Assembly (NCBI GenBank): GCA_013697915.1
Contig: JACCVY010000073.1
Span: 1-45,586, forward strand
DNA length: 45,586 nt
Reading direction: 5' to 3'
Source of the DNA: Blastocatellia bacterium
Lineage (GTDB): Bacteria > Acidobacteriota > Blastocatellia > Pyrinomonadales > Pyrinomonadaceae
This document shows positions 1-45,586 of the stretch, one piece after another. Position numbers and translations under genes: made by a program. Each line of letters starts with the position of its first letter. Position 1 is the first letter of the stretch. The notes beneath the pieces were generated by a model, which ran no database searches, was not told the origin of the DNA, and saw only the letters and a list, made by a program, of their open reading frames with translations.

Positions 1-210
1 CTGGCTCGCGGACGGGCTGTCAGCACCAAGGTGGTAACGTTCTATTGCGCCTCGAGCTAATACATTTCCAGGTTGCTCATTCTGCACCTAGAAACTTGCA
101 TGCTTCAACATACAAGGTGGTACTGACTCCCTGGCGTCGCAAGCAGCACGTCATCGGCGATCATAGGGTTGCTAGTCAAGCTGCATCGGCTACGAACGAG
201 GCGCTTTGGC

Positions 211-240
211 TTGACACAGCTGCACTCCCTCACCGATACA
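211..240 (+). promoter_or_regulatory. Possible sigma70-type promoter
   Basis: TTGACA at 211-216 is followed 18 bases later by GATACA at 235-240. This would start a transcript about 40 bases before the HEAT/cyclophilin gene. The rest of bases 1-285 shows no convincing gene; the short motif AAGGTGGTA occurs twice (about 29 and 115), with no visible meaning. Confidence 0.35.
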
Positions 241-285
241 TAGAAAGCAATCCCCCAATTCAGAGAACGGTCCCCAGAATCGACA

Positions 286-2532
286 ATGAATCCTTTCTTC
301 CTTTGCAAAACTTTCTGCGCCCTTAGGTTCTCAATTTCTCTGTTAACCTTTTGCGTGCTGCTGCTCGTTTCACCTGGCGCGTTTGCGCAAAAACCTCCGC
401 AAATACTTCACAATCCTACTTCCGGCGATGCGGTACCCAAGCTTTTATTGCTGCGCATTGTGCAGGCTGAGGACGAACGCCGCTGGGACAAGGATTTGCG
501 GGATTTGTTTCGCGCTCGCAACGCGAATGTGCGTAGCCGCGCCGCGCTTGCGGCGGGAAGAATCGGCAACGAAGCAGCAGTTGCTGACTTAGTTGAACTC
601 CTGCGCCATGATGATGAAGGGGACGTGCGTGTAATGGCGGCGTTTGCCCTCGGTGAAATTGAATTACCATTAGGAGCCGACGCGCTGCTGGCGGCTTTCA
701 ATGAAAATGGTGAGCTGCTGCGGGCGCGGGCCCTGGAAGCGCTGGGAAAAATAGCGGCCGCTTTGCCAAAGGAACGGGAAGCCCACGGTAAAGAACTAAG
801 TGCGGCAATTCTCGCTGAACTAACTCATGTAGCGCACGCTCGTGGGGCGCCGGGTCGTTTAACGATGCTGCTCGGTATTACTGCGATATTGCGCGCCAAG
901 CAGGCAAATGCGGGCCCGCTCCTGGCCGAGTTTCTTGACCTGCCCGACCCGCGCATTCGCGCCGATGCAGCGAACGCCCTGTCGCGCTTGAAACTGAAAG
1001 ATGGAAACGAGCAACTGCGCAAACTGCTGATAAGTGATCCCGATCCGATCGTGCGCGCGAATGCCGCGCGCGTGCTCGGCGCGACGGAAGATAAAACTTC
1101 ATTTGGTCAGTTGCTTGATCGCGCAGTCAACGACAAAGAATTGCGCGTACGCGTGAGTGCGATACGTGCGCTGACGACGCTCAAGGACGTGCGCGCGGTT
1201 GATTCTTTACTTCGACGAGGAGTCGTTCTTGCGGAAAACGACCTTTCCAGGCACGGCAGCGATTCCGGTGAAACATTGGAAATCGCAACTGCGTTGGGTC
1301 GCATCTTGCAAGGAAGCCAAAACCCCAGGGCGCTGGAGTGGTTGCACTCGACGCGCAATGGATTTGGCCATACTGTTCTTGAAGTTGATGTTGCGCTGGT
1401 GCGTATCTCGCCGGATAAGTACATCGATGAGCTGGGTAGCGGTACAACAGGTAAACAGAAGGTGCAGACAGCGGTATTGGTGAATTGGCGTGCCGCATCA
1501 AGCCTCGCCCAGGGCTTGGGCGAAATCGCCACACTTGCAGCGGCTTCAAAAGATGCAAAGCTACCAACAATTCGCGCTGAGGAACTTCTCCGCGCGATGC
1601 TCGATTATCGCAACTCCGGCCTGACCATCAACACGCTTGTCGCAGTTCATTCCGAGTATGCAATTCCTGATGTGCTTCGCGCGTTTGCTGCATTCAAACC
1701 GAATGATCTCGCGCAAGTTCTGCGAAACCATCTAAAAGAGTCTGACGTCATCATACGCGGCACAGCGGCCGATTTGTTGGGTGAACTTCCCCCTGATGAA
1801 ACAAATTCGCGTGCGCTGATCGACGCTTTGCCCGTTGCCTTTGCTGACAAGGAACTCAACGATGCGGCGCTTTCAATTCTCGACGCCCTTGCCAAACAGA
1901 AAACCCCCAAAGCCAACGAGGCAATCAAGACTGCGCTTGAAGCCAACGATCATCTCATTCGGCGTCGCGCGGTGGCGCTGCTAAAAGCCAACGGCGTGGG
2001 CGACTTCTCCGCACGCATCGGCACCGTGCAAACCCGCAACACTGCAAAAGATTACGAGCGCGCGATCAGCCGCATAGGCAAACAAGTGCGCGCGGTTGTC
2101 ACGACTTCGCGCGGCTCGTTCACAATTGAATTTCTTCCGGAAGACGCGCCATTGACTGTCGACAATTTCGTTCAACTCGCCAAGCGAAACTACTTCAACG
2201 GCTTTACAGTTCATCGCGTCGTTCCCAACTTCGTTATTCAGGATGGCGATCCGCGCGGCGATGGCAATGGCGGTCCCGGCTATCAGATTCGCTGCGAGAT
2301 AAACGAAGTGCCGTATGAACGCGGCGCAGTCGGGATGGCCTTATCCGGGAAAGATACCGGCGGCTCGCAGTGGTTCGTGACGCATTCGCCGCAACCGCAT
2401 CTGGACGGAGGCTATACCGTCTTCGGCAACGTCATTTCGGGGATGGATGTTGTCGACAACATTGTCCGGGGCGAAGTCATTCGCTCCATTGCCGTAACTG
2501 AAAGAAAGATCCCAGCCAATCGGAAACAATGA
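286..2532 (+). CDS. Secreted HEAT-repeat protein with C-terminal cyclophilin-type peptidyl-prolyl isomerase
   Basis: The 748-residue protein starts with a signal peptide (hydrophobic core about residues 14-32, ending AFAQ). Residues about 60-590 are alpha-helical repeats of HEAT/PBS-lyase type, with recurring phrases such as VRSRAALAAGRIGNEAAV and IVRANAARVLGA. Residues about 600-740 form a cyclophilin domain. The FTVHRVVPNFVIQDGD block carries the family's catalytic Arg (R644), F649 and Gln (Q652), and GGSQWFVTH and HLDGGYTVFG follow. The likely role is proline isomerisation and chaperone work on exported proteins, with the HEAT solenoid as a binding scaffold. The ATG at 286 precedes an intact signal peptide. 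The next gene starts 20 bases after the stop, so the two are probably co-transcribed. The domain call is strong; the substrate is unknown. Confidence 0.9.
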   Translation: MNPFFLCKTFCALRFSISLLTFCVLLLVSPGAFAQKPPQILHNPTSGDAVPKLLLLRIVQAEDERRWDKDLRDLFRARNANVRSRAALAAGRIGNEAAVADLVELLRHDDEGDVRVMAAFALGEIELPLGADALLAAFNENGELLRARALEALGKIAAALPKEREAHGKELSAAILAELTHVAHARGAPGRLTMLLGITAILRAKQANAGPLLAEFLDLPDPRIRADAANALSRLKLKDGNEQLRKLLISDPDPIVRANAARVLGATEDKTSFGQLLDRAVNDKELRVRVSAIRALTTLKDVRAVDSLLRRGVVLAENDLSRHGSDSGETLEIATALGRILQGSQNPRALEWLHSTRNGFGHTVLEVDVALVRISPDKYIDELGSGTTGKQKVQTAVLVNWRAASSLAQGLGEIATLAAASKDAKLPTIRAEELLRAMLDYRNSGLTINTLVAVHSEYAIPDVLRAFAAFKPNDLAQVLRNHLKESDVIIRGTAADLLGELPPDETNSRALIDALPVAFADKELNDAALSILDALAKQKTPKANEAIKTALEANDHLIRRRAVALLKANGVGDFSARIGTVQTRNTAKDYERAISRIGKQVRAVVTTSRGSFTIEFLPEDAPLTVDNFVQLAKRNYFNGFTVHRVVPNFVIQDGDPRGDGNGGPGYQIRCEINEVPYERGAVGMALSGKDTGGSQWFVTHSPQPHLDGGYTVFGNVISGMDVVDNIVRGEVIRSIAVTERKIPANRKQ

Positions 2533-2552
2533 TTGGCTGCTCGAATTAGAAA

Positions 2553-4325
2553 GTGAAGCAAGTTCGTATCAAATTCGGGTTCGCGGCTACCTTATTCCTT
2601 CCGTGCTTGCTGTTCGCCGGCGCCGCACTGCCACAAACTCCGACCGTTGAACGCAAACTTCTCAATCACCATTATCAGATTCAGCTAAAACTCGATTTCG
2701 CTACGCGCTCGTACAGCGGCTGGGAAAGTGTGCGCTGGATGAATCGTGACGATCACTCCGCTTCAGTTGTCTACTTTCATCTCTATTCCAATCTGCGCGT
2801 GACTAATAATGCGCCGCCATCCGCGACCGGACCGGCTTTTGTCGAAGACGACGAGCCGCGAATTGAGATTACTGAAGTGCGCTCGGCCCCTGGCGGACCG
2901 ATGCTGAATTATTCACTGGAAGAACAGAGCACGGTGCTGCGGGTGAATCTCCGCGAACCGGTTGCCGCCGGTGCATCAACGGAAATTTTCATCGGCTTCA
3001 AAGGCACTGTTCCGGAAATTGATGCCGAGGAAACCGGATTGACAACGCACGTGGTGAAGCAGGTAAGCGCGGCATTGCGCGCTGAGCGCGAAGTCCGGCG
3101 CGCGCGCGATCTTAACTTTCGCTGTCGCGGCGTGATGCTGCTCGGTACTGCTTATCCAGTCCTGGCGGTGCATGACGGCGCCGATTGGCAGCGCAAAGTC
3201 GATCCCGGCATCGGTGACATCATCTTCAATGAAGCTGCGGACTACGACGTGTCCATCCAGGCAACGCCCGGAATTGCTCTTTTTACTTCCGGCAGTGAAA
3301 CAGATGGTAAGTCGAACAGCGAAACTGCATTCTCAGGAAAAGCGTTGCGCGACTTTGCCATACTTGCTGGTCCTAATCTGCGTTTTGAGCAGCAGGAGGT
3401 CGGCGATATCACCTTGCGTTCCATCTTTCTTCCCGAACACGAGCGCATCGGCAAACGCGTGCTGGCAAACGCCGGCGAGGCTTTGCGCATCTTCCGTTCC
3501 AGATTTGGCCCGCTGCCATTGAAGACGATCAGTGTTGCCGAAGCACCGCTGGTTGCGGGCCTGGGAAGCACCGAGTTCGCGGGCCTGGATGTGATCGCCA
3601 GCGCCTTCTATGTCGACTTCGATTCGCCGAGCGTGCGCAACCTGCCGGAAATCATTCGCGAGCAACGCCCGGCAGTCGAGCAGAGTTTGGAATGGAGTGT
3701 TGCTCATTTGATCAGCCACCAATGGTGGGGCGGTGTGGTCGGCAACAACCCGGCGCGCGAGCCGGTGTTGGATGAATCAATGGCCAGTTGGTCGGCGCTG
3801 CTTTACTTCCGCGAGGTCTATGGAGAACAAAAAGCTGCGGCCGTGCTCGAGGACCAACTGCGCGGCGTCTATCGTTTGTATCGCACGTTCGGCGGCGCTG
3901 ACATGAATGCTGATCGACCGTCGCGAGATTATCAGAATAGTTTTCAATACTCTGCCGTGGTCACGGCAAAAGGCGCTCTGATGTTTGTGCAGTTGCAGCA
4001 CCTGCTGGGCGAAGAGAAATTACTCAAAGCCTTAAGAAACTACTACCAGGCCAAGCAGGGCGAAATTGCCGAGCTCGATGACTTGCGCGGCGCGATCATG
4101 GCGGAAACTTCGGTCGAACAAAGACGAGCCGTAGCGCGTACTCTTACTCGCTGGCTTTCCAGCAAGCGTGGGGACGAAGATATTTCGCGACCAGATCAGG
4201 AACTGGCAAACTCTTTGGGGCTGCCGGCGAAAGCAAATGCACAGCACGGGAACGATCGTAACGCCCTAAGTGCCTTTGCTCGCGTCGGCAAATTCTTTTG
4301 GCAACAGATGACGCGGATACGTTAG
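2553..4325 (+). CDS. Secreted M1-family metallopeptidase-like protein, probably catalytically dead
   Basis: 590 residues, GTG start, with an N-terminal signal peptide ending near residue 28. A beta-rich N-terminal part (about 30-210) and a thermolysin-like central part fit the M1 aminopeptidase fold. The zinc site reads HLISHQWWG: H385, H389 and E408 (in LDESMASW) have exact M1 spacing (HExxH-x18-E). The general-base Glu of HExxH is Leu386, read directly from codon TTG at 3708-3710. The exopeptidase motif GxMEN is also diverged (GSTEF, E341). This suggests a zinc-binding pseudo-enzyme, or a chaperone or scaffold role in the periplasm. It follows the HEAT/cyclophilin gene by 20 bases. A sequencing error at one codon cannot be excluded. 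Confidence 0.8.
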   Translation: MKQVRIKFGFAATLFLPCLLFAGAALPQTPTVERKLLNHHYQIQLKLDFATRSYSGWESVRWMNRDDHSASVVYFHLYSNLRVTNNAPPSATGPAFVEDDEPRIEITEVRSAPGGPMLNYSLEEQSTVLRVNLREPVAAGASTEIFIGFKGTVPEIDAEETGLTTHVVKQVSAALRAEREVRRARDLNFRCRGVMLLGTAYPVLAVHDGADWQRKVDPGIGDIIFNEAADYDVSIQATPGIALFTSGSETDGKSNSETAFSGKALRDFAILAGPNLRFEQQEVGDITLRSIFLPEHERIGKRVLANAGEALRIFRSRFGPLPLKTISVAEAPLVAGLGSTEFAGLDVIASAFYVDFDSPSVRNLPEIIREQRPAVEQSLEWSVAHLISHQWWGGVVGNNPAREPVLDESMASWSALLYFREVYGEQKAAAVLEDQLRGVYRLYRTFGGADMNADRPSRDYQNSFQYSAVVTAKGALMFVQLQHLLGEEKLLKALRNYYQAKQGEIAELDDLRGAIMAETSVEQRRAVARTLTRWLSSKRGDEDISRPDQELANSLGLPAKANAQHGNDRNALSAFARVGKFFWQQMTRIR

Positions 4326-4343
4326 TCATTGTGCTTTGGACTT

Positions 4344-4501
4344 TTGCGGCTTTGCCGCCTTCCGTGCGGAAAGGCTCTGCCTTTCCGGGTATTGGTTTGG
4401 ATGTCTTGAGGCTATGCCTCAAAATCGAGGCGTAGCCTCATTACAATATTGGTTGTGACGGAAAGCCATAGGCTTTCCGCACGGAAGGCGGCAAAGCCGC
4501 G
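4344..4501. repeat. Palindromic repeat family 1, copy A (cloverleaf-like)
   Basis: The outer arms are inverted copies: TTGCGGCTTTGCCGCCTTCC at 4344 and GGAAGGCGGCAAAGCCGCG ending at 4501. Each arm holds its own small hairpin (GCGGAAAGGCTCTGCCTTTCC and GGAAAGCCATAGGCTTTCC), and two more lie in the centre around 4407-4440 (GAGGCTATGCCTC and GAGGCGTAGCCTC). A second copy with the same plan lies at 44265-44417. The element fills the gap between the M1-like and DUF4112 genes and could act as a terminator or as a REP/MITE-like element. Confidence 0.85.
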
Positions 4502-4526
4502 GCTCCCAGATACACTTCTTTACAAA

Positions 4527-5054
4527 ATGGAACAATTCAAAACAGCGGAACGGTCAATGGAACGGGCCGACAGTTTAGTAACTATCGATGAAAGTCTCGA
4601 ACGGCTTGCCTGGTTGATGGATGATCTGATCCGCATACCGGGTTTGGGGTGGCGCTTTGGCCTGGACGCACTTGTGGGTTTGATTCCGGGATTTGGTGAT
4701 ACAGCCACGTCGCTTGCTTCATTCTACATTCTGGCCTCGGCCGTTCGTTATCGCGTTCCCAAAATTACTTTGCTGCGCATGGGCCTGAACATCGGCATCG
4801 ATTACCTGGTCGGCTCGTTACCGCTGGTTGGTGATCTTTTCGATGCCTGGTGGAAATCAAATCAAAAAAACATAGCGTTAGTCCGCAAGCGCGCAACCGT
4901 TTCCGCAAAGGACGCGCGCAGCGGAAAACTCAGCGACTGGTTGTTTGTGGGTGTGATAATTCTCGTGCTGGCGGGTTTGGCGTTGGCGGCGGCTGCCGTC
5001 AGCGTTTATCTGGTCGTGATTCTTTTTCAGCAACTGTCGCGAGCGCTGGGTTGA
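4527..5054 (+). CDS. DUF4112 domain membrane protein
   Basis: 175 residues from ATG 4527. Reading can be extended upstream to a TTG at 4449, but those codons lie inside the palindromic repeat, so the ATG is preferred; no strong ribosome site is seen. Residues about 15-120 match DUF4112: a DSLVTIDESLERLAWLMDD opening, the GLGWRFGLDALVGLIPGFGD block and a second GSLPLVGDLFDAWWKSNQKN block. Residues about 147-172 form a clear C-terminal membrane segment rich in Leu, Val and Ala. The GLIPGFGD and SLPLVGDLFD stretches are amphipathic glycine-rich turns typical of the family. Its function is unknown. Confidence 0.85.
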   Translation: MEQFKTAERSMERADSLVTIDESLERLAWLMDDLIRIPGLGWRFGLDALVGLIPGFGDTATSLASFYILASAVRYRVPKITLLRMGLNIGIDYLVGSLPLVGDLFDAWWKSNQKNIALVRKRATVSAKDARSGKLSDWLFVGVIILVLAGLALAAAAVSVYLVVILFQQLSRALG

Positions 5055-5056
5055 GG

Positions 5057-5182
5057 TTACGACGCCGCGGCTTCCGAAGTCTGGGCCGGCACCCGATCGA
5101 GCGTGGCCTTGAGTAGATCCAAACCGCGCTCGCCCGCGGCAAATCCACGCAACTTTCCCTCACGATAGCGACCGGATGCCGG
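5057..5182 (-). pseudogene. Possible gene remnant or 41-codon reading frame ending next to the DUF4112 gene
   Basis: Reading leftward from ATG 5182-5180 gives an open frame to a TAA at 5059-5057. Its second half (GERGLDLLKATLDRVPAQ) looks like real protein C-terminus in codon use. Its first codons lie inside a degenerate palindromic repeat (5164-5296), which suggests that a longer gene was cut by the repeat. I recognise no family. It may also be non-coding. Confidence 0.3.
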
Positions 5183-5296
5183 CATTCAAGAATGCAGTAA
5201 GGTGGCTTGGCTCTTTTAATGACGGCAGATCAAGGTTTCGTGCGCGCTTAGTCAGATCGAGTCTAGCATCCCGTCGCTACTGCTCGCGGTTCTGCA
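5164..5296. repeat. Palindromic repeat family 4, degenerate copy
   Basis: The left arm GATAGCGACCGGATGC (from 5164) and the right parts GAGTCTAGCATCCCGTCGC and GCTCGCGGTTCTGCA (about 5258-5295) match the arms of the better copy at 28812-29011. It occupies most of the gap between the convergent DUF4112 and SDR genes. Confidence 0.55.
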
Positions 5297-5327
5297 TCCT
5301 CCTTGCACACAATTGTTGGGGTGCGAA

Positions 5328-6398
5328 TTACGAAAGAGTTGGGTGATTCAAGGCGTAATCGACAATGGTGTTTACGTAGCTTGAAAACGATGGGCAGGCC
5401 ACGCCGTGAGACGTCAGTAACAGGCGCGCTTCCGCCGTGTCATAATTTTGCTTGAGGAAAAAGTAAGGCACGCCGTGATGGGGCAAGCCGCTGAGGGCCG
5501 GCGAGGGCGGTAGCATCAGCGAAGATTCCACCAGCCGCGCGGGCACTGTTATGCGCGCTTCCTTGCCAACCAGGCGTCGCGCGATCAGGTTAAAGAGTTC
5601 TCGGGTCGTTAGTGGATTGGGATCGGCAAGTTGTAACGTCGTTCCAATTGCGTTTGCATCCGTGGCCAGCGCCGACATTGCAGCAACCACAAAATCGACC
5701 GGCACCAGATTCAAGCTGACATCATCATTGCCGATGTTGAAATTTGAAAGTAGCGAGGGCCACTTGAGCAGGTAATTGATCAAATAATAAATGCCGTCGT
5801 ATTTGGCTGTCTCACCGGTGCGGGAGTCGCCACACACAACCGAAGGCCGGTGAATGGTAATCGGCAGTTGTGATTTGAGATCCTCCACTTCGATCTCTGC
5901 CAGATACTTGGTCTCTTCGTAATAGTTGCGAAAGCCCGCCTCATGCCGCAGCTCTTTTTCGAATATGCGGCCGGTGCGTTTACCCGCGACATAACAAGTC
6001 GATACGTAATGATAATGGCGCAACGCGGGGAGCGACTGCGCGAACTGATTAACGTTGCGCGTGCCACCGACGTTGATACGCATCGCCAGATCCTGCTGCA
6101 CGGCCAGGTCGTAAATCGCTGCGAGATGGAACAAAACGGTTGATTCAGAACGCGCGCGCTCGAGATCGTTCTTAGTCAGACCCAACTCCGGCTCGGTAAT
6201 ATCGCCCGGCAGAATCTCAAAATTGGAACGGGGGGTCCTGGATTGCTGCGCGACGAGTTCCAATTCCCGGCCGGCTTGAGCAATAAATGCAGGTTGCACC
6301 AGGAGCAGAAACCGGTCGCCGCTCTCGGCGAGGCGTCGCACCAGGCGGCTCGCGATGAAGCCCGGAAAGCCGGTTATGAAAAATGTTTCGTTAGCCAT
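5328..6398 (-). CDS. Extended short-chain dehydrogenase/reductase (NAD-dependent epimerase/thioester-reductase-like)
   Basis: 356 residues, ATG start. The N-terminal Rossmann motif reads TGFPGFIA (residues 9-16), a variant of TGxxGxxG with Ala at the last glycine. The catalytic set of extended SDRs is present: Ser143 (YVSTCYVAGK) and Tyr160-x3-Lys164 (YYEETKYLAE). The LTKNDL and HLAAIYDL phrases and the GTTLQLADPNPLTTRELF region recall the NAD_binding_4 (male sterility/fatty acyl reductase, Lys2-type) branch rather than sugar epimerases. A cytosolic NAD(P)-dependent reductase or dehydrogenase of lipid-like or acyl substrates is therefore plausible. It is transcribed alone, convergent to DUF4112 and divergent from the TPR gene. 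The exact substrate cannot be told. Confidence 0.8.
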   Translation of the reverse strand: MANETFFITGFPGFIASRLVRRLAESGDRFLLLVQPAFIAQAGRELELVAQQSRTPRSNFEILPGDITEPELGLTKNDLERARSESTVLFHLAAIYDLAVQQDLAMRINVGGTRNVNQFAQSLPALRHYHYVSTCYVAGKRTGRIFEKELRHEAGFRNYYEETKYLAEIEVEDLKSQLPITIHRPSVVCGDSRTGETAKYDGIYYLINYLLKWPSLLSNFNIGNDDVSLNLVPVDFVVAAMSALATDANAIGTTLQLADPNPLTTRELFNLIARRLVGKEARITVPARLVESSLMLPPSPALSGLPHHGVPYFFLKQNYDTAEARLLLTSHGVACPSFSSYVNTIVDYALNHPTLS

Positions 6399-6489
6399 CT
6401 TCGTGCTTAGATTACCCGGAGCGCCGGCAAGCCGCCCGAAACTCCAAAATTGTTACGCGTAAACTTCGCTCACCGCCACGCCGCCCGAG

Positions 6490-6495
6490 TATAAT
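6490..6495 (+). promoter_or_regulatory. Perfect -10 box (TATAAT) before the TPR gene
   Basis: TATAAT lies at 6490-6495; a -35 element is not clear. A transcript would begin near 6502, which excludes the upstream ATG at 6497 as the start and supports ATG 6575. Confidence 0.45.
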
Positions 6496-6574
6496 CATGT
6501 TATCTATTCTTTATCTCAAGAACAAAGTAGTAAGATTTGAACAGCGGAGACGGCAAGAGAGAAATCAAGAAGCG

Positions 6575-7084
6575 ATGAACGAAGACGTTTATGAAGATGA
6601 TGCTTCGCCGGCAGCGAAGTACAAGGCCCGGCAGCTTTTCCACGAAGCTTATCAGGAGCAGCTCGCCGAGAATTTCGAAGAGGCAATTGAGCTTTACAAA
6701 CGCTCAATTGAAACGTATCCGACTGCCGAAGCGCACACCTTTCTGGGCTGGGTTTACAGTTTTCAAAACCGCTACGACGAAGCGATTGAGGAATGCCTGG
6801 AAGCAATTCGCGTCGACGAGACGCTGGGTAATCCTTACAACGATATCGGCAGCTATCTCTTAGCCAAGGGCGATGCTTACAGCAGCGTGCGCTGGTTCAA
6901 ACGCGCGCTCTACGCGCCGCGTTATCAATCCTATGCCTTCCCCCACTTCAATCTGGGCCGCACTTACGAGGCACGCAAAAAATACCTCGACGCGGCGCGA
7001 CACTACGGCAAAGCACTCGAACAACAACCCGGCTTCAGCGAAGCAGCCAGCGGACTCCATCGCATGCAGGCGCTGCTGAACTAA
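6575..7084 (+). CDS. Tetratricopeptide-repeat protein
   Basis: 169 residues from ATG 6575. An in-frame ATG at 6497 would add 26 basic residues but lies just after a perfect TATAAT, so the later ATG is preferred. After a short acidic N-terminus, about four TPR units run from residue 12 to 165. Typical A/G/Y/P positions are visible in NFEEAIELYKRSIETYP, NRYDEAIEECLEAIRVD, DAYSSVRWFKRALYAP and KYLDAARHYGKALEQQPG. There is no signal peptide or membrane segment, so it is probably a cytoplasmic protein-interaction scaffold. The partner is unknown; the flanking genes (SDR, toxin pair) run the other way. Confidence 0.85.
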   Translation: MNEDVYEDDASPAAKYKARQLFHEAYQEQLAENFEEAIELYKRSIETYPTAEAHTFLGWVYSFQNRYDEAIEECLEAIRVDETLGNPYNDIGSYLLAKGDAYSSVRWFKRALYAPRYQSYAFPHFNLGRTYEARKKYLDAARHYGKALEQQPGFSEAASGLHRMQALLN

Positions 7085-7118
7085 TCCTTAGCGCTGTTTT
7101 TCTAAATTAATCAGAAGT

Positions 7119-7427
7119 CTAAACGCGGCTTCGCCAAACGCGGTCGTGACGGGCGGCGTGAACCACGGCCGCAATAATGACCAGCCGATCTTCTGCGACT
7201 ACTTCATAAATCACGCGATAGGGGAATCTTTTTGGATAGCGCCAACGGATGTTCCTGGTCGGATGCTGTCGGCAGTTCAACAATGGATTCATCTCAAGGG
7301 CGTCAAATACCGCGAGGACTTCTTCGGTGAATTCAGCTCCCAGACCTGGACGTTGACTGTCATACCAGTCTGCTGTTTCCACCACGTCGTTTTCCGCTTG
7401 AGGGCGCGCAACGACTTCCCAGTTCAT
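7119..7427 (-). CDS. ParE/RelE-type toxin
   Basis: 102 residues. The pattern is that of the ParE/RelE superfamily: an N-terminal strand followed by an ADWYDSQRPGLGAEF helix region, an arginine-rich RNIRWRYPKRFPYRVIYEV stretch, and a closing VIIAAVVHAARH strand. ParE-like members poison DNA gyrase and RelE-like members cut mRNA; which applies here is not decidable. The start overlaps the stop of the antitoxin gene by 4 bases (ATGA), the classical arrangement of a translationally coupled toxin-antitoxin pair with the antitoxin first. Confidence 0.85.
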   Translation of the reverse strand: MNWEVVARPQAENDVVETADWYDSQRPGLGAEFTEEVLAVFDALEMNPLLNCRQHPTRNIRWRYPKRFPYRVIYEVVAEDRLVIIAAVVHAARHDRVWRSRV

Positions 7428-7639
7428 GATTTCGATCGAGAGCGTAGGCGATCCTTCAACTCATTCAGTGGTACAGATGAATTCGGATCGGAATGGTGGG
7501 CCGCCAAACGTACTTCAACCAATTCTTCATCGGCTGCCGTCAAAGGTGGATCATCCAATTCCAATGCGCGGCGAATCAGGATCTGACGCTCCTCAAAGGT
7601 AAGACGCGAAAGCTCTGCGATGACTTCATTGAAACTCAT
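7424..7639 (-). CDS. Addiction-module antitoxin (TIGR02574-like small helical protein)
   Basis: 71 residues, highly acidic and helical, with the LTFEERQILIRRALELDDPPL core and a LNELKDRLRSRSK tail. Both are typical of the putative addiction-module component family that pairs with ParE-like toxins. It should bind and neutralise the downstream toxin. It lies first in the operon and overlaps the toxin gene by 4 bases. The protein lacks an obvious DNA-binding domain, although palindromes just before its start could serve as an operator for the complex. Confidence 0.85.
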   Translation of the reverse strand: MSFNEVIAELSRLTFEERQILIRRALELDDPPLTAADEELVEVRLAAHHSDPNSSVPLNELKDRLRSRSKS

Positions 7640-7665
7640 AACCGAAGGTTAACTCCGCGGCGGAG
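7640..7665 (-). promoter_or_regulatory. Palindromes next to the antitoxin start (possible operator)
   Basis: Two palindromes sit directly upstream of the antitoxin ATG: AACCGAAGGTT (7640-7650) and CTCCGCGGCGGAG (7653-7665). There is almost no room for a ribosome site. The position fits autoregulation, but this is inference. Confidence 0.35.
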
Positions 7666-7753
7666 GATTTTTCAAGGCGTTCAGGACTATCTCGGTTTGC
7701 AGTAAACTAAACTGAAAGGATAGCTGCGCAAGTGAACCGCAGCCAGTTGTAAA

Positions 7754-8146
7754 TCATGAGTCATCGCTAGACTTAATTCTCGTTTTCCGCCTGTTCTCAT
7801 CAACGGCAACGTAAACAACTTCCGCTTCCGTCACACGCACCTGCTCCTTTGACGAGCCGACTCTTTCCGTTTCCACGATCACCCGGATCGTAATTGACGT
7901 AGTCCCGACGCTAATTGTTTCGGCGTAGAAACTCACCAGGTCGCCTACAAACACGGGTTTGTGGAAGATAACTTCGCGCATGGCGACGGTGACAAAGCGC
8001 GGCATGCTGGTGTGACGGTGCGCCTCAATCGCGCCGGCCATATCTATGTAGCTCAGTATTACGCCGCCAAAAACTGTCCCTGCGGAGTTTGTGTCGCGGG
8101 GTAGCAGGGTAATTCGTATTGCCGGATCGCGTTTGCCGTTCATCAT
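7754..8146 (-). CDS. Acyl-CoA thioesterase, hotdog fold (YciA/BACH-like)
   Basis: 130 residues. The family signature is clear: N20 with GTVFGG at 23-28 and [13 protein letters not shown] after it. This is the hotdog-fold 'N-x-x-G-T-x-F-G-G' helix with the catalytic Asp35, and the [20 protein letters not shown] strands that follow are the usual second landmark. The enzyme should hydrolyse acyl-CoA to free acid and CoA in the cytosol. The start ATG is preceded by AAGGA about 10 bases away. A second Met immediately follows, so the start may shift by one codon. It ends 24 bases after the neighbouring hydrolase stop and may share its transcript. Confidence 0.88.
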
Positions 8147-8170
8147 TGCAACTAGTTCCTTCTATTGGTT

Positions 8171-8818
8171 TCACTCAACCTGAAGCTGCCGATTAGCCCA
8201 GTCGGTGATCGCCTGCTTCAGCTCTTCCAAATGGTCTTCGAAGAAATGACCGGAATTTTTAATGACGCGCAGGGTTGTGCCCATCTTGTGCTGCTTGATC
8301 TTGTCTACCAAAGCCATTAGCGCGGGCAGGCTGCCAAACTCGTCATGGTCGCCGTGAACAAAAAGAATGGGCTTGCGGCAGGCTTCGAGAAAACTGAAAT
8401 CATATTTATCTACCGGAGTGCCGATGCTGATCAGGTTCACAACTCGCGAATCGGAAATTCCCACTTCCAGACCGACGCGCGCGCCAAATGAAAAGCCACA
8501 CAACGTGATTGGCTGGTCAGCAAACTGCTTTGCAAGATAATCCAGGCCGGCGCGCACGTCTTCCAGTTCGCCTCGACCTTCGTCATGCTCCCCGGTGCTC
8601 TGGCCTACGCCGCGAAAGTTTACTCGCAACGTGGTTAGACCGGCATCGTTCAGGGCGCTGGCTGCGCGGAAGACGACTTTATTGTGCATCGTGCCGCCGC
8701 CGAGCGGTTGCGGATGCAGCACCAACGCAACGCCTTTTGCCGTCGCGCGCGGCTGCTTGAGGATGGCCTCGAGTCGGCCGTGCGCGACTGGAACGAACAA
8801 ATTGCCTGCTGGATACAT
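8171..8818 (-). CDS. Alpha/beta hydrolase (COG2945-like)
   Basis: 215 residues from ATG 8818. The frame is open to an upstream ATG at 8905, but those 29 codons run through a strong GC palindrome and read as basic, Gly/Pro-rich non-homologous sequence, so the inner ATG is preferred. The nucleophile elbow is GFSFG with Ser110; the acid is D157 or D159 (HGDHDEFG) and the base is His191 (NSGHFFED). LHPQPLGGGTMHNKVV near the N-terminus, and VNFRGVGQSTGEHDEG after it, are typical of the COG2945 group of small cytosolic hydrolases with uncertain substrates. It lies upstream of the thioesterase gene with a 24-base gap, suggesting one operon. Confidence 0.85.
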   Translation of the reverse strand: MYPAGNLFVPVAHGRLEAILKQPRATAKGVALVLHPQPLGGGTMHNKVVFRAASALNDAGLTTLRVNFRGVGQSTGEHDEGRGELEDVRAGLDYLAKQFADQPITLCGFSFGARVGLEVGISDSRVVNLISIGTPVDKYDFSFLEACRKPILFVHGDHDEFGSLPALMALVDKIKQHKMGTTLRVIKNSGHFFEDHLEELKQAITDWANRQLQVE

Positions 8819-8826
8819 GGCTTCCA

Positions 8827-8851
8827 CCCCAGCGGGGCTGCCCCGCTGGGG
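8827..8851. repeat. Perfect GC-rich hairpin in the hydrolase 5' leader
   Basis: CCCCAGCGGGG (8827-8837) and CCCCGCTGGGG (8841-8851) form an 11-bp perfect stem with a 3-base loop. It lies 8 bases upstream of the hydrolase ATG, leaving a GGAAG ribosome site just outside the stem. It may be a repeat remnant or may modulate translation. Confidence 0.65.
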
Positions 8852-9044
8852 ACCCCGGCCTGAATCGCGTTTGGATAAATTGAACGGTCCATGCGAACGT
8901 ACCAAAACGAACGTGCCTCGTCCAATGCTTCAATTAGCTGCCAGCTAGGCGTAACAAACCGCGTAGCGTAATCACAGTTAGCGGGACTATTCGTTCTCAT
9001 ATTACAATCGCGTCACTACGATTTGCGAATAAGCGGAATCAGGG

Positions 9045-11738
9045 GTGGGGAAAAGATTGCCAGCCAATCGTTCAACGACACAAGGTCAGGGCTCTACTCC
9101 CTCATTGCTGGACATCATCGACAGTTCCCGCGTCATCGCCGAGACGGCATGCGATGCGATCATAACCATCAGCGAAGACAGCACGATCCTTTTTGTTAAC
9201 CGCGCGACGTCAAACATTTTCGGTTACACCGCCGAAGAATTAATCGGATCCGAGTTGACGATGCTGATGCCGGAATATCTCAGGCATCTTCATCGCGCCG
9301 GTCTGGCTAATTACCTGGCCACTGGAAAAAACCACATATCGTGGGAGGCGGTAGAACTTCCGGGTTTGCACAAAACTGGCAGACAACTCGCACTGGAGCT
9401 TTCGTTCGGCGAATTTCAAAAAGATGGTCACCGTTTTTTTACCGGCATCGCACGCGACATAACGCGAAGGAAACAAGACGAGCAACGTCTGAATGTCCAG
9501 CATTCAATTACAGAAATTTTGGCGTCGGCTTCGTCGCTGGATGAGGCCGCACCCAAAGTATTGATGGCCGTCGCCACGCATTTAGGCTGGCACTTCGCTG
9601 CGTTTTGGTCGGTTCAATCTCAATCAAACGAACTGCATTCCATCGCCAAATGGCGCGACGAATCGTGCGATGGCACCGCCGAATTTGCTGAAGTGAGCAG
9701 CCATTCTCGTGTCGGGGGTGATCAAAGTTTTCCAACCCGGATATGGGAAAGCAAAAAACCACTGTGGGCCGCCGACTTCGGCAGTGATGAAAGTTTTCCG
9801 CGCGCTGCCGTTGCCGCGCGCGGAAATCTGAACAGCGCCTTTGGTTTTCCTGTCATCGCAGCCGCTGCCGTGGTCGGCGTTATCGAACTCTTCAGCGAGA
9901 AGAATGAAGAACCGGATTTGGCCACGCTTGCGACGCTCGTTTCAATCGGCAGCCAGGTCGGCCAGTTCATCGAACGCGTCAATGCGGAGACTGAACGTCG
10001 CGAGGTATTGACGCGCGCCCAGGAAGCTCGCCGCGAAGCAGAAGCACTTACCGAGCAGTTGGCCGCGCTGCAAAAGGTGACGGATGCAGCGCTGGGCCAC
10101 CTTACTCTCGATGCACTGCTGGCGGAGTCGCTCAAGCGGATTCGCGAAGTTTTGCACGTCGATACTGTCGCCATTTTGCTGCTCGAACTAGAAGAAAACG
10201 AGTTAGTCGCCTGGGCTGCCCAGGGATTGGAAGAAGAAGTCGAGTTGGGTGTTCGTATTCCGGCGGGGCGGGGTTTTGCCGGCAGGATAGTTGCCAGTGC
10301 AAAGCCGATAATTATTTCAGAAGTCGAAAATGCCGATCTCTTCAATCCGCTACTGCGCGAGAAGGGTATCAAGTCGTTGCTGGGGGTCCCCATGATGATT
10401 CAGGGCCGGCCCATTGGCGTAATGCATGTTGGCGCCTTCAAACATACTCGCTTTAAAGAAGAACAAGTTCGCTTACTGCAAGCGGCGGCGGACCGAATAG
10501 CGTTGGCCGTCGAGAATGCCCGGCTGTATCAGGTTGAACAAATCGCGCGCGCTGAGGCTGAAACTGCAAACCGCGCCAAAGACGAGTTTCTGACGATCTT
10601 GTCGCATGAGCTGCGCACACCGCTAACACCAATTATCGGTTGGGTGCACATGATGGAAAACGGAATTCTTGCCGATGGTGATTCCAAGAGAGCGCTAGGG
10701 ATCATTAACAAGAATGCCGCAAATCTCAAACGGTTGATCAACGATCTGCTTGATATGTCGGCGGTCCTGAGCGGGAAAATGCGGATAGAACAAACATCCG
10801 TAACGCTCGCTCCCGTGCTCGACGAATCCATCGAGACGATGCGGTCGTTTGCTCGCGAGGCAAAAGTGGAATTGAAACTGGAGCTTTCCGATGGAGTGCG
10901 CTCGGTCACCGTAACTGGCGACCGCGGCCGTCTAAGTCAATCTTTTTGTAACGTGATTCATAATGCTATCAAGTTTTCACCTGCACGTGGGGAGGTAACT
11001 GTTACTGCCGACGCCACGCCGTCTGAAGCCATTGTAACGATCCAGGATCAGGGCGAAGGAATTCCGACCGACTTTCTGCCACATGTCTTTGAACGCTTTC
11101 GCCAGGCCGATGGTTCGCGCACCCGGTCGTATGGCGGTCTCGGTTTAGGGCTCTCCCTGGTTAAGAGTTTTGTGACTGTCCACGGAGGAACCATCGAAGC
11201 AACCAGCGACGGCATGGGTAAGGGCAGCACTTTCATCATTACGTTGCCGCGTGAGGGCATGGCGAGGCAAGTCTCAGAAAAAATATCAAAGCCTTTGAAA
11301 AGCAAAGCGGGTGACATGGTGCGCATTTTGATTGTTGAAGATGAGCCCGACACTCTGGAAATGCTGGACGCAAGTTTTCGCAGTCGCGGATTTGAAACCA
11401 TTGCGTGCGGCTCGGCAAGCGAGGCCCTCGCCTGCATCGGTCGCCAACAATTTGACATATTAATTTCCGATATTGCCATGCCCGAAATGGATGGACTCCA
11501 ATTGATGCGCGATTTGCGCGCCCGGCCAGAGTTGGCGACGGTTCCGGCGATAGCCCTGACGGGTTATGCTTCGCAAACAGACGCTAAAGCCGCCATTTCG
11601 GCAGGCTTTGATTTGCATTTATCAAAACCAATCGATCCGTCCGACCTGGTGGCCGCCGTGAACAACCTGATGGCGTTGCGACGCCGGCGAAAGGGTCTGA
11701 CGCAGTTTGAGGCTAGCAGTTCAGAGTCCAGCCTTTAG
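9045..11738 (+). CDS. Hybrid sensor histidine kinase, PAS-GAF-GAF-HisKA-HATPase-REC
   Basis: 897 residues from GTG 9045. Domains in order: PAS about 25-140 (ACDAIITISED, FGYTAEELIG, ITRRKQDEQ), GAF about 155-320, GAF about 345-500 (GFAGRIVASAKPIIISEV, SLLGVPMMIQGRPIGVM), HisKA with phospho-acceptor H521 (ILSHELRTPL), HATPase with N box (IHNAIKFSP) and G box (GLGLGLSLVKSF), and a C-terminal receiver from about 758 with D809 (ISDIAMPEMDG) and the TGYA and SKP landmarks. There is no membrane segment, so it senses cytosolic signals. The receiver gene at 11894 is a likely partner. The final codons and stop lie inside a palindromic repeat, so the last eight residues (ASSSESSL) are repeat-encoded. 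Confidence 0.9.
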   Translation: MGKRLPANRSTTQGQGSTPSLLDIIDSSRVIAETACDAIITISEDSTILFVNRATSNIFGYTAEELIGSELTMLMPEYLRHLHRAGLANYLATGKNHISWEAVELPGLHKTGRQLALELSFGEFQKDGHRFFTGIARDITRRKQDEQRLNVQHSITEILASASSLDEAAPKVLMAVATHLGWHFAAFWSVQSQSNELHSIAKWRDESCDGTAEFAEVSSHSRVGGDQSFPTRIWESKKPLWAADFGSDESFPRAAVAARGNLNSAFGFPVIAAAAVVGVIELFSEKNEEPDLATLATLVSIGSQVGQFIERVNAETERREVLTRAQEARREAEALTEQLAALQKVTDAALGHLTLDALLAESLKRIREVLHVDTVAILLLELEENELVAWAAQGLEEEVELGVRIPAGRGFAGRIVASAKPIIISEVENADLFNPLLREKGIKSLLGVPMMIQGRPIGVMHVGAFKHTRFKEEQVRLLQAAADRIALAVENARLYQVEQIARAEAETANRAKDEFLTILSHELRTPLTPIIGWVHMMENGILADGDSKRALGIINKNAANLKRLINDLLDMSAVLSGKMRIEQTSVTLAPVLDESIETMRSFAREAKVELKLELSDGVRSVTVTGDRGRLSQSFCNVIHNAIKFSPARGEVTVTADATPSEAIVTIQDQGEGIPTDFLPHVFERFRQADGSRTRSYGGLGLGLSLVKSFVTVHGGTIEATSDGMGKGSTFIITLPREGMARQVSEKISKPLKSKAGDMVRILIVEDEPDTLEMLDASFRSRGFETIACGSASEALACIGRQQFDILISDIAMPEMDGLQLMRDLRARPELATVPAIALTGYASQTDAKAAISAGFDLHLSKPIDPSDLVAAVNNLMALRRRRKGLTQFEASSSESSL

Positions 11739-11796
11739 GCTGCCGTTTTTTGCTCTCAACCGAAAACGCAAGCTAAAGCTTGTACTCTAAACTGCA
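11715..11796. repeat. Palindromic repeat family 6
   Basis: Arms of about 35 bases are inverted copies: AGCAGTTCAGAGTCCAGCCT from 11715 and TGTACTCTAAACTGC ending at 11796. Inner mini-hairpins are CAGCCTTTAGGCTG and CAAGCTAAAGCTTG. The left arm covers the last codons and the stop of the kinase gene. It could double as its transcription terminator. Confidence 0.75.
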
Positions 11797-11815
11797 TGAG
11801 TGCCGGCGAAAGGTC

Positions 11816-11844
11816 TAGACAGAAGATGTTGTTTCGGCTAAATT
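11816..11844 (+). promoter_or_regulatory. Possible promoter of the response regulator
   Basis: TAGACA (11816-11821), a 17-base spacer and TAAATT (11839-11844). The start site would be near 11852, giving a 40-base leader to ATG 11894. Confidence 0.35.
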
Positions 11845-11893
11845 AAGCACCCGTTTTGTGACCACCATTAACCCGACGAATGGAAGTAATCTC

Positions 11894-12388
11894 ATGATTC
11901 AGCATGGTTTTGCTAACGTCTTAACGAGTTTCCCCGGTCCGGTTCTGTTCAGTCAGTTTCTGCCCTCGCAACAGAAATCAGATCAAAATTATCCTGCTCG
12001 TGAGGGCACCCCAATCGAGGAGTCTCAAAGACATCGTTCGGCGTTAGTCGTTGATGACGTTTCGGACGTTACTGATATGTTGTCGGTGCTATTAACGCAT
12101 GCGGGCTATGACGTCACCTGTGCTTCGACCGCGCCTGAGGCTCTGGCGCTCGCGCGTGAACAGCGCTTTGATATGGTCATCTCCGACATCGGCATGCCGG
12201 AAATGAACGGATACGAACTCGCGGAAGCACTGCGATCATTGCCGGGTTATGATTCTGTGCCGTTGGTTGCCGTCACCGGCTACTCGATGTTTGACGATCG
12301 TTCGCGTTCGCTGACCGCGGGATTCAATGAGCATGTAACTAAGCCTATCGATCCCCGCGCCTTCCTCGATCTCATCGAACAACTGTGA
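11894..12388 (+). CDS. Single-domain response regulator (receiver)
   Basis: 164 residues from ATG 11894, chosen because GGAAG lies 7 bases upstream. A GTG at 11858 would add 12 residues without a ribosome site. After a 45-residue unstructured N-terminus, a complete receiver domain follows: acidic pair in VVDDVSD, phospho-acceptor D98 (ISDIGMPEMNG), Thr of VAVTGYS and Lys of TKPID. There is no output domain, so it acts by protein contact (CheY/Spo0F style) or as a phosphorelay intermediate. It lies about 155 bases after the hybrid kinase at 9045, and the ISDIxMPEM phrase is nearly the same as in that kinase's receiver, which suggests the pair arose by duplication or works together. Confidence 0.87.
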   Translation: MIQHGFANVLTSFPGPVLFSQFLPSQQKSDQNYPAREGTPIEESQRHRSALVVDDVSDVTDMLSVLLTHAGYDVTCASTAPEALALAREQRFDMVISDIGMPEMNGYELAEALRSLPGYDSVPLVAVTGYSMFDDRSRSLTAGFNEHVTKPIDPRAFLDLIEQL

Positions 12389-12426
12389 GATAAAGCGTTG
12401 TTTATCGCTAAGCAGTTGGCCGGTAG

Positions 12427-14118
12427 ATGAAAATCCCATCCCACCTTCCTGTTTTTCTTCAATCTGAATCCGCCTTGCGCGCAGTTCAATTGTGCGCCGG
12501 GGCCATCGCCATCGGTCTGATTTTCTGGCAATTGCAATTTTCGACTAATGCGATTTGCTGCGGCGATTTTGATGGTTATTACCATATCAAGTGGAGTCAA
12601 CTGCTGTGGCAGTCGTTACGCAATCATACCTTTCCGCCGCCGTTCACATGGTTGCCGCTGACCACCCTCGACGCGCGTAACTATGTCGATCACCATCTGC
12701 TGTTTCACTTCTTTCAGATTCCATTTACCTGGTCAGGCAATCTGCGCTTAGGGGCAAAGATATCCGCGACCATCTTTGCGAGCGTCGCGGTCTTCGCTTG
12801 TTATTGGTTACTGATCCGCTATCGCATTCGGTATGCGCTGGTGTGGCTGCTGGCGCTGCTTGGCTGCTCGGCGCCGTTTCTTTACCGCATGAACATGGCC
12901 AAGGCGCCGCCGTTCGCAATCATTTATCTGATCGTGGCGATTCACCTGTTGTTTCGCAAAAAGTACTGGCCGCTGATCCCGCTGGGTTTCATTTTCGCAC
13001 TGACGTACGACATGTTTGTGTTGCTCATCCTCGCGACGATGCTTTGGACTGTGGTGATTGGCTGGACGGAACGGCGGGTTGAATGGCGGCCGCTGGTTTG
13101 GGTACTGGCGGGCACGGCGGCAGGCTTAATTCTTAACCCTTACTTTCCGCGGAACCTGTATCTGCTTTACGAACACCTGAAGATAAAGTTAACGCCTTCG
13201 GATTTTTCCACCAGCGTCGGCAAGGAATGGTATCCCTACGATTCGTGGGAATTTCTCGGCAACTCCATAGTCGCCTGCGTTGCGATGGTGGTGGGCTACA
13301 TAAGTTTCGATCCGGCCGACCGTAAGCGCTCGCCTCATTCACTTTTCTTTCTGCTTTTTTCGACCGCGCTGATGATAATGACCATGCGCTGGAAGCGAAT
13401 CGCGGAATACTGGCCACCCTTTGCAGTCATCTTTGCGGCCTTCGCGCTACAGCCATGGCTGGAAGGAACTCGCTCCGCGCTGACGCGACTCTCCAGCGAT
13501 ATGCTTGACGAGCTGCAACCTTTTTTGGATCGACCCGGGACCGGCGCGACAGCCAGGGAGACTGAACTCCGCGAGCTTTGGCGGACCATTGGCGTCGCAC
13601 TTGTCGCCATCGTGCTGGCGGTCGCTTTGTTTATCAATATCCGCGTCACTATGAAAGATATCGCTTCAAGCGACCCGGACAGCTTTTACAAAGCAGGCGC
13701 GGAGTGGCTGCAAAAGAACGTACCTGCGAATGATCTGGTCTTCAACACCGATTGGGACGACTTTCCGCGACTGTTTTATTACGACCCAACCCACCGATAT
13801 ATTACCGGGCTCGATCCGACTTATCTCTACGATCGCGATCCGGCGTTGTCGAAACTCTACGATCGCATTACGCTGGGGAAAGAAGAGGATCCTGGCCCTT
13901 TAATTCGCGATCGTTTTGGCGCGCGCTATGTATTCAGCGATAATTCTCATGACGACTTTTTCGATAATGCCAGGGCGAGTGGCTGGTTTGATATTGTCTA
14001 TGAAGACGGTGACTGCACGATCATGCACATTCGCGATGAGAAGACGGAACCGCCGCCCGAAGAGTCGGAATCGGACCAGGGCGGTGATGAAGAGCCGAGT
14101 GACAATAATAATCCCTGA
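12427..14118 (+). CDS. Multi-pass membrane protein, GT-C glycosyltransferase-like
   Basis: 563 residues. About nine to eleven hydrophobic segments fill residues 20-350 and 390-410; the rest of the C-terminal part is soluble. The first outer loop has GDFDGYYHIKW (D47-x-D49), in the position of the acidic metal/donor motif of GT-C enzymes such as STT3, AglB and PMT. The second loop has LDARNYVDHHLLFH. The C-terminal soluble domain (WLQKNVPANDLVFNTDWDDF, YITGLDPTYLY) resembles the tails of GT-C family-39-type proteins. Transfer of a lipid-linked sugar at the outer membrane face is therefore possible but unproven. The tail after residue 540 is a run of Glu, Ser, Asp and Asn. The start ATG follows the receiver gene by 38 bases. 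Confidence 0.65.
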   Translation: MKIPSHLPVFLQSESALRAVQLCAGAIAIGLIFWQLQFSTNAICCGDFDGYYHIKWSQLLWQSLRNHTFPPPFTWLPLTTLDARNYVDHHLLFHFFQIPFTWSGNLRLGAKISATIFASVAVFACYWLLIRYRIRYALVWLLALLGCSAPFLYRMNMAKAPPFAIIYLIVAIHLLFRKKYWPLIPLGFIFALTYDMFVLLILATMLWTVVIGWTERRVEWRPLVWVLAGTAAGLILNPYFPRNLYLLYEHLKIKLTPSDFSTSVGKEWYPYDSWEFLGNSIVACVAMVVGYISFDPADRKRSPHSLFFLLFSTALMIMTMRWKRIAEYWPPFAVIFAAFALQPWLEGTRSALTRLSSDMLDELQPFLDRPGTGATARETELRELWRTIGVALVAIVLAVALFINIRVTMKDIASSDPDSFYKAGAEWLQKNVPANDLVFNTDWDDFPRLFYYDPTHRYITGLDPTYLYDRDPALSKLYDRITLGKEEDPGPLIRDRFGARYVFSDNSHDDFFDNARASGWFDIVYEDGDCTIMHIRDEKTEPPPEESESDQGGDEEPSDNNNP

Positions 14119-14147
14119 TTAACACGGGACGAACTTTGATCTAGTAT
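14119..14147 (+). promoter_or_regulatory. Promoter very close to the lipoprotein start
   Basis: TTAACA (14119-14124), a 17-base spacer and TAGTAT (14142-14147). A start site near 14154 would leave only a few bases before ATG 14158, so the transcript may be nearly leaderless. Confidence 0.4.
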
Positions 14148-14157
14148 TTGTATTCAT

Positions 14158-14556
14158 ATGCCTACTGACTCCATACGAAAGCGATTCGTCTTCTTGATTG
14201 CTGTGGCCCTGGGGCTGGCTGCCTGCAACGGCGGCAACACAAACACAGCACCATCTGCCAACGAAATTCCGACCGCAGCATCTTCGCCGTCGCCCGCAAA
14301 AGCGGGCTTTGAAGCGGATCTGGATTACATCCGCAAGGGTGGGTACACCTACCTCTGGGTCTTCTCGCGCAAAGATGGAAAGCCCCTGGACAAAGATGAC
14401 GGCGCCTTTCTCAGGACCAACGCGCCGCAGGTAGTTGATTGGGTTACAACTGACGAAGGCAGGAAAGTTATAGCGGGCACGAACTTTGATCTGGCCCAGG
14501 GGAACCTTGGGTTAATCAAGAAGCGATTTGTAACGGAAGACTACACAGGCCGGTAA
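14158..14556 (+). CDS. Small lipoprotein of unknown function
   Basis: 132 residues. A type II signal peptide is evident: basic start (RKR), hydrophobic core, lipobox LAAC with the lipidated Cys23. A 25-residue Asn/Thr/Ala/Ser/Pro linker follows, then a compact domain of about 85 residues (GFEADLDYIRKGGYTYLWVF, DDGAFLRTNAPQVVDW, NFDLAQGNLGLIKKRF). I do not recognise the domain. It should be anchored on the periplasmic side of a membrane. No convincing ribosome site is visible; a promoter ends 10 bases upstream. Confidence 0.78.
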   Translation: MPTDSIRKRFVFLIAVALGLAACNGGNTNTAPSANEIPTAASSPSPAKAGFEADLDYIRKGGYTYLWVFSRKDGKPLDKDDGAFLRTNAPQVVDWVTTDEGRKVIAGTNFDLAQGNLGLIKKRFVTEDYTGR

Positions 14557-14562
14557 AGCTCG

Positions 14563-14698
14563 TAAATCGGGAATCGTGAATGGTTTTTGTGGTCTTTGGT
14601 TTTGGGTCTTTGGTCTTTGAACTTCTCGCGCTGGCCAACTGAACTTCACAACCGAGACAAAGACCAAAGTCCAAAGCCCGAAGACCAAAACACAAAGC
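14563..14698. repeat. 7-base-period arrays in inverted orientation (core TGGTCTT)
   Basis: 14563-14582 reads AATCGGG-AATCGTG-AATGGTT. 14590-14620 repeats TGGTCTT, TGGTTTT, GGGTCTT, TGGTCTT. 14655-14698 holds the complement (CAAAGAC, CAAAGTC, CAAAGCC, GAAGACC and similar). All keep a 7-base period, and the two main arrays can pair as a long imperfect hairpin. They lie between the convergent lipoprotein and dehydrogenase genes. Confidence 0.7.
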
Positions 14699-14709
14699 TC
14701 ACCGTTGGG

Positions 14710-15738
14710 TCACGGAATTAGAACGAATTTGCCAAACTGCGCTCGATCTTCCATTAACTCATGCGCGCGTCGCGCTTCAGCGAGCGGTAACTCCTGATCG
14801 ACAACAGCGCGAATCTTTCCGCTCTCGACAAACTTCATTGCCTCAAGCAACTCTGCTTTCGATCCCATGAACGATCCGAGAATTGTCAGATGCCGGTAAA
14901 AAATCTGGCGCAGATCTGTCTGCGCGGCGAAACCGCTGGTGGCGCCGCAGGTCACCACGCGACCATTCGCTTTCAGTGAAGCGATTGAACCGGGCCAGGT
15001 AGCCGCGCCCGTATGCTCAAATACAACATCAACGCCACGACGGTTTGTTAATCGCTTGACCTCTTTGGGCCAATCGTCCTTGCTGTAGTTCACCACTTCG
15101 TCGGCCCCCAGATCTTTGGCTTTCGCTAGTTTGTCATCGGAACTGGCGGTCGCAATCACCCGCGCGCCGCGAAGTTTTGCCACTTGAATTCCTATCGAGC
15201 CAACCCCGCTGCCTGCGGCATGGACCAGCACATCTTCGCCGGGTTGTATATTTGCGCGCGTTACCAGCATGTGCCAGGCGGTGACCGTGACGAGCGGCAG
15301 CGCGCCCGCCTCGGCCCAACTCAAATTCTTTGGTTTCGGAATTACGTTCACCGCCGGCGCAGCCACTAACTGGGCATAACCACCGTCGCGGCGATAACCA
15401 AGGATGTCGTAATCACGACAAAGATTGTCGCGCCCCGACAAACATTCAACGCAGTGCCCGCATGACACGCCCGGTTGCAGCATTACTTCATCGCCGGGAT
15501 GAACCCAACTGACTAGTTCGCCAACCTCGCGCACCACGCCGGCAACATCATTGCCAAGAATGTGCGGCAACGGAATTTCAATTCCCGGCAAACCGCCGCG
15601 CGCCCACACGTCAAGATGATTCAAAGCGCAGGCTTTAACTTCGACCAAAACTTCGTTGGCCTTAATGGTTGGGTCAGGCGCGTCGGTGTACTCAAGCACC
15701 TCAGGTCCGCCGTGTTGATTGAAGATGACTGCTTTCAT
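14710..15738 (-). CDS. Zinc-containing medium-chain dehydrogenase/quinone oxidoreductase family protein
   Basis: 342 residues from ATG 15738; a TTG two codons upstream is less likely. The GroES-like N-terminal half carries four structural-zinc cysteines, C93, C96, C99 and C107 (CGHCVECLSGRDNLC). C37 matches the first catalytic-zinc ligand. The usual GHE reads GND (LGNDVAG), as in quinone-oxidoreductase-like members, so catalytic zinc binding is uncertain. The NAD(P) Rossmann motif is HAAGSGVGSIGIQ (about 174-186), followed by GADEVVNYSKDDW. A cytosolic NADPH-dependent reductase or alcohol dehydrogenase activity is likely. It is transcribed alone and ends beside a heptad repeat array. Confidence 0.88.
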   Translation of the reverse strand: MKAVIFNQHGGPEVLEYTDAPDPTIKANEVLVEVKACALNHLDVWARGGLPGIEIPLPHILGNDVAGVVREVGELVSWVHPGDEVMLQPGVSCGHCVECLSGRDNLCRDYDILGYRRDGGYAQLVAAPAVNVIPKPKNLSWAEAGALPLVTVTAWHMLVTRANIQPGEDVLVHAAGSGVGSIGIQVAKLRGARVIATASSDDKLAKAKDLGADEVVNYSKDDWPKEVKRLTNRRGVDVVFEHTGAATWPGSIASLKANGRVVTCGATSGFAAQTDLRQIFYRHLTILGSFMGSKAELLEAMKFVESGKIRAVVDQELPLAEARRAHELMEDRAQFGKFVLIP

Positions 15739-15747
15739 AGACAATTA

Positions 15748-15900
15748 GCCGCGGATGAACGCAGATAAGCGCGGATCAGAGATATACCTGGAAATTTCAG
15801 AAAACGAAAACTGTTTTACTGGTCTTTCTCCGCGCGCATCCGTGTAAATCTGTGGGTGATACCTACCGGCGCGCATCCGCGAAAATCCGCGGCTGATCTT
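15748..15900. repeat. Inverted 'CGCGGAT / ATCCGCG' repeat pair with 9-base relatives
   Basis: Left part 15748-15781 (CCGCGGATGAACGCAGATAA and CGCGGATCAGAG). Right parts 15835-15855 (GCATCCGTGTAAATCTGTGGG) and 15871-15900 (GCATCCGCGAAAATCCGCGG) are its complement. The rightmost unit encodes the last nine residues of LipA. Related phrases (AATCTGTG, AATCTGCGGAT) occur at 29014-29035 and 35324-35354. Confidence 0.65.
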
Positions 15901-16816
15901 CCTGGGGTTGTGGCTCTGTTTCAGCCTGTTGGCGCGCGTGATATGAGGAGCGCGTCAACGGGCTCGACTCAACGTGCTTGAAGCCCATTTGCATGCCTAC
16001 ATCCCGCCAGCGTTCGAATTCTTCCGGCGTCACGTAACGTTCCACCGGCAAACGCCGCGCCTGAGGTTGCAGATATTGCCCGATGGTCATGATGTCGCAG
16101 GAAGAGGTGCGCAGGTCCTTCATCAACTCGACCACTTCGTCAAACTCTTCGCCGAGTCCAACCATGATGCCGCTCTTGGTCAGCATGCCACGCGCTTCGC
16201 GCTCGCGCCGCTCCGCCGCGCGGCGCAATAGAGTCAGGGACTGTTGATATTGGGCGTCCGGCCTCACCCGCCGATAGAGTCGCGCAATAGTCTCAGTATT
16301 GTGATTGAGCACGTCGGGCTGCGCATCCAGCACAGTGTTCAACGCGGCTTCAACGCCATTAAAATCGGGAATCAAAACTTCAATGCGACAGGACGGATTC
16401 AGCGCGCGCACTTCTCGAACGGTCGCAGCCCAATGAGCTGCACCGCCATCAGGTAAGTCATCGCGGTTCACCGAAGTGATAACCGTGTGCGCCAGATTTA
16501 GGTGCTGTACTGCTTCTGCCACGTGGCGCGGCTCCTGCGGATCAAGCGAGCCTGGCGCGCCTTTGCCGACCGCGCAAAAGCCACAGTGCCGGGTGCAAAT
16601 GTCGCCACCAAGCATGAATGTGGCCGTGCGATCCGACCAGCATTCGAAGATGTTTGGGCAACGCGCCTCCTGACAAACCGTGTGCAGGTTAAGGCCCTCA
16701 ATCAACTTCAACACATGATTCTGATTGGTGGGATCGCCCAGACGTATCTTCAGCCAGTCGGGTTTAGGCTGGCGGGGTTTCGAGATGTTGCTGATGACGC
16801 GTAGTTCGCGAGACAA
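15863..16816 (-). CDS. lipA: Lipoyl synthase LipA
   Basis: 317 residues. Radical-SAM enzyme that inserts two sulfurs into protein-bound octanoyl chains to form lipoyl groups. Both Fe-S signatures are intact: auxiliary cluster C48-x4-C53-x5-C59 (CQEARCPNIFEC) and SAM cluster C74-x3-C78-x2-C81 (CTRHCGFC). The C-terminal RSSYHA motif, whose Ser ligates the auxiliary cluster, is present. The start is TTG (16816-16814) with AAGGA about 7 bases upstream; no nearby ATG fits the conserved N-terminus. The last nine residues (DQPRIFADA) are translated from an intergenic-type repeat, so the tail is a late addition beyond the core fold. It serves the lipoylated E2 encoded at 22732-24195; lipB is 1.5 kb away. 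Confidence 0.95.
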   Translation of the reverse strand: MSRELRVISNISKPRQPKPDWLKIRLGDPTNQNHVLKLIEGLNLHTVCQEARCPNIFECWSDRTATFMLGGDICTRHCGFCAVGKGAPGSLDPQEPRHVAEAVQHLNLAHTVITSVNRDDLPDGGAAHWAATVREVRALNPSCRIEVLIPDFNGVEAALNTVLDAQPDVLNHNTETIARLYRRVRPDAQYQQSLTLLRRAAERREREARGMLTKSGIMVGLGEEFDEVVELMKDLRTSSCDIMTIGQYLQPQARRLPVERYVTPEEFERWRDVGMQMGFKHVESSPLTRSSYHARQQAETEPQPQEDQPRIFADARR

Positions 16817-16936
16817 GAGTTTTTCCTTTAGTTAATTGCTTAGTTTCAATTCTAACATTGCCGGCTCGATTAGGCATTTGTAGACAGGCACCCTCTCTAT
16901 CCACCGTTTAGTCGAAGCCGCGCGCTGTTCTGGTTC

Positions 16937-16972
16937 GCCTTTAAGCCACGGTATCAATGACGCTCCGCGTCT
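16937..16972. repeat. Half copy of palindromic repeat family 2
   Basis: TTAAGCCACGGTATCAATGA followed by CGCTCCGCGT matches the right arm of the full family 2 copies at 18049-18229 and 19147-19336. No left arm is seen. Confidence 0.55.
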
Positions 16973-16986
16973 ACACGTGATCGTGC

Positions 16987-17955
16987 TTATTGTGGAGAGC
17001 TGTCGGACAGCAAAAGTGTGGCAAGAAACTCCGCGTCGATGTTGCCGCCCGAAAGAACCACACCGACTCGCTTCACATTCTTTGGCAATTTGTGATTAAA
17101 GACGGCGGCCGCAGCGGCCGCTCCGGAAGGTTCAACCAACAATTTCATGCGAACGAGCATGAATTTCATCGCCTCAACTATCTCGTCATCGGAAACAGTC
17201 AAAACGTCTTCGGCAGTTTGTTGCAGAATCGGAAAGGTCAAAATACCCGGCGACTGCACTCGTAGGCCATCAGCAATAGTCGGTGGCGGCCCAATCGCGA
17301 CTCGTTCGCCTTTGCGAAATGATTGTTGCGTGTCATCTGCAGTCTCAGGCTCTACAGCAAAGCAACGAATGCGCGGATTCAGCGCCTTTGCCGCCGTGCT
17401 GACACCAGCGAAGAGCCCGCCGCCGCTGCACGGCATCAACAAACAATCAAGGTCAGGCACTTCTTCGAGAAACTCCAGGCCGCAGGTGCCCTGGCCGGCG
17501 AGAATCAAATAGTCGTCATAAGGCGGCACCATCACCCGCCCATCGCGCTGCGAAATTTCAATGGCCACCGCTTCTCGATCCTGGCTCTGACGATCGAAAA
17601 AAATGATTTCCGCGCCATATTCGCGAGTTGCCGCCACCTTCGCTTTAGGCGCGTCATCAGGCATGGCAATGACGGCGCTGACACCGGCCTCGCGCGATGC
17701 CAGCGCGACGGCCTGCGCATGGTTGCCGGAGGAAAACGCGGCCACGCCGCTACGTTTTTCTGCTTCAGTCAGCGAAAGGATTTTGTTGGTGGCGCCACGA
17801 ATCTTGAAGGCGCCGGCGCGCTGGAGGTTTTCGCATTTGAAGAAGACTTCGCAGCCGGCTCGTTCGTTGAATGAACGCGAACTGATAACCGGCGTGCGGT
17901 AGATGTGGCCGTCGATTCGCGCCGCGGCGTCTTTAATTTTTTCAAGATTCAGCAT
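16987..17955 (-). CDS. Threonine ammonia-lyase/serine racemase-type PLP enzyme
   Basis: 322 residues, fold-type II PLP enzyme. Lys51 in GAFKIRGA forms the Schiff base; SSGNHAQA binds the substrate carboxylate and CSGGGLFAG grips the cofactor phosphate. There is no ACT regulatory domain, and the length fits catabolic threonine dehydratase (TdcB-like) or serine racemase rather than the biosynthetic IlvA with its regulatory tail. The reaction would be deamination of Thr/Ser to the 2-oxoacid and ammonia, or racemisation of Ser. 2-Oxobutyrate from threonine would be a possible substrate for the 2-oxoacid dehydrogenase complex encoded nearby; that link is inference. It is single on the minus strand between lipA and lipB. 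Confidence 0.88.
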   Translation of the reverse strand: MLNLEKIKDAAARIDGHIYRTPVISSRSFNERAGCEVFFKCENLQRAGAFKIRGATNKILSLTEAEKRSGVAAFSSGNHAQAVALASREAGVSAVIAMPDDAPKAKVAATREYGAEIIFFDRQSQDREAVAIEISQRDGRVMVPPYDDYLILAGQGTCGLEFLEEVPDLDCLLMPCSGGGLFAGVSTAAKALNPRIRCFAVEPETADDTQQSFRKGERVAIGPPPTIADGLRVQSPGILTFPILQQTAEDVLTVSDDEIVEAMKFMLVRMKLLVEPSGAAAAAAVFNHKLPKNVKRVGVVLSGGNIDAEFLATLLLSDSSPQ

Positions 17956-18048
17956 TTTGGAATTAATGAACGGGGCCGGCTTTGCACAAACAGTCGCCCA
18001 TGACTGCCGCGACTAGTACCGTTCACAGCATTCGCTTAACACTCATCA

Positions 18049-18229
18049 CGCGAAGCGTTCTCATAAGCACCGTGGCGTTAGCCCGGTGATAAAGAGGACT
18101 CCACTTTCCTTAACCGTTTTAACGGTTTACCGGAACGCCGGAAACCGTTGAAACGGTTGGACAGTTCGTGATCACCGGCCGTAGTCACCGGGCTTAAGCC
18201 ACGGTGTTAATAAGAACGCTCCGCGTCGA
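18049..18229. repeat. Palindromic repeat family 2, copy B
   Basis: Left arm from 18049: CGCGAAGCGTTCTCATAAGC, then ACCGTGGCGTTAGCCCGGTGA. Right arm: TCACCGGGCTTAAGCCACGG, then TGTTAATAAGAACGCTCCGCG. Between them are two AACCGTTTnAACGGTT-type hairpins. The arms pair almost perfectly. It fills the gap between lipB and the dehydratase gene. Confidence 0.85.
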
Positions 18230-18279
18230 CGCGATCGGCCTTTTGTGCAAAACTAGCGGACACCAAGGGTGAACCGCCA

Positions 18280-18966
18280 TCAGGCCACAGTTTGAGAAAG
18301 TTCGACCACCGACATGTCAAACACCTCGGCAAAATGGCTGGCAATGTGATCTTCAACTTCGCGCATGTTAATTTCGTGGCCCAACAGATCCTGCATTGAA
18401 GTCACCTGTTCGCCGTCGCACGCAATAATCAAATTAAAGAAACTAAGGTCGGTGTTCACATTCAAAGCAAAGCCGTGCGTCGTGATCCAGCGCGCGATGT
18501 GAACGCCGATGGCCGCCACTTTGCCGCGCGGCGTGTGTACGCCGGTGAAGCCTTCAATCCGAAATGCGTTGATTTGGTAGTCGGCGAGTGTGCGCATCAG
18601 GACTTCTTCCAGGTCGCGCACAAAGGCATGAACGTCTTCGCGATCGGGGCTAAGATTAATAATCGGATAACCAACGATCTGGCCCAAACCATGATAGGTG
18701 ATCTTTCCACCGCGATTTGTTTCAAAAACACTGACGCCGCGCGCCGCCAGCAGGTCGGATGACATCAAGATGCCGGCACTATCGCCGCGCCGGCCCACGG
18801 TCAGCGTGTGCGGGTGTTCCAGCAGCAACAGCGTGTCCGGCTCCCGTCCCTCTTTAACCGCCAGTTCAGTCGCTTTTTGGATCGCCACCGCTTCGCCGTA
18901 CTCAACGCGGCCCAGTCGCTTGACCAATAACCTTCTCACTTGTCTAGTGACATCCGCAGTCTGCAT
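18280..18966 (-). CDS. lipB: Octanoyl-[acyl-carrier-protein]:protein N-octanoyltransferase LipB
   Basis: 228 residues. Transfers octanoate from acyl carrier protein to the lipoyl-domain lysine, the step before LipA. Conserved landmarks are LLLLEHPHTLTVGRRG, the RGGKITYHGLGQIVGYPI block, the catalytic Lys in GKVAAIG and the catalytic Cys in IIACDGEQVTSM (usual form xxPCG), here with Ala-Cys-Asp. Length fits the family. The ATG at 18966 gives a short N-terminal extension before VKRLGRVEYGEA, so the true start could be slightly later. The partner lipA lies downstream beyond the dehydratase gene, with a palindromic repeat between. Confidence 0.93.
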   Translation of the reverse strand: MQTADVTRQVRRLLVKRLGRVEYGEAVAIQKATELAVKEGREPDTLLLLEHPHTLTVGRRGDSAGILMSSDLLAARGVSVFETNRGGKITYHGLGQIVGYPIINLSPDREDVHAFVRDLEEVLMRTLADYQINAFRIEGFTGVHTPRGKVAAIGVHIARWITTHGFALNVNTDLSFFNLIIACDGEQVTSMQDLLGHEINMREVEDHIASHFAEVFDMSVVELSQTVA

Positions 18967-18976
18967 TCTTTGTGTC

Positions 18977-19038
18977 GCCTTAGTCTCCTCTGTGTCTCAC
19001 TGGTTATCTTATGGTTTTTTCACCACAGAGTCACAGAG
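18977..19038. repeat. Short inverted repeat (CCTCTGTG / CACAGAGG)
   Basis: CCTCTGTGTCTCACTGG (from about 18986) and CCACAGAGTCACAGAGG (ending about 19038) are imperfect inverted copies flanking an AT-rich loop, directly upstream of the lipB start. Confidence 0.55.
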
Positions 19039-19061
19039 GCTGGAAAGATCGGAGGTTTTGC

Positions 19062-19400
19062 GATCTGACTTGGTAGTGGGTTAGTTTGAAATTTGAAAAA
19101 GATCGCTGTGATTCGTCGCCGCTTTTACTAAGAGCGCGGGCTGGGGGACGCGAAGCGGTCGCATTAGCACCGCGGCTTCAGCCCGGTGACAGCAAACCGG
19201 AATAGACAACGAACCGTTTCTAACGGTTTTTGTTGACCGCAGGATCAGGAGAAACCGTTGGAAACGGTTCAAGGAATCATTTTGAAACTTGACCACCGGG
19301 CTGAAGCCACGGTGTTAATGAGATCGCTCCGCGTTCCCCCCGCCCGCAGTTCCAATAAGAAGTCCATATAAGAACCCAAACTGACCCACTACCTCCGACT
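19062..19400. repeat. Long inverted repeat enclosing family 2 copy C
   Basis: The inner part 19147-19336 is a family 2 copy: GCATTAGCACCGCGGCTTCA, then GCCCGGTGA on the left, CCACCGGGCTGAAGCCACGG, then TGTTAATGAGATCGCTCCGCG on the right, and AACCGTTT/AAACGGTT hairpins inside. Outside it lies another inverted pair: TTGGTAGTGGGTTAGTTTG (about 19070-19088) and CAAACTGACCCACTACC (about 19378-19394). The structure looks like one repeat inside another, or an extended form of family 2. Confidence 0.7.
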
Positions 19401-19469
19401 TAGCTTACTTGACTCCATACCAATACCGGGAATAGTTTGAGGGGTAAATATTCAACAGGAGAAATTCCA

Positions 19470-19985
19470 GTGCAACGAATCGCAGCTCTTTTGTTAACCG
19501 CAGTCGTACTTTTTCCAGTAACCACTTTAGCGCAAACACGAAAGCGCACCACGAGCAGGGCCAGTCGTTCCAGTGCGGCGCCGAAGGGTTCTAATGCACA
19601 ACACGACGGCGCGCGGCGGGTTGCCGATCAGATAAAAGTTCTGACGCGTTTTATCTATTTGCTTGGCGGCGTAGCGAAAGGGCTCGAGGGCGTGGACGAT
19701 GCGGCGCGGCGCAACGAAGCGTCACCTGCGATTATCGAGCAGGCCGCGAAGAACAAAGCCACTGTGCGCAACAGCATTCAAAGCGTGCGAGAAGGATTGG
19801 ACAAACTGGAAATCGATTTCCGCGCGACGCCGGAGTTGCAGCGCTACTACATTAAGCTCGCGGGCGTAGCCGCCGGCGCTGCCAACGCAGAAGACCAGGC
19901 AGCGGCGAATCAGTTTGACAAGGCCGGACGGACGCTGCTTGATGTAGTGAATCACCTTACGGACGTCTTGCTTGAGATGCGGTGA
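19470..19985 (+). CDS. Secreted helical protein of unknown function
   Basis: 171 residues from GTG 19470, chosen because AGGAGA lies 7 bases upstream and the signal peptide (RIAALLLTAVVLFPVTTLAQ) then sits at the very start; an upstream TTG at 19437 lacks this. The mature part begins with a basic Ser/Thr/Arg-rich stretch of about 30 residues. It continues as long amphipathic helices (ADQIKVLTRFIYLLGGVAKG, KATVRNSIQSVREGLDKLEI, QFDKAGRTLLDVVNHLTDVL), suggesting a helical bundle in the periplasm. I recognise no family. Confidence 0.75.
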   Translation: MQRIAALLLTAVVLFPVTTLAQTRKRTTSRASRSSAAPKGSNAQHDGARRVADQIKVLTRFIYLLGGVAKGLEGVDDAARRNEASPAIIEQAAKNKATVRNSIQSVREGLDKLEIDFRATPELQRYYIKLAGVAAGAANAEDQAAANQFDKAGRTLLDVVNHLTDVLLEMR

Positions 19986-20008
19986 GGCGCGGATCTGGAA
20001 GCGAAAAA

Positions 20009-20131
20009 TATTTTTCATTTATAATTTGACATCGATCATTTTTCAATTGAAGACAGGAGCAAACTGTCGCCCTTAACCCTCGCTAAGACCCGTCGACAAA
20101 TGGCAAATGAGAATGTCAAATGATGAATGAA
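20009..20131. repeat. 7-base-period arrays in inverted orientation (core CATT / AATG)
   Basis: 20009-20047 runs CATTTAT-AATTTGA-CATCGAT-CATTTTT-CAATTGA. 20098-20131 runs AAATGGC-AAATGAG-AATGTCA-AATGATG-AATGAAA. Both keep a 7-base step and the cores are complementary. They lie between two convergent genes. Confidence 0.65.
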
Positions 20132-20165
20132 AACTTTGTTCTCTTTGTCAGCGTGATGGCACTCA

Positions 20166-21290
20166 TTACTTTCCCTTAGGGTAGTATCCCTGGCGGGCGC
20201 GCACGCGCAGATCAGCGTGAGTTGGTATCGTCACGACAATACGCCGAAACTGCACACCCGGCACTTGTGAGTTTGAATAATATTGCAGCAAGTATTGGCC
20301 GCGCAGTTCCGCGGCCACTTCCCCAAACACTCGCTCCAAATCCTTGTCTGAATCAGGCACGAAAGCTGTGCCGCCAGTCGATTGCGCAATCGATGACATA
20401 TCGTTTTGCGCGCGCGTGCTAATCAGGTTCAGGTGTACCGAGGGACCGCCCGGATTAATCGAATAAAATGCGGCGTCGGCCTGTTGGACGGTTCGCTGCA
20501 CTTCCAGAACCGCGCGCTGCCGCCGAGCCAATAGATTCTGTCGCGCCGCTGCCGGCGTCGTTTCTCCTTTTTGCTCGGCGCGCGCCTCCGCGATGGTCAG
20601 GTCCTTGATGAGGCTACTAAAGTTGTCGTCGCCGTCAGAGATGACGAGGATTACGCGACGGTGACGGTCGGCCGATTTCTCGTTCAAATATTTTGCGGCT
20701 GCCACCACCGTGTCATAAAAAGCAGTCGGCACCGGCGTAGTGGCAGCGGCAATGGTCAACAACCTCGCCGCTGCGATATCAGCCGAAGCCAATGGCTCAA
20801 TCAATCGCGGCTGGTCCGTGATGGTAAAAACTGCGGCCCGATCGGTCAGCTTCAAGACTTGTTTGAGAAACGCGGCGGCCGCTTTTTGTTGAAACGAAAA
20901 AAAGCCTTTATTGCTGACGCTGCTCGAGACGTCAAACAGCAGCGCGATGTCCAGCGGCACCTGATCCGGATTTCCAATCTCGACTATTTGCTGCGGACGA
21001 CCTTCTTCATCCAGATGGAAATCGTTGACTTGCAGGCCGTGGACTGGTTGGCCCATCGCGTCTACCACCGAAACCGGAACCATCACCAGGTTTGAGTTTA
21101 CTTTGATGACGTCAAAGTCTTCGTCCTTGGGCGGCCCAGGCGTTGGTGTAGGTTTAGGCGTCGGTGCCGGAGGCGGCGGGGGAAAATCTCTGATCGTTTG
21201 CGCTGCGGCTGAGCCACAACAAAAACAAAGAGCCAGCACTGCGATAAGCAGCGCCGGCCCAAAATGTTTTCCCCAATTTCCGTTCGTCAT
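20166..21290 (-). CDS. Secreted VWA-domain protein (acidobacterial VWFA-related family)
   Basis: 374 residues from ATG 21290, which has GAGGA about 9 bases upstream; an ATG five codons earlier lies in a hairpin stem. Signal peptide (GPALLIAVLALCFCCGSAAAQ region), then a Pro-rich linker (PPPPPAPTPKPTPTPGPP) and a strand block (VNSNLVMVPVSVVDAMGQPV). A VWA domain follows with MIDAS residues DVSSS and SDGDDN. The closing part (RGQYLLQYYSNSQVPG, VRARQGYYPKG) is the hallmark of the VWFA-related family (TIGR03436) abundant in Acidobacteriota. It probably mediates metal-dependent binding in the periplasm or at the surface. The upstream OmpA-like gene is on the same strand. Confidence 0.9.
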   Translation of the reverse strand: MTNGNWGKHFGPALLIAVLALCFCCGSAAAQTIRDFPPPPPAPTPKPTPTPGPPKDEDFDVIKVNSNLVMVPVSVVDAMGQPVHGLQVNDFHLDEEGRPQQIVEIGNPDQVPLDIALLFDVSSSVSNKGFFSFQQKAAAAFLKQVLKLTDRAAVFTITDQPRLIEPLASADIAAARLLTIAAATTPVPTAFYDTVVAAAKYLNEKSADRHRRVILVISDGDDNFSSLIKDLTIAEARAEQKGETTPAAARQNLLARRQRAVLEVQRTVQQADAAFYSINPGGPSVHLNLISTRAQNDMSSIAQSTGGTAFVPDSDKDLERVFGEVAAELRGQYLLQYYSNSQVPGVQFRRIVVTIPTHADLRVRARQGYYPKGK

Positions 21291-21301
21291 TAAACCAATC
21301 C

Positions 21302-21364
21302 TCATGCCGCCAAGGTTGTCGCTGGCCTTACTCTTTCATCTTAACAACTTTTGCGGCGGCATGA
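21302..21364. repeat. Long hairpin upstream of the VWA gene
   Basis: TCATGCCGCC (21302-21311) and GGCGGCATGA (21355-21364) form a perfect 10-bp outer stem; GTTGT and ACAAC continue it inward to about 18 bp. The stem ends just before the GAGGA ribosome site of the VWA gene on the minus strand. It has no T tract, so a translational role or a processing site is more likely than termination. Confidence 0.6.
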
Positions 21365-21435
21365 TTCATGGCCTTAGTTGCCGCGTGATACTCAACTGGT
21401 TGCATCACACGGCCATCTCCGGTCGGTTTACCTGG

Positions 21436-22452
21436 TTACTCTCCCGAGCTAGTGGTCATCGTCGGCGCCTGTTGAATTAGGCCCTTGTTGACCAGCAGCT
21501 TCACTTCGACGCGACGGTTTTGCGCGCGGCCGGTGCGCGAGGTGTTCTCGGCAACCGGATGCGACTCGCCGTAGCCGTAAGGAGTGACAATGCGTCGCAG
21601 CGGTATGCTGTGGTTCTCGACCAGATACCGGATGACGTTGTCAGCGCGACGTTGGCTCAGCGCGCGATTTCTCTCAACGCTGCCGGTCGTGTCGGCAAAA
21701 CCCGAAACTTCGACCACATAGCCCTTGGCGTTTAGCGCCTTAGTGGCAAGCTCATCGAGTTTCGCTTTTGAATCCGGCGACAAAACAGCGCTACCGACCT
21801 TGAAATTCACCGCCAACACGGCTTGCGGTTCATAGTCGTCGAGCGCTGAGATCCGTTCGTTGGTTGAATTCACACCCGCAACAGCCGAGTCGGCCGTTTC
21901 CTGAGCGGCCCTGGCGCCGCCCTTGGCGGTGTTGGCGACCGCGGCGAGTTCATCCATCTGCCCCGACAGGCGTTGGGCATTCTGTTCGACCTGGCTAAGT
22001 TTAGTTTCGGTGCTGCTGGCACGTTCCTCGAGCGGCGCGGCGCGAGATTCCACGGCGCGGGCTACGCGCAGATCCGCTTCGTTGAACCTGATCTTCTCGG
22101 CAGCCAATTCGCCAGATGCATTGCCACGGCCATCCACTTCCAAATTCAAGCCGCGCAGAATTTGCGTTTGCGCGTAATTTGATCCGCTGCGCAGAAAGCC
22201 GCCGTTGGCTTTCACGCTGGTGCGATCGTCGAGACGCACTGTGGTATCAACTCCGTTGGCGTCGCGGATAATAAAAGTGTCGGCGTCACGTCGCACCACC
22301 ACACCTTTGACTTTCATTTTCTGTCCGCTCACAACCGTGCGAGCGCCGACGGTGGCCGTGGTGGTCTGGGCCACGACTGCGATGGCTGAAAAAGCCAGCA
22401 GGGAGATAGCAAGCATCAGGGAAGGAAACATCTTAAACTTCGGGATTGGCAT
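21436..22452 (-). CDS. OmpA-family protein with N-terminal DUF5666-like domain
   Basis: 338 residues from ATG 22452, which follows AAGGAGAG by about 8 bases; the frame is open further upstream but without signal peptide logic. Signal peptide: FPSLMLAISLLAFSAIAVVA. Residues about 35-135 form a small beta domain (GQKMKVKGVVVRRDADTFII, TTVRLDDRTSVKAN) similar to DUF5666-type folds. Residues about 140-215 are a helical coiled segment (RASSTETKLSQVEQNAQRLS). Residues about 220-330 are an OmpA/MotB peptidoglycan-binding domain (VSGFADTTGSVERNRALSQR, PYGYGESHP, NRRVEVKL). Likely role: linking the cell wall to the envelope. The VWA gene follows on the same strand after a hairpin. Confidence 0.87.
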   Translation of the reverse strand: MPIPKFKMFPSLMLAISLLAFSAIAVVAQTTTATVGARTVVSGQKMKVKGVVVRRDADTFIIRDANGVDTTVRLDDRTSVKANGGFLRSGSNYAQTQILRGLNLEVDGRGNASGELAAEKIRFNEADLRVARAVESRAAPLEERASSTETKLSQVEQNAQRLSGQMDELAAVANTAKGGARAAQETADSAVAGVNSTNERISALDDYEPQAVLAVNFKVGSAVLSPDSKAKLDELATKALNAKGYVVEVSGFADTTGSVERNRALSQRRADNVIRYLVENHSIPLRRIVTPYGYGESHPVAENTSRTGRAQNRRVEVKLLVNKGLIQQAPTMTTSSGE

Positions 22453-22571
22453 AAATAACTCTCTCCTTATTTTTCGAAAAGTGAAACAGCTCGCCTGCGG
22501 GCCAGCCATCGTTGAACTACCTGACGAACATTCGAGGTTAATTGTTGTCCGCCGCAAGAATGATCCGGCAT

Positions 22572-22600
22572 TTCTTATCGCCAACGCTATTTCAAGTCAA
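22572..22600 (-). promoter_or_regulatory. Possible promoter of the OmpA-like gene
   Basis: On the minus strand TTGACT (22600-22595), a 17-base spacer and TAAGAA (22577-22572). The leader to ATG 22452 would be about 110 bases. Apart from this, the 22453-22731 gap shows no gene or repeat to my eye. Confidence 0.3.
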
Positions 22601-22731
22601 GCTCTTAACCCCGGATCGCTCTATTCATCATCCAATTGCCACTCGATCGCAATACGCCGGCCCAAAAACAAACTTGCGTGACAAACCAATGGAGGTCCGT
22701 CACCGCGAGTATTTAATGGCTCTGCACAAGG

Positions 22732-24195
22732 TTAAAGCGAGAATTCTCCCGCTTCAAGTTGTTCCTTAACATAAGCAAGAAAACGTTCTGCGTCTGCGCC
22801 ATCTATCACGCGATGATCGAAACTCAGCGCGAAGTATGCCATCCAGCGAATCGCAATGTAGTCTTCGCCTTCAGGCGTCGTCAAAACTTTGGCGCGCTTC
22901 TCGATTTTCCCCACCCCGAGTATCGCAAGTTGCGGTTGATTGATGATCGGCGTGCCAAACAAACCGCCAAACACGCCCGGGTTCGTAATCGTAAATGTGC
23001 CGCCGCCGACTTCATCAGGTTTCAACTGTTTCGCTCGCGCGCGTTCGGCCAGATCGTTTGCGGCGCGGGCCAATCCGGAAATGCTGAGATCGTCAGCACG
23101 TTTGATGACCGGCACTATCAAACCCCAATCAAGTGCGACAGCCATGCCCAGATTGATGTCGCGCTTGTAAATTATCTGATCGCCGCTCACCTGCGCATTG
23201 AAGATGGGAAACTTGCGCAACCCGTTATTGACCGCCTGGAAAATGAACGGCATGAACGAAAGCTTGGTGCCGGTCCTTTCCGCAAACGAGTCCTTATGTT
23301 GTTCACGCAGTTTGGCAACGCGCGTCATGTCGATCTCATAAACGGTGGTGACGTGCGCAGAGGTGCGTCGCGAAACAACCATGTGCTCGGCAATCTTCCT
23401 GCGCATCACCGTCATCTGTTCGACGCGATCGCCTTCGGCTGGTTTCAATGAGGGCGCGGCCGCGGGCGCTTGACTCGCCGGACTGGCTTGAGTTGTGCGC
23501 GCCGGCGCAGCAGCAGGCGCGCCCGATTCAATAAAACTGAGAATGTCGTTCTTGGTTACGCGACCACTCATGCCGGTGCCTTCAAGGCGAGCAATATCAA
23601 CGCCGTGCTCCTGAGCGATCTTGCGAACCAGAGGACTCGATTTTGTGCGGCGCAACTCTTCAACGGTGGCGGCTGAGCCTCCACCGTTGCCCGTGGGTTT
23701 AGCAGCTTGTGGAGCGGTCTCTTTGCGTGGCGCAGCCGGCGGTTTCTGTGGCGCAGCGGTTTCCGCGGATGCTGGCGCGGGTTCTGATTTAGGTTGAGTG
23801 GCTTCCGCTTTCGCTGCCGGCGCGGTTTGAGTTGGCGCCGGTTGCACCTCGGCGCTCTGCGCTTTGGCCGCTGTGACTTCGCTTTGTTTTTGTTCCGGCT
23901 CAGCTTCCCTGGCCGCAGTTTCAGTCGCTGCTGCCGCGGGCGCAGCACCAGCAGACGCGCCTCCATCGAGCACCGCAACCGTCGTATTAATCTCTACCGT
24001 TTCGCCTTCTTTAAAGCGAATCTCAGTCAGCGTGCCCGCCGCCGGCGAAGGAATTTCTGCATCAACTTTGTCGGTTGAAATTTCAAATAGCGGCTCATCG
24101 CGTTCGACGCGCTCGCCTACCTGCTTCAACCATTTTGTGATCGTTCCTTCCGCGATGGACTCGCCCATCTGCGGCATTACAACTTCTGTGCTCAT
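22732..24195 (-). CDS. Dihydrolipoamide acyltransferase, E2 of a 2-oxoacid dehydrogenase complex
   Basis: 487 residues. N-terminal lipoyl domain with Lys43 in EISTDKVDAEIP, the site that LipB and LipA would modify. A long Ala/Pro/Glu/Lys/Gln linker (about 80-180) follows, then the peripheral E3-binding domain (SSPLVRKIAQEHGVDIARLE, about 188-222), a second Ala/Pro linker, and the catalytic acyltransferase core from about 255, ending in SFDHRVIDGADAERF with the active His. The MPQMGESIAEGTITKWLK start and the single lipoyl domain fit branched-chain or succinyl-type E2. The ATG follows GGAGAA. Last gene of the operon, separated from DUF4242 by 98 bases that hold a heptad array. Confidence 0.93.
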   Translation of the reverse strand: MSTEVVMPQMGESIAEGTITKWLKQVGERVERDEPLFEISTDKVDAEIPSPAAGTLTEIRFKEGETVEINTTVAVLDGGASAGAAPAAAATETAAREAEPEQKQSEVTAAKAQSAEVQPAPTQTAPAAKAEATQPKSEPAPASAETAAPQKPPAAPRKETAPQAAKPTGNGGGSAATVEELRRTKSSPLVRKIAQEHGVDIARLEGTGMSGRVTKNDILSFIESGAPAAAPARTTQASPASQAPAAAPSLKPAEGDRVEQMTVMRRKIAEHMVVSRRTSAHVTTVYEIDMTRVAKLREQHKDSFAERTGTKLSFMPFIFQAVNNGLRKFPIFNAQVSGDQIIYKRDINLGMAVALDWGLIVPVIKRADDLSISGLARAANDLAERARAKQLKPDEVGGGTFTITNPGVFGGLFGTPIINQPQLAILGVGKIEKRAKVLTTPEGEDYIAIRWMAYFALSFDHRVIDGADAERFLAYVKEQLEAGEFSL

Positions 24196-24210
24196 AAGTT
24201 CTCCAAAAAT

Positions 24211-24290
24211 GCTGTCAGCGGTAAGCTGTTTGCTATCAGCCGATCAACTGCTTGCTCAGCCGATCAGCTTGCTGAGCGCTGATTGCCGGC
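24211..24290. repeat. 7-base-period array (core GCTGTCA/GCTATCA)
   Basis: The stretch reads GCTGTCA-GCGGTAA-GCTGTTT-GCTATCA-GCCGATC and continues with CAGCCGATCAGC-type units. The period is near 7 with drift toward the end. It fills the gap between the DUF4242 gene and E2. Confidence 0.6.
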
Positions 24291-24293
24291 AGC

Positions 24294-24569
24294 TCATTGC
24301 TCCGCCGTTGTCGGATCGATGATTGACTTGATTTCCGAGATGCGATTCGCCGGAAAGCCGCCCTGCTGTGCGTGCTCGCGAATCATTTCTTCATTGGGCG
24401 CTATATAGACGCAGTAGACTTTGTCACCCGTAACATAACTTTGCTGCCACTGAATCTGCGGTCCCAACTTTTGCAACACTCCGCAAGAGGTTTGCGAGAT
24501 TGCCTCCAAATCTGCTTTGGATAGATTTCCGGCGCCGGGAATTTCGCGTTCGATTAGATATTTGGGCAT
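24294..24569 (-). CDS. DUF4242 small protein
   Basis: 91 residues. Ferredoxin-like small fold of the DUF4242 family: MPKYLIEREIPGAG start, QTSCGVLQKLGPQIQWQQSY middle and DKVYCVYIAPNEEMIREHAQ with GGFPANRISEIKSIIDP at the end. Some family members bind nickel, but no firm function is known. The ATG is preceded by AAGGAGTGTGCC, a good ribosome site. It sits inside the dehydrogenase operon between E1beta and E2, with a heptad array on both sides. This raises the question whether it is a functional member of the operon or a passenger. Confidence 0.85.
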   Translation of the reverse strand: MPKYLIEREIPGAGNLSKADLEAISQTSCGVLQKLGPQIQWQQSYVTGDKVYCVYIAPNEEMIREHAQQGGFPANRISEIKSIIDPTTAEQ

Positions 24570-24581
24570 GGCACACTCCTT

Positions 24582-24650
24582 AAATTTCGGATCTTAGATT
24601 TCAATTTTTCCTTCTGACCTCTGACCTCTGACTTCTGACCTCTGACCTCA
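24582..24650. repeat. 7-base-period arrays (cores AAATTTC and TCTGACC)
   Basis: 24582-24606 reads AAATTTC-GGATCTT-AGATTTC. 24613-24648 reads TCTGACC-TCTGACC-TCTGACT-TCTGACC-TCTGACC. The stop codon of E1beta (TGA, 24650-24648) lies at the end of the second array. Confidence 0.75.
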
Positions 24651-25676
24651 ATAAGCTGCCAGCTTGCGTGCAGCTTCCAACACGTCTTTCGTTTGCGGTA
24701 AATAATAATCTTCGAGCGGCGGCGAATACGGCACGGGTGTGTCGATTGAAGCGACCCGCAAGACCGGCGCATCAAGCCATTCGAAAGCCTCTTCGGCAAT
24801 GGTCGCGGCAATCTCCCCGCCGATACCGCCGGTGCGCGAAGCTTCGTGTAATACGATCGCGCGATTGGTCTTCTTCACACTTGCCAGAATCGACGCCTTG
24901 TCGAGCGGGGCCAGCGTTCGCAGATCGATCACTTCGACATCCAGCCCTTCCTTCTCGAGTTCTTCAGCAGCATCGAGCGCAGTTAGCACCATCGCGCCAA
25001 ACGTAATAATCGAAAGATCGCGACCCTCTCGCGCGATGCGCGCCTTGCCAATCTCGACAATATAATCGTCCGCCGGCAATTCCTCGCGCAGACGCGGCAG
25101 GCGATAAAGCTTCTTGTGTTCAAAGTATAAAACCGGATCGGGGTCGCGAATCGCCGCCTTGATCAAACCTTTGGCATCGTAAGCTGTAGCAGGTTCAACG
25201 ATTTTCAATCCGGCAGTGTTGAGAAAAAACGACTCCGCATTCAGCGAATGGAATGGTCCGGAACGCACGCCGGAGCCGCATGGACCACGAAAGACAGCCG
25301 GGATGTTTGCGCCCCAGCGATAGCGGCATTTTGCAGCGTAATTAGTCAGCAGATCAAAGCCAGCCGAAATGAAGTCGATAAACTGAAACTCGGCGACGGC
25401 CCGCATGCCCATCAAACCGGCGCCACAGGCAGCGCCAACAATCGCTGCTTCGGAAATCGGCGTATCGATAACGCGTTCTTTGCCAAACTGATCGATCAGG
25501 CCGTCGGTGACTTTGAACGCGCCGCCATACAGGCCGACGTCTTCACCGATGACGAACACGGTCGGGTCGCGCTCCATTTCTTCCCAGATGCCCTGGCGAA
25601 TGGCTTCGACCAGCGTCGCCTGACCACCGCGCTCGGGGCGCGCTGATTTGTGTTCTTTCTTGGTAGCGGTTGCCAT
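24648..25676 (-). CDS. 2-oxoacid dehydrogenase E1 component, beta subunit
   Basis: 342 residues. Transketolase-like beta subunit of an alpha2beta2 E1. Landmarks: VIGEDVGLYGGAFKVTDGL, the RVIDTPISEAAIVGAACGAG block containing the Glu that activates thiamine diphosphate, GPCGSGVRSGPFHSLNAESF and DPDPVLYFEHKKLYRLP. The last phrase resembles branched-chain 2-oxoacid dehydrogenases more than pyruvate dehydrogenase, though the substrate stays open. It works with the alpha subunit at 25782-26960 to decarboxylate the 2-oxoacid and reductively acylate the E2 lipoyl arm. It follows the alpha gene after 105 bases with a heptad hairpin; its stop codon is within the next array. Confidence 0.93.
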   Translation of the reverse strand: MATATKKEHKSARPERGGQATLVEAIRQGIWEEMERDPTVFVIGEDVGLYGGAFKVTDGLIDQFGKERVIDTPISEAAIVGAACGAGLMGMRAVAEFQFIDFISAGFDLLTNYAAKCRYRWGANIPAVFRGPCGSGVRSGPFHSLNAESFFLNTAGLKIVEPATAYDAKGLIKAAIRDPDPVLYFEHKKLYRLPRLREELPADDYIVEIGKARIAREGRDLSIITFGAMVLTALDAAEELEKEGLDVEVIDLRTLAPLDKASILASVKKTNRAIVLHEASRTGGIGGEIAATIAEEAFEWLDAPVLRVASIDTPVPYSPPLEDYYLPQTKDVLEAARKLAAY

Positions 25677-25683
25677 TTCTTCG

Positions 25684-25772
25684 TTTGGACTTTGGACTTT
25701 GGTCTTTGGTCTTGGTTGGTCTTTAGTCTTCGCTTGGCATTTTCAAAGACCAAAGACCAAAGTCCAAAGACC
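25684..25772. repeat. 7-base-period arrays in inverted orientation (core TTTGGAC / GTCCAAA)
   Basis: Left: TTTGGAC-TTTGGAC-TTTGGTC-TTTGGTC. Right (25745-25772): CAAAGAC-CAAAGAC-CAAAGTC-CAAAGAC. The arrays can pair as a hairpin of about 28 bp. They occupy the gap between the E1alpha and E1beta genes; the core is related to that at 14590-14698. Confidence 0.8.
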
Positions 25773-25781
25773 GCCTTAGAT

Positions 25782-26960
25782 TTAGTTTTTCAAAAACTCC
25801 GGTCGCAGCGCCGGCGGCACAATGGTGTTATCAAAAACTCCGTACGCCGCCTGCTCGGGATCTGGCATCGGCGAAGATTCAGCCCAGGCGCAATCTTCTT
25901 CAATCTCGCGCAGCACAGCGGCGGTGATTTCATCCAATCTATCTTTGCTTGCAATCTTTTGTTCCAACAGATGCCGCTCAAAGCGATCGACTGGGTCGTT
26001 GTTCTTTTCCCACCATTCAATTTCGCCGGTGGGAACGTAACGCTGATCGTCGTGTTCGGCGTGACCTTTGCGCCGGTAGGTTTTGGCTTCGATCAAGACT
26101 GCGCCGCCGCTGCGTCGCGCAAAATCCGCCGCGCGTTTAGTAACTTCATAGCAGGCAATCACGTCGTTGCCATCGACGATGTGCGCGGGAATGTTGTAGC
26201 TGGCCGCCTTCTCTGCCAGATCGCGAACTGAGGTTTGCAAATTTGTCGGCGTCGAATAAGCGTAATGATTGTATTCAGCAATTACGATTAGCGGCAGCCG
26301 CTGCACCGCCGCGAAGTTGAGGCCTTCATGAAATGCACCCGTGCTCATGCCGCCATCGCCGATGTAAGCAATCGCCACCGTGCGTTTCTTTTGCATGCGC
26401 GCGGCGAGCAAAACGCCGGTCATCACCGGAATCATGTCGCCGAGATGCGAGATGGGCCCGATAAAACCTTTTCCGATGTCACCAAAGTGGATGTTCAGAT
26501 CGCGGCCGCCGGATGGTCCCCAGGCCTTGGCCATGTATTGCGCAAAAATTTCCCGAGGTCGAATTCCCTTAACCAGCACAGCGCCAAGATCGCGAATCAA
26601 CGGCGTCACGAAATCCTGTGGCGCCAGCGCATAGGCGCTGCCGACCGCGGTCGCTTCCTGGCCGAGTGAGCGAAACACGCCGCCAACAACTTTTGTCTGG
26701 CGATATAAATTGACCAGTCGCTCTTCAACCAAACGCGTAAGTTTCAGATAGCGAAAAAGGTCGAGCATCTGCTCGGGCTTGAGCGACGTTTCGGTCGTAC
26801 AGCCCAATGGTTTCCCGTCTGCTGAACGGCGCGGCGCAAACTTAGTGCTGACGCGCATTTGAAAAGGGGCGGGGCGCGGACGATGACGGCGGCGTGGGTT
26901 CTTGTCACCGACGGAGCGTTGCTTTGATTCATTCGCTGCTGGTTTATTTGGCTGGTCCAT
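25782..26960 (-). CDS. 2-oxoacid dehydrogenase E1 component, alpha subunit
   Basis: 392 residues from ATG 26960. The frame stays open to 27023, but that extension is read from a palindromic repeat and is rejected. Residues 1-60 are a basic, disordered tail (PRRRHRPRPAPF). The rest is the thiamine-binding alpha subunit: VGGVFRSLGQEATAVGSAYA, then the cofactor motif starting GDGGMSTGAFHEGLNFAAV and ending in EYNHYAYSTPT, and YRRKGHAEHDDQRYVP near the phosphorylation-loop region. The AYSTP form is usual in branched-chain and acetoin-type E1alpha. No clear ribosome site is visible. The lpdA gene lies upstream on the same strand beyond a 190-base palindrome. Confidence 0.92.
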   Translation of the reverse strand: MDQPNKPAANESKQRSVGDKNPRRRHRPRPAPFQMRVSTKFAPRRSADGKPLGCTTETSLKPEQMLDLFRYLKLTRLVEERLVNLYRQTKVVGGVFRSLGQEATAVGSAYALAPQDFVTPLIRDLGAVLVKGIRPREIFAQYMAKAWGPSGGRDLNIHFGDIGKGFIGPISHLGDMIPVMTGVLLAARMQKKRTVAIAYIGDGGMSTGAFHEGLNFAAVQRLPLIVIAEYNHYAYSTPTNLQTSVRDLAEKAASYNIPAHIVDGNDVIACYEVTKRAADFARRSGGAVLIEAKTYRRKGHAEHDDQRYVPTGEIEWWEKNNDPVDRFERHLLEQKIASKDRLDEITAAVLREIEEDCAWAESSPMPDPEQAAYGVFDNTIVPPALRPEFLKN

Positions 26961-26970
26961 TTGGCGAATT

Positions 26971-27159
26971 TGCGCTGAAAGCGCTTGATAACTCAGCCCA
27001 GGGTAACACCCTGGGATCGACATTAAAGAGAAGGCTTCACCCTGAAAGGGTAGAAAACTTCATCGCGTATAACTAACCCCTTCAGGGTAAAAATTGGTTC
27101 CAATAACTCTTCCCGGGGTGTTACCCCGGGCTAAATTACTAAACGCCTTCGGCGTAACC
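26971..27159. repeat. Palindromic repeat family 3
   Basis: The left arm includes CAGCCCAGGGTAACACCCTG (from 26995) and the right arm CCCGGGGTGTTACCCCGGGC (to about 27131). The outer parts TGCGCTGAAAGCGCTT and AACGCCTTCGGCGTAACC also pair. Inside is a second inverted pair, CACCCTGAAAGGGT and ACCCCTTCAGGGT. It fills the lpdA-E1alpha gap. Confidence 0.8.
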
Positions 27160-27163
27160 GACC

Positions 27164-28570
27164 TCAAATATGTACCGCTAAATCGTGGACGCCTTCGGCG
27201 GCTTCCATGACGGCTTCGGAAACTGTCGGATGCGCATGCATCGTGCGGCCTAATTCTTCAGCCGTCGATTCGAGCTGCATGGCGACACATGCTTCAGCAA
27301 TCAACTCGGTCGCATGTGGTCCAATAATGTGCACGCCCAGAATTTCGTCGTACTTCTTTTCGGCGACAATTTTCACGAAGCCTTCTTCCTCGCCCATGAT
27401 GCGCGCTTTGCCGGAAGCCGAAAACGGAAACTTGCCGACCTTAACGTCGTAGCCCTGTTCCTTCGCTTTCGCTTCAGTCAGTCCAACCGAAGCAACTTCC
27501 GGATCGCAATAGGTGCAGTTGGGAACTAAACGAAGATTGATAGGCCGCACGCCTTTATCTCCCGCCATATGCTCTACCGCAACGATACCTTCCTTCGACG
27601 CCAGGTGCGCGAGCAACGGCGTCGGCACGACGTCGCCAATCGCATAGACGCCCTTCTCGGCTGTCTGCTGATACTCATCAACCTGGATGAATCCTCTTTC
27701 CACCTTGACCTTGGTGCCTTCGAGTCCGAGTCCTTCGGTGTAAGGCATGCGCCCGACAGCGACCAGCAGCATCTCGGCTTCCAAACTAACGGCCTCACCT
27801 TTCGAAGTTTTCCCAGTCACGCGCACGCCGGTGTCAGTCTTTTCCAACTTCTCGAGTTTAGTATCGACCTGCGACTTGATATTGCGTTTGCGAAACGCGC
27901 GTTCAAGATCTTTGGAAACCTCTTCATCTTCAAGCGGAACCAGTCTTGGCAACAGCTCAACGATGGTAGTTTCTGCTCCAAATCGCGAATACACGGAAGC
28001 AAACTCACAGCCCACGGCGCCGGCGCCCATGACGATCAGCGACTTGGGAACGTCTTTCAACTCCAGAATGTGATCGCTGTTGACGACATGCTTGCCGTCA
28101 GTTTCGAAACCAGGTATCGGACGCACCACTGAACCGGTGGCGATAATGATGTTCTTAGTTTGAATAGTCTGTTTCTGGCCGTCGGCGCCGGTGACATCGA
28201 CCTTGCCTGGCAACGCCAGCTTGCCGGTCCCTTTGAATACCGTCACCTTGTTCTTCTTCATCAGGTATTCGATGCCCTTGGAATTCTTGAGCACAACTTT
28301 GTCTTTGCGCTTTTGCACGTCGGCAAAGGCGAGTTGAATTCCCGTTGCCTGCACGCCGAAATCTGCCGCGTGCTGCATCTGCTCGTACACGTGCGCCGAC
28401 ATCAGCATCTGCTTAGTCGGGATGCAACCGCGCAACGTGCAGGTGCCGCCCAGACGCGTGTCTTTTTCGATGATGGCGACTTTTAGTCCCAACTGTCCGG
28501 CGCGAATTGCGGCGACGTAGCCGCCTGGTCCACTGCCAATGATGGTTACGTCAAACTGTTCGTTTGCCAA
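27164..28570 (-). CDS. lpdA: Dihydrolipoamide dehydrogenase (E3)
   Basis: 468 residues. FAD-linked disulfide oxidoreductase that reoxidises the E2 lipoyl arm with NAD+. FAD motif GSGPGGYVAA (about 12-21), redox disulfide C44/C49 in GGTCTLRGCIPTK (the usual form is GGTCLNVGCIPSK, so the intervening residues differ), NAD motif GAGAVGCEFASVYSRFG, second FAD motif YAIGDVVPTPLLAH, and C-terminal dimer base HAHPTVSEAVMEAAEG. Length fits the family. It is the first gene of the operon; a promoter with TATAAT is visible about 90 bases upstream. A single E3 here could also serve other complexes. Confidence 0.95.
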   Translation of the reverse strand: MANEQFDVTIIGSGPGGYVAAIRAGQLGLKVAIIEKDTRLGGTCTLRGCIPTKQMLMSAHVYEQMQHAADFGVQATGIQLAFADVQKRKDKVVLKNSKGIEYLMKKNKVTVFKGTGKLALPGKVDVTGADGQKQTIQTKNIIIATGSVVRPIPGFETDGKHVVNSDHILELKDVPKSLIVMGAGAVGCEFASVYSRFGAETTIVELLPRLVPLEDEEVSKDLERAFRKRNIKSQVDTKLEKLEKTDTGVRVTGKTSKGEAVSLEAEMLLVAVGRMPYTEGLGLEGTKVKVERGFIQVDEYQQTAEKGVYAIGDVVPTPLLAHLASKEGIVAVEHMAGDKGVRPINLRLVPNCTYCDPEVASVGLTEAKAKEQGYDVKVGKFPFSASGKARIMGEEEGFVKIVAEKKYDEILGVHIIGPHATELIAEACVAMQLESTAEELGRTMHAHPTVSEAVMEAAEGVHDLAVHI

Positions 28571-28662
28571 ATTCGTGGTTCCTCTCGTGACACGTGACAG
28601 GTTAAAGCAGTTGCAACCGTCACCCGTTCTGTTACCGATTATGGTCTCTATTAAGGACAGGC

Positions 28663-28692
28663 ATTATAATCATTTGCTCGTCTTTCCTCCAA
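28663..28692 (-). promoter_or_regulatory. Probable promoter of the lpdA-E1-E2 operon
   Basis: On the minus strand TTGGAG (28692-28687), an 18-base spacer and a perfect TATAAT (28668-28663). The leader to the lpdA ATG would be about 85 bases. Confidence 0.45.
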
Positions 28693-28811
28693 TTGCCTAA
28701 TTCGTAAAGCAAACTGTTAGTTTGCGTTCGTGGGTTGAAAGCTTGATTATTTGTACCAAGCTGCGAAATTGATTCGTGTTTTATCTGGAGATTACGCCGA
28801 TCGATGCGACA

Positions 28812-29011
28812 CTGCAGAACCGCGAGCGGACCGGGGTCCCCCGCTTGGGGTGGTGGATGCGACCGGATGCAAGACTCTTAGAGTTCTTGCGTAAAAAGGT
28901 AGCTGAGTGTGGCATCCAGTTGCTACCCCTGGCGAATGCAAGACTGAAATTTGGTTCTCGCGAAAAAGCAAGTTGAGTCTTGCATCCGGTCGCTACCGCG
29001 GTTCTGCAATA
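28812..29011. repeat. Palindromic repeat family 4, main copy
   Basis: Outer arms CTGCAGAACCGCGAGCGG (from 28813) and CGCTACCGCGGTTCTGCA (to 29008). Inside is a 19-base perfect pair: GCGACCGGATGCAAGACTC (28859-28877) and GAGTCTTGCATCCGGTCGC (28975-28993). Further partial units are GGCATCCAGTTGCTACC and GCGAATGCAAGACTG. A degenerate copy is at 5164-5296. It fills most of the 485-base gap between lpdA and the rhodanese gene. Confidence 0.85.
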
Positions 29012-29055
29012 CCGAATCTGTGTAATCTGCGGATAGTTCTTCTAAGGTGGAAACA

Positions 29056-29421
29056 ATGAAACACTCTGAAGGTTTTTTGAATGTCGTAAACGACGCCAAG
29101 AGTCGCATCCGCGAAGTCACGGTTGACGAAACAAAGCAACGCATGAAGGCTAACCCTGATGCAAAGCTAATCGATGTTCGCGAGGACAACGAATGGCAAG
29201 TTGGTCACGCCGCGGGTGCGCACCACCTCGGCAAAGGCATCATCGAACGCGACATCGAGGCCACGGTTCCTGACAAAGCAACCGAGCTGATTCTCTATTG
29301 CGGCGGCGGCTTTCGTTCAGCGCTTGCCGCCGACGTGCTGCAAACCATGGGCTACACAAATGTCTTCTCCATGGCCGGCGGTTGGAAAGCGTGGAAAGAC
29401 TCCGGCGGTGACGTTGCCTAG
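29056..29421 (+). CDS. Rhodanese-like sulfurtransferase
   Basis: 121 residues from ATG 29056, with AGGTGG about 6 bases upstream; a GTG three codons earlier is less likely. A single rhodanese domain runs from about residue 22. LIDVREDNEWQVGHAAGAHH is the first landmark, and the active loop starts at C82 (YCGGGFRS). Ends with MAGGWKAWKDSGG. The loop has six residues after Cys, the sulfurtransferase size. It likely carries persulfide sulfur in the cytosol. Lipoyl synthesis and the Fe-S proteins in this window need sulfur, but a direct tie is only inference. Confidence 0.9.
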   Translation: MKHSEGFLNVVNDAKSRIREVTVDETKQRMKANPDAKLIDVREDNEWQVGHAAGAHHLGKGIIERDIEATVPDKATELILYCGGGFRSALAADVLQTMGYTNVFSMAGGWKAWKDSGGDVA

Positions 29422-29433
29422 TTGCGCTTAGCG

Positions 29434-31824
29434 TTAGACCTCGGAACTCTTGCCGTCAGTCAGGCGCCGCACAATTTGCAGCAGTTGATCCAGGTCGAGG
29501 GGTTTAGTCAGGTGTTCAGCAAAGCCTTCAGCTCGCGCGCGCTCGACGTCGGCGCCGCGTCCATAACCGGTCAAGGCCACCGCCGGCACATTCGCCATTG
29601 ACGGCAACTCACGCAGCTTTTGTAACAGTTGATAACCGTCCATCTCCGGCATTGAAATATCCGAAACGACCAGATCGAAATTCTTGCGCCGCGCAATCTC
29701 AAGCGCTTCGGCGCCGCTGCGTGCTGATTCCACAAAGGCGCCTTCAAGTTGCAGCAGTTTGCCAAGCATCTCAGTCGTTTCCGGCGAGTCGTCCACCACC
29801 AGGATAAATTTATTACTTAGCGCCCCGGTCCCGCCCGTCCTTTCCGACGTAAGCCCGGACACTCCCGGCTTATACAACGGAATCCAAACGGAGAAACGCG
29901 CGCCGCTGCCGACGCCATTTGATTCGGCGCTGACGCGACCGCCGTGCAGCTCAGCAAGTTGTTTGACCAGGGCGAGGCCAATGCCCATGCCGCCCTGGCG
30001 GCGCGCGCTGCTGGCATCGGCCTGCCGAAAAATTTCGAACACGTGCGGCAGGAACTCGGCCGATATTCCCTGGCCATTATCTTCTACTACTAATTTCGCA
30101 TCATCGCCGTCTCTGACGAGGGCAATCTTCACCTCGCCGTCGACGGGCGTAAACTTTACCGCGTTGTTCAGTAGGTTCCAGGCGACCTGGCCCAGGCGAA
30201 CCGGATCGCCTTCGATGACAAGAATCTCGGGATCGAGCTCGATGTTTAATGCGATTCGCTTGACGGTCGCTTCGGCCCTCACTGTTTCAATTGCGTCAGT
30301 GATAATGGTCGATAACGACACCGGTTGCTGATTGAGGGCAACCTTGCCCATCTGCAATCGTGAAAGATCCAGGAGGTCGGAAACGAGTTGCGCCTGGGCC
30401 AGCGCATTGCGCCGGATTGTATCGGCGGCTTTTACTACAAACGCGTGTGACTGGCTTCCGTCGCTGCGACGCAGGATTTCCGCGTAGCCGATCACAACGT
30501 TCAAGGGATTGCGCAACTCATGCGATAGCGTCGCCAGGAATTCGTCCTTCAAGCGATTGGCGTCTTCAGCTTCAGCCCGGGCCTGTTGCTCACGCGCCAG
30601 TAGTTTTTCTCGCTCCTCTTCCGTACGTCGACGACTGGTGTTGTCGACGGAGACGCCGACCATCCCGATGAGTTCACCCTTCTCATCGAAGATTGGGGAG
30701 TCAGTAACCATGACTGGAAACTCAGTGCCATCGCGGTGCTTAACCAGAAACTCTCCTGACCAGCTTTTTCCTTCTTTTAAAGTGGAGAAAATCTCCGCCG
30801 CTTGCTCCCGTACTGCCGCAGCAGGCGTCATCTCCATTACATTTGCAGCGAGGGCCTCCGACGCCGGCCAGCCATAAAGCCTCTCGGCAAATGAGTTCCA
30901 ATAAATGATTTTGCCTTCGAGATCGGTGGCGATAACCGCCTGTTCCACCGCATCCAGCAAGTGCGCCTGAAAACTTATTTCTTCTTCGGCTTCTTTGCGC
31001 TCGGTGATATCGCGCAAATAAACCGATATGGCGTCTTCTGAAGGGTAGACGTGCGCTTCAAACCACCTGCCTTGAACAATCGGGGATTGCAGCTCAAAGT
31101 GCTGTGGCGCTAGATCTTTCGCAGCCTGTTGAAAACGAGGGTAAAGATCGGAATCGACGGCGCGGGGAAATACTTCCCAGATTACTTTGCCGAGCAACTC
31201 TTCACGAGTCTTGCCAAAACGCTCCAAAGTTTGCCGATTGATATCGGTGAAACGCCATTCGGTATCCAGCGAATAAAACAAATCGGTAATGCTCTCAAGG
31301 ATAGTTACAATTTTTTGTTTCGACTCGCGCAAGGCCTCAAAGGTTTCATCGCGCTCGCGCGTAGCCTCCGCCAGTTCCATTTCATAAAGGCGGGCATTGC
31401 GCAGCGCGATTGCCGCCTGATCCGCGAGCGCCGACAACTGCCACTGCTCTTCACTATCCAAAGGTTCGGGGCGCGCTATTACCAGCAGCCCGTCCAGTGA
31501 TTGCTTGGCGATGACGGGCACTGAAACCAGTACTTCTTCGTTACTAAGCGGAAGCGCTTCGCGTAGTTGTCTGACGACGTCCTCTTCCATTCGACCGCTG
31601 AAGGCTTTGGCGACAACGGGATCGATGCCGTAAGCCGCGCGGATGCGCAATTGCCCCTGCTGATCGACGAGTAGAAGTACGCTTACCTTTGCCTCAACCA
31701 ACTGGGCAGCGTTTCGGACAATCAGGTCCAATACTTCATCGAAGTTTAGTGAGGTAGTGATGGCGCGGTTGATTTCCGCCAACCGGCGAGACGGATCCTT
31801 TTTTACAAACCCTGGCTCTGCCAT
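29434..31824 (-). CDS. Hybrid sensor histidine kinase, GAF-PAS-PAS-HisKA-HATPase-REC
   Basis: 796 residues. Domains: GAF about 12-150, PAS about 165-285 (SITDLFYSLDTEWRFTDINR, YLRDITERKEAEEE), PAS about 285-405 (AVIATDLEGKIIYWNSFAER, SVDNTSRRRTEEE), HisKA with H435 (TLSHELRNPLNVVIGY), HATPase (LLNNAVKFTP, GMGIGLALVKQL) and a complete C-terminal receiver with D722 (VSDISMPEMDG). There is no membrane segment. It starts 11 bases after the KaiC-like gene, the third gene of the operon pseudo-receiver, KaiC, kinase. The architecture fits a clock-like or stress relay where KaiC or the receiver tunes the kinase; that is inference. Confidence 0.9.
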   Translation of the reverse strand: MAEPGFVKKDPSRRLAEINRAITTSLNFDEVLDLIVRNAAQLVEAKVSVLLLVDQQGQLRIRAAYGIDPVVAKAFSGRMEEDVVRQLREALPLSNEEVLVSVPVIAKQSLDGLLVIARPEPLDSEEQWQLSALADQAAIALRNARLYEMELAEATRERDETFEALRESKQKIVTILESITDLFYSLDTEWRFTDINRQTLERFGKTREELLGKVIWEVFPRAVDSDLYPRFQQAAKDLAPQHFELQSPIVQGRWFEAHVYPSEDAISVYLRDITERKEAEEEISFQAHLLDAVEQAVIATDLEGKIIYWNSFAERLYGWPASEALAANVMEMTPAAAVREQAAEIFSTLKEGKSWSGEFLVKHRDGTEFPVMVTDSPIFDEKGELIGMVGVSVDNTSRRRTEEEREKLLAREQQARAEAEDANRLKDEFLATLSHELRNPLNVVIGYAEILRRSDGSQSHAFVVKAADTIRRNALAQAQLVSDLLDLSRLQMGKVALNQQPVSLSTIITDAIETVRAEATVKRIALNIELDPEILVIEGDPVRLGQVAWNLLNNAVKFTPVDGEVKIALVRDGDDAKLVVEDNGQGISAEFLPHVFEIFRQADASSARRQGGMGIGLALVKQLAELHGGRVSAESNGVGSGARFSVWIPLYKPGVSGLTSERTGGTGALSNKFILVVDDSPETTEMLGKLLQLEGAFVESARSGAEALEIARRKNFDLVVSDISMPEMDGYQLLQKLRELPSMANVPAVALTGYGRGADVERARAEGFAEHLTKPLDLDQLLQIVRRLTDGKSSEV

Positions 31825-31835
31825 AACAAATAGTT

Positions 31836-33215
31836 CTATACCTTCTTTACAATCACGCCCTTGTTTGTAATTTGCAGGTCGTGTTCACGATTGTCATGGG
31901 CACTGCCACGGGTTTTAATGATTCGCAACGTGCGCTGCATCTCAGGTCCCGCTTTAAAACGCAACAGGATTACGTTGTCCGCCATGTTCGAGACCTCCTG
32001 ATCGCTAATACCATGCACCTCAAACAGGTTTGTCAGTTCATACATCATCAGGCAGGTCACGTTTTCCGCGGCAAACCACTGCGTCAGCGCGTAGATAAAA
32101 TCTGCGAAGCGCTGCCGATCCATGCTGCTGCGTTCCAAATCACCAAGGGCATCGATAACCACTCGCTTAATCTTCCCTTCGCGGACGCGCCGGAATATTT
32201 CACTGGTGATGGTGTCGAGCTGCAATTCGACCGGAGACCTGTATAGAAGATCGAAACCACCTCCGGGCAAAAGTTTGTCAGGCTCCCAACCAAAATTCTT
32301 CATGGTGCGCGACAGTTGCATAGGATTTTCCTGAAATCCCACATACAAACCCTGCTCTCCTTTTAGCGCGCCCTCAGTGATGAAATGCAAGCCAATGATC
32401 GTTTTGCCCGAACCCGTGGGGCCCGCCACCAGCGTAGTGCTTCCCCGCCAAAAACCCTCCGCGATCATGCCGTCCAAATTTGAGATGCCGGTAGCGACTC
32501 GTTCCAGCCGCTGCGAATAGGTTGGGCTAGTCTTTGGCGTCAGAAGCCGCGGATAAACTTCAACGCCGTCGCCATTAATTGAAAATGCATGCATGCCCGG
32601 TATCGAAGATGAGCCGCGCAACTTTTCCACTCTTAAAAAGCGCTGCTCTCTAACGTTAGTTGAATACTTCAACAATTGCAGCACCACGTCGGCAATCGCA
32701 AACTCCGGCAACTCTGTCATTGTCTCCTGGGCATATTCACCCACCAGAAAACTGGTGCATTGATACGACGACAGGACACTCGCCAGATCGTAGATAACGG
32801 TGCGACGCTCCTGGGGCGTGACCAATAGTTCGGTGAGCGCCTTGAATGAATCGATGAAAACAAAACGCGGCCGGCGCTCCATGAGCAGATTTGTAACCAG
32901 GTCGGGTAATTGATCGACGCCTGACTGCCTCAACATCAAGCCGAGGTCCTCGTAAAGCACCGAGACGCCCACCTTGGCGGTATCGAAGAACCGATGCGTC
33001 TGACCATGTACGATAAATTTATCGAGCGGCTCTGAAAGTGTAGTGAGATACAGCGCCGGAGCTTCAGCCGTAGCATTAGCAAATGCCAATTGTTCGGCTA
33101 GAAGCGTCTTGCCGGTACCCGGCGCTCCCATGATTACGCTGATCGTATTCACCGGTATTCCGCCGCCGAGCACTTCATCGAGTCCGGCGCAACCGGTCAG
33201 TATCCTGTCCGCCAT
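31836..33215 (-). CDS. KaiC-like double-domain RecA/DnaB-type ATPase
   Basis: 459 residues from ATG 33215, whose A is the last base of the upstream stop (TGATG), giving tight translational coupling; GAAGGAAC serves as ribosome site. Two KaiC domains: Walker A GAPGTGKT (30-37) and GPTGSGKT (265-272). The paired catalytic glutamates of cyanobacterial KaiC are not kept: CI reads LTTLSEP (L60, S61) and CII reads GFQENP (Q295, E296). In the CII phosphosite region HGISDQEVSNMADNVILL, the Ser431 equivalent is S409 but Thr432 is Asn410; Thr426 is S404. It sits between a degenerate receiver and a hybrid kinase, so probably an ATP-dependent signalling module. There is no kaiA or kaiB in the window. Confidence 0.92.
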   Translation of the reverse strand: MADRILTGCAGLDEVLGGGIPVNTISVIMGAPGTGKTLLAEQLAFANATAEAPALYLTTLSEPLDKFIVHGQTHRFFDTAKVGVSVLYEDLGLMLRQSGVDQLPDLVTNLLMERRPRFVFIDSFKALTELLVTPQERRTVIYDLASVLSSYQCTSFLVGEYAQETMTELPEFAIADVVLQLLKYSTNVREQRFLRVEKLRGSSSIPGMHAFSINGDGVEVYPRLLTPKTSPTYSQRLERVATGISNLDGMIAEGFWRGSTTLVAGPTGSGKTIIGLHFITEGALKGEQGLYVGFQENPMQLSRTMKNFGWEPDKLLPGGGFDLLYRSPVELQLDTITSEIFRRVREGKIKRVVIDALGDLERSSMDRQRFADFIYALTQWFAAENVTCLMMYELTNLFEVHGISDQEVSNMADNVILLRFKAGPEMQRTLRIIKTRGSAHDNREHDLQITNKGVIVKKV

Positions 33216-33646
33216 CAAGTTCCTTCTCCCGCCGATTGCTTTTGCAAAACCAGTAGTTTTTCTAAAGTAGTAATCAACAACTCTTCATCGAGGGGCTTTG
33301 AGAGGAAGGCGTCGGCGCCGGCCTCGCGGGCGCGATCCTCTGCTTGCAGATGACTGAAAATCATCACCAGAATGTCCTTCGTTTCCGCGCCCGACTTTAG
33401 CGTGCGGCAAAGACTGAGGCCGTCCAGCTTTGGCACCAGGATTTCTGTCACCACAATTCTGGGCTTCAGCTCCTGCGCGCGCGCCAGAGCCGCAAGACCA
33501 TCCTCAGTGAACTCGACGCCAAAGCCGGCTTGTTCGAGAAAAAAACGCTCAAGTCGTTGCACAATTGGATTGCGCTCAACAACCAGTATTAGAGCCCGTT
33601 GTTCGGGCTTATTGGGGGCAGGGGAATTTGGGACGGGAGACAACAT
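33215..33646 (-). CDS. Degenerate receiver-domain protein (pseudo-receiver)
   Basis: 143 residues from ATG 33646; a TTG seven codons upstream is possible. The fold is a receiver domain: ALILVVERNPIVQRLERFF, IVVTEILVPKLDGLSLC, VMIFSHL, GADAFLSKPLDEEL. The acidic pair is E24/R25 instead of Asp-Asp, and the phospho-acceptor is Glu68 instead of Asp. Ser98 and Lys117 are kept. A Glu at this place often mimics the phosphorylated state, so the protein is probably locked and acts by binding. It ends inside the KaiC start codon (shared base), so the products are made together. Confidence 0.85.
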   Translation of the reverse strand: MLSPVPNSPAPNKPEQRALILVVERNPIVQRLERFFLEQAGFGVEFTEDGLAALARAQELKPRIVVTEILVPKLDGLSLCRTLKSGAETKDILVMIFSHLQAEDRAREAGADAFLSKPLDEELLITTLEKLLVLQKQSAGEGT

Positions 33647-33726
33647 GCCCTTGATCGGGAACTTCAAGTTCGGGTTAAGGGCGAACTTTATCGCAAGGCG
33701 GTAAGCGTGGCAAGCACTTAGTTAAG

Positions 33727-33757
33727 TTGCTGTCAGATTACACCCACGGTGTACAAT
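33727..33757 (+). promoter_or_regulatory. Possible fumC promoter
   Basis: TTGCTG (33727-33732), a long 19-base spacer and TACAAT (33752-33757). The transcript would begin near 33764, about at the left edge of the leader hairpin, so the stem might form only partly in RNA. Confidence 0.35.
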
Positions 33758-33761
33758 GTGA

Positions 33762-33786
33762 GTCTGGACAAGTCGAAAGTCCAGAC
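33762..33786. promoter_or_regulatory. Perfect inverted repeat just before fumC
   Basis: GTCTGGAC (33762-33769) and GTCCAGAC (33779-33786) form an 8-bp perfect stem with a 9-base loop, 7 bases from the fumC ATG. It occupies the place of the ribosome site. It could be an operator or an RNA control element. Confidence 0.5.
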
Positions 33787-33793
33787 ATCCCCT

Positions 33794-35203
33794 ATGCCTC
33801 AGGAACAACCAAAAAAGCAAAGCGGCACTCGCAGCGAGACCGATTCGATGGGCCAGATTGAAGTGCCCGCGGACAAGTATTGGGGCGCGCAAACCCAGCG
33901 CAGCTTGATCCATTTTGCTATCGGCGACGATCGCATGCCGCGCGAAATGATTCGCGCGCTTGGCATTCTCAAAAAAGCCGCGGCCATCGTCAATCAGGAA
34001 CTGGGAAAACTTCCGAGCGACAAGCTGAAGCTGATCGAACAAGCGGCGGATGAAGTAATTGCCGGCAAGCTTGACGATCATTTTCCATTACGCGTTTGGC
34101 AAACGGGCAGTGGTACGCAGACGAACATGAATGCAAACGAAGTGATCTCGAACCGCGCGATTGAGATCGCCGGTGGCGTTCCTGGGAGTAAAGAACCAGT
34201 CCATCCGAATGACGACGTGAATATGTCACAGTCGTCGAATGATACTTTTCCCACGGCAATGTATATCGCGGCGGCTGAGCAGTTGACCTGGTTGATTCCC
34301 GAAATCCAGAACGTCCACGACGCGATCGCTGCAAAAGCCGAGGAGTTCAAGGACGTCGTAAAAATTGGCCGCACTCACCTTCAGGACGCCACGCCAATAA
34401 CTGTAGGCCAGGAGATGTCGGGCTGGGCCAGTCTGCTTGAAAGAGATATTGAGCGCCTGAAAATGACTTTGCCGGGGGTATTGGATTTGGCGATCGGCGG
34501 CACTGCGGTCGGCACTGGGCTGAATTCGCATCCTGAATTCAGCGAGCGTGCCGCGAAGAAAATTGCGGAGCTGACCGGGCTCGCTTTCAAATCACATCCA
34601 AACAAGTTTGCAGCGCTTTCCGCGCACGACGAAATCATTTTTGCGAGCGGCGCCCTCAAAACGCTGGCTGCCTCGCTGATGAAAATTGCCAACGATATTC
34701 GTTGGCTGGCGTCCGGCCCGCGCTGTGGTTTAGGTGAATTGACGTTGCCCGAGAACGAACCCGGCTCGTCGATCATGCCGGGCAAGGTCAATCCGACTCA
34801 AAGCGAAGCGATGACGATGGTGGCGGTGCAGGTTTTCGGCAACGATACCGCCATCACCATTGCCGGCTCGCAGGGGAATTTCGAGTTGAATGTGTATAAG
34901 CCGGTGATGATTCATAATTTTCTGCATTCGATTCGTTTGCTGCACGACGCGTGTCACAGCTTTGTTGAATATTGCATCAAGGGCATTGAGTTGAATCGCG
35001 AACAGATTGACCATTACTTGAAAAACTCGCTGATGCTGGTGACCGCGCTCAATCCGCACATTGGCTATGACAAGGCGGCGCAGGTGGCAAAGAACGCGCA
35101 TAAGAAAAAGATCAGTTTGCGCGAGTCGGCAGTTGAGCTGGGATATTTGAGCGGCGAGGAGTTTGACAAGTACGTCAAGCCGGAAGAGATGACACACCCA
35201 TGA
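33794..35203 (+). CDS. fumC: Class II fumarate hydratase
   Basis: 469 residues from ATG 33794; the frame opens further upstream (33749), but that part overlaps a probable promoter and hairpin. Oxygen-stable, iron-free fumarase of the citric acid cycle, interconverting fumarate and malate. Landmarks: [66 protein letters not shown] and the superfamily signature [11 protein letters not shown] with the catalytic Ser loop. Length fits FumC. It is divergent from the receiver-KaiC operon. Its stop is followed at once by a heptad array. No good ribosome site is visible. Confidence 0.95.
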
Positions 35204-35204
35204 G

Positions 35205-35238
35205 GATTGGCGATTGCCGATTTGCGATTGCCGATTGT
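35205..35238. repeat. 7-base-period array (core GATTGCC)
   Basis: GATTGGC-GATTGCC-GATTTGC-GATTGCC-GATTG, a strict 7-base period, starting right after the fumC stop. Confidence 0.75.
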
Positions 35239-35323
35239 TTTTCCAATGAAGGCCCACTGTTAGCCTTAGGAACACAGACCACCCTAAACGGCCTGCAAAT
35301 AATCACAGCCAACTTATTGTTTT

Positions 35324-35354
35324 GAATCTGTGAAATCTGCGTAATCTGCGGATA
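35324..35354. repeat. 9-base-period array (core AATCTGCG)
   Basis: GAATCTGTG-AAATCTGCG-TAATCTGCG-GATA. The same phrase appears at 29014-29035 (GAATCTGTG-TAATCTGCG-GATA) and in the inverted pair around 15835-15855. Confidence 0.6.
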
Positions 35355-35381
35355 AGTGTTGAGTGAGAGTGGGTTTCGCAA

Positions 35382-35618
35382 TTGCCTGACAAAAACGATC
35401 GCGTTCAAGAAAATGTTGCCGGCGAATATTACGTCGACTCGACCTGCATCGACTGTGATGTATGTCGCGACACGGCACCGGCTAATTTTATGCGTTCCGA
35501 CAAGAACAATTACTCTTTTGTGTTCAAGCAACCAGAGACAGAAGAAGAAAAAACGTTGTGTGAAGAAGCGGTGCTCTGTTGTCCGGTTGAAGCAATCGGC
35601 AGTGATGGGGAGCAGTAG
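35382..35618 (+). CDS. Small 4Fe-4S ferredoxin
   Basis: 78 residues, TTG start at 35382, since no in-frame ATG precedes the cluster motif. Cys spacing C22-x2-C25-x2-C28 (CIDCDVC) with a remote Cys in CCPVEAIG gives one 4Fe-4S cluster of the monocluster ferredoxin type; the second site of 2[4Fe-4S] proteins is absent. The short helical insert (KQPETEEEKTLCEEAVL) is acidic, suiting electron transfer to a partner. It lies downstream of fumC, and a Rieske gene follows on the other strand; the redox partner is not encoded next door. A weak ribosome site makes the start less sure. Confidence 0.82.
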   Translation: MPDKNDRVQENVAGEYYVDSTCIDCDVCRDTAPANFMRSDKNNYSFVFKQPETEEEKTLCEEAVLCCPVEAIGSDGEQ

Positions 35619-35663
35619 GACGAATCTCTGTTCTTGTGTTCCAGAATGCAGTCGAAAGAAAAA

Positions 35664-35956
35664 GTACATTTGCCATTTTCCATTTCTCATCAGCGGTTTC
35701 AATTTAGGGAGTAGGATGAAGTTTGTAAATGAAGTCAGTTCCACCACGCGGTAGCGGGTGGGTTGGTATACTAGCACTCAGGCCTTGCATTGGTATTGAG
35801 CCTACTCCGACATGACGCTGGACGTTGGGCGCGCTCTCGCAAGGGTTGAGTGCCAACGTGTCGGCCCACCCGCTACCGCGTGGTGCTACTGACCTCATCG
35901 GGCCGCCTCAATGAGTGACTGGACAACTTGAGTTCGCGAATCGGAAATGGAAAATC
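35664..35956. repeat. Palindromic repeat family 5 between short heptad arrays
   Basis: Main arms 35735-35763 (TCAGTTCCACCACGCGGTAG then CGGGTGGG) and 35865-35892 (CCCACCCGCTACCGCGTGGT then GCTACTGA) are near-perfect inverted copies of 28 bases. Inside, GCACTCAGGCCTTGC pairs with GCAAGGGTTGAGTGC, and CCGACA with TGTCGG. Flanking it are CCATTTT-CCATTTC (35668) and GCGAATC-GGAAATG-GAAAATC (35935), both with 7-base steps. The 35619-35968 gap holds no gene. Confidence 0.8.
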
Positions 35957-35968
35957 TTCTGTCCGACA

Positions 35969-36322
35969 CTAGATCATGACTTTCACTAGCCCGTCTTCCA
36001 CAATCACCTCGTAAGTCTCAACCTTCTCACGAACGGTAAGGCATTCGCCGCTGCGCAAGTCAAATTGCCAGCCGTGCCAATCGCATTCGATCACTCGATC
36101 GCAAAGAATCCCTTCTGACAATGGCGCACCCTTATGAGGACAGTAGTTCTCGATGGCATAGAATTCGCCATCAATGTTGTAGAGAGCAATCTCGCGCTCC
36201 TTAGTCAATTCGACCGTTTTGCGGCTTCCGACCGGCAAATCTTCAAGGCGACCGATAACGATTGTGCGGAGCAAATTCCCAGCCTCTTTGGAATCTATAT
36301 TGTCAGTACCAATTGATTGCAT
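35969..36322 (-). CDS. Rieske 2Fe-2S protein (NirD-like)
   Basis: 117 residues, soluble, no signal peptide. Rieske cluster ligands: C-x-H in CPHKGAPL and C-x2-H in CDWHGW. The surrounding strands (VELTKEREIALYNIDGEFYA, QFDLRSGECLTV) match small Rieske ferredoxins related to NirD and dioxygenase ferredoxins. It probably shuttles electrons to an oxygenase or reductase not in this window. It is divergent from the SIMPL gene, with about 200 bases between the two starts. Confidence 0.9.
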   Translation of the reverse strand: MQSIGTDNIDSKEAGNLLRTIVIGRLEDLPVGSRKTVELTKEREIALYNIDGEFYAIENYCPHKGAPLSEGILCDRVIECDWHGWQFDLRSGECLTVREKVETYEVIVEDGLVKVMI

Positions 36323-36355
36323 TGCATGAATCGTAACAAAACAGTATTAAAGGAC

Positions 36356-36400
36356 CAACGAACGGGAAGTAGGACGAACATTCCTGCCTGCCCCGTTGGT
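36356..36400. repeat. Weak inverted repeat upstream of the SIMPL gene
   Basis: CCAACG (36356-36361) and CGTTGG (36395-36400) enclose AGGACGAACATTCCTGCCTG, a form reminiscent of a palindromic repeat with much decay. Otherwise the 36323-36523 gap shows nothing clear. Confidence 0.3.
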
Positions 36401-36523
36401 ATTAGCGTGGTTGTACAAGAGCGAGAACTGCAGCGCGCAAGAATACTGGGGCTTAGCCGTTCTGGAAAGGTGGCGCAAGCTGAACGTTGGGCGCCTAATC
36501 CGAAGGTTGGAAAAGGAACTATT

Positions 36524-37504
36524 ATGCGTGGAAAAATTTTAACGATGCTCGGTGTTTTGGCCCTGCTAACACTCTTCGCAGGTCAGACATTCGCCAAAGA
36601 AATTACTGTTCGCGGCAAGCTGAAAAGGACAGTTGAAGCCGGTGGTTGGGTGATTGTTGCTGGTAATCAGAAGTACTTACTTCTCAATGCTCAGCGATAT
36701 CAAAACGAGAAATGGTTCACGGAAACATCTGAAGTGGAAGCTGTCGGTGAAGTCAAAACAGATGTGATGACAACCTACATGGAGGGCACTCCGTTTGAAG
36801 TGCGAATGCTGCGCCCTTTAGCAGAAAGCGGTTCCACCGCCGCCATGCAAAGCGATTCAAGAACGCTGACTAAGGTTTTGGTGACCGGCAATTCAATAAT
36901 TCAGGCGCAGCCCGACACTGCGATACTGAACATTTCCGTCGTGACCCAGGCGCGGGCCGCGCTCGATGCTCAACAACAGAATGCTAACAAGAGCGATGCG
37001 GTTGTTCGCGCGCTTAAGTCCGCGGCAGGCGCCGGCGCTGAAATCAAGACCAGCGGCTACAGTCTGCAACCGCAGCGCGTTTACAAAGAAAACCAACCGC
37101 CCTCTATAGTCGGCTATGAAGCGCGCAACAGCGTTACGGTGACGCTTTCTGATCTAACAAAAGTCGGCGCGGTGATTGATGCTGCTTCCCAGGCGGGAGC
37201 AAACGATGTTTCCGGCATCTCCTTTACATTACGGAAAGATCGGCCCGCGCACGATCAGGCGCTGGCCGACGCTACGCGCGAAGCGGTTAGCAAGGCACAG
37301 GTAATTGCCACGGCGCTGGGCGGTCGTGTGGTGCGGATTCTCGAAGTGCAGGAAGAAGGGTTTGAACGACCACGACCCATTTATACGGATCAAATACAAA
37401 CAATGCGCGCGGCGTCAGTTACACCGACACCAATTGAAGTGGGCACGCTCGATATCACATCGCGGGTGCAGTTGATTGCCGAAGTGGAAGTTGGCGTACG
37501 CTGA
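36524..37504 (+). CDS. Secreted SIMPL-domain (DUF541) protein
   Basis: 326 residues from ATG 36524, which has AAAGGA about 6 bases upstream and a signal peptide (LTMLGVLALLTLFAGQTFAK); the frame is open to 36317 but lacks both. Residues about 25-105 form a small beta domain (VRGKLKRTVEAGGWVIVAG, KYLLLNAQRYQNEKWF). Residues about 118-326 are a SIMPL domain (VTGNSIIQAQPDTAILNISV, TSGYSLQPQRVYKENQPPSI, GYEARNSVTVTLSDL, LADATREAVSKAQVIATALG). SIMPL proteins form periplasmic or outer-surface assemblies of mostly unknown role. Next to it is a copy of repeat family 2. Confidence 0.87.
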   Translation: MRGKILTMLGVLALLTLFAGQTFAKEITVRGKLKRTVEAGGWVIVAGNQKYLLLNAQRYQNEKWFTETSEVEAVGEVKTDVMTTYMEGTPFEVRMLRPLAESGSTAAMQSDSRTLTKVLVTGNSIIQAQPDTAILNISVVTQARAALDAQQQNANKSDAVVRALKSAAGAGAEIKTSGYSLQPQRVYKENQPPSIVGYEARNSVTVTLSDLTKVGAVIDAASQAGANDVSGISFTLRKDRPAHDQALADATREAVSKAQVIATALGGRVVRILEVQEEGFERPRPIYTDQIQTMRAASVTPTPIEVGTLDITSRVQLIAEVEVGVR

Positions 37505-37528
37505 GCACGCAGTTTGTCTGTCTTATTT

Positions 37529-37648
37529 CATTAGCACCGTCGCTTCAGCACGGTGACCCGGGCTCGACGCCAACCGGAAACCGTCAAACGGTTTTCCTTC
37601 CGCGCTTGAACACCGATCACCGGGCCAAAGCCACGGTGCTAATGAGAA
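37529..37648. repeat. Palindromic repeat family 2, copy D (short form)
   Basis: CATTAGCACCGTCGCTTCAG, then CACGGTGA on the left; TCACCGGGCCAAAGCCACGG, then TGCTAATGAGA on the right; one CCGGAAACCGTCAAACGG hairpin unit inside instead of two. Confidence 0.8.
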
Positions 37649-37765
37649 AGGCACTCAGGTTGAAATTGCATGAGTACTGTTTAGTGACGGCTGGTCGTGA
37701 GGATGTTTTCAGGATAATATCCTTGCTGTTCCCCTCTTAATGAGTTAGCCCCCCAGGAAAATTCA

Positions 37766-37806
37766 AAAAGCTCGCCTCGTTTTCAAGCGGGGCTTTACTT
37801 TCTTTT
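37766..37806 (+). terminator. Possible intrinsic terminator or attenuator before the CBS gene
   Basis: AAAGCTCGC (37767-37775) pairs with GCGGGGCTTT (37787-37796) with one bulge, followed by ACTTTCTTTT. It lies about 260 bases after the SIMPL gene and 20 before the CBS gene, so it may act in the CBS leader. Confidence 0.4.
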
Positions 37807-37826
37807 GACACGAGGAGGGAAGAACG

Positions 37827-38636
37827 ATGGCTAGATACCGTAACGATGACGAGCGCGAGTTTAGTCCGCGCAATGATCGCTTTGAACGAGAACGACCCTG
37901 GAACTCCAACGAGCCTTATGAGAACCCGGGACGTTCGGCGAACGAGTACGACCGGCGTGACTTTGGCAGAGGCAGGTTTGGCGAACGCGCCGATTACGAA
38001 TACAACGAGCCGCGCTACAACGATTATTCAAGAAACTACCCGCAGGAAAATGTGCGTCGCCCCAATGATGGCCGCGACTATCAAACTGAACCACGATATT
38101 ACGATCGCGGCACTCGTTCACGACTCCGCTGCCGCGACATCATGACGCGCGATCTGGCTGTGGCAACTCGCGATACTACCTTGCGGGAAGTGGCGATGAT
38201 GATGCGCGAGGAAGATACAGGCGTGATTCCGGTAGTTGATTACGGCGGGGGCAATGGGGATGGCCGGGCCAATCCAGCCAACAATCGGCTCAGCGGCGCC
38301 AGCTACGGTACCGGCAAGCTGGTTGGATTGATTACCGATCGCGACATAGTTGTGCGCGGCGTAGCCGAGGACAAAGACTGCGCTACCGTCCGCGTTGAAG
38401 AAATCATGTCCACCGATGTGCATACGGTCCGGCCGCACGATCGAGTTGTTGATGTGCTCAGAAAAATGGGTGACAAACAAGTGCGGCGCATTCCGGTGGT
38501 GAGCGAGAACGGCAACTTGCGCGGCATTATCTCCCTGGCCGATGTGGCGGTGGAAACTGAGGCTGATCGCGAACTTGGCGCGGCCCTCGAAGACATTTCT
38601 CGGGAGTCATCCTTCTGGGGGAAAATCTTCGGCTAA
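37827..38636 (+). CDS. CBS-pair protein with charged disordered N-terminus
   Basis: 269 residues with a strong GAGGAGG ribosome site. Residues 1-105 are almost free of hydrophobic residues and rich in Arg, Asn, Asp, Glu and Tyr (FGERADYEYNEPRYNDYSRN), surely disordered. Residues about 107-250 hold two CBS motifs: CRDIMTRDLAVATRDTTLRE with LVGLITDRDIVVRGVAE, and EEIMSTDVHTVRPHDRVVDV with LRGIISLADVAVE. Between them a Gly/Asn loop (GGGNGDGRANPANNR) is inserted in the first motif. CBS pairs bind adenine nucleotides or similar ligands. The aromatic/charged tail may promote condensate formation or RNA contact, but this is inference. A terminator follows. Confidence 0.87.
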   Translation: MARYRNDDEREFSPRNDRFERERPWNSNEPYENPGRSANEYDRRDFGRGRFGERADYEYNEPRYNDYSRNYPQENVRRPNDGRDYQTEPRYYDRGTRSRLRCRDIMTRDLAVATRDTTLREVAMMMREEDTGVIPVVDYGGGNGDGRANPANNRLSGASYGTGKLVGLITDRDIVVRGVAEDKDCATVRVEEIMSTDVHTVRPHDRVVDVLRKMGDKQVRRIPVVSENGNLRGIISLADVAVETEADRELGAALEDISRESSFWGKIFG

Positions 38637-38653
38637 CAACCTGCGAAAGATGC

Positions 38654-38690
38654 GGCAAAGGGGGAGGCAGCACCGGTCTCCCCTTTTGCA
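38654..38690 (+). terminator. Intrinsic terminator after the CBS gene
   Basis: GCAAAGGGGGAG and CTCCCCTTTTGC form a strong stem with a 10-base loop, ending in a T-rich strand. Confidence 0.65.
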
Positions 38691-38714
38691 CCTTTGCACA
38701 GTTCCCGTATCCTA
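38686..38714 (+). promoter_or_regulatory. Promoter of Hsp20, start site at the ATG
   Basis: TTGCAC (38686-38691), a 17-base spacer and TATCCT (38709-38714). The expected start site coincides with ATG 38721, implying a leaderless mRNA. The -35 overlaps the preceding terminator stem. Confidence 0.4.
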
Positions 38715-38720
38715 TAAATC

Positions 38721-39077
38721 ATGCGAATTCCTAATCGTGAGTTTTCCCTGCTAACGGTCTCTCATCGTGTCAGGCCTTCAGGTCGCCTGTGGAATCCGGC
38801 CGCCGATGTGTATCGCACGGCAGATGGTTGGATGGTTAAGCTGGATGTTGCCGGAATTTGTGCCGACGAGCTGGAGATCGATTTGGATCAGGCAAGCTTG
38901 AGAGTGCGGGGTTGTAGACGTGACACGGTCTACAAAGAAGGCTTTAGTTATCAGCAAATGGAAATAACCTATAGCCGATTTGAAAAGACGATCCAGTTTC
39001 CCTGTCCGATCGAAGAAGCATCACTCGCGCATGATTATCGCGACGGGTTTTTAATAATCAATCTGCATTGCAAGTAG
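38721..39077 (+). CDS. Small heat shock protein, Hsp20/alpha-crystallin family
   Basis: 118 residues. A single alpha-crystallin domain fills residues about 23-118: WNPAADVYRTADGWMVKLDV, GICADELEIDLDQASLRVRG, YQQMEITYSRFEKTIQFP, HDYRDGFLIINLHC. The N-terminal arm is short and the usual C-terminal IxI/V tail motif is absent; the protein ends just after the last strand, shorter than most sHsps. Probably forms small oligomers that hold unfolded proteins. It lies just upstream of lon, so holding and degrading functions sit together. No ribosome site is visible, consistent with a leaderless start. Confidence 0.88.
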   Translation: MRIPNREFSLLTVSHRVRPSGRLWNPAADVYRTADGWMVKLDVAGICADELEIDLDQASLRVRGCRRDTVYKEGFSYQQMEITYSRFEKTIQFPCPIEEASLAHDYRDGFLIINLHCK

Positions 39078-39116
39078 GATTGTGTGTCACGCGAACATTT
39101 CCAGGATTAATTAACG

Positions 39117-41624
39117 ATGGCAGAAAATGCTGACAAAACAAAAGCTGAACCGGAAGCTGAAATAACGGCTGCTGAGGTCGTGACTCCCTCGCTAAAGCCT
39201 GGCGAGCCTTTTGAAGTTGCGGTGCTGGCTTTGCAAAACACGACGCTCTTCCCGGAAACGGTTGTTCCCTTATCGGTGGGACGGCCGCGCTCGGTTGCGG
39301 CAGTTGAAGCGGCGCTGGGCACGGAAGAAAAACTGTTGGGCTGTATCACTGTGCGTCCCGAAATTACGCTGGGCACTCAGGACGCGAAGGCTGCCGATCT
39401 TTACGAGGTCGGCACGCTGGCCATGATCAAACGCATGGAGCGTCTCGGCGATACGGTGCACATTATTGCGCAAGGCACGGATCGCATTAAAGTTATCTCG
39501 TGGAAACAAGAGGAGCCTTACCTGCGCGCGGTCGTGCAAATGCTTCCCGCGGTGCAAACGAAGGACACAGAAGAAGTAGAGGCCACCAAGCGAAATGTGC
39601 AGTCGATGGTGCAACAGGCGCTGGCACTTTTGCCGGGAATCCCACCTGAAGTTCGGGTTGCAATTCTCGGTTCGGTAGAGCCGGTGCGGCTCGCTTATTT
39701 TCTCGGCTCGATCCTGAACCTTGGGGTCGAGCAGGAACAGAAGATGCTCGAAGCAGATTCTGCTGACGAGCTGTTGCGGCTGGCCCATGGCTACCTGGCG
39801 CGCGAGTTGGAAATTATTCAACTACGCTCGAAAATTGCCACCGAGGCGCAATCTGAAATGGATAAGGCCCAGCGGGATTACGTTTTGCGCCAGCAAATGA
39901 AGGCTATCCAGAAAGAACTGGGCGAGGATGAAAGTGGCGAACAGGCTGAGGCTGAGATGCTGCGCGAACGTTTGGCAAAGGCTGACTTGCCCGACGAAGT
40001 AAGAACGGAAGCGGAACGCGAGTTGAAGCGTCTGGAAAAACTTCCCGCCGCCGCCCCGGACTATCACGTCATTCGCACCTATCTGGAATACGTTCTGGAA
40101 CTGCCCTGGAGAAAATCTTCGGAAGACAAGCTTGATCTAAACGAAGCGCGCAAGATTCTCGACGAAGATCATTACGGTCTGGAAGATGTGAAGGAACGTA
40201 TTCTCGAGTTTCTGGCGGTCATTAAACTTAGGCCGGATACCAAGAGTCCGATTCTTTGTTTTGTCGGCCCGCCCGGCGTAGGTAAAACGTCGTTGGGCCG
40301 TTCGATTGCGCGAGCGTTAGGCCGGCAGTTTGAGCGAATGTCGCTGGGAGGCATGCGCGACGAAGCCGAGTTGCGCGGCCATCGACGCACCTACATTGGT
40401 TCGATGCCCGGCAGGATCATTCAATCGCTGCGTCGCGCGGGCGTGAACAATCCGGTGCTGATGCTTGATGAAATAGACAAGCTGGGCAACGACTATCGTG
40501 GCGACCCATCATCAGCATTACTCGAGATTCTGGATCCGCAACAGAACAATTCGTTTCGCGATCACTATCTGGATCTGCCGTTTGATCTTTCGCGCGTCTT
40601 TTTTATTGCCACCGCGAATCAGCTTGGTCCAATTCCCGCGCCGCTGCGCGATCGCATGGAAGTTATTTCCATTCCCGGTTACAGCGACATGGAGAAGTTG
40701 CAGATTGCCAAACGGTATTTGATTCCGCGGCAGACGGAAGAGAATGGCTTGAAGCCCGGCCAATTGACAATCACCGATGCGGCAGTCGAATTAATCGCCA
40801 CGCGTTACACGCGCGAAGCGGGTGTTCGTCAAATCGAACGGACCATCGGCAGCATTGCGCGCAAGGTAGCGCTGAAGATTGCGCAGGGCGAAGCAGAAAC
40901 AGTCAACGTGGATGCAGCGGACATTCACGATTATCTTGGCGCCCCTCGATTTTATCCCGAGCAGGCGCGTAAGGAGTTGCCTGCTGGTGTTGCCACTGGC
41001 ATGGCATGGACCGAGATGGGTGGCGAAGTTCTTTTCATTGAAGCGACCTTGCTTCCCGGCGGCAGAGGTTTGACTATCACCGGACAGCTTGGCGAAGTAA
41101 TGCAGGAATCTGCGCGCGCGGCCCAGTCGTATCTCTGGTCACACGCAAATGAGTTTGGCATCAATCCGGATATGTTCAAGGATTATGGGGTGCACCTGCA
41201 TGTACCGGCCGGAGCGATTCCTAAAGATGGACCAAGCGCGGGCGTTACGATCACCGCGGCACTGGCTTCGCTTTATACGGGTCGGCGGGTGCGTCCGGAT
41301 ACGGCAATGACTGGTGAGATAACACTTTCCGGTTTGGTCTTTCCGGTGGGCGGCTTGAAAGAAAAGATACTAGCAGCACATCGCGCGGGCATTCGTCGCA
41401 TACTACTTCCGGCGCGCAACGAAGCCGACATTGAAGACCTGCCTGACGATGCTCGCAAGGAGTTGCAGATCGTGTTTGTCGCGCGGATTAGTGAAGTGAT
41501 CGACGCCGCGCTTGAAGTGTTGGTGGCAAACCCGCCGCCGCCACTTCCGTCCGGCAGCCCGCGTGATGCAGCCAGCCGGCAAACCGAGCCGACAATGGAA
41601 CCAATAGCCGTACGTCAAGCTTAA
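39117..41624 (+). CDS. lon: ATP-dependent protease Lon
   Basis: 835 residues. Lon N-domain about 32-235 ([20 protein letters not shown]), coiled region to about 330 ([20 protein letters not shown]), AAA+ domain with Walker A GPPGVGKT (384-391) and Walker [11 protein letters not shown], and a serine-lysine protease domain with S707 (KDGPSAGVT) and K748 (GGLKEKI). It degrades misfolded and regulatory proteins in the cytosol. The first 30 residues are an acidic extension, and the last 25 are a Pro/Ser-rich tail after the usual end of the protease domain. The start follows AGGA by 11 bases and the hsp20 stop by 39, so they may share a transcript. A terminator closes the gene. Confidence 0.96.
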
Positions 41625-41645
41625 GAGAAGTTTGTGGAAGGCAAC

Positions 41646-41675
41646 AAAAAAGGGTGGGATGATCCCGCCCTTTTG
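41646..41675. terminator. Bidirectional intrinsic terminator after lon
   Basis: AAAAAGGGTGGGA and TCCCGCCCTTTTG form a strong stem with a TGA loop and A/T tracts on both sides, between convergent lon and the sigma-54 activator. Confidence 0.8.
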
Positions 41676-41726
41676 TCTTCGGTCGACCGAAAGATGAGGC
41701 CATCAGCGAGATGCTCGACGAGATCT

Positions 41727-43607
41727 CTATTTCTTCAGTTGGTCCTTGAGATTCAGATTGCGAATCAGCCGGTGCAAATAATTTGGATGGACCCCCAAAA
41801 TCTTTGCGGCTTCCGTAAAGTTGCCATTCGCCTGAGCCATGGCGCTGAGAATGATTTGCTTCTTGGTTTGCATCACGGCTTCATGATATTTCGTCGCCGG
41901 TTCAGAAATGATGGACGCTGATTCAAGGATGGATTCAGGCAAGTCCTCAGGTAGTATTCTTTCTGTGCTACCGAGCACTACTGCTCGCTCGATCGCGTTT
42001 TCCAACTCGCGCACATTGCCCGGCCAATCGTAACCGACCAAACGCGCCTGCGCCTGCGGCAAAATTCCCATCACCCGACGATTGCACCTCTTGCCATACT
42101 TGGCCGCAAAATAGTTTGCCAGCAACGGAATGTCTTCCGGGCGATTTCTAAGTGGCGGCATCTCGATACTGACGACGTTAAGACGGTAATAAAGGTCCTG
42201 CCGGAAAGTCCCCTGGCTGACTGCCTCTTCAAGATTTCTGTTTGTGGCCGTGATAACGCGGATGTCCAACTTGATTGACTTGGTACCACCGACACGCTCG
42301 AACTCTCGCTCTTGCAAAACGCGCAGCAGCTTCACCTGCAGCGCTGAGGACAGTTCGCCAATCTCGTCGAGAAACACTGTGCCGCCTTCAGCAACTTCCA
42401 ACCGGCCCTTCTTCTGGGCCAGGGCGCCGGTGAATGAACCTTTTTCATGCCCGAAGAGTTCGCTTTCAAGCAGCGATTCCGCAAGCGCCGCGCAGTTTAC
42501 CGCCATGAAAGGTTTACTGGCGCGCTTGCTGTTCTGATGAATGGCGCGCGCCGCCAACTCCTTGCCTGTTCCACTTTCGCCGAACAGCAGCACGGTTGCA
42601 TCCGTAGGCGCAACTTTCGAAATAAACTGCAGGACATCGCGCACGGCTTCGCTTTCACCAACGAGGTTGTGTTCAATATTGAAGTCAGCGATCAGTCTCT
42701 GATTTTCACTTACCAGCCATTCGATGTGCCGCGCATTTTCGATGGCCACCGCGCTGATCGCGGCTATCGCGGTCACCAGTTGCAAGTGGTCCTTGTCGAA
42801 ATCAACGTCGGGTTCGCGCGTGTCGAGGTAAATCACTCCGACGGGGCGATCGAGCATAATTAATGGCACGCACAGAATTGAGTGTGGCCGATCGCGCACC
42901 AAACTCTCGGACTCGAAACTCGGCGCACCCGGCTGGTTCGCAATCAGGATGGACTCGCGTTGCTGCAAAACTGTTTTGGTTATAGTGCGGCTGATCTTGA
43001 TCGATTGATCCGGGCCGCGGTGCCGGTGCAACGCGAAGACTGAAGCGAATTCCAGTTCGTCATCTTTAGCGTGCTCAGCCGTGAGCAGAATGGCGCCTCG
43101 TTCGGCGGGCACAACTTCAAACAATAACGCGAGCAAGGTCTTTCTCAGTTCCTCAACACCACGAATCGCATTGACCGTCGTGCTGATCTTCATCAACGCG
43201 CTGAGGTCGCGGGCCATCAGGTAGAGCGCGTCATCAAATTTGATCTGCAACGTGGAACCGCTGACAACATGGGCGTCGTCGAACTGAATGCTGGTTGATA
43301 GTGCGGCAGTGTCACTCTCATGCAGCAAAAACAAAAACTGAGAGTCGCCAATGCGAACGCGATCGCCGTGTTGCAGTGTTCGAAGTTTAATTGGAACGTC
43401 GTTGATGAAGGTGCCGTTCAGACTCTCCAAATCCAGAATTACAAACTGGTCGTTCTCTTTCTCGATTTGAGTGTGGCGTCGCGAAACCGAAGCGTCGGCC
43501 AGGCACAGCGTTGCAGCCGTCTCGCGGCCAATGACCACCGGAAAGTCTTCGATTGAAAAGACGGCCCCTTTAAGTCTTCCGGCGATTGCTGTAAGTCGAG
43601 GGTTCAT
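41727..43607 (-). CDS. Sigma-54-dependent activator, FHA-GAF-AAA+-Fis
   Basis: 626 residues. FHA domain about 1-95 ([33 protein letters not shown]) binds phosphothreonine. GAF domain about 140-300. AAA+ domain about 315-555: Walker A GESGTGKE (343-350), loop GSFTGA (390-395) instead of the common GAFTGA, Walker [12 protein letters not shown], and [20 protein letters not shown] Fis-type helix-turn-helix ends it ([20 protein letters not shown]). It opens sigma-54 promoters after signals from a Ser/Thr kinase (through FHA) or a small ligand (through GAF); neither partner is in the window. GSFTGA occurs in some activators and may still contact sigma-54. The ATG has no clear ribosome site. Confidence 0.93.
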
Positions 43608-43716
43608 CGAATTGTGTGAGCCTTTGGAAGCCTGATCTCGGTCAGTTTACGCGTACCCGCGTGCCGGGGGCAATGGTCAGGTTACGGCTGACGACTCTAT
43701 CTGAACAGCACCTCGG

Positions 43717-43736
43717 GTCTATCTAACCGGATAGAC
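43717..43736. promoter_or_regulatory. Small perfect hairpin upstream of the tiny peptide gene
   Basis: GTCTATC (43717-43723) and GATAGAC (43730-43736) form a 7-bp stem. It lies in the 276-base gap between the divergent activator gene and the small peptide and could be a regulator site. Confidence 0.35.
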
Positions 43737-43821
43737 TCTCAAGCTGCGCTATTTTTTTCGCAAAGGATCCGGTTTGGCGATTGCGTCAACTAAATCACGG
43801 AATAATTGCCTTTGGAGGAGT

Positions 43822-43887
43822 GTGAAGCAGAGTGATCAACGAAGCGCGCAGCGTGGCACGCCGTTGGCATTAGATGAGCACAAATGA
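43822..43887 (+). CDS. Possible 21-residue leader peptide coupled to the next frame
   Basis: GTG start with GGAGGAG immediately upstream (spacing is short), reading MKQSDQRSAQRGTPLALDEH and then Lys-stop. The stop TGA overlaps the ATG of the downstream peptide (ATGA). It is hydrophilic with no known family. It may be real, or the ribosome site may serve some other start. Confidence 0.25.
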   Translation: MKQSDQRSAQRGTPLALDEHK

Positions 43888-44018
43888 AAAAAGAACTTCT
43901 AAAAGGATTCTCGCTGCTGGCGGTAATAATCGTGCTGGCGCTGATGACCGCGGTCGCTTCAGTGAATGCAAACGCGCCATTAAGCGAAGACGAGGGTTCC
44001 GTCGCAGTTAGTCGCTGA
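43884..44018 (+). CDS. Tiny exported or membrane peptide (44 residues)
   Basis: The ATG at 43884 opens MKKELLKGFSLLAVIIVLAL, continues through a hydrophobic core to VASVNANA, then 15 mostly polar residues to the stop. This is a near-perfect signal peptide or single membrane segment with a short tail. It is either a genuine small membrane or secreted peptide or the remaining start of a longer exported gene cut by a stop. It may be translated by coupling to the upstream leader frame; a terminator 120 bases downstream supports a short transcript. Confidence 0.5.
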   Translation: MKKELLKGFSLLAVIIVLALMTAVASVNANAPLSEDEGSVAVSR

Positions 44019-44140
44019 CTGTCAGGTCGCTCTCTTGCGCCGCACTGAAAGCGTCCGGTTACGAGCGCCGCTTTTAATACGAACTTTGCTTTCCCACGCA
44101 ACGGCCGGCGGACTCCCACTCTCTCCGGCTGATTGCCGCA

Positions 44141-44182
44141 AACCAAAAGGCAACCCAATGCCCCGGGTTGCCTTTTTGGTTT
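44141..44182. terminator. Intrinsic terminator
   Basis: AACCAAAAGGCAACCC and GGGTTGCCTTTTTGGTT form a long stem with a short loop and A/T flanks. It would end the small peptide transcript. Confidence 0.8.
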
Positions 44183-44264
44183 CAATACTAACCCAATGTC
44201 CAATGTCCGCAACTCGCCTTTGCACAAAAAGCGCTTGATTGTTCAGGAATCTGAGCTACGCCGA

Positions 44265-44417
44265 TTGCGGCTTGCCGCCGCACAGTGCGGAAAGGCTCGG
44301 CCTTTCCGGAAGCAAACTCCCACCTCTTTTCCTGAGGCTGAGCCTCAGGAAAAAGTCATTAAGGGGAACTGAGCGGAAAGCCATAGGCATTCCGCACTGT
44401 GCGGCGGCAAGCCGCAA
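44265..44417. repeat. Palindromic repeat family 1, copy B
   Basis: Outer arms TTGCGGCTTGCCGCCGCACA from 44265 and TGTGCGGCGGCAAGCCGCAA ending at 44417. Each arm has its own hairpin (GGAAAGGCTCGGCCTTTCC and GGAAAGCCATAGGCATTCC), and one more is central (CCTGAGGCTGAGCCTCAGG). Same plan as copy A at 4344-4501. Confidence 0.85.
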
Positions 44418-44473
44418 CCCAATCGCTCCTGCTGCTGCGAGCCAACAAACGTCGAGCGTTGGACCTTGGACTA

Positions 44474-45586
44474 CTACGGCACAATCTTCCAGTTGTTTGT
44501 AGGTTCCGTTGGGATCGTTTTATGGCGCTCGACCCAATCAATAATCAATTCCCGAATCTCCTGGCTTGAGCGATAAACAACTGGCCCGCCCTTGTACATC
44601 ACGTAGCCGCCACCGCCATTCACACGATAATTGTTAGTCGCCAACCGCAGCTTCTGCCCAGGAGAAAGAGCCTTGCCGCGGAATTGCAGGTTTTCGATTC
44701 GCTGGCCAACAGGCTTCGAGATGTTCAGCTGATACGTAACGCCTTCGGCAATATCAAAATTGTAACTGGGAATCTTTTCATCCACCAGATCGCGCGTAGT
44801 TTTTCCCGGTTGGTAAGGGCGAAAATATTTTGCCGAGTGTTCCAGCGCCTCTTTCAGTTGCTGACCGGTTACTTCGAGAACTACCAGCGTGTTTTCGTAA
44901 ATGTAGAGCCCGGCAATATCGCGAACTGTCACTGGTCCTTTGGCGATGCGCGCTTTCTCGTTGAAACTTGCGACCATCGACACGTCCGCCTTACCTGCTT
45001 CCATCTGCACTCGCTGAATCAGATCCAGAATCGCGGTGTCACGAAAGGTAGCGTCAGCCGCCGTTAACTCCGCAGCCGACTCGCCGATGGGATGCGACAA
45101 CCAGGCCTGGGTCTCGCGGTCATACGGTTCGCCAATCTTCAACAATTCCGCGTCGGCTAACACTTTGTCGTCCACTGCGATCGTACGCGCTGATCTTGCG
45201 GCGATGCGCCAGCGGCTGTCCTCATTTTCCAGATAAAGATCGACGCGTGCCAGATGTCGTCCCCAGTAATCGGCTTGGATTAACTGCACGCCGTTGATAA
45301 CCACCGAAGGTACATCGCGATGAGTATGGCCCATGAATATGAGATCGACACCAGGCACTTGCCGTGCGATTGCTATCGCTTCATTTTCGTTCGGAACCTG
45401 GCCGGGGTTGAGTTCTCCGGTGCGTAAGTCTTCTTCGAGGCCCATGTGCATCGCAATCACGACCACGTTAGCACGCTCTTTCCCACGCAACAGCGGCACC
45501 CACTTCCTCGCTTCGAGTAACGGATCTTTGAATTCGAGTCCCGCATAGTTCGGCGCGTTTTCCCAGTTGGGAATTCCCGGCGTCGT
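44474..45586 (-). CDS. 5'-nucleotidase/metallophosphatase family protein (5' end outside window)
   Basis: At least 370 C-terminal residues are visible; the frame is open to the window edge, so the true start lies beyond 45586. The metallophosphatase part shows GIPNWENAPNYAGLEFKDPL, VVVIAMHMGLEED and MGHTHRD, the later metal-binding motifs of the calcineurin-like fold. From about 45150 leftward comes a 5'-nucleotidase C-terminal domain (ENTLVVLEVTGQQLKEALEH, FNIAE-like strand, LATNNYRVNGGGGYVMYKGG). It should hydrolyse nucleotides or cyclic nucleotides outside the cytoplasm, but its signal peptide is not in view. Repeat family 1 copy B follows its stop. Confidence 0.9.
   Translation of the reverse strand, partial: TTPGIPNWENAPNYAGLEFKDPLLEARKWVPLLRGKERANVVVIAMHMGLEEDLRTGELNPGQVPNENEAIAIARQVPGVDLIFMGHTHRDVPSVVINGVQLIQADYWGRHLARVDLYLENEDSRWRIAARSARTIAVDDKVLADAELLKIGEPYDRETQAWLSHPIGESAAELTAADATFRDTAILDLIQRVQMEAGKADVSMVASFNEKARIAKGPVTVRDIAGLYIYENTLVVLEVTGQQLKEALEHSAKYFRPYQPGKTTRDLVDEKIPSYNFDIAEGVTYQLNISKPVGQRIENLQFRGKALSPGQKLRLATNNYRVNGGGGYVMYKGGPVVYRSSQEIRELIIDWVERHKTIPTEPTNNWKIVP

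Follow-up and report, generated by a model that had tools for sequence, protein, structure and literature searches.

The locus lies on the minus strand of the window, the 45,586-nucleotide stretch of DNA analysed here, which makes up contig C37 of the draft genome (4.5 Mb, 97% complete) of a Blastocatellia bacterium. Between positions 33646 and 29434, three co-directional open reading frames code, in this order, for a single CheY-like receiver domain (33215..33646 from its ATG, 143 aa; from 33667 with an upstream TTG, 150 aa), a two-domain KaiC-like ATPase with a Walker A motif in both halves (31836..33215 from its ATG; from 33218 with a TTG, 460 aa) and a 796-aa hybrid histidine kinase (29434..31824). 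Pfam profiles recover Response_reg (PF00072, 2.8e-17) in the first, two copies of PF06745 (3e-71) in the second, and GAF, PAS_4, PAS, HisKA, HATPase_c and Response_reg domains in the third. As the first-pass annotation had read them, the three genes are tightly packed: the receiver stop and the KaiC ATG share one base in the sequence TGATG (33217–33213 on the minus strand), and 11 bases (31825..31835) separate the KaiC stop from the kinase ATG. At both junctions, several orthologous loci show overlaps of 1 or 4 bases, indicating that this coupling is not a product of chance. The receiver ATG itself corresponds to an invariant column (M8) of the ortholog alignment. The operon is flanked by a divergent class II fumarase gene on the plus strand (33749..35203), which serves as a marker of the same locus in relatives, and its other border is a plus-strand gene for a rhodanese-domain protein (29047..29421) convergent with the kinase, both being identified by Pfam. 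Neither an HPt domain nor an output regulator adjoins the module, and a promoter scan found 4 matches as against 2.9 expected. A second PAS/GAF hybrid histidine kinase is encoded elsewhere in the window (9045–11738) and is unlinked to the KaiC.

The first protein of the operon combines the receiver fold with an active site in which residues needed for phosphotransfer are replaced. Its structure model displays a CheY fold (pLDDT 72; best Z 18.7), in which, with receiver and KaiC residues numbered from the TTG starts, E31 and R32 replace the pair of aspartates, E75 replaces the aspartate of the phosphorylation site, S105 occupies the threonine position, and the lysine is kept as K124. In addition, H106 is found at T+1, F121 at K-3 and L126 at K+2. 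All these residues are identical in five orthologs, the proteins being 60–66% identical to that of the window and the third codon positions differing by 61–69%; codon-position differences were used in place of dN/dS since silent sites look saturated, and their pattern is that of purifying selection. The persistence of an identical altered site despite such divergence at both the protein and third-position levels argues that it is under selection rather than decaying. The most invariant parts of the ortholog alignment are the β1-α1 loop, α1, the β3-α3 loop, α3 and the β4-α4 loop. Thus, the description of this receiver as degenerate holds, and with DD2 changed to R, D to E and T+1 to H, it classifies as a pseudo-receiver. 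Pseudo-receivers typically have a non-acidic DD2, a residue of larger size at T+1 is consistent with absence of phosphorylation, a leucine at K+2 favours active conformations, and glutamate at the D position, the commonest substitution in one class, can partly, but not always, mimic the phosphate (PMC12632262). From these residues, we predict that the receiver can probably no longer be phosphorylated and that its conformation is probably active-like. It consists of a single domain of 143–150 aa matching only PF00072, with no KaiA-like four-helix C-terminal domain.

The second protein belongs to the KaiC family by virtue of its two tandem P-loop domains, and residues 1–460 of its model align to residues 16–482 of KaiC in PDB structures (Z 35 to 38.5; 24–25% identity). 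It falls short of the equivalog cut-offs of NCBIfam, scoring 144 bits against the 546 needed for TIGR02655 and 219 against the 408 for PRK09302. Based on positions counted by hand on the PDB alignment, Q296 takes the place of the CII catalytic glutamate E318, which we take to be the general base of KaiC, while E297 corresponds to E319, S405 to T426, and the S431-T432 phosphorylation pair is represented by S410-N411; five orthologs all share Q296, E297, S405, S410 and N411, with the protein as a whole kept at 66–67% identity. A glutamate near the γ-phosphate is considered to serve as the general base in KaiC phosphorylation, and residues 488–497 of KaiC form its A-loop (PMC6378743). The chain of the window protein stops at the equivalent of KaiC residue 482, so that both the A-loop and the KaiA-binding tail are absent; other Acidobacteriota KaiCs (~33% identity) mostly bear a C-terminal extension. 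Given the E318→Q and T432→N changes and the loss of the A-loop, a KaiABC phosphorylation cycle is not expected, and this reading of the catalytic residues from an alignment makes a KaiABC-type phosphorylation clock unlikely. Timing via KaiC phosphorylation is likewise disfavoured by these residue changes, and the module as a whole is probably not a clock. The earlier suggestion of a timing device is thus weakened: a KaiC is indeed present, but without the autokinase base, one of the two phosphorylation sites and the A-loop.

Searches of the entire 97% complete genome confirm that the usual partners of KaiC are missing. No kaiB was found with PF07689, the same search detecting KaiB in G015, G003 and G458, and no kaiA was found with PF07688, which detected the Synechococcus elongatus positive control. 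A protein search likewise found no second KaiC in the genome, whose ATPase-family matches, apart from those to each half of this KaiC, are three weaker ones on different contigs. Hence, the absence of kaiA and kaiB, first remarked on for the window, extends to the genome at large. A relative carrying the pseudo-receiver–KaiC operon, G013, also has a KaiB-like match with one in-frame TGA (L117, C318:3854-4081), possibly a broken kaiB.

The third protein is an ordinary hybrid kinase with the domain order GAF-PAS-PAS-HisKA-HATPase-REC. Its H435 and the D678, D679, D722, T752 and K774 of its REC domain are intact and invariant across six sequences; this REC domain thus keeps all five canonical residues, unlike the pseudo-receiver of the operon. 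The KaiB-like thioredoxin-fold sensor of the SasA type is absent from its N-terminus, which instead begins with the GAF domain followed by PAS. We also considered similarity of the kinase as a marker of association with KaiC and found it unspecific, equally similar kinases being encoded at loci with no KaiC nearby (L105 and L106, the latter a short contig).

The gene order receiver–KaiC–histidine kinase, for which a search in relatives had been proposed, is kept in six genomes from two genera of one Blastocatellia family, always beside fumarase. KaiC orthologs of 65–70% identity are found in G000, G006, G008, G011 and G013 of the same genus and in G017 of another genus of the family; no KaiC of similar identity was found elsewhere in a sample of 396 genomes of the phylum. 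The five other genomes with KaiC orthologs show the same receiver and kinase neighbours and the fumarase flank in each case, with the G011 locus spread over two contigs. A whole-database scan recovered at least one named ortholog, in a Blastocatellia MAG (PSRF01000231.1), with the match positioned as in G013 (C221). These observations support the notion of a KaiC-centred module lacking kaiA and kaiB and distinct from the cyanobacterial clock. As all the intact copies represent one locus, the order could have been maintained by vertical descent alone. In presence and absence, the receiver and KaiC agree in 17 of 17 genomes, 6 carrying both and 11 neither, with the kinase ortholog present in 9 of the 17. 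This co-occurrence reflects few events within one family, and as some of the genomes are incomplete, single absences are less certain than loci that can be read through.

Such read-through loci record the loss of the receiver and KaiC from beside a surviving kinase. In G004, the closest relative at the locus (fumarase 92%, kinase 86%), both genes are gone, leaving about 155 bases between the fumarase and the kinase start on one contig. What lies between can still be aligned both with the flank next to the fumarase and with the final ~60 bases of KaiC, these now holding a stop and a frame shift and reading HDNH*HYPQIPDKAVIGK as against HDNREHDLQITNKGVIVKK. An assembly artefact was rejected for this genome, which is 98% complete in 40 contigs and has fumarase and kinase on the same contig. 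In G007 and G012, too, the kinase adjoins the fumarase with neither receiver nor KaiC. The decayed end of KaiC (31836..31906 in the window) scores in local alignment above the shuffle maxima in G004 (41 versus 26) and G007 (45 versus 27), while in G012 it is weak when taken alone (34 versus 31), the maxima for G007 and G012 being from 1000 letter shuffles. Presence of this KaiC remnant in kinase-only loci disfavours the opposite scenario, namely insertion of the receiver and KaiC beside the kinase in G000. In the kinase tree, G004 groups with G000, and G007 and G012 with G006, all with full support; since G000 and G006 carry the complete operon, the receiver and KaiC have been lost independently at least twice. 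In G014, the fumarase lies beside the rhodanese gene and the entire module is absent. It may also be observed that what is left of the KaiC 3′ end 5′ of the kinase is almost the same stretch in separate kinase-only lineages (L095, L097 and L099), and a promoter or leader of the kinase may be buried in it.

The joint loss of the receiver and KaiC with retention of the kinase suggests that the pair probably works as a single unit to adjust the kinase, and the survival of the kinase alone in three relatives points to a free-standing sensor kinase for which KaiC and the pseudo-receiver are an optional layer. The first-pass annotation had cast the kinase as the output of the module; as part of an obligate three-part device, this is too strong, given that the kinase outlives the other two genes in these relatives. 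Accommodating these points, we posit that the pseudo-receiver is a dedicated partner of KaiC and that the two together regulate, according to nucleotide state, a kinase that can also work by itself and for which they are dispensable, a proposal to which we give about an even chance. The receiver, fixed in a non-phosphorylatable and probably active-like state, would offer a permanent docking partner to the KaiC ring, which would bind and turn over ATP via its two P-loop domains without undergoing the KaiABC phosphorylation cycle. Since the protein retains its ATP sites but not the phosphorylation cycle, KaiC may report the nucleotide state, its nucleotide-dependent shape being read through, or stabilised by, the pseudo-receiver. 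KaiC and the pseudo-receiver would then shift the balance between autokinase and phosphatase activity in the kinase encoded alongside them, with its GAF and PAS sensor and its own intact receiver, such that a cytosolic signal arriving at the kinase would be gated by the energy state of the cell. The physical complex, the direction of action from KaiC and the pseudo-receiver to the kinase, the energy sensing and a downstream target are all elements that we infer.

A related proposal holds the pseudo-receiver to be a substitute for KaiB or KaiA. Such a role as a replacement partner is possible. Known partners of KaiC or KaiB with a receiver fold are the N-terminal domain of KaiA, KaiA3 and CikA (PMC12632262, PMC11372060). 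In its stricter form, with the pseudo-receiver as the obligate partner of a non-autophosphorylating KaiC and the two making up a phosphorylation-free complex that acts on an ordinary hybrid kinase, we consider it rather unlikely.

KaiC is not essential for the kinase, which is kept alone, and together with the receiver it might act elsewhere. Thus, the pair could be a unit whose target has nothing to do with the kinase, the latter being merely a co-transcribed neighbour, as both the persistence of the kinase without the pair in three relatives and the exact match in presence and absence between receiver and KaiC would allow. However, adjacency of KaiC and a histidine kinase, seen in many other, distant Acidobacteriota KaiCs, recurs in other phyla (PMC3164672), and in some orthologs the kinase is itself joined by a stop/start overlap, leading us to view this explanation as rather unlikely. 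A minimal timer is less probable still: here, slow ATP hydrolysis by KaiC would drive a state change lasting hours, in the manner of an hourglass, with the pseudo-receiver standing in for KaiB or KaiA and the kinase as the read-out. KaiA-less KaiBC systems regulated by the ATP/ADP ratio do exist (PMC10076222), KaiA includes a pseudo-receiver domain and KaiA3 one that resembles a receiver (PMC12632262, PMC11372060), and the KaiC and kinase of Ramlibacter, which lack KaiB, have been proposed as an hourglass (PMC3164672). Nevertheless, the authors of that proposal judged KaiCs unable to phosphorylate two residues to be unlikely cyclic timers (PMC3164672), and the phosphorylation cycle that times the known systems is not expected in a KaiC with invariant E318→Q and T432→N changes and no A-loop; moreover, the receiver is a single domain without the C-terminal domain of KaiA. 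Similarly improbable is direct action of the pseudo-receiver on the kinase, for example by competing with its receiver domain, in which case KaiC would do no more than load or sequester the pseudo-receiver. Binding to the kinase or its receiver has been proposed for CmrT, a pseudo-receiver in an ordinary two-component operon (PMC12632262), and the kinase's own receiver is intact here, but the pseudo-receiver was lost along with KaiC rather than with the kinase and is kept in no kinase-only genome. Finally, a decaying receiver or chance neighbours without a joint function, for which the patchy distribution of this KaiC (only 6 genomes of the family) might speak, appear very improbable in light of the invariant altered residues, the signature of purifying selection and losses that take both genes together.

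The proposed regulation of the kinase by KaiC and the pseudo-receiver has a bearing beyond this locus, as most non-cyanobacterial KaiC homologs are without a known job and the way bacterial pseudo-receivers work was called a mystery in a 2025 review (PMC12632262). The losses, at least two in number and each leaving a scar, amount to a natural experiment separating the pseudo-receiver and KaiC from the surviving kinase, and the locus offers a small, testable system both for the role of a KaiC without clock chemistry and for the action of a bacterial pseudo-receiver. A literature search on Acidobacteriota KaiC returned nothing relevant. Other arrangements are seen across the phylum. Directly 5′ of other Acidobacteriota KaiCs (33% identical) lies a small protein family of ~130–170 aa (alignment A2; L062:4759-5250, L064:10096-10581, L066:8253-8738, L067:7199-7669, L070:7569-7961 and L071:6461-6916), whose genes mostly overlap KaiC by 4 bases and are mostly followed by a kinase, making it a candidate new KaiC partner. 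Its identification as a KaiB or a receiver was rejected, with no convincing Pfam match (one sub-threshold MRP) and no PDB match. In the distant acidobacterium G255, the order is kinase–KaiC–receiver, with the receiver overlapping the end of KaiC (L076:4711-8469).

Among known systems, the S. elongatus KaiABC clock shares with the window locus the two-domain KaiC fold over its full length, but here KaiA, KaiB, the A-loop and tail and a SasA-type sensor are lacking, and E318 and T432 are replaced. KaiA3 of Synechocystis, the partner of KaiC3, is a receiver-fold protein working with a KaiC, as we propose for the pseudo-receiver; however, it has a KaiA-like C-terminal domain and mostly keeps the aspartate, in contrast to the single-domain, glutamate-bearing receiver of the window (PMC11372060). 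The Rhodobacter sphaeroides KaiBC system is likewise KaiA-free (PMC10076222) with a kinase in the kaiBC operon (PMC5520375), but it includes KaiB, and its KaiC is phosphorylated on two serines and bears a C-terminal coiled coil (PMC10076222), whereas the window KaiC ends before the A-loop. Closer in phylogeny, G015 of the same genus combines a KaiC with a GAF/PAS hybrid kinase in the order KaiC–KaiB–KaiB–kinase (L107:5785-10608, C7), differing in its two KaiB genes, its lack of a pseudo-receiver and its ~28% identical KaiC. The nearest counterparts are in the KaiC contexts earlier sorted in the Ramlibacter genome paper into kaiBC, KaiC beside a kinase but lacking kaiB, and a mixed group that includes receivers and incomplete phosphorylation sites (PMC3164672). 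The Ramlibacter type (Rta_04330/Rta_04340) has a KaiC without kaiA or kaiB and a kinase directly downstream, and the mixed group, which the window locus fits best, has a single-domain receiver beside KaiC and an incomplete phosphorylation-site pair (PMC3164672). Thus, KaiC–histidine kinase and KaiC–receiver neighbourhoods were already described in 2011, and the window locus is a variant of them, in which the receiver lies upstream and is non-canonical without exception, a GAF domain opens the kinase in place of the KaiB-like N-terminal domain described there, and all three genes form one closely coupled operon.
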